Shown here piece after piece: positions 1 through 17,299 of a stretch of 17,299 bases of DNA. Position 1 is the stretch's first letter. Every line of letters begins with the position of its first letter. The notes under the pieces are model-generated. The model saw only the letters and a list, made by a program, of their open reading frames with translations. It was not told the DNA's origin and ran no database searches. The stretch is taken from NCBI GenBank assembly GCA_013331215.1, contig DUGU01000054.1:1-17299 (forward strand). Reading direction: 5' to 3'. This DNA is from Methanoregulaceae archaeon (GTDB taxonomy: Archaea > Halobacteriota > Methanomicrobia > Methanomicrobiales > Methanospirillaceae). The translations under genes were made by a program, and so were the position numbers.

Positions 1-2
1 AG

Positions 3-83
3 TGGCACCCCGAGGTCAGCCACACCTTCGAGGGACGGCGCGTGTACGAGAACTTCGACGCGGTCTGCCGCGGCGAGGCGTGA
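3..83 (+). CDS. C-terminal end of an unrecognised protein (5' part outside window)
   Basis: The frame starting at base 3 is open from the window edge and ends at TGA 81-83, giving 26 residues (starting WHPEVSHTFE, ending FDAVCRGEA). It stops 10 nt before the next start codon on the same strand, so it is probably the upstream member of the same operon. Codon use is GC-rich at third positions, like the neighbours. The fragment is too short to assign a family. Confidence 0.5.
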   Translation, partial: WHPEVSHTFEGRRVYENFDAVCRGEA

Positions 84-93
84 TACGGCACTC

Positions 94-630
94 ATGACGG
101 ATCTCGAGGCGCTGGCGCGGGAGATCGGAGCGATCGGCTTCGCCTGCACGAACTGCGGCGACTGCTGCCGCGGGCTCGGTGAGGACGGCTCGCTCGTGAT
201 GGTCTGGCGGGCCGAGGCCCGCCGGGTCGCGGAGGCGGCGGATCTCGCCTTCGGCGAGGCGGTCGTGCCGTTCCCCGGCGAGATCGAGGTGCGCGGCCGC
301 CCCTGCCGGCTGGGCTGGGCCCTCGCCCGGGACGACGACGGAGCGTGCCGCTTCCACGACGGCGACCGGTGCACGGTCTACGAGGCGCGCCCATGGATCT
401 GCCGGACCTATCCCTTCATGCTCGACGGCGACCGTCTCGTCGTCTCCGAGTGCCCGGGCCTCGGCACGCCGATCTCCGACGCCGACGCCCGGGGTCTCGC
501 GGCCGACCTCCTCGCGCGCCGGGCGGCCGAAGAGGACGAGGCCGAACGCGTGCGCTGCGTCGTCGCGTCCGCCGAGCTCCCGCCCGACGGCACGTTCGTC
601 GTCGACGCCGAGGGGGTGACGCGGGCGTGA
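94..630 (+). CDS. YkgJ-family cysteine-cluster (CxxCxxCC) protein
   Basis: This 178-residue protein has the hallmark CTNCGDCC cluster at residues 18-25, then Cys85, Cys93 and Cys103 in a CRFHDGDRCTVYEARPWIC block, and Cys120. This arrangement is typical of the UPF0153/YkgJ family, annotated as a putative zinc- or iron-chelating domain. The cysteines probably bind a metal or an Fe-S cluster; the substrate and partner are not known. It looks soluble, with no signal peptide or membrane segment. The ATG at 94 places the cluster near the N-terminus, as usual in the family; a weak GAGGCGTGA stretch lies upstream. Its TGA overlaps the start of the TraB-like gene, so the two are probably translationally coupled. 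Confidence 0.85.
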   Translation: MTDLEALAREIGAIGFACTNCGDCCRGLGEDGSLVMVWRAEARRVAEAADLAFGEAVVPFPGEIEVRGRPCRLGWALARDDDGACRFHDGDRCTVYEARPWICRTYPFMLDGDRLVVSECPGLGTPISDADARGLAADLLARRAAEEDEAERVRCVVASAELPPDGTFVVDAEGVTRA

Positions 631-1832
631 GCGAGATCCGGCTGGTCGGCACGGCCCACGTCTCCGCCGAGTCGGTCGACGAGGTGCGGCGGGAGATCGA
701 CGAGTTCGCCCCCGACATCGTCGCGGTCGAGCTCGACCAGAACCGGTACCACGCCCTGAAGTACGGCGCGGAGGAGCCCGAGATCGCGGACATCCTCAAG
801 AGCGGCAACCTCATGATGTTCCTGCTCCAGTGGGGCCTCGCGTATGTCCAGAAGCAGATCGGCATGGACGTCGGGGTCGAGCCCGGGGCCGAGATGAAGG
901 CCGCGTGCGAGGCGGCCGAGGAGCGGGGGATCCGGATCGGCCTCGTCGATCGCGACATCCGGATCACGCTCAACCGGTTCCTGGCCAATATGACCATTCG
1001 CGAGAAGCTCCGGATGGCCTGGGCCCTCCTGCTCTCGGTCTTTCACTTCGGCGGCGGCGAAGGGGAGGAACTCGACATCGAGGCTCTCAAGCAGCAGGAC
1101 GTGATCGATATGGCCATGGACGAGTTCCGCAAGTTCTCCCCGAACGGGGCCAAGGCCCTGATCGACGAGCGCGACGCGTACCTCGCCCATCAGCTCATCG
1201 GCCTGTCGCGCGCGTACGAACGCGTACTGGCCGTGGTCGGCGCGGGCCACATCGCCGGGATCCGGCGGTACCTCGCGGATCCGACCTCGCTCCCGCCGCT
1301 CGAGGAACTGACGCAGACAGTCAAGCCCTTCCCCTGGATGCGCCTGATCGAGGTCGGAGTCGGCGCCGTCTTTGTCGCCATTCTCGTGCTGATCGCGTTC
1401 TCGGGCGTGGGCGCGGGCGTGCTGCTCTGGGCTCTTGTCTACTGGGTCCTTCTCCACGGCCTGCTGACCGCGATCTTCACCCTGGCCGCGGGCGGTCACC
1501 CGCTCTCGGCCCTCACGGGCTTCGCTGTCTCCTGGCTCACGGCAATCCACCCGCTCCTCGCGGCCGGCTGGTTTTCCGCGATCGTCGAGGCGAAGATCCG
1601 GAAGCCGAGGAAGGGCGACGTCAAGCGCCTGCTCGAGGCCGCGAGCTTCGCCGAGATGCGGCAGAACCCGCTCTTCAAGGTCGTCTTCGTCGCGGCCCTC
1701 GCAAACGTCGGCTCGACCCTCGGCACGGTCGCGTACTTCGTCTTCCTCTTCCCGGCCCTCGGCGTTGACCCGGCGGTCATGCTCGGGCAGGGGGCCTCGA
1801 ACATCTGGCACCTCATCGTCGGCGGGGCATAG
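627..1832 (+). CDS. TraB-family (TraB/PrgY) membrane protein
   Basis: The 401-residue protein begins at GTG 627, which overlaps the upstream stop (GTGA), with GGGGGTGA at 612-619 as a good ribosome-binding site. The N-terminal domain has the TraB/PrgY signatures: GTAHVS at residues 8-13, VELD at 34-37, ERD at 181-183 and GAGH at 205-208. The related TraB/GumN/Tiki fold contains metalloproteases, and these conserved His/Glu residues suit a catalytic or metal site; the archaeal function is undetermined. Residues 240-400 hold several hydrophobic segments (about 243-262, 264-287, 296-320, 351-378), so the C-terminal half is an integral membrane domain. The frame is open far upstream of GTG 627, but that part only shadows the cysteine-cluster gene. 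Confidence 0.85.
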   Translation: MSEIRLVGTAHVSAESVDEVRREIDEFAPDIVAVELDQNRYHALKYGAEEPEIADILKSGNLMMFLLQWGLAYVQKQIGMDVGVEPGAEMKAACEAAEERGIRIGLVDRDIRITLNRFLANMTIREKLRMAWALLLSVFHFGGGEGEELDIEALKQQDVIDMAMDEFRKFSPNGAKALIDERDAYLAHQLIGLSRAYERVLAVVGAGHIAGIRRYLADPTSLPPLEELTQTVKPFPWMRLIEVGVGAVFVAILVLIAFSGVGAGVLLWALVYWVLLHGLLTAIFTLAAGGHPLSALTGFAVSWLTAIHPLLAAGWFSAIVEAKIRKPRKGDVKRLLEAASFAEMRQNPLFKVVFVAALANVGSTLGTVAYFVFLFPALGVDPAVMLGQGASNIWHLIVGGA

Positions 1833-1833
1833 G

Positions 1834-1850
1834 CCCCGCACGGTGCGGGG
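1834..1850 (+). terminator. GC hairpin after the TraB-family gene
   Basis: CCCCGCA (1834-1840) and TGCGGGG (1844-1850) form a perfect 7-bp stem with a 3-nt loop, starting 2 nt after the TraB stop. A weak pyrimidine-rich stretch (TTCTCTTTCGTC) follows around 1864-1875. The next genes come from the opposite strand, so a terminator is expected here. Archaeal termination depends mainly on U tracts, and this one is poor, so the role is tentative. Confidence 0.35.
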
Positions 1851-1912
1851 GGTCCTACGGGGGTTCTCTTTCGTCGACCTGTGTCCGACCCGAAAAAGAG
1901 AGGGCCGGGCCC

Positions 1913-2015
1913 TCAGATGTGGTTGAAGAGCCAGACGACGTCGGCGACGTCGATGCGGCCGTTCGCGTTGTCAGGCGTCGTAGATCGTGGAGCCGTTCGT
2001 ATCCGTCGGCAGGTC
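1913..2015 (-). pseudogene. Decayed dockerin-like C-terminal repeat (copy A)
   Basis: Read on the minus strand, this stretch encodes DLPTDTNGSTIYDA, which then hits TGA at 1971-1973. One frame over it continues NANGRIDVADVVWLFNHI and stops at 1913-1915. Removing one base at 1973 joins the two parts into a continuous dockerin-like (EF-hand) repeat. From memory, surface proteins of Methanomicrobiales often end in this way (LPTDxxGDGxY, then NGNGRIDFADVVxLFN). The stop right after LFNHI suits a natural protein end. It is a remnant: no start codon or complete host gene is attached. The core at 1922-1973 is nearly repeated at 2585-2636. Confidence 0.6.
1922..1973. repeat. 52-bp direct repeat, copy A (partner 2585-2636)
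   Basis: The plus-strand sequence starts GTTGAAGAGCCAGACGACGT and ends TCGCGTTGTCA. It matches 2585-2636 at 47 of 52 bases, in direct orientation, 663 bp apart (a multiple of three). Both copies encode, on the minus strand, a dockerin-like NANGRID(V/F)ADVV core. Such similarity at the DNA level suggests recent duplication or recombination. Confidence 0.8.
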
Positions 2016-2462
2016 GAGATCGCCCCGCCCGCATCGGTCCGCAGACCGCCGCATGGGCGTGATCCTGGCCGCCCTATCGCCGTCCACGGCCCAGTCGTAC
2101 CGTTCCCGAATCGTCGGCGGGAGGGCGGCAACGGGGATCGACGCGAACACGAAGCCGACATAGAACGGCTCGAGGCCCGCGACCGCGTACATGAAGAGGT
2201 CCTCGCGCCGGCAGCCCTCCACGAGCCCGGCCACGACGCGGCGGGCGTACCCCCTTCTCCGGAACGGCTCAGGCGTAAAGACGGCGTCGACCTCGCAGCC
2301 GTCCGGGTGGCGCCGGCACATGGCGAGCGCGCTGAGGGTCCGGTCCGCGAAGAGCGCGAAGACCCGGTCGATGGCCGGGTCGCCCCATGTCCCGTAGTAG
2401 TCGCGCCAGACCTCGGTGGCGAGGGGAAACTCGGCCGACTCGAGCTCGCGGACCACGAGCAC
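1971..2462 (-). CDS. GNAT-family N-acetyltransferase
   Basis: About 163 residues. GNAT features are the ELESAEFPLATEVW start, the strand CEVDAVFTPE, and the acetyl-CoA P-loop FRRRGYARRVV (the R/Q-x-x-G-x-G/A motif), followed by FYVGFVF and PPTIRERYDWA. It should transfer an acetyl group from acetyl-CoA to an unknown amine. The proposed start is GTG 2462-2460, with GGAGG at 2475-2471 eight bases upstream; the frame is open back to GTG 2576, but that extension has no domain character. The catalytic domain seems to finish near PMRR. The last 25 or so residues are a dockerin remnant in which the stop codon falls, so the natural C-terminus is probably lost. The gene sits exactly between two dockerin-like fragments, which suggests acquisition by recombination. 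Confidence 0.75.
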   Translation of the reverse strand: MLVVRELESAEFPLATEVWRDYYGTWGDPAIDRVFALFADRTLSALAMCRRHPDGCEVDAVFTPEPFRRRGYARRVVAGLVEGCRREDLFMYAVAGLEPFYVGFVFASIPVAALPPTIRERYDWAVDGDRAARITPMRRSADRCGRGDLDLPTDTNGSTIYDA

Positions 2463-2560
2463 GACCTTCGCCTCCACTTGCGGGAGGGCGTCGGAGACCG
2501 GGTCCGCGAGGTCGGTCGACGGGTGCCGGTCGGCGCTGAGCCGGCCGGAGAAGGAGAGGA

Positions 2561-2707
2561 CTACGACCCCTCCCACGGGAGTACGTTGAAGGGCCGGACA
2601 ACATCGGCGAAGTCGATGCGGCCGTTCGCGTTGTCATCAACGGCTGACAACGGCCACCCGGCCGCCGTCCCCGTCAACGGGGCGCCTCGATAGGCCGGCC
2701 GTGAGGC
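2561..2707 (-). pseudogene. Dockerin-like tail (copy B) in frame beyond the NosD-like stop
   Basis: Directly after the TGA of the beta-helix gene (2710-2708) the same frame stays open for 48 codons to TAG 2563-2561. It contains VDDNANGRIDFADVV and then RPFNVL. A 12-residue EF-hand loop can be read with D1, N3, N5, G6, I8, D9 and D12. This is the kind of calcium-binding tail found on secreted proteins, and its in-frame position suggests the beta-helix protein once ended here. It is translated now only if the TGA is read through. A short tail after the core (PWEGS) is not dockerin-like, so the end is probably damaged too. Confidence 0.6.
2585..2636. repeat. 52-bp direct repeat, copy B (partner 1922-1973)
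   Basis: The plus-strand sequence starts GTTGAAGGGCCGGACAACAT. It differs from the copy at 1922-1973 at 5 of 52 positions. Together the two copies bracket the acetyltransferase gene. Confidence 0.8.
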
Positions 2708-4303
2708 TCAAAGCTTCGTGAGCTCATACGTATTGCCCTCCCCAACCTGGTTGATGGCCGGGAAGGTCCCATCGGCCGCGATCTGGAAGCTCGAGTCCGT
2801 GACCGGTTTCTCGTAGTCGGGGTTGCCGTAGTACCACCCGAGCATGGACTGGTACCCGTCCTTCCCGGTCACGTTCCGCTGGGTGAAGCCCTTGAGGATG
2901 ATGTCGTCGGAATAGGCCGCCCAGAGCCCCCACTCGATGTTGCCCGAGGTCGCGCAGTCGTCGAGGGCAACGCCCTGCGAGTCCTTGACGACCTTCCACC
3001 CGTACGTCGACCCGCTGTCCGTGCAGCGCTCGAAGGTGACGTTCCGGCCCCCCTGGACGAAGTAGCCGGCGTTCCTGTTGTTCTCGGAGGTGCAGTTGAT
3101 CAGGATCGCGTTGTTGTGGACGTAGTACCCCGACTGGAAGGTCTCCGTGTATGGATAGCCCTTGGTGTTCCGCTGGCCGTTCCCGATGCTGACGCAGTCC
3201 TCCATCCGGATGTCTTCGGCCACGGTCTTGGGCGTGGCGTGGCCGCCGGGCTCGAAGTGGAAGCCCGACTCCCAGTTGTCCTCGGCACGGCAGCGGAGGA
3301 CCGTGATCCCGTAGAGGTCGTTCGTCTCGTGGAAGTCGAACCCGGTCGCCCAGATCGCGTTCGAGTCAGCGTTCCCGCAGCGGATGGCCGTGCAGTCGAT
3401 GTACCGGAGGTCGCGCGTCTCCTTGGGCGAGCCGTCGCCGTTGACGTTGAACCCGTGGATCCCGCAGTCGATCGCGGTGCAGTTCCGGAACTCGATGTCC
3501 TGGAGGACCGTGTCCTTGGCGAAGACGAAGAACGCACCGTTCGCCTCGACCTTGCCCGAGTGCATGGTGCTGATCGTGACGTTTTCTACGAGGACGTGGC
3601 TCGACCGGACCAGGATGAACCCACGGTCGATCACCCTGAAGCCGCGAAGCGTCACCCCGTCCTGGAGGAGCTCGATCGGCTTGTAGTAGCCCGTGACGTC
3701 GATCGTGGTCAGGTCCTGACCGAGGCCCATGAAGGTCGTGCCGGCCCGCGGGCTCAGCTTGTCCGTGCAGTGGAACGTCCCGTCGAGCAGGGTCACGGTC
3801 CCGCCGTTCGCGGCGGCCTCGTCGAGGGCGCGCTGGATCTCGACCTGGTCGTCGGTGCCGTCGCAGCGGTGGGCCGCGCCCGACACCCCCGGGTCCTTAC
3901 TGTCGGCGGCCGCGACCAGGATCGCCCCCGCCGGCCAGACCGGCGTCGCGGTCGGGATAACCGCGGTCGGTGTGGGAGTCGCGGGGCCGTCGGCCGGTCC
4001 CCGCGCGAGCAGGGCCGCGCCCCCGAGCGCGGCCACGATCACGATCGCGACCGCGATCAGCACGAGGGCGCGCCGTCCCATCCGTGCCTCACCGGGCTCC
4101 GGCACAGGCCGCGCCGGGGGGCGTGGCGATGCTGTGGGCTCAGGCGGTTCAGCGGCCGCGGGACCTTCCGCAGACCCCGTTGGCCCGACGTCCTCTGCCG
4201 GTGAGGGCGGGGCTGTCGCCGGCGCCGTCTCTCCCGGCCCGGACTCGACCGGCCCGGTCATTTCGTTGGTGGAGATTGTCTCGTCCCTCGGCTCGTCCGC
4301 CAT
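2708..4303 (-). CDS. Membrane-anchored right-handed parallel beta-helix (NosD-like) protein
   Basis: 531 residues. Residues 1-76 are acidic, Pro/Ala-rich and predicted cytoplasmic; one hydrophobic segment (about 79-100, preceded by RMGRRAL) anchors the protein with its C-terminus outside; a TPTPT linker follows. The rest is a pectate-lyase-like/NosD beta-helix: it starts with a DGTDDQVEIQRALDEA motif and has repeated short strands with Asn/Cys ladders (VENVTISTM, FRNCTAIDCGIHGFNV, LINCTSENNRNAGYFV, FERCTDSGSTYGW). Such proteins bind or cleave polysaccharides, or act as surface proteins; no catalytic set can be named. ATG 4303 is preferred because GAGGAG lies at 4314-4309; GTG 4309 is too close to it. 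An in-frame dockerin-like tail follows the stop codon. Confidence 0.8.
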   Translation of the reverse strand: MADEPRDETISTNEMTGPVESGPGETAPATAPPSPAEDVGPTGSAEGPAAAEPPEPTASPRPPARPVPEPGEARMGRRALVLIAVAIVIVAALGGAALLARGPADGPATPTPTAVIPTATPVWPAGAILVAAADSKDPGVSGAAHRCDGTDDQVEIQRALDEAAANGGTVTLLDGTFHCTDKLSPRAGTTFMGLGQDLTTIDVTGYYKPIELLQDGVTLRGFRVIDRGFILVRSSHVLVENVTISTMHSGKVEANGAFFVFAKDTVLQDIEFRNCTAIDCGIHGFNVNGDGSPKETRDLRYIDCTAIRCGNADSNAIWATGFDFHETNDLYGITVLRCRAEDNWESGFHFEPGGHATPKTVAEDIRMEDCVSIGNGQRNTKGYPYTETFQSGYYVHNNAILINCTSENNRNAGYFVQGGRNVTFERCTDSGSTYGWKVVKDSQGVALDDCATSGNIEWGLWAAYSDDIILKGFTQRNVTGKDGYQSMLGWYYGNPDYEKPVTDSSFQIAADGTFPAINQVGEGNTYELTKL

Positions 4304-4462
4304 CCTCACTCCTCGTGCGGCCCCGGGTTTCCGGGACCGGTTGTCCCGTACCGTTGGACCCGACCATTCTTAACACCGCCCGAAGGGGTCCGCGGTTCGG
4401 AGCGGGATGAATTCGCGAAGAATGGAAACGTTTTTCCCCTTTGCCCGCGATAATGCTCCAGA

Positions 4463-4696
4463 ATGGTGAACGGTATCGTCTTACCCATCAAGAAAGTCTT
4501 CTCGCTCGTGGACTCGAAGATCACGGTCGAGATCAAGGATGAGGGGCGTCAGCTCCAGGGCCGACTCGTGGCCGTGGACGAGTACCTCAACATCCACATG
4601 GACGAGACCGTCGAAACGAACCACGGTACGCGCCGGAACCTTGGCACGGTCGTGATCCGGGGCAACAACATCCTGACCATCGCACCAACGGTCTGA
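4463..4696 (+). CDS. Archaeal Sm-like (Lsm) RNA-binding protein
   Basis: 77 residues, the normal size for an archaeal Lsm/SmAP. The Sm1 motif covers roughly residues 19-50 (ITVEIKDEGRQLQGRLVAVD, then YLNIHMDETVE) and the Sm2 motif is LGTVVIRGNNILTI near the end; IRGNN is the canonical RNA-contacting loop. The family forms six- or seven-membered rings that bind U-rich RNA in the cytoplasm and act in RNA processing. The start at ATG 4463 fits the family's N-terminus. No convincing Shine-Dalgarno precedes it, so the message may be leaderless or have a short leader, but no clean TATA box is visible. The stop lies 4 nt before the next gene, so they form an operon. Confidence 0.93.
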   Translation: MVNGIVLPIKKVFSLVDSKITVEIKDEGRQLQGRLVAVDEYLNIHMDETVETNHGTRRNLGTVVIRGNNILTIAPTV

Positions 4697-4700
4697 CCAC

Positions 4701-5045
4701 ATGACGGCGGAGACCGAAGACGACGCCTTCGCGGCGATTCGGGCCCATCCCGGCGGCGTGCTCCAGAGTGAGCTCTGGAAGGAGCTCGGGGTCGACAGCC
4801 GCAAGTGCTCCCGGCTCGTCAAGAAGCTCCTCGACGAGGGCCGGATCGAGCGGATCGAGTACCGCAAGGAGGGGATCAAGACCTACGTGCTCCGCGCGGC
4901 CAAGACGCCGCCCGAGCCGAATCTCCTGCTCGCGGGCGCGGAGCTGATCCCGTGTGTGGCCTGCGAACTCGAGTGCAAGGTCGAGGAGTGCCCGCTCCTC
5001 ATGGACTGGATGTATCAGCTCGCGATCGAGGAGTTCACGGAATGA
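4701..5045 (+). CDS. Winged-helix protein with four-Cys Fe-S-type motif (RPC39/TFE-beta-like)
   Basis: 114 residues. Residues 5-66 read as a winged helix (AIRAHPGGVLQSELWKELG, then CSRLVKKLLDEGRIERI and a KTYVL wing). The C-terminus has CVACELECKVEECP followed by LMDWMYQ, with Cys85, Cys88, Cys92 and Cys97. This layout recalls the C-terminal 4Fe-4S domain of eukaryotic RPC39 (RPC6) and archaeal TFE-beta, the partner of TFE-alpha in transcription initiation. The alternative is a stand-alone Fe-S winged-helix regulator. It starts 4 nt after the Lsm gene and is almost certainly co-transcribed with it. Family assignment is by pattern recognition only. Confidence 0.65.
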   Translation: MTAETEDDAFAAIRAHPGGVLQSELWKELGVDSRKCSRLVKKLLDEGRIERIEYRKEGIKTYVLRAAKTPPEPNLLLAGAELIPCVACELECKVEECPLLMDWMYQLAIEEFTE

Positions 5046-5137
5046 GGACCTGGCACGAGATCATGATTGTTCCGGTTCCACACGTCGCTGTTCCGATGCC
5101 CACGGGAGAGGTCCGGACTCGCTCTAACAGACACTGA
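5042..5137 (+). CDS. Possible 31-residue ORF coupled by ATGA overlap
   Basis: The ATG at 5042 overlaps the winged-helix gene's TGA (5043-5045) and opens a frame of 31 codons (MRTWHEIMIVPVP, ending RTRSNRH) to TGA 5135-5137. Overlapping start/stop pairs usually mark coupled genes, but the peptide has no recognisable motif, and short open frames arise often at this GC content. It may be only the leader before the AT-rich stretch. Confidence 0.2.
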   Translation: MRTWHEIMIVPVPHVAVPMPTGEVRTRSNRH

Positions 5138-5184
5138 GGAGTAAGAATTCTGTTCGACCTTGCAATACCCCAGGAACGGATCGG

Positions 5185-5195
5185 AATATTTAGTT
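5185..5195 (+). promoter_or_regulatory. Probable TATA-like promoter element of the first paralog
   Basis: AATATTTAGTT lies 89 nt before the ATG at 5284 in locally AT-rich DNA. A nearly identical AAGATTTAGTT lies 96 nt before the start of the second paralog (7011). Transcription starting about 25 nt downstream would leave a leader of roughly 65 nt, which suits the strong Shine-Dalgarno GGAGGT at 5273-5278. Confidence 0.4.
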
Positions 5196-5283
5196 AGTAG
5201 AAGAGAGTAGTAGTTCTCATCAATGGGTGCAGTGGCTGCTGTCGGTAGTTCGCTATTTCCATTTGAAAGGTTGGAGGTAAGTG

Positions 5284-6225
5284 ATGAAATCATTTCATAT
5301 CCTGGGTGCAAGCGCACTCCTGGTAATTTTGTTAGTGGCGAGTGCAAGTGCCACGTCAGTTTCGGTGGATAAGCACGAGTTCGCGTCGAACGAAGAGATC
5401 CAGTACCATGTCACGCACCTGGTGGATGGGGTCGAATACGTGCAGAAGACCACTGTTACCCAGCACTTGAACAGCGATCTGCGGACTGCGCTCGGGATCA
5501 ACCCCGTCTCATGGCCCTTCGCCCATGAGAAAGATGTCTTCAAGATGATGAATGAAGGCACGCTGTACAACGAGGTGTATATCGGTCACTGGTGGCCATC
5601 AGAGACGACACAGGGATATCAGGACTTCCACGTCTTTGACAAGAGTGATGATAATGGCAAATGGAGCAGGACGGTGAACACTGAGACGGACGAGACAGGC
5701 ACGTACCATTCAACCTGGCTCAACAGAGTGGCGCCGGGCACTGAGACCGTCACCAGCACCTTCTGGATCGAGGGCAAGAAGCTCTCCGGGCCGAACGATT
5801 TCGATGGGAACACATCATTCTGGACGACCAGTCCGGCCGACGTCAAGGTCGAATGGTTTGATAACGGCGTCCTCGCTGACACCGAGGAGTTCACGATCGC
5901 TCCTATCGGGGGTGCGTACTTCGTCGCCACTCCAGATGTATCCAAAGTCGGTGACAAGGTGAAGTTCCAGTTGATACCAGCGAGCGGCAAGACCGTCAAA
6001 TCGGCCTGGTGGTCATTCGACGCAACCAATCATCTCCAGACCTGGAACTCGAGAAATATCGACCCGGCGTTCTTTTACCCGAGATGGGCCGAGGGCTACC
6101 AGTCTCCGCAGGTAAAGATCACGTATACCGACGGATCGACCGAGACAGTCACGCGGGAGAATTATATTCGGATCATCTCGGATAGGATCCCCCGGTCCCG
6201 GTTTTTCAAAAATATCGATTACTAA
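5284..6225 (+). CDS. Secreted protein with PKD-like C-terminal domain (paralog 1 of 3)
   Basis: 313 residues. A signal peptide (MKSFHILGASALLVILLVAS, Ala-rich cleavage region near residue 23) is followed by a beta-rich domain to about residue 205 and a PKD-like domain at 210-298 (GAYFVATPDVSKVGDKVKF, FFYPRWAEGYQSPQVKITY). ATG 5284 is chosen over GTG 5281 because GGAGGT at 5273-5278 is well spaced for it. The block APGTETVTSTF, G, SGP at residues 150-170 occurs at exactly the same residues in the second paralog. It has no C-terminal anchor, so it is released or bound through another protein. Codon use is less GC-rich than in the flanking genes. Function is unknown; PKD domains usually serve adhesion or protein contact outside the cell. 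Confidence 0.75.
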   Translation: MKSFHILGASALLVILLVASASATSVSVDKHEFASNEEIQYHVTHLVDGVEYVQKTTVTQHLNSDLRTALGINPVSWPFAHEKDVFKMMNEGTLYNEVYIGHWWPSETTQGYQDFHVFDKSDDNGKWSRTVNTETDETGTYHSTWLNRVAPGTETVTSTFWIEGKKLSGPNDFDGNTSFWTTSPADVKVEWFDNGVLADTEEFTIAPIGGAYFVATPDVSKVGDKVKFQLIPASGKTVKSAWWSFDATNHLQTWNSRNIDPAFFYPRWAEGYQSPQVKITYTDGSTETVTRENYIRIISDRIPRSRFFKNIDY

Positions 6226-6394
6226 CTTCCAACCCTTCCCATAAATTTTATAATTTTGAAATAAATAAAAAATATATCAGTTTCTATTTCGTGCTGTCGT
6301 TTTCTTTCCCGTGAATAAACCTCCATTCCTAAGCACCTCTGGCACCACTCCACGACGATACTATTTCGCGACGGACACTTCCCTTTACTGCACG

Positions 6395-6508
6395 TATTCT
6401 TCTACCCGGGATGGATCGACCCGGGACGACCGGTCTCTGCCCGTGAAGATCACCTCCACGGAAGGCTCGACCGAGTCAGGACTACGGACGAACCGTATCC
6501 TCGTAACC
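6395..6508 (+). pseudogene. Frameshifted fragment of a PKD-like domain
   Basis: The DNA aligns with 6069-6180, the end of the upstream paralog. TTCTTCTACCCGGGATGG matches TTCTTTTACCCGAGATGG, and GTGAAGATCACC then GGCTCGACCGAG matches GTAAAGATCACG then GGATCGACCGAG. Between these blocks the copy has 37 bases where the gene has 33, which breaks the frame: the first block reads FFYPGW and the second VKITSTEGSTES in another frame (gene: VKITYTDGSTET). It is therefore a dead remnant of a duplicated domain or a related gene. Homology further upstream (YYFATDTS) is possible but weak. Confidence 0.65.
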
Positions 6509-6904
6509 CTATCCAAACAATCCTGTGTTACATCTCAGGTCCGGGGTACCAGCCCTTATCCGTTGGAGTGCGTGGAAAGCAACCCGCTCCCCCCATTCCT
6601 CCGCTCGGTCTGGTCGAGATCCGGGCTCGCGCTCGAGGAGTTCAGCGAGTAGCGACACGGGCCGGGTGACCAAGTCTCGTTAATCGTCCCGACCGGAACC
6701 TCGGGAAAAACGATGGGATTCTTTCGTCGTCGTGTCCTTCCTCCACACTTTCATCCATCTTCTCATTGTCGTTGTGCCTGTCGTGTCGAAAGACGCTGCC
6801 CTTCACTCCCAGCAGATCGGTTCGAACCGGTGTACACATCGATACGGACTACAGATGACCATGAAATTAAAAAGGCCGAACAATGTACCAAAAAATCGAA
6901 CCGA

Positions 6905-6915
6905 AAGATTTAGTT
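6905..6915 (+). promoter_or_regulatory. Probable TATA-like promoter element of paralog 2
   Basis: AAGATTTAGTT differs by one base from the element at 5185-5195 and has a similar distance (96 nt) to the start codon of its gene. It lies in AT-rich DNA. The match suggests a shared promoter type for the two paralogs. Confidence 0.4.
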
Positions 6916-7010
6916 GAAAAGGTAACAAATAACGTTTTGCATTGCACAATTCAGGCCTTTCTTCTATCGGACGATGGTAAAGAAGGACCAGAGCGGTGGT
7001 GGTGATAGGT

Positions 7011-7931
7011 ATGATATCAAAAAAGATCTGGTATATCATCGCAGGGATCTGCCTTTTGGGCCTGATCGTGGGAACCGCCTCGGCGGTCACTGTTGCATTT
7101 GATAAAACTGAGTACAGGGTCAACGATACCGCGAAAGTAACGGTCACCGGTGCAGCCGACGGGACCGTCTTCTCGATTAACCTCACGACCTACAATCAGG
7201 TCGCACCTGACCAGAAGTTCTCGTATCAGACCGGGAACATCAGCATTCCGTTCTCGGTAGCGGTCAGGGATGCCACGGCGACGGCGTCCAGTGAGAACAG
7301 CACCTACAACACCATCACGGTGGGACGGTGGAATAACGTGGGTGTCTATGAGGAGTTCACGCGGAGCGACCCCTCGGCGAACAGGACCTTCAAGCGGAGC
7401 ACCACGTACCAGTCGATGGACGGGGGCATCTTCTTCGGCAGGTGGGCCGGCACTGCCGCGCCCGGGTCGTCAAAGGTGACCTCGACGTTCCAGTTCACCG
7501 GGACCAAGGCCAGCGGGCCCGCCGACTTCACCCTTACCGCGAATGCCGTCTCCGCTCCGTCGGCGACGGGGTATCTCGAGGTCAGGGCCGGCGATGCGGT
7601 GGCCTATGCAGGTTGGATCTCTATGGTCACCTCGACTACGACCGCGAGCCCGACCAGCGAGGGAGGATCGGGCAGTGATGATTCCGGCGGATCCGGATCG
7701 GTGACGACCGGGACCACGTCGAGTGGCTCCGGCTCCGGTTCCGGTTCGAGCACGACCGTCACAACGGTCGTGGGTGGGACCAACACAACCACTACTGTAA
7801 CCGCTACGAATTCCAGCGCCGGTGCCACGACCGTGGCAACGACCACGGCGAAACCTGCGGGCATGCCCTTCGCGTTCATCGTTGTTCTGGGCATCGGCGT
7901 TGCGGCCCTGCTTGCGTGCAGACGCCGGTAA
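7011..7931 (+). CDS. Secreted, C-terminally anchored surface protein (paralog 2 of 3)
   Basis: 306 residues: signal peptide (1-25, cleavage near TASA-VTV), a beta-rich domain to about residue 205, a Ser/Thr/Gly linker with SGSGSGSGSST and TNTTTTVTATN stretches, and a final membrane segment ending ACRRR. The linker looks suited to O- and N-glycosylation, and the anchor places the domain outside the cell. ATG 7011 is chosen because GGTGAT (7001-7006) lies 4 nt upstream; GTG 6996 has no such site. APGSSKVTSTF and KASGP fall at the same residue numbers (150-170) as in paralog 1, and DGTVFSINL matches NGTVFSLQL of paralog 3. Residues 1-200 match no family I recognise. Confidence 0.75.
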   Translation: MISKKIWYIIAGICLLGLIVGTASAVTVAFDKTEYRVNDTAKVTVTGAADGTVFSINLTTYNQVAPDQKFSYQTGNISIPFSVAVRDATATASSENSTYNTITVGRWNNVGVYEEFTRSDPSANRTFKRSTTYQSMDGGIFFGRWAGTAAPGSSKVTSTFQFTGTKASGPADFTLTANAVSAPSATGYLEVRAGDAVAYAGWISMVTSTTTASPTSEGGSGSDDSGGSGSVTTGTTSSGSGSGSGSSTTVTTVVGGTNTTTTVTATNSSAGATTVATTTAKPAGMPFAFIVVLGIGVAALLACRRR

Positions 7932-8013
7932 CTTCTCCGAACCCGATGAGGCCGGGCACACCGCCCCCCTCTCTTTTGCAGGAGGACCAACACCTCCCAT
8001 CTACCGAGCTCCA

Positions 8014-8020
8014 CTTATAC
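8014..8020 (+). promoter_or_regulatory. TATA box of a leaderless transcript (paralog 3)
   Basis: CTTATAC at 8014-8020 is centred 25 nt before the A of ATG 8042. That is the usual archaeal distance from TATA box to transcription start, so transcription should begin at or next to the start codon. The absence of a Shine-Dalgarno before 8042 agrees with this. Confidence 0.6.
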
Positions 8021-8041
8021 CACGAAACTCGATATTCCTGT

Positions 8042-8725
8042 ATGCAGCGTCTTGCCCTAGCACTCCTCATCTTCTGCGTCGCGGCCGCCCCGGCCGGTGC
8101 GGTCGGCGTCGATATCCGGCCGGACCGGGTTCTCGACGGTGACACGGTCACGATCGCGCTCTCCGACATTCCGAACGGCACGGTCTTCTCCCTGCAGCTC
8201 GAAGGTGCCGTCGCCCCCGGCCCTGGCGGCACATTCGCCTTCACCACGACCGACCTCGTCATGCCCTTCACCCTGGAGCACGGCGAGGTTCAGGCCGCGC
8301 TCGAGAACACCGCGACGAACGAGCTCACTGTCCGCAAGGGAGATACCCAGGTGAAGATGTCAGGTGCGTCCCAGAACGGCAGGTACTCGGCCGACCGGAA
8401 CATCACCATCGCGGCCGGCACGTACGACGAGATCGGCCTTTCCGGCACGGCCGCGCCCGGTGCGGCCACGGTCCAGGCCACTCTCTCCCTGACCGGTATC
8501 AAGCGCGGGCCGGACAGCGCGACGATCTCCTTCAGGGTCCGGGGAGTGACCCAGGGCACGATGACGGTCCAGGTCTTCGCGAACGCGGAGAAGGTCTACG
8601 GTAAAGAGATCGCGCTCGGCCCGGCCTCGACACCGACGCAGCCGGCCGGCACCGGCGCGCTTGCCGCGATGGTGGCCACGGCCGGCCTGGCCGTCGCGCT
8701 GGCCGCCGTGCGGCGGCGCCGGTAG
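8042..8725 (+). CDS. Secreted, C-terminally anchored protein (paralog 3 of 3)
   Basis: 227 residues. The signal peptide MQRLALALLIFCVAAAPAGA is followed by a beta-rich domain and a short Pro/Thr linker (GPASTPTQPAG); the C-terminal membrane segment (about 205-223) ends in RRRR. It resembles paralog 2 without gaps in several blocks: NGTVFSLQLEG (DGTVFSINLTT), LVMPFTLEHGEVQAALENT (ISIPFSVAVRDATATASSEN), and GTAAPGAATV (GTAAPGSSKV). It lacks the long Ser/Gly linker and the PKD domain. The start at ATG 8042 is set by the signal peptide and the leaderless TATA box; the frame is open further upstream, but without a signal peptide. Function is unknown, presumably a surface or adhesion protein. Confidence 0.75.
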   Translation: MQRLALALLIFCVAAAPAGAVGVDIRPDRVLDGDTVTIALSDIPNGTVFSLQLEGAVAPGPGGTFAFTTTDLVMPFTLEHGEVQAALENTATNELTVRKGDTQVKMSGASQNGRYSADRNITIAAGTYDEIGLSGTAAPGAATVQATLSLTGIKRGPDSATISFRVRGVTQGTMTVQVFANAEKVYGKEIALGPASTPTQPAGTGALAAMVATAGLAVALAAVRRRR

Positions 8726-8740
8726 AACCCCGTCCTCCCC

Positions 8741-8746
8741 TTTTTT
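8741..8746 (+). terminator. T6 tract after paralog 3
   Basis: TTTTTT lies 16 nt after the stop at 8725, preceded by a C-rich stretch and followed by CTCGCTCTC. A U tract alone can end archaeal transcription. It separates this gene from the convergent kinase-like gene that stops at 8781. Confidence 0.45.
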
Positions 8747-8780
8747 CTCGCTCTCCGTGCGGGGCCGGCCGGGCCCCGCG

Positions 8781-9668
8781 TCACCCGGCCCGGAGATATT
8801 CCCAGAACCGGCCGTGCCTCGCGGCCCGCAGGACCCGGCACGGGGACTGGCCGGCGATCCGCGTCGCGTGCACGAGGACGTTGCGCTTGAGGCGGACCCG
8901 GTCCTCGAGGCAGAAGCCGCCCCAGTAGTGCGAATACAGAGTGAGCGCGTTCTCCGCAAGGCGCTGAACCGCCGCGGTGGGGCCCAGGGGGGCGGCGGCA
9001 TCGGCCGGCGACGGTTCGAGAAACCAGAGCCCGGCGAGGGAGAAGGTCCGGTCGGTCTCGACCGCGTGGACCGCCTCGGGGTCGGCGTCGAAGGCGCTCC
9101 ACGTCGGCAACGGCAACAGGGCATAGCCGTCTTCCGTCGCGACGGCGGCGAGCATGTCGTCCGCCACCCCGCGCCACGGCGCCGGGACGCGCGCGGCGGC
9201 CGTGGACTTTCCTGCCCCGCTCGCCCCGGCGAGGACGTGCCCCGCATCGCCGTCCGCGATCAGGGCGCCGTGGACCAGGAGGAGCCGGTCCGAGAGCAGG
9301 GAGAGGAGCCCGCCCGTGATGAACGAAGCGAGGTGCCACCGGACCTGCGCCGACGGGTACTTCACGGGATAGCCGGGGACGCCGCAGAGGTACTCGCCCC
9401 GCGACGGGCTCTCCCGGATCAGCACCCGGTCCCGGACGCAGTACGACCGCCACGATGCCGGGGAGCCCTCGCCGTCGAAGAGGCCGTCGACCCGGGGCGG
9501 GGTGGAGGACGCGTGAAGGTGCATGTCGATGCCGCCCGGAGCCCCGGGCGGCCCGGCCTGCATGACCCGCGCGAGCATCTCCACGAGGTCCGCCGTCTCG
9601 TCGAGTGCCGAGACCTGCACCCGGACAGGCGGGGCATCGAGAAGAGTGTGGGGGCCGGCCGCAGTCAT
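8781..9668 (-). CDS. scmC: HPr-kinase-like P-loop protein, ScmC-like (SynChlorMet cassette)
   Basis: 295 residues from ATG 9668, chosen because GGAG lies 6 nt upstream and the peptide gene ends 14 nt before it. Residues 131-137 (LVHGALI) and the Walker A GASGAGKST at 148-156 match HPr kinase/phosphorylase-like proteins; VADDM (168-172) is a likely second nucleotide or metal site. The N-terminal 100 residues have no recognised domain. As I remember it, ScmC is the HprK-like member of a putative peptide-modification cassette named after Syntrophobacter, Chlorobium and Methanocella. The gene directly follows a Cys-rich peptide gene of the ScmA kind, so the peptide is its probable substrate or partner. 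The alternative is another HprK-related kinase. The reaction (phosphorylation or ATP-dependent processing) is inferred, not seen. Confidence 0.65.
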   Translation of the reverse strand: MTAAGPHTLLDAPPVRVQVSALDETADLVEMLARVMQAGPPGAPGGIDMHLHASSTPPRVDGLFDGEGSPASWRSYCVRDRVLIRESPSRGEYLCGVPGYPVKYPSAQVRWHLASFITGGLLSLLSDRLLLVHGALIADGDAGHVLAGASGAGKSTAAARVPAPWRGVADDMLAAVATEDGYALLPLPTWSAFDADPEAVHAVETDRTFSLAGLWFLEPSPADAAAPLGPTAAVQRLAENALTLYSHYWGGFCLEDRVRLKRNVLVHATRIAGQSPCRVLRAARHGRFWEYLRAG

Positions 9669-9682
9669 GCCCGGCTCCGTCG

Positions 9683-9889
9683 TCAGGTTTGGAGGTGCAC
9701 AGCGCCCGAGATCCCGGCGTCGCACCAGCTACCGTCGGAACTCCCCGTATCGCACCCGCCGGCCGCCCGGTTTCCGGTCGGCATGCATCCCCACGTGGCA
9801 TTCGAACCGCCCCCGCAGGAGGCGCCAAAACCGATGGCGGACTCGTTGAGGTCGACAAGGGCCGGCGTCTCGTACCGCACCATGATCAT
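9683..9889 (-). CDS. scmA: Cys/Gly/Ser-rich short peptide, probable RiPP precursor (ScmA-like)
   Basis: 68 residues. The leader-like start is MIMVRYETPALVDLNESAIG, and the core is FGASCGGGSNATWG followed by three more Cys segments. Cys25, Cys35, Cys46 and Cys56 are spaced by 9, 10 and 9 residues, each followed within a few residues by Gly (CGGG, CMPTG, CDTG, CDAG), giving a fourfold quasi-repeat. A conserved YExPxLVxLN leader before a Gly/Cys/Ser core is typical of precursors modified by radical SAM/SPASM systems, and of proteins called ScmA. The start may be ATG 9889 or ATG 9883. It has no signal peptide. It is co-oriented with the kinase-like gene 14 nt downstream. The modification and the mature product are unknown, and no maturase is visible in the window. 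Confidence 0.65.
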   Translation of the reverse strand: MIMVRYETPALVDLNESAIGFGASCGGGSNATWGCMPTGNRAAGGCDTGSSDGSWCDAGISGAVHLQT

Positions 9890-9906
9890 GTTGTGCAATC
9901 GCGGAC

Positions 9907-9929
9907 GGTAAATACCTTGACAATAAATA
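9907..9929 (-). promoter_or_regulatory. Candidate TATA elements of the precursor peptide gene
   Basis: On the minus strand TATTTATT (9929-9922) and GGTATTTACC (9916-9907) lie 20-40 nt before the possible starts at 9889 and 9883. Either could drive a leaderless or very short-leader message; no Shine-Dalgarno is seen. The stretch is markedly AT-richer than the genes on both sides. Confidence 0.4.
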
Positions 9930-9969
9930 GCGGGATGACCGTTACGGCGCGGCCGCCGACCGCTGCCGC

Positions 9970-9976
9970 AAAAAAA
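9970..9976 (-). terminator. T7 tract (minus strand) after the beta-propeller gene
   Basis: Seven A on the plus strand give seven T on the minus strand, 9 nt after the propeller stop (9987-9985). It separates that gene from the peptide gene, which has its own candidate promoter just downstream. Confidence 0.5.
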
Positions 9977-9984
9977 CCGTGCAC

Positions 9985-11364
9985 TCACCGGCGACGGCGG
10001 AGCCCGGCCCATGCCCCGAGGAGGGCGAGCGCAGCAACCGGGAGGAACGCGGGCACCCCGCTCGTCGCGGTCCCGTTCGGGATCACGAGCCGGAGCGACG
10101 TCGTGGCCGTCGCGTTCGGTGAGGCCGTCGTGGTGACGTTGGCCGTGCGGTTGCCGGCCGCAGTCCGGTTCGCCGCCGTCGTCGCGGTCGCGTTTCTTCC
10201 CGTTACGTTCACCTTCGTAGCTCCACTGACGGTGACCGTGGTCTTCCCGATCGTCGCGGATGCGTTCAGGCCTGCGGTCCCGTTCCGGGCCCCGGTGGCG
10301 TTGACCGTCGCCGTCACGTTCCCCGCCGGCGTCGCGTTCGGGGCCTTCGCGGGGGCGGCCGGGGACTTCGCCCCGGTGTCGAAGACGTACGCGGTCCCCT
10401 CGTCGCAGCCGACGGCCACGGTCGTTCCGTCGGCCGAGAGCGAGAGCGAGAGCGGATCGCCCGCGAGCGCCGCGTCCCAGAGCGGCGTCCCGTTCCCGGC
10501 GAGGAGGCGGAGCCGTCGGTCCGCCGAGGCGACCGCGACCAGGGCGCCGCTCCCCGAGACCGCGACCCGGTTCACCGGGGCGCCGGCCGAACGGTTCCAG
10601 AGCAGCTCCCCCCCGGGACCGAGCGCGGCCACGGACCCGTCCTCGCCGCCGGCCACGGTCAGGTTCGCGGACGGGGTCATAGCGAGCGACCGGACCCGGC
10701 CGCTCGTCGGGAAGCGGGCGAGCCGCTCGCCCGTGAGGTTGAAGAATTTCACGGACCCGCCGTCCCCGACCGCGACGAGGTCGCCGCTCGCGTTCATGGC
10801 GAGGGCGCTCGGGGTCGCGAGCTCGACCGACCAGCGGTGCGCGCCTTTCCGCGTGAACGCCCGGACCCCGCCGCCGTCGGTCGTCACGACCACCGAGCCG
10901 TTTTTCGAGACCGCGACTGCGAGGGCTTCACCGGTCGCACCCGTGTCGGTCGTGCCGACCCGGCCGCCGGCCGCAGTGAAGGTCGAGAGAAGCCCGCCCG
11001 GACCGAGGGCCGCGATCGTCGCACCGTCGCTCGAGACCGCGACTGCCACGGAGGCATTCGGTGCCGACCAGAGCTCGCTCCCGTTCCGCGAGACGCCGCG
11101 CGCCGCGTCGCCGGTCCCCGAGACGACCAGGGACCCGGCGGCGTTGACGGCGATGGCGTTGGCGTGCCAGGTGGTCCCGGTCAGGCCCCCCTTCCGGTCG
11201 AAGATGTGCACGAGGTCGGACGAGACCACGATCACCTTCCCGTCGTTCGAGACCGCGCAGTCCCGTACCGGTTCGGAGGAGTTGTGGGTCCAGAGGGGGG
11301 AGACGGCCAGGGCGGGGGCGACCAGCACGAGGCAGGCGAGTGCGAGCAGGGCGTGGCGATACAT
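9985..11364 (-). CDS. Secreted WD40/PQQ-like beta-propeller with glycosylated stalk and C-terminal anchor
   Basis: 459 residues. Signal peptide (MYRHALLALACLVLVAPALA), then about seven propeller blades over residues 20-325, each with a pattern such as AVAVSSDGATIAAL, ALAMNASGDLVAVG or SLSLSADGTTVAVG followed by an aromatic strand (LLWNRS, PLWDAA). Next comes a stalk of roughly 100 residues carrying 12 N-x-S/T sequons (NAT, NVT, NGT, NRT) and a last hydrophobic segment ending GLRRRR. The protein should sit on the outer face of the membrane or in the S-layer, with the propeller as a protein- or ligand-binding platform; no catalytic residues are recognisable. It is transcribed alone: it has its own TATA-like element upstream and a T7 tract after the stop. 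Confidence 0.8.
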   Translation of the reverse strand: MYRHALLALACLVLVAPALAVSPLWTHNSSEPVRDCAVSNDGKVIVVSSDLVHIFDRKGGLTGTTWHANAIAVNAAGSLVVSGTGDAARGVSRNGSELWSAPNASVAVAVSSDGATIAALGPGGLLSTFTAAGGRVGTTDTGATGEALAVAVSKNGSVVVTTDGGGVRAFTRKGAHRWSVELATPSALAMNASGDLVAVGDGGSVKFFNLTGERLARFPTSGRVRSLAMTPSANLTVAGGEDGSVAALGPGGELLWNRSAGAPVNRVAVSGSGALVAVASADRRLRLLAGNGTPLWDAALAGDPLSLSLSADGTTVAVGCDEGTAYVFDTGAKSPAAPAKAPNATPAGNVTATVNATGARNGTAGLNASATIGKTTVTVSGATKVNVTGRNATATTAANRTAAGNRTANVTTTASPNATATTSLRLVIPNGTATSGVPAFLPVAALALLGAWAGLRRRR

Positions 11365-11391
11365 ATCCGTCGAAGAGGTTTGGGCCGAAGA

Positions 11392-11399
11392 CTATTAGA
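11392..11399 (-). promoter_or_regulatory. TATA-like element of the beta-propeller gene
   Basis: On the minus strand TCTAATAG is centred about 31 nt before ATG 11364. That fits a leaderless or nearly leaderless message, and no Shine-Dalgarno is obvious in between. Confidence 0.4.
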
Positions 11400-11580
11400 G
11401 CATGCGCGACCACCGGCCGTCCGGCCGCTCTTTTTCACGACCCGCAGGTTCATCCCGCATGGCCGTCCACGCGGAGCGGATCGCCGATGGACGGCAGTAA
11501 CCGACGGACGGGGTACGGATCCTCCCGGGGCATCGGGCAGGTCCCGATCCCTGCTCCTTCGGCGACACGATGCGATGCCG

Positions 11581-13449
11581 TCAGACAGCGCCCACCTGAT
11601 CGGGGAGGTCCCCCGGGAGTCCCTGCCTCCGGTCCCCCTGATCCGCGAAACGCCATGCCCCCTCCGGCACCATGATCTCGAACCTCGCCCCCTTCCCCGG
11701 CTCGCCGTTCTCCCGGATGGATATGCCGGTGATCCCGAGGATCTCCCGCGCCAGGAACAGTCCGAGCCCGGTATTCTTCCCGAACCCCCGCTCGAAGATC
11801 CGTTCCTTCTCCTCTGCCGGGACGCCGGCCCCGTCGTCCTCGCAGACCAGGACCAGGGTGCGGTCCCGCATCTCCGCCGAGAACCGGACCCTGGTGACCG
11901 TCCCGCCGTGACGCACGGCGTTGTCGAGGAGGTTGGAGATGACCTTCTCGATGAGGGGGTCGGCGAAGACGTCGATGTCGGCAGGGAGGGTGCACTCGAT
12001 CGAGATCCGTCCTCTCCGGGCGTTGCGCACGGCAGTCTTCACGAGGGTGCGGAGATCCTGCCAGACGGGGGCGTGCACCCCGATGGTTTCATAGGTCGCG
12101 GTGAACCGAACGATCGCGTTGATCCGCTCTGCAGCGGTCTCGATCGGCCGGAGATACTCGTCCAGCGAGGGGTCCGGCCGGTCTCCTCCGAGCAGCGCAA
12201 GATATCCCTGGATGATCGCGATCTGGTTGTTGATGTCATGCCGGGTGATGGTGCTCATCAGGCTCAATCTCCGGTTCGCGGAGGCAAGCGCCTCTTCCAC
12301 GCGCCTGCGATCGGAGATGTCCCGGATTGCGGTGACGATCACGTCTCGCCCCTTGAGGGAGATCACGTTTGCCGTGATCTCGACCAGGAAGACCGCACCG
12401 TCCTTTCTCAGGTGACGCCTGATGGGGAGGCTCGCCGAGGGATCCTGCGTAAATGCCCGGGTGGCCTCCGGTTCGGCGGAAAGCACCGTGTTCGACAGGC
12501 CGATAAGCTCCTCCTTCCGATACCCGTACATCCCCGTGACAGCCTCGTTGCAGTCGATGATCGTTCCCGTCTCTCTCTCGAAGACGAAGATGCCGTCCGA
12601 TTCGGCGGCGAAGAGTGCCCGGTATTTCTCCTCGCTCTCCCGAAGCGCCCTCTCCGATTCCTTTCGTTCGGTGATATCCTGGATGTTCTCGACGAGGTAC
12701 TCCCGATCCCCGAACCTGACCCGCGAAACCGTCTTCACTACCGGTAGTTTCGATCCGTCCGCAGCGACAAGGAATCTTTCGGAGTGATCGATCCGCTGGT
12801 TCAGATCGGTGATGGGACAGCTGCCCAGCTCGGCCGGGCAGACAAAGGTATGGCAGACCTGTCCTGCGATCGCCTCCCTCGGTAATCCGATCAGGGCGCA
12901 GAGATACGGGTTCGCATCGACGACACGGTGCTCCGACGGGTCGATGATGAGGATGCCGTTCTGCTGTCCGGCGAAGATCGCTTTGAACCGCTCTTCGCTC
13001 TCCCGCAGTGCGTTCTCCGCCGCGCGTCTCCCGATCGCCTGGTTGACCTTGTGGATCAGCTCGGCATACTGGACGGTGGGGTTGCCGCCTTTCTGGACGT
13101 AGAAGTCGGCGCCGCTGTCGATCGCCTCGATGACCACCTCCTCCCGCCCTTTCCCGGTGAAGATGACGAACGGCGTCGAGTCCCCGGCGCTCCGGAGAAC
13201 CCTGAGGAACTCGATCCCGCTCATCCCGGGCATCTGGTAATCGGAGACGATGGCATCGTACCGGCCCGTCGCGCACTTCTCGAGGGCCGAGGATGCGGAC
13301 TCCGCAGTTTCGACGGAGAACGGACCCTGCCTCTCGAGAAACAGCTTGGTCAGGGCGAGAAGCGTCGGCTCGTCATCGACGTACAGGATTGCCGTCCGGT
13401 GAGATCCTCCGGCAGACATCGGCAGCCCGGTATTCGGGAAACGGGTCAT
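11581..13449 (-). CDS. Receiver-PAS-PAS-histidine kinase signalling protein
   Basis: 622 residues from ATG 13449 (GAGG 4 nt upstream; an ATG directly before it is too close to that site). Receiver domain 18-140: acidic pocket VDDE (24-27), phospho-acceptor Asp70 in VSDYQMPGMSG, Thr98 and Lys120. PAS 1 at about 150-262 has a Cys motif (Cys199, Cys204, Cys211 in VCHTFVCPAELGSCPI), PAS 2 about 270-380. The kinase core follows: His404 in TRHDINNQ, N box NLLDNAVRHGG (506-516), G1 CEDDGAGVP, then FGKNTGLGLFLAREI and PGKGARFEI. No membrane segment, so it senses in the cytoplasm. The HDINN box is typical of methanogen kinases. With the receiver at the N-terminus, it probably takes phosphate from another kinase or from itself. 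No DNA-binding output partner lies beside it. Confidence 0.9.
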   Translation of the reverse strand: MTRFPNTGLPMSAGGSHRTAILYVDDEPTLLALTKLFLERQGPFSVETAESASSALEKCATGRYDAIVSDYQMPGMSGIEFLRVLRSAGDSTPFVIFTGKGREEVVIEAIDSGADFYVQKGGNPTVQYAELIHKVNQAIGRRAAENALRESEERFKAIFAGQQNGILIIDPSEHRVVDANPYLCALIGLPREAIAGQVCHTFVCPAELGSCPITDLNQRIDHSERFLVAADGSKLPVVKTVSRVRFGDREYLVENIQDITERKESERALRESEEKYRALFAAESDGIFVFERETGTIIDCNEAVTGMYGYRKEELIGLSNTVLSAEPEATRAFTQDPSASLPIRRHLRKDGAVFLVEITANVISLKGRDVIVTAIRDISDRRRVEEALASANRRLSLMSTITRHDINNQIAIIQGYLALLGGDRPDPSLDEYLRPIETAAERINAIVRFTATYETIGVHAPVWQDLRTLVKTAVRNARRGRISIECTLPADIDVFADPLIEKVISNLLDNAVRHGGTVTRVRFSAEMRDRTLVLVCEDDGAGVPAEEKERIFERGFGKNTGLGLFLAREILGITGISIRENGEPGKGARFEIMVPEGAWRFADQGDRRQGLPGDLPDQVGAV

Positions 13450-13839
13450 CATTCCTCGGTCATTCGATGTTCGAGCAGGTCGCATTCACCCAGCGGTACG
13501 ATCAGCCGGGACGGATCGACCCTCGCACGTCGCCTCCGGACCCGGCTCGCCGGGTGCGGACGGAACTGTCGCCATCCGGCGATCTCTCATCTTTCGTTCC
13601 TGATATATCAAACCTCTTTGCCATGTTATTGGCGGCAGTCCGTCCGCGAGTGCCGACCACTCGGGGCCGTGGCGATCGCGATTCGGGATCGGGCTCTTCG
13701 CCGGCAATCCGCGCCGTGGGGGAAGGGACGGTGCCTCCCTGCCGAGCGGCCCACTCTCCTGTGCCCGTCGCCCCCGAGACCTCCCGGGGCGGGACCCGGC
13801 CGGTACCGCCGGGAGGCGGATCATTGCGGCGGATCGACC
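13450..13839. other. Intergenic region upstream of the kinase
   Basis: About 390 bases between two minus-strand genes. TGATATATCA at 13601-13610 is a perfect 10-bp palindrome and the best TATA candidate for the kinase; a start about 25 nt downstream would leave a leader of some 125 nt. GAGG just before 13449 is the ribosome-binding site. The frame open at 13486-13824 (minus) has no domain, an unusual Arg/Pro-rich composition and no ribosome-binding site, so I do not call it a gene. Nothing else is recognised. Confidence 0.45.
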
Positions 13840-15279
13840 TCAGCGCGTCCCGCCTCTCGCGAGCGAGGCACCCACGCCGGCAAGACAGAGGAGCGTGAAG
13901 ACGAGGAACGCGATCCGGACGCTTCCGACGAACGCGTCGTAATACGGCGGGGTAATCTCCACCCGGCCGATCACGATAGAGAAGATCGTCATCGCGACGC
14001 CCATCGAGAGCATCTGCCCGAGAAGGCGCATGGTCCCGTTCATGCCGGAAGCGACGCCGTAGTGCCGCCGGTCGACCGCGCTCATGATCGCGTTCGTGTT
14101 CGGCGACGAGAAGAGGCCGAACCCGAGCCCCAGGAGGACGAGGCAGGCGATGATGTACCAGAGCGGAGTCGTCTCAGAGAGGACCGTGAGCAGCCCGAGA
14201 CCGAGCACGGTCAGCCCCATCCCGATCGAAGCGACGATTCGCGGCTCCATGCGATCCGAGAGCCGGCCCGCGTACGGCGAGACGAGCATCTGGAGCAGGA
14301 ACTGGGGGACCAGGGCGAAGCCGGCGAGCACGGGCGAGAAGCCCCTGGCGTACTGGAAATAGAGGCTCATGAGGAAGGTGACCGCAAAGGTCGCGCTGTA
14401 GTTGATCAGCGCGGCCAGGTTCGAGAAGAGAAAACCCCGGTTTCCGACGAAGAGGTTCATGGAGAGGACCGGCGACGGCGACCGGAACTCGTACCGGATG
14501 AATGCCGCGAGGACGGCCAGCCCGGCGAGGATCAGCCCGGCGGCGACTGGGGCGGGCAGCTCCGAGAGGCCGTACATGATCGCGACCAGGGCGAGGCCGT
14601 AGAGCACGGACCCGACGAGGTCGAACCGTTCGCCGCGGCACTCGGCCCACTCTCCCTTCAGCTTCGCCACGACGAGGATGATGGCAACCGCTCCGATGGG
14701 GACGTTGATCAGGAAGATCGAGCGCCACCCGAACTGCGCGGTCAGGAGACCGCCGAGGAACGGTCCGATGGTGAGCCCGAGGTAGACGGCGGTGATGTAG
14801 TATCCGAGCCAGCGCCCGCGTTCCTGCTTCGAGACGACCGACGTGAGGATCGCGATGGCGGTCCCGAAGATCAGCGCGCTGCCGAATCCCTGGAGCGCCC
14901 GGACCGCGATCATGGCGGCCGTCGAGGGGACCAGGGTCTGGGCGAACGACGCGACGGTGAAGACCGTAATTCCCACGAGAAAGACCCGCTTCCGCCCGTG
15001 AATGTCGGCGAGCCGGCCGAAGGGAACGATGAAGACCGCGGTGGCGAGGAGGTACGCGGTCGCGATCCACGAGAGGGCGACCGCGTCCATGTGGAACTCG
15101 GCGCCGATCAGGGGCAGGGCGATGTTCACGGCCGAACCGTCGAAGGGGGTGATGAACCCGGCAAGGAGCGCGATAAGGAGGACGATCCGCTTCTCGGTCG
15201 TCGACGGGGCCGGCGGCGGCGTTCGGCAGACGGCCGGGTCGTCTCCGGATCGCGGTGGGGAACTGACGGGAGCCGGCAC
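13840..15279 (-). CDS. DHA2-type (14-TM) major facilitator exporter
   Basis: 479 residues, the standard length of EmrB/QacA-like exporters. The first helix has the family signature (FITPFDGSAVNIALPLIG, then LSWIATAYLLATA), motif A is GRLADIHGRKRVF, and the antiporter motif C is LGLTIGPFLGG. Fourteen hydrophobic segments can be traced, with the loop KLKGEWAECRGERFDLVGS between helices 6 and 7 as in the DHA2 group. It should export a drug-like or metabolic compound in exchange for protons; the substrate is unknown. The start is GTG 15279; about 27 polar N-terminal residues precede helix 1 and no clear ribosome-binding site is seen, so it is uncertain. It is divergent from the cyclase-family gene and separated from the kinase by 390 nt. 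Confidence 0.9.
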   Translation of the reverse strand: MPAPVSSPPRSGDDPAVCRTPPPAPSTTEKRIVLLIALLAGFITPFDGSAVNIALPLIGAEFHMDAVALSWIATAYLLATAVFIVPFGRLADIHGRKRVFLVGITVFTVASFAQTLVPSTAAMIAVRALQGFGSALIFGTAIAILTSVVSKQERGRWLGYYITAVYLGLTIGPFLGGLLTAQFGWRSIFLINVPIGAVAIILVVAKLKGEWAECRGERFDLVGSVLYGLALVAIMYGLSELPAPVAAGLILAGLAVLAAFIRYEFRSPSPVLSMNLFVGNRGFLFSNLAALINYSATFAVTFLMSLYFQYARGFSPVLAGFALVPQFLLQMLVSPYAGRLSDRMEPRIVASIGMGLTVLGLGLLTVLSETTPLWYIIACLVLLGLGFGLFSSPNTNAIMSAVDRRHYGVASGMNGTMRLLGQMLSMGVAMTIFSIVIGRVEITPPYYDAFVGSVRIAFLVFTLLCLAGVGASLARGGTR

Positions 15280-15595
15280 GTTGTACCCAGCGTCTTATCG
15301 AGGATGCTGATCAATGTTACGGTTATCCGGCCCCGTCCCCGTGCGCGCCGTGCCGGTCCGCTGAGGGCCGCGTCCCGGGTCGATCGACAGGTCGGGAGAG
15401 AGCGTCGTCCGTCGGGACGGGAGAGCCCGTTCGTCGCCATTTCAGGAGTTCTGTTCGCGGCGACATCCGATGCCCGGGGCTCCGTCCTCCCGAGCACGGA
15501 TTCCGCGCCTGCCGATCGGCATGGACCGAAGCGTTCATCGTCCCGCGAAATGAGCATTTGATCCGGCCCTCTGAAGAGACCATGGAGCCGGTGCC
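15280..15595. other. Divergent intergenic region between exporter and cyclase-family gene
   Basis: These 316 bases must hold promoters for both flanking genes. On the minus strand CTCGATAAG (about 15302-15294) and GGATAACCG (about 15328-15320) are weak TATA candidates for the exporter; nothing clear stands out for the plus-strand gene. All open frames here are shadows or lack a ribosome-binding site. No repeat or operator with good symmetry was found. Confidence 0.35.
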
Positions 15596-16438
15596 ATGAA
15601 CCCGCGCGTCGCCATCCCCGCCGCAATCGCCGTCCTTGCCGTCATCGCCGCATTCCTCCTCGGCGGAGCCTTCGCCGTCGAGCGGGAGCCGTCCCTCGAC
15701 CGGGTCCTGCAGACCCTCCAGTCCCGGGAGTACGTCGATCTCACCCATGCCTTCGGCCCCGGCATCCCGCGCTGGCCCGGCTTTCCCGATGAGAACCGGA
15801 CCACCCTCTACGACTATCGCCCCGGGAACGGCACGCTGGGCAGCGGGTTCTTCGCGCAGTCCTTCACCCATGTCGGGCAGTGGGGAACCCATATGGACCC
15901 GCCGGCCCACTTCGTCGAGGGCCTCAGGACGGTCGACCAGATCGGGCTCCACGAGATGATCCTCCCGCTCGTCGTCCTCGATATCCACGAGCAGGCGGCC
16001 CGGAACCCCGACTACACGGTGACGCTCGCGGATGTCCGGGAATGGGAGAGCAGACACGGACCTGTCCCGAACGGCTCCTTTGTCGCGCTCCGGTCGGACT
16101 GGTCGAAGCGGTGGCCCGACGGGTCTGCGATGGAGAACCGGGGGCAGGACGGCATCTCCCACTATCCCGGGTGGAGCGGGGAGGTCCTTCGGTACCTCTA
16201 CGAGGAGCGCGGGATCACGGCCTCGGGCCACGAGACGACCGACACCGACCCCGGAACGGCCGCGTCCCGGGACGACTTCTCGCTCGAGCTCTACCTCCTC
16301 TCCACGAACCACTATCAGATCGAGCTCTTGGCGAACCTCGACCGGGTGCCCGAGGCGGGCGCCCTCGTGGTGGTCTCGGTCCCGAAGCCGGAGGGAGGGT
16401 CGGGGTTCCCCGCACGCGTCTTCGCGATCCTTCCGTGA
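15596..16438 (+). CDS. Exported or membrane-anchored cyclase-family hydrolase (kynurenine-formamidase-like fold)
   Basis: 280 residues. An N-terminal hydrophobic segment (residues 7-27, AIPAAIAVLAVIAAFLLGGA) acts as signal or anchor. The rest matches the cyclase/KynB-like family (PF04199): YVDLTHAFGPGIPRWPG (46-62), the metal site THVGQWGTHMDPPAHF with His99, Asp101 and His105, and GHETTDTDPGT downstream. Cytoplasmic relatives are metal-dependent amide or ester hydrolases; here the catalytic domain would lie outside the cell, so kynurenine is an unlikely substrate. ATG 15596 is preceded by GGAG at 15584-15587. The neighbouring divergent MFS exporter may handle a related compound, but that is only a guess from position. 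Confidence 0.8.
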   Translation: MNPRVAIPAAIAVLAVIAAFLLGGAFAVEREPSLDRVLQTLQSREYVDLTHAFGPGIPRWPGFPDENRTTLYDYRPGNGTLGSGFFAQSFTHVGQWGTHMDPPAHFVEGLRTVDQIGLHEMILPLVVLDIHEQAARNPDYTVTLADVREWESRHGPVPNGSFVALRSDWSKRWPDGSAMENRGQDGISHYPGWSGEVLRYLYEERGITASGHETTDTDPGTAASRDDFSLELYLLSTNHYQIELLANLDRVPEAGALVVVSVPKPEGGSGFPARVFAILP

Positions 16439-16524
16439 CGTCGAGGACCGCCCCGGTCCCGCATCCTCCGCAGCGATCCGGAGAGTGAGTGCGGCCCTTG
16501 AAGAGGGCCCGGCACCGGTGTTCG

Positions 16525-16557
16525 TGCATCGCCCAATGCAATCACCACCCCTTTTTT
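16525..16557 (+). terminator. Small hairpin plus T7 tract after the cyclase-family gene
   Basis: TGCAT (16525-16529) and ATGCA (16536-16540) form a 5-bp stem; 11 nt later a run of T begins (16552-16558). This would end the upstream message. The same T run overlaps the promoter of the next gene, so the two functions may share the site. Confidence 0.4.
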
Positions 16558-16560
16558 TAT
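16551..16560 (+). promoter_or_regulatory. TATA-like element of the Cache lipoprotein gene
   Basis: CTTTTTTTAT is centred about 26 nt before ATG 16582. The spacing suits a leaderless transcript, and there is no Shine-Dalgarno before the ATG. Confidence 0.5.
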
Positions 16561-16581
16561 CCGCCGGTTGTACCGTATCTC

Positions 16582-17299
16582 ATGGCTCCTCGAACCCTCC
16601 TCCTCGTCGCCCTCATCGCGGCCACGGCGCTGTTCGCCGGCTGCGTCCAGAGCCCGCCCGCCAACACCACGCCCGCCGTCACTTCCGCGGTCACCGTTCC
16701 CGCGACCCCGCCCGCCGCGATCACCACCACCCCCGACCTCATCGCGTTCGTCGAGCGGGCCGCCTCCTTCGCCCGGGAGAACGGGAGAGAGAGGGCGGTT
16801 GCCGCGTTCAGCAACCGGAACGGGTCGTTCGTCTCCGGAAACGTCCACGTCTTCGCCGTCGATTACAACGGCACGTTGCTCGCGGACCCCACGGAGCCCG
16901 CGAGCGTCGGCACCGACATCTCGAACATGACCGACACCTTCGGGATCCCCCTGGTGCTGAAGCTCGGCGAGACCGCCCGGTTCGGCCGGGGTCTCGTCAG
17001 CTACAACTACCCCAACCCCAGGAACAACGCCGTCGCCGAACCCAAGCTCACGGTCGTCGAGGACGTCGACGGCACGTACTACGTGGCGGCCGGGTTCTAC
17101 GCATCCGAGGGCGAGGTCTTCCCGTCGACGGTCCTGAACACGACCGGCGCGAAGGCGAACGTGAGCGACCTCGTCGCCTACGTCAGGAGCGCGGTCGCGT
17201 ACGCGCGGGAGAACGGCAGGGAGAAGGCCCTCGGTGCATTCAACAACCCGAAGGGCGGGTTCGTCCGGGGCGAACTCGTCCCCATGGCCCTGGACTACA
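16582..17299 (+). CDS. Lipoprotein with tandem Cache-type sensor repeats (3' end outside window)
   Basis: 239 complete codons are visible and the frame runs off the window. The start MAPRTLLLVALIAATALFAG ends in a lipobox (LFAGC, Cys21), followed by a Pro/Thr linker. Repeat 1 begins LIAFVERAASFARENGRERA and includes GNVHVFAVDYNGTLLADP and the YYVAAGFY strand, typical of the single-Cache (Cache_2) extracellular ligand-binding fold. A second copy begins LVAYVRSAVAYARENGREKA and is cut at the edge. The protein should sit outside the membrane and bind small molecules such as organic acids or amines. Whether a signalling domain follows cannot be seen; with a lipid anchor it may be a stand-alone binding protein. 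ATG 16582 is supported by the lipobox and the leaderless promoter spacing. Confidence 0.8.
   Translation, partial: MAPRTLLLVALIAATALFAGCVQSPPANTTPAVTSAVTVPATPPAAITTTPDLIAFVERAASFARENGRERAVAAFSNRNGSFVSGNVHVFAVDYNGTLLADPTEPASVGTDISNMTDTFGIPLVLKLGETARFGRGLVSYNYPNPRNNAVAEPKLTVVEDVDGTYYVAAGFYASEGEVFPSTVLNTTGAKANVSDLVAYVRSAVAYARENGREKALGAFNNPKGGFVRGELVPMALDY

Follow-up and report, generated by a model that had tools for sequence, protein, structure and literature searches.

A small minus-strand gene in the DNA stretch analysed here (17,299 nucleotides; the window) probably encodes a RiPP precursor of the SCM (SynChlorMet-cassette) type and forms, with an adjacent HprK-like kinase gene, a two-gene satellite unit in the MAG of a methanogen. 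To our knowledge, few archaeal RiPPs have been described. That the peptide is a RiPP precursor had been put forward in a preliminary description of this DNA; the proposal is supported by the ScmC-like neighbourhood and by conservation of the leader and of the Cys/Gly pattern. A link to radical SAM/SPASM enzymes, suggested at the same time, holds at the level of the genome and the family through SCM cassettes, but not within the window, which has no radical SAM gene.

Table 1. Features of the precursor locus, in window coordinates
Feature	Position	Strand	Remarks
Proposed RiPP precursor gene	9683..9883	minus	66 aa from ATG 9883; other start ATG 9889 gives 68 aa
Leader block YETPALVDLNESAIGFG	9824..9874	minus	YxxPxLVDL motif (RRE-binding type), G-x-G at end
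Core, four C-x-x(-x)-G units	9686..9823	minus	Cys25/35/46/56, gaps 10/11/10
HprK/ScmC-like peptide-kinase gene	8781..9668	minus	295 aa; ATG 9668; 14 nt after precursor stop
Candidate archaeal TATA box TATTTATT	9922..9929	minus	AT-rich patch upstream of precursor, by eye
WD40/PQQ-type protein gene	9985..11364	minus	Upstream neighbour; 56% identity to homologue near G091 SCM cassette
Surface-protein-like gene	7916..8725	plus	Convergent neighbour; 60% identical to gene near G091 SCM cassette

The precursor frame and its conservation

The 68-residue frame reported at 9683–9889 is present and lies on the minus strand, a detail absent from the preliminary description. Read from 9889 to 9683, it translates as MIMVRYETPALVDLNESAIGFGASCGGGSNATWGCMPTGNRAAGGCDTGSSDGSWCDAGISGAVHLQT followed by a stop; the plus-strand frame at these positions holds no such peptide. 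Homology with the peptide of G091, a genome of the same genus, begins at M3 (MV[R/K]Y), so translation probably starts at ATG 9883 and not at 9889. The four cysteines are positioned as claimed, at near-constant spacing. The further statement that each is followed by Gly is true of a Gly at +3 (C25, C46 and C56) or +4 (C35), but a Gly directly after the Cys is found at C25 only. Inspection by eye found no hydrophobic, signal-peptide-like stretch.

The arrangement of the core was compared with chance. All three gaps of 10 or 11 together with all four Gly at +3 or +4 occurred in a fraction of 3e-5 of 200,000 shuffles of the core residues. Nowhere else in the six reading frames of the window do four Cys stand at gaps of 10/11, and 300 Markov-simulated windows yielded six such stretches, none with all four Gly.

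The G091 homologue (MVKYATPDLIDLSDSAIGYGANCDPGSAPTGSCNPTGYAASPNC..., E = 4.4e-12) belongs to the same pair of precursor and kinase genes. Across 60 aligned codons, the window and G091 genes differ at 20, 17 and 34 first, second and third positions, respectively, a purifying pattern that fits conservation at the protein level. An HMM built from 27 precursors of other genera scored the window ORF at 35.6 bits (E = 1.6e-10), with the next window ORF at 8.2 bits (0.048) and the best hit in 69 control loci, among the matches listed, at 9.6 bits (1.3). With a leader-only HMM the values were 15.6 bits (1.7e-4) for the window ORF, 3.0 bits elsewhere in the window and 11.9 bits (0.18) for the controls, again among the matches listed; in both cases the E-values of window and controls refer to databases of different size. 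As judged by sequence, the window precursor fits a profile of SCM-type precursors (YxxP leader plus CxxG repeats near ScmE/ScmC) that was built without its own genus.

Leaders are better conserved than cores in the pairs compared, with 11/17 versus 18/40 residues shared between the window and G091 and 16/18 versus 63/112 between G077c and G084c. The window leader shares 8/17 residues with that of the precursor on C171, the contig of the same MAG that carries an SCM cassette, and this counts against reading the window pair as a satellite of that cassette. Related peptides beside or near ScmC-like genes, as looked for in other genomes, were found in G091, G107 and others as well as on C171, and both the leader block and the Cys/Gly pattern are kept among related precursors. 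A related-loci search with the window peptide alone confirmed no relative. Weaker peptide-homology places in G042 (E = 1.1e-4), G012, G061, G003 and G063 held no such precursor and were left out of the precursor counts; other weaker matches, with higher E-values, fell in G084, G077 and others, and the own genome gave a match on C41.

The adjacent kinase gene and the split locus

The window kinase scores 103.7 bits against the ScmC model TIGR04249 (E = 1.1e-29), below the cut-off of 125, as do the cassette ScmC proteins of G091 (98.4 bits) and C171 (114.1 bits). A Pfam scan of the kinase returned no family at E ≤ 0.01, and the top solved-structure match of the ScmC profile is HPr kinase/phosphatase (E = 9.9e-5). 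The kinase contains H133, G148, G151, G153-K154-S155 and D170-D171. The available part of the report on the lasso peptide kinase BsfK gives its conserved residues as H148-G163-G166-G168-K169-S170-D186-D187 (PMC10368454), so that the distances from H to K and from K to DD are 21 and 16 residues in the window kinase versus 21 and 17 in BsfK. A search for the motif pattern in 27 of the 33 SCM loci (the window and L058 among them) found it in 22/27, the window counted. At the level of motifs, the window kinase has the His, the P-loop GxxGxGK[ST] and the DD of HPr-kinase-like peptide kinases.

Queries for radical SAM proteins, ScmE, ScmF, ScmD (RRE), S26 peptidase, nucleotidyltransferase and ABC exporter gave no match in the window. 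With no radical SAM gene there, the modification would depend on enzymes encoded at another site of the genome. G091 has ScmD, ScmE, precursor, ScmC, ScmF and ABC exporter on one contig, in a gene order that differs from that of the window, and the WD40/PQQ-type homologue anchors synteny between the two. Since G091 shares the neighbourhood yet keeps the full set on one contig, the window locus looks reduced or split. The AT-rich patch TATTTATT is a possible promoter element by sequence; the window as a whole has 66% GC.

Three neighbouring and seemingly related surface-protein-like genes on the plus strand (5281–6225, 6996–7931 and 7916–8725) each have matches in one region beside the G091 SCM cassette. 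Elsewhere, the large protein encoded at 2708–4309 (minus strand) has a membrane-like segment at its N-terminus, and its body looks by eye like a parallel beta-helix; 94–1832 (plus strand) contains a gene for a Cys-rich (CxxCGDCC) protein followed by a further frame, which presumably resembles TraB.

The MAG is 66.5% complete with 2.11% contamination in 348 contigs. Its contig C171 carries ScmF, another precursor (MTKYERPQLIDLSDAETGYG...), ScmC, ScmE and ScmD, with scores over the cut-offs for ScmF (513.3/400), ScmE (536.7/400) and ScmD (101.9/100); ScmD is PqqD-type (PF05402). The ScmE and ScmF of G091 are 66% identical to those of C171. Against the SPASM model (cut-off 21.5), the C171 ScmE scores above at 27.3 bits and the ScmF below at 19.0. 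The pair of precursor and ScmC-like genes seen in the window recurs in G091 and on C171. C171 breaks off inside a gene for an S26 peptidase, with SMNPT among the first residues, and the relative in the same-genus genome G092 runs on. When the MAG was searched with the ScmF and ScmE of G077, the next matches after C171 were 25–27% identical. NTP_transf_5 was not found in the MAG (66.5% complete), nor was a close relative of the G091 ABC exporter, for which the matches were 26–36% identical and covered the ATPase part only. Of the LPP-type parts, the MAG has an RRE, genes for HprK-like proteins and the beginning of an S26 gene. C171 is ~90% identical to a contig of G092; given this identity and the 2.11% contamination, C171 and the window could stem from different strains in a mixed-strain bin.

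Precursors and enzymes across ScmE loci

At E ≤ 1e-5, 18/108 genomes of the family have ScmC-like matches (7 pass the cut-off); at E ≤ 1e-60, 19/232 genomes of the order have ScmE (9 pass the cut-off). When named genomes were scanned with an alignment of ScmE, 80 of at least 407 relatives were kept, so that the bacterial sample is partial; at least 11 (11/80 among the matches listed) are ScmE-like at ≥40% identity. The taxa listed are Nitrospirae, Deltaproteobacteria, Anaerolineae and other Chloroflexi, Chlorobiaceae, Lentisphaeria, Victivallales and Acidobacteria. One of the 11 is the G091 contig itself, deposited as 'Methanospirillum sp.', with 12,316 bases identical to L023. The 69 weaker relatives within the 80 listed served as controls, and 2 of these controls pass loose ScmE/ScmF thresholds.

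Precursors were gathered near ScmE/ScmC by composition and by leader patterns suggested by the window peptide. Under a rule fixed after examples had been seen (a small ORF whose leader is of the YxxP type and which has three or more CxxG/CxxxG units at a spacing of 9–13), matching peptides were found at 15/21 archaeal (methanogen) ScmE loci and, among the matches listed, at 10/10 bacterial loci and 0/69 controls. Relaxing the rule to two units gave 16/21 archaeal loci and, with the same scope, 10/10 bacterial loci and 3/69 controls. Six of the 21 archaeal loci are without a peptide by the three-unit rule; four of these are contigs of <10 kb, and the other two, G085 and G199, have similar peptides that fail the spacing rule.

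In a set of 29 precursors, which excludes the second ones of L078, L083 and L087, one of L060 and those found later, 99/163 Cys–Cys gaps have a length of 10 or 11, and 121/157 units long enough to judge carry Gly at +3. A G-x-G shortly before the core Cys was seen by eye in 28/30 archaeal precursors (not in G085 and G084d) versus 2/11 bacterial ones among the matches listed; an automatic count gave 36/41, using a stretch able to reach into the core. Because most bacterial leaders have no G-x-G, candidate cleavage at this site rests on the archaeal set. L032 and L060 (G077 and G084) have several long precursors (129–140 aa, 9–10 Cys units) around one SCM enzyme set, which suggests that one enzyme set there serves many products.

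The enzymes of the cassette recur at the same loci. The counts for archaeal and bacterial ScmE loci (the latter among the matches listed) are 18/21 and 9/10 for ScmF, 19/21 and 10/10 for ScmD, 15/21 and 8/10 for ScmC, 9/21 and 7/10 for ScmB, 7/21 and 4/10 for the ABC exporter, and 11/21 and 9/10 for S26, all obtained with several query sequences from the counted loci themselves and on many short contigs. Among the matches listed for the 69 controls, S26 is absent (0/69), and only the ScmE and ScmF queries matched, 2 each. ScmB of G055, G005 and G107 is NTP_transf_5 (PF14907). An S26 part is fused to ScmC in G108 (PF10502, 24.3 bits, cut-off 22.9), in G085 (20.0 bits, below the cut-off) and in G005 (similarity only). 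Frames that join ScmC kinase and S26 lie at L188:11699-13237, L057:5788-7347 and L058:9346-10893, with Pfam S26 above the cut-off in L188 only. The nearest solved sequences to ScmD are a PqqD family protein, TfuB1 and TbiB1, the last two of which we take to be lasso RREs.

In a FastTree phylogeny of 25 ScmE sequences, the methanogen copies are spread over several groups and mixed with sequences from Nitrospirae, Chlorobi, Lentisphaeria and Chloroflexi. G214 groups with Chlorobi, Lentisphaeria and Nitrospirae at 0.83, and G000, G091 and G092 group at 0.99; support at some inner nodes is weak, with values as low as 0.28, and partial or broken copies (G057, G079, G107, G211, L087) were left out. 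The interleaving fits (repeated) horizontal spread of the cassette. ScmE has an internal TGA in G057:C1:35496-36560 and is in two pieces in G079:C120 and G211:C1, possibly through decay or assembly error.

Relation to known pathways and alternative explanations

The window locus resembles the SCM cassette (TIGR04248 ScmD, TIGR04249 ScmC, TIGR04250 ScmE, TIGR04251 ScmF, TIGR04252 ScmA) in its ScmC-like neighbour, in the ScmE, ScmF and ScmD of the MAG, which exceed curated cut-offs, and in the CxxG-repeat precursors of 25/31 ScmE loci (the bacterial ones among the matches listed). It differs in that its ScmC is below the cut-off, it has no ScmA match, and ScmE, ScmF and ScmD are missing at the locus. 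The likeness to ScmA noted in the preliminary description was not borne out by the profile: an NCBIfam scan of the window peptide gave no family at E ≤ 10, TIGR04252 (35-bit cut-off) included, and membership in ScmA as modelled is rejected. In a search of 10 genomes with TIGR04252, nothing exceeded this cut-off and nothing matched at the window locus. A Victivallales SCM-locus peptide scored 18.5 bits over the full model and a G107 peptide 16.7 bits. As such SCM-locus peptides score only below the cut-off, TIGR04252 looks narrow. An NCBIfam scan of 19 precursors of the CxxG/YxxP kind put none over a cut-off. DUF5972 gave a weak, sub-threshold match to the YxxP stretch of the window peptide (E = 0.22) and likewise of the C171 peptide. 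An open literature search found no publication on DUF5972 or SynChlorMet by name and, among the matches listed, none on ScmA.

Sactipeptides and ranthipeptides share with this system a Cys-rich core and SPASM-domain maturases, here encoded in the MAG, but the C171 ScmE and ScmF are far below the cut-offs of their maturase models. The window core is, as we understand lasso peptides, unlike a lasso core. The lasso B2-type (transglutaminase-like) leader peptidase PF13471 was found in 0/12 genomes at E ≤ 0.001, and identity as a lasso peptide was rejected. The available part of the report on phosphorylated lasso peptides of the BsfA type describes a YxxPxL leader and an HprK-like kinase with the motif H...GxxGxGKS...DD (PMC10368454); the window pair has a leader and a kinase motif of this kind.

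A further likeness is to the LPP pathway, as described in the available portion of its report (PMC13381572). There the core set is an RRE, an HprK kinase, a nucleotidyltransferase, an exporter and an S26-type peptidase. The kinase places several phosphates onto one Ser, and the S26-type enzyme cleaves the leader, aided by the RRE. RREs of lasso pathways recognise [Y/W]xxPx[L/V/I/F/A] motifs and the LPP RRE recognises YxxP; LPPs are reported from Bacillota, with the leader motif YxxPxVLxHQxIxFETxxS. Across SCM loci, the YxxP leader, a discrete RRE, HprK-like kinase, NTP transferase, ABC exporter and S26-type peptidase also occur, but SCM has two additional radical SAM/SPASM enzymes and a CxxG-repeat core. 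Set against that published motif, YETPALVDLNESAIGFG by eye has no HQxIxFET, and membership in LPP was rejected.

Since these loci combine the LPP core set with ScmE and ScmF, we infer RRE-guided radical SAM modification, phosphorylation, S26 cleavage and export. The YxxPxLVDL leader block would be bound by the PqqD-type RRE ScmD, and ScmE and ScmF, encoded on C171, would act in trans on the C-x-x-G units, most plausibly to form Cys thioethers or cross-links of another kind. The adjacent kinase may phosphorylate Ser/Thr of the precursor, the S26 signal peptidase would take off the leader near the conserved G-x-G, and an ABC exporter would secrete the product.

Other readings of the pair were weighed against the SCM-type satellite. 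It could be a self-standing unit that makes an LPP-like phosphorylated linear peptide with its kinase and the RRE and S26 of the genome, free of radical SAM chemistry. The kinase is the sole adjacent enzyme and its motif is intact, and the available LPP main text (PMC13381572) lists RRE, HprK, S26-type peptidase, NTP transferase and exporter with no occurrence of the term radical SAM. We regard this as unlikely, as the core retains the CxxG repeat that accompanies ScmE loci, its leader does not have the HQxIxFET of the LPP motif, and in G091 the precursor and kinase are accompanied by the two radical SAM genes. That the locus is instead the decaying remnant of an SCM cassette, its precursor and kinase still open but out of use there, would account for the missing ScmD, ScmE, ScmF and ABC genes of the G091 locus and for the altered gene order. 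This too seems improbable: both frames are open, the kinase motif is intact, an SCM cassette lies elsewhere in the MAG, and the 20/17/34 codon differences fit selection since the split from G091, although a single sequence pair cannot date when selection stopped.

Two readings would deny the peptide its place among RiPPs. A Cys/Gly-rich small protein of another kind, for example metal-binding or disulfide-bonded and secreted, with the kinase adjacent by chance, would agree with the abundance of Cys and with the missing cross-linking enzyme beside it. We consider it very improbable in view of the RRE-binding-type leader, the want by eye of a signal-peptide-like hydrophobic stretch and the occurrence of such peptides in 25/31 ScmE loci and 0/69 controls (bacterial and control loci among the matches listed). 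Long chance frames are common at 66% GC, but homology, codon pattern, Cys/Gly pattern and HMM score together make a chance frame scarcely credible.

The reading of the window peptide as an SCM-type precursor can be extended, tentatively, to the family. SCM may be a hybrid RiPP class found in methanogens as well as in several bacterial phyla. A single leader would recruit both radical SAM/SPASM cross-linking, at the C-x-x-G units of a ten-residue repeat, and (poly)phosphorylation of the HprK type; RRE-dependent removal of the leader by S26 signal peptidase and export would come next. The satellite pair of the window would borrow its cross-linking enzymes from a cassette at another place in the genome.

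An open literature search found no published account of a tie between SCM and phosphorylated, S26-processed RiPPs. This tie is new, as are the split locus and the definition of the precursor by a YxxPxLIDL-type leader, a G-x-G in methanogens and CxxG repeats of 10/11 residues, the association of which with ScmE loci is backed by control loci. It links SCM to the phosphorylated lasso and LPP pathways, at least as far as the available accounts describe them, and makes S26 as leader peptidase a prediction open to co-expression. The split locus suggests that cluster-based mining can miss precursor genes distant from their enzymes.
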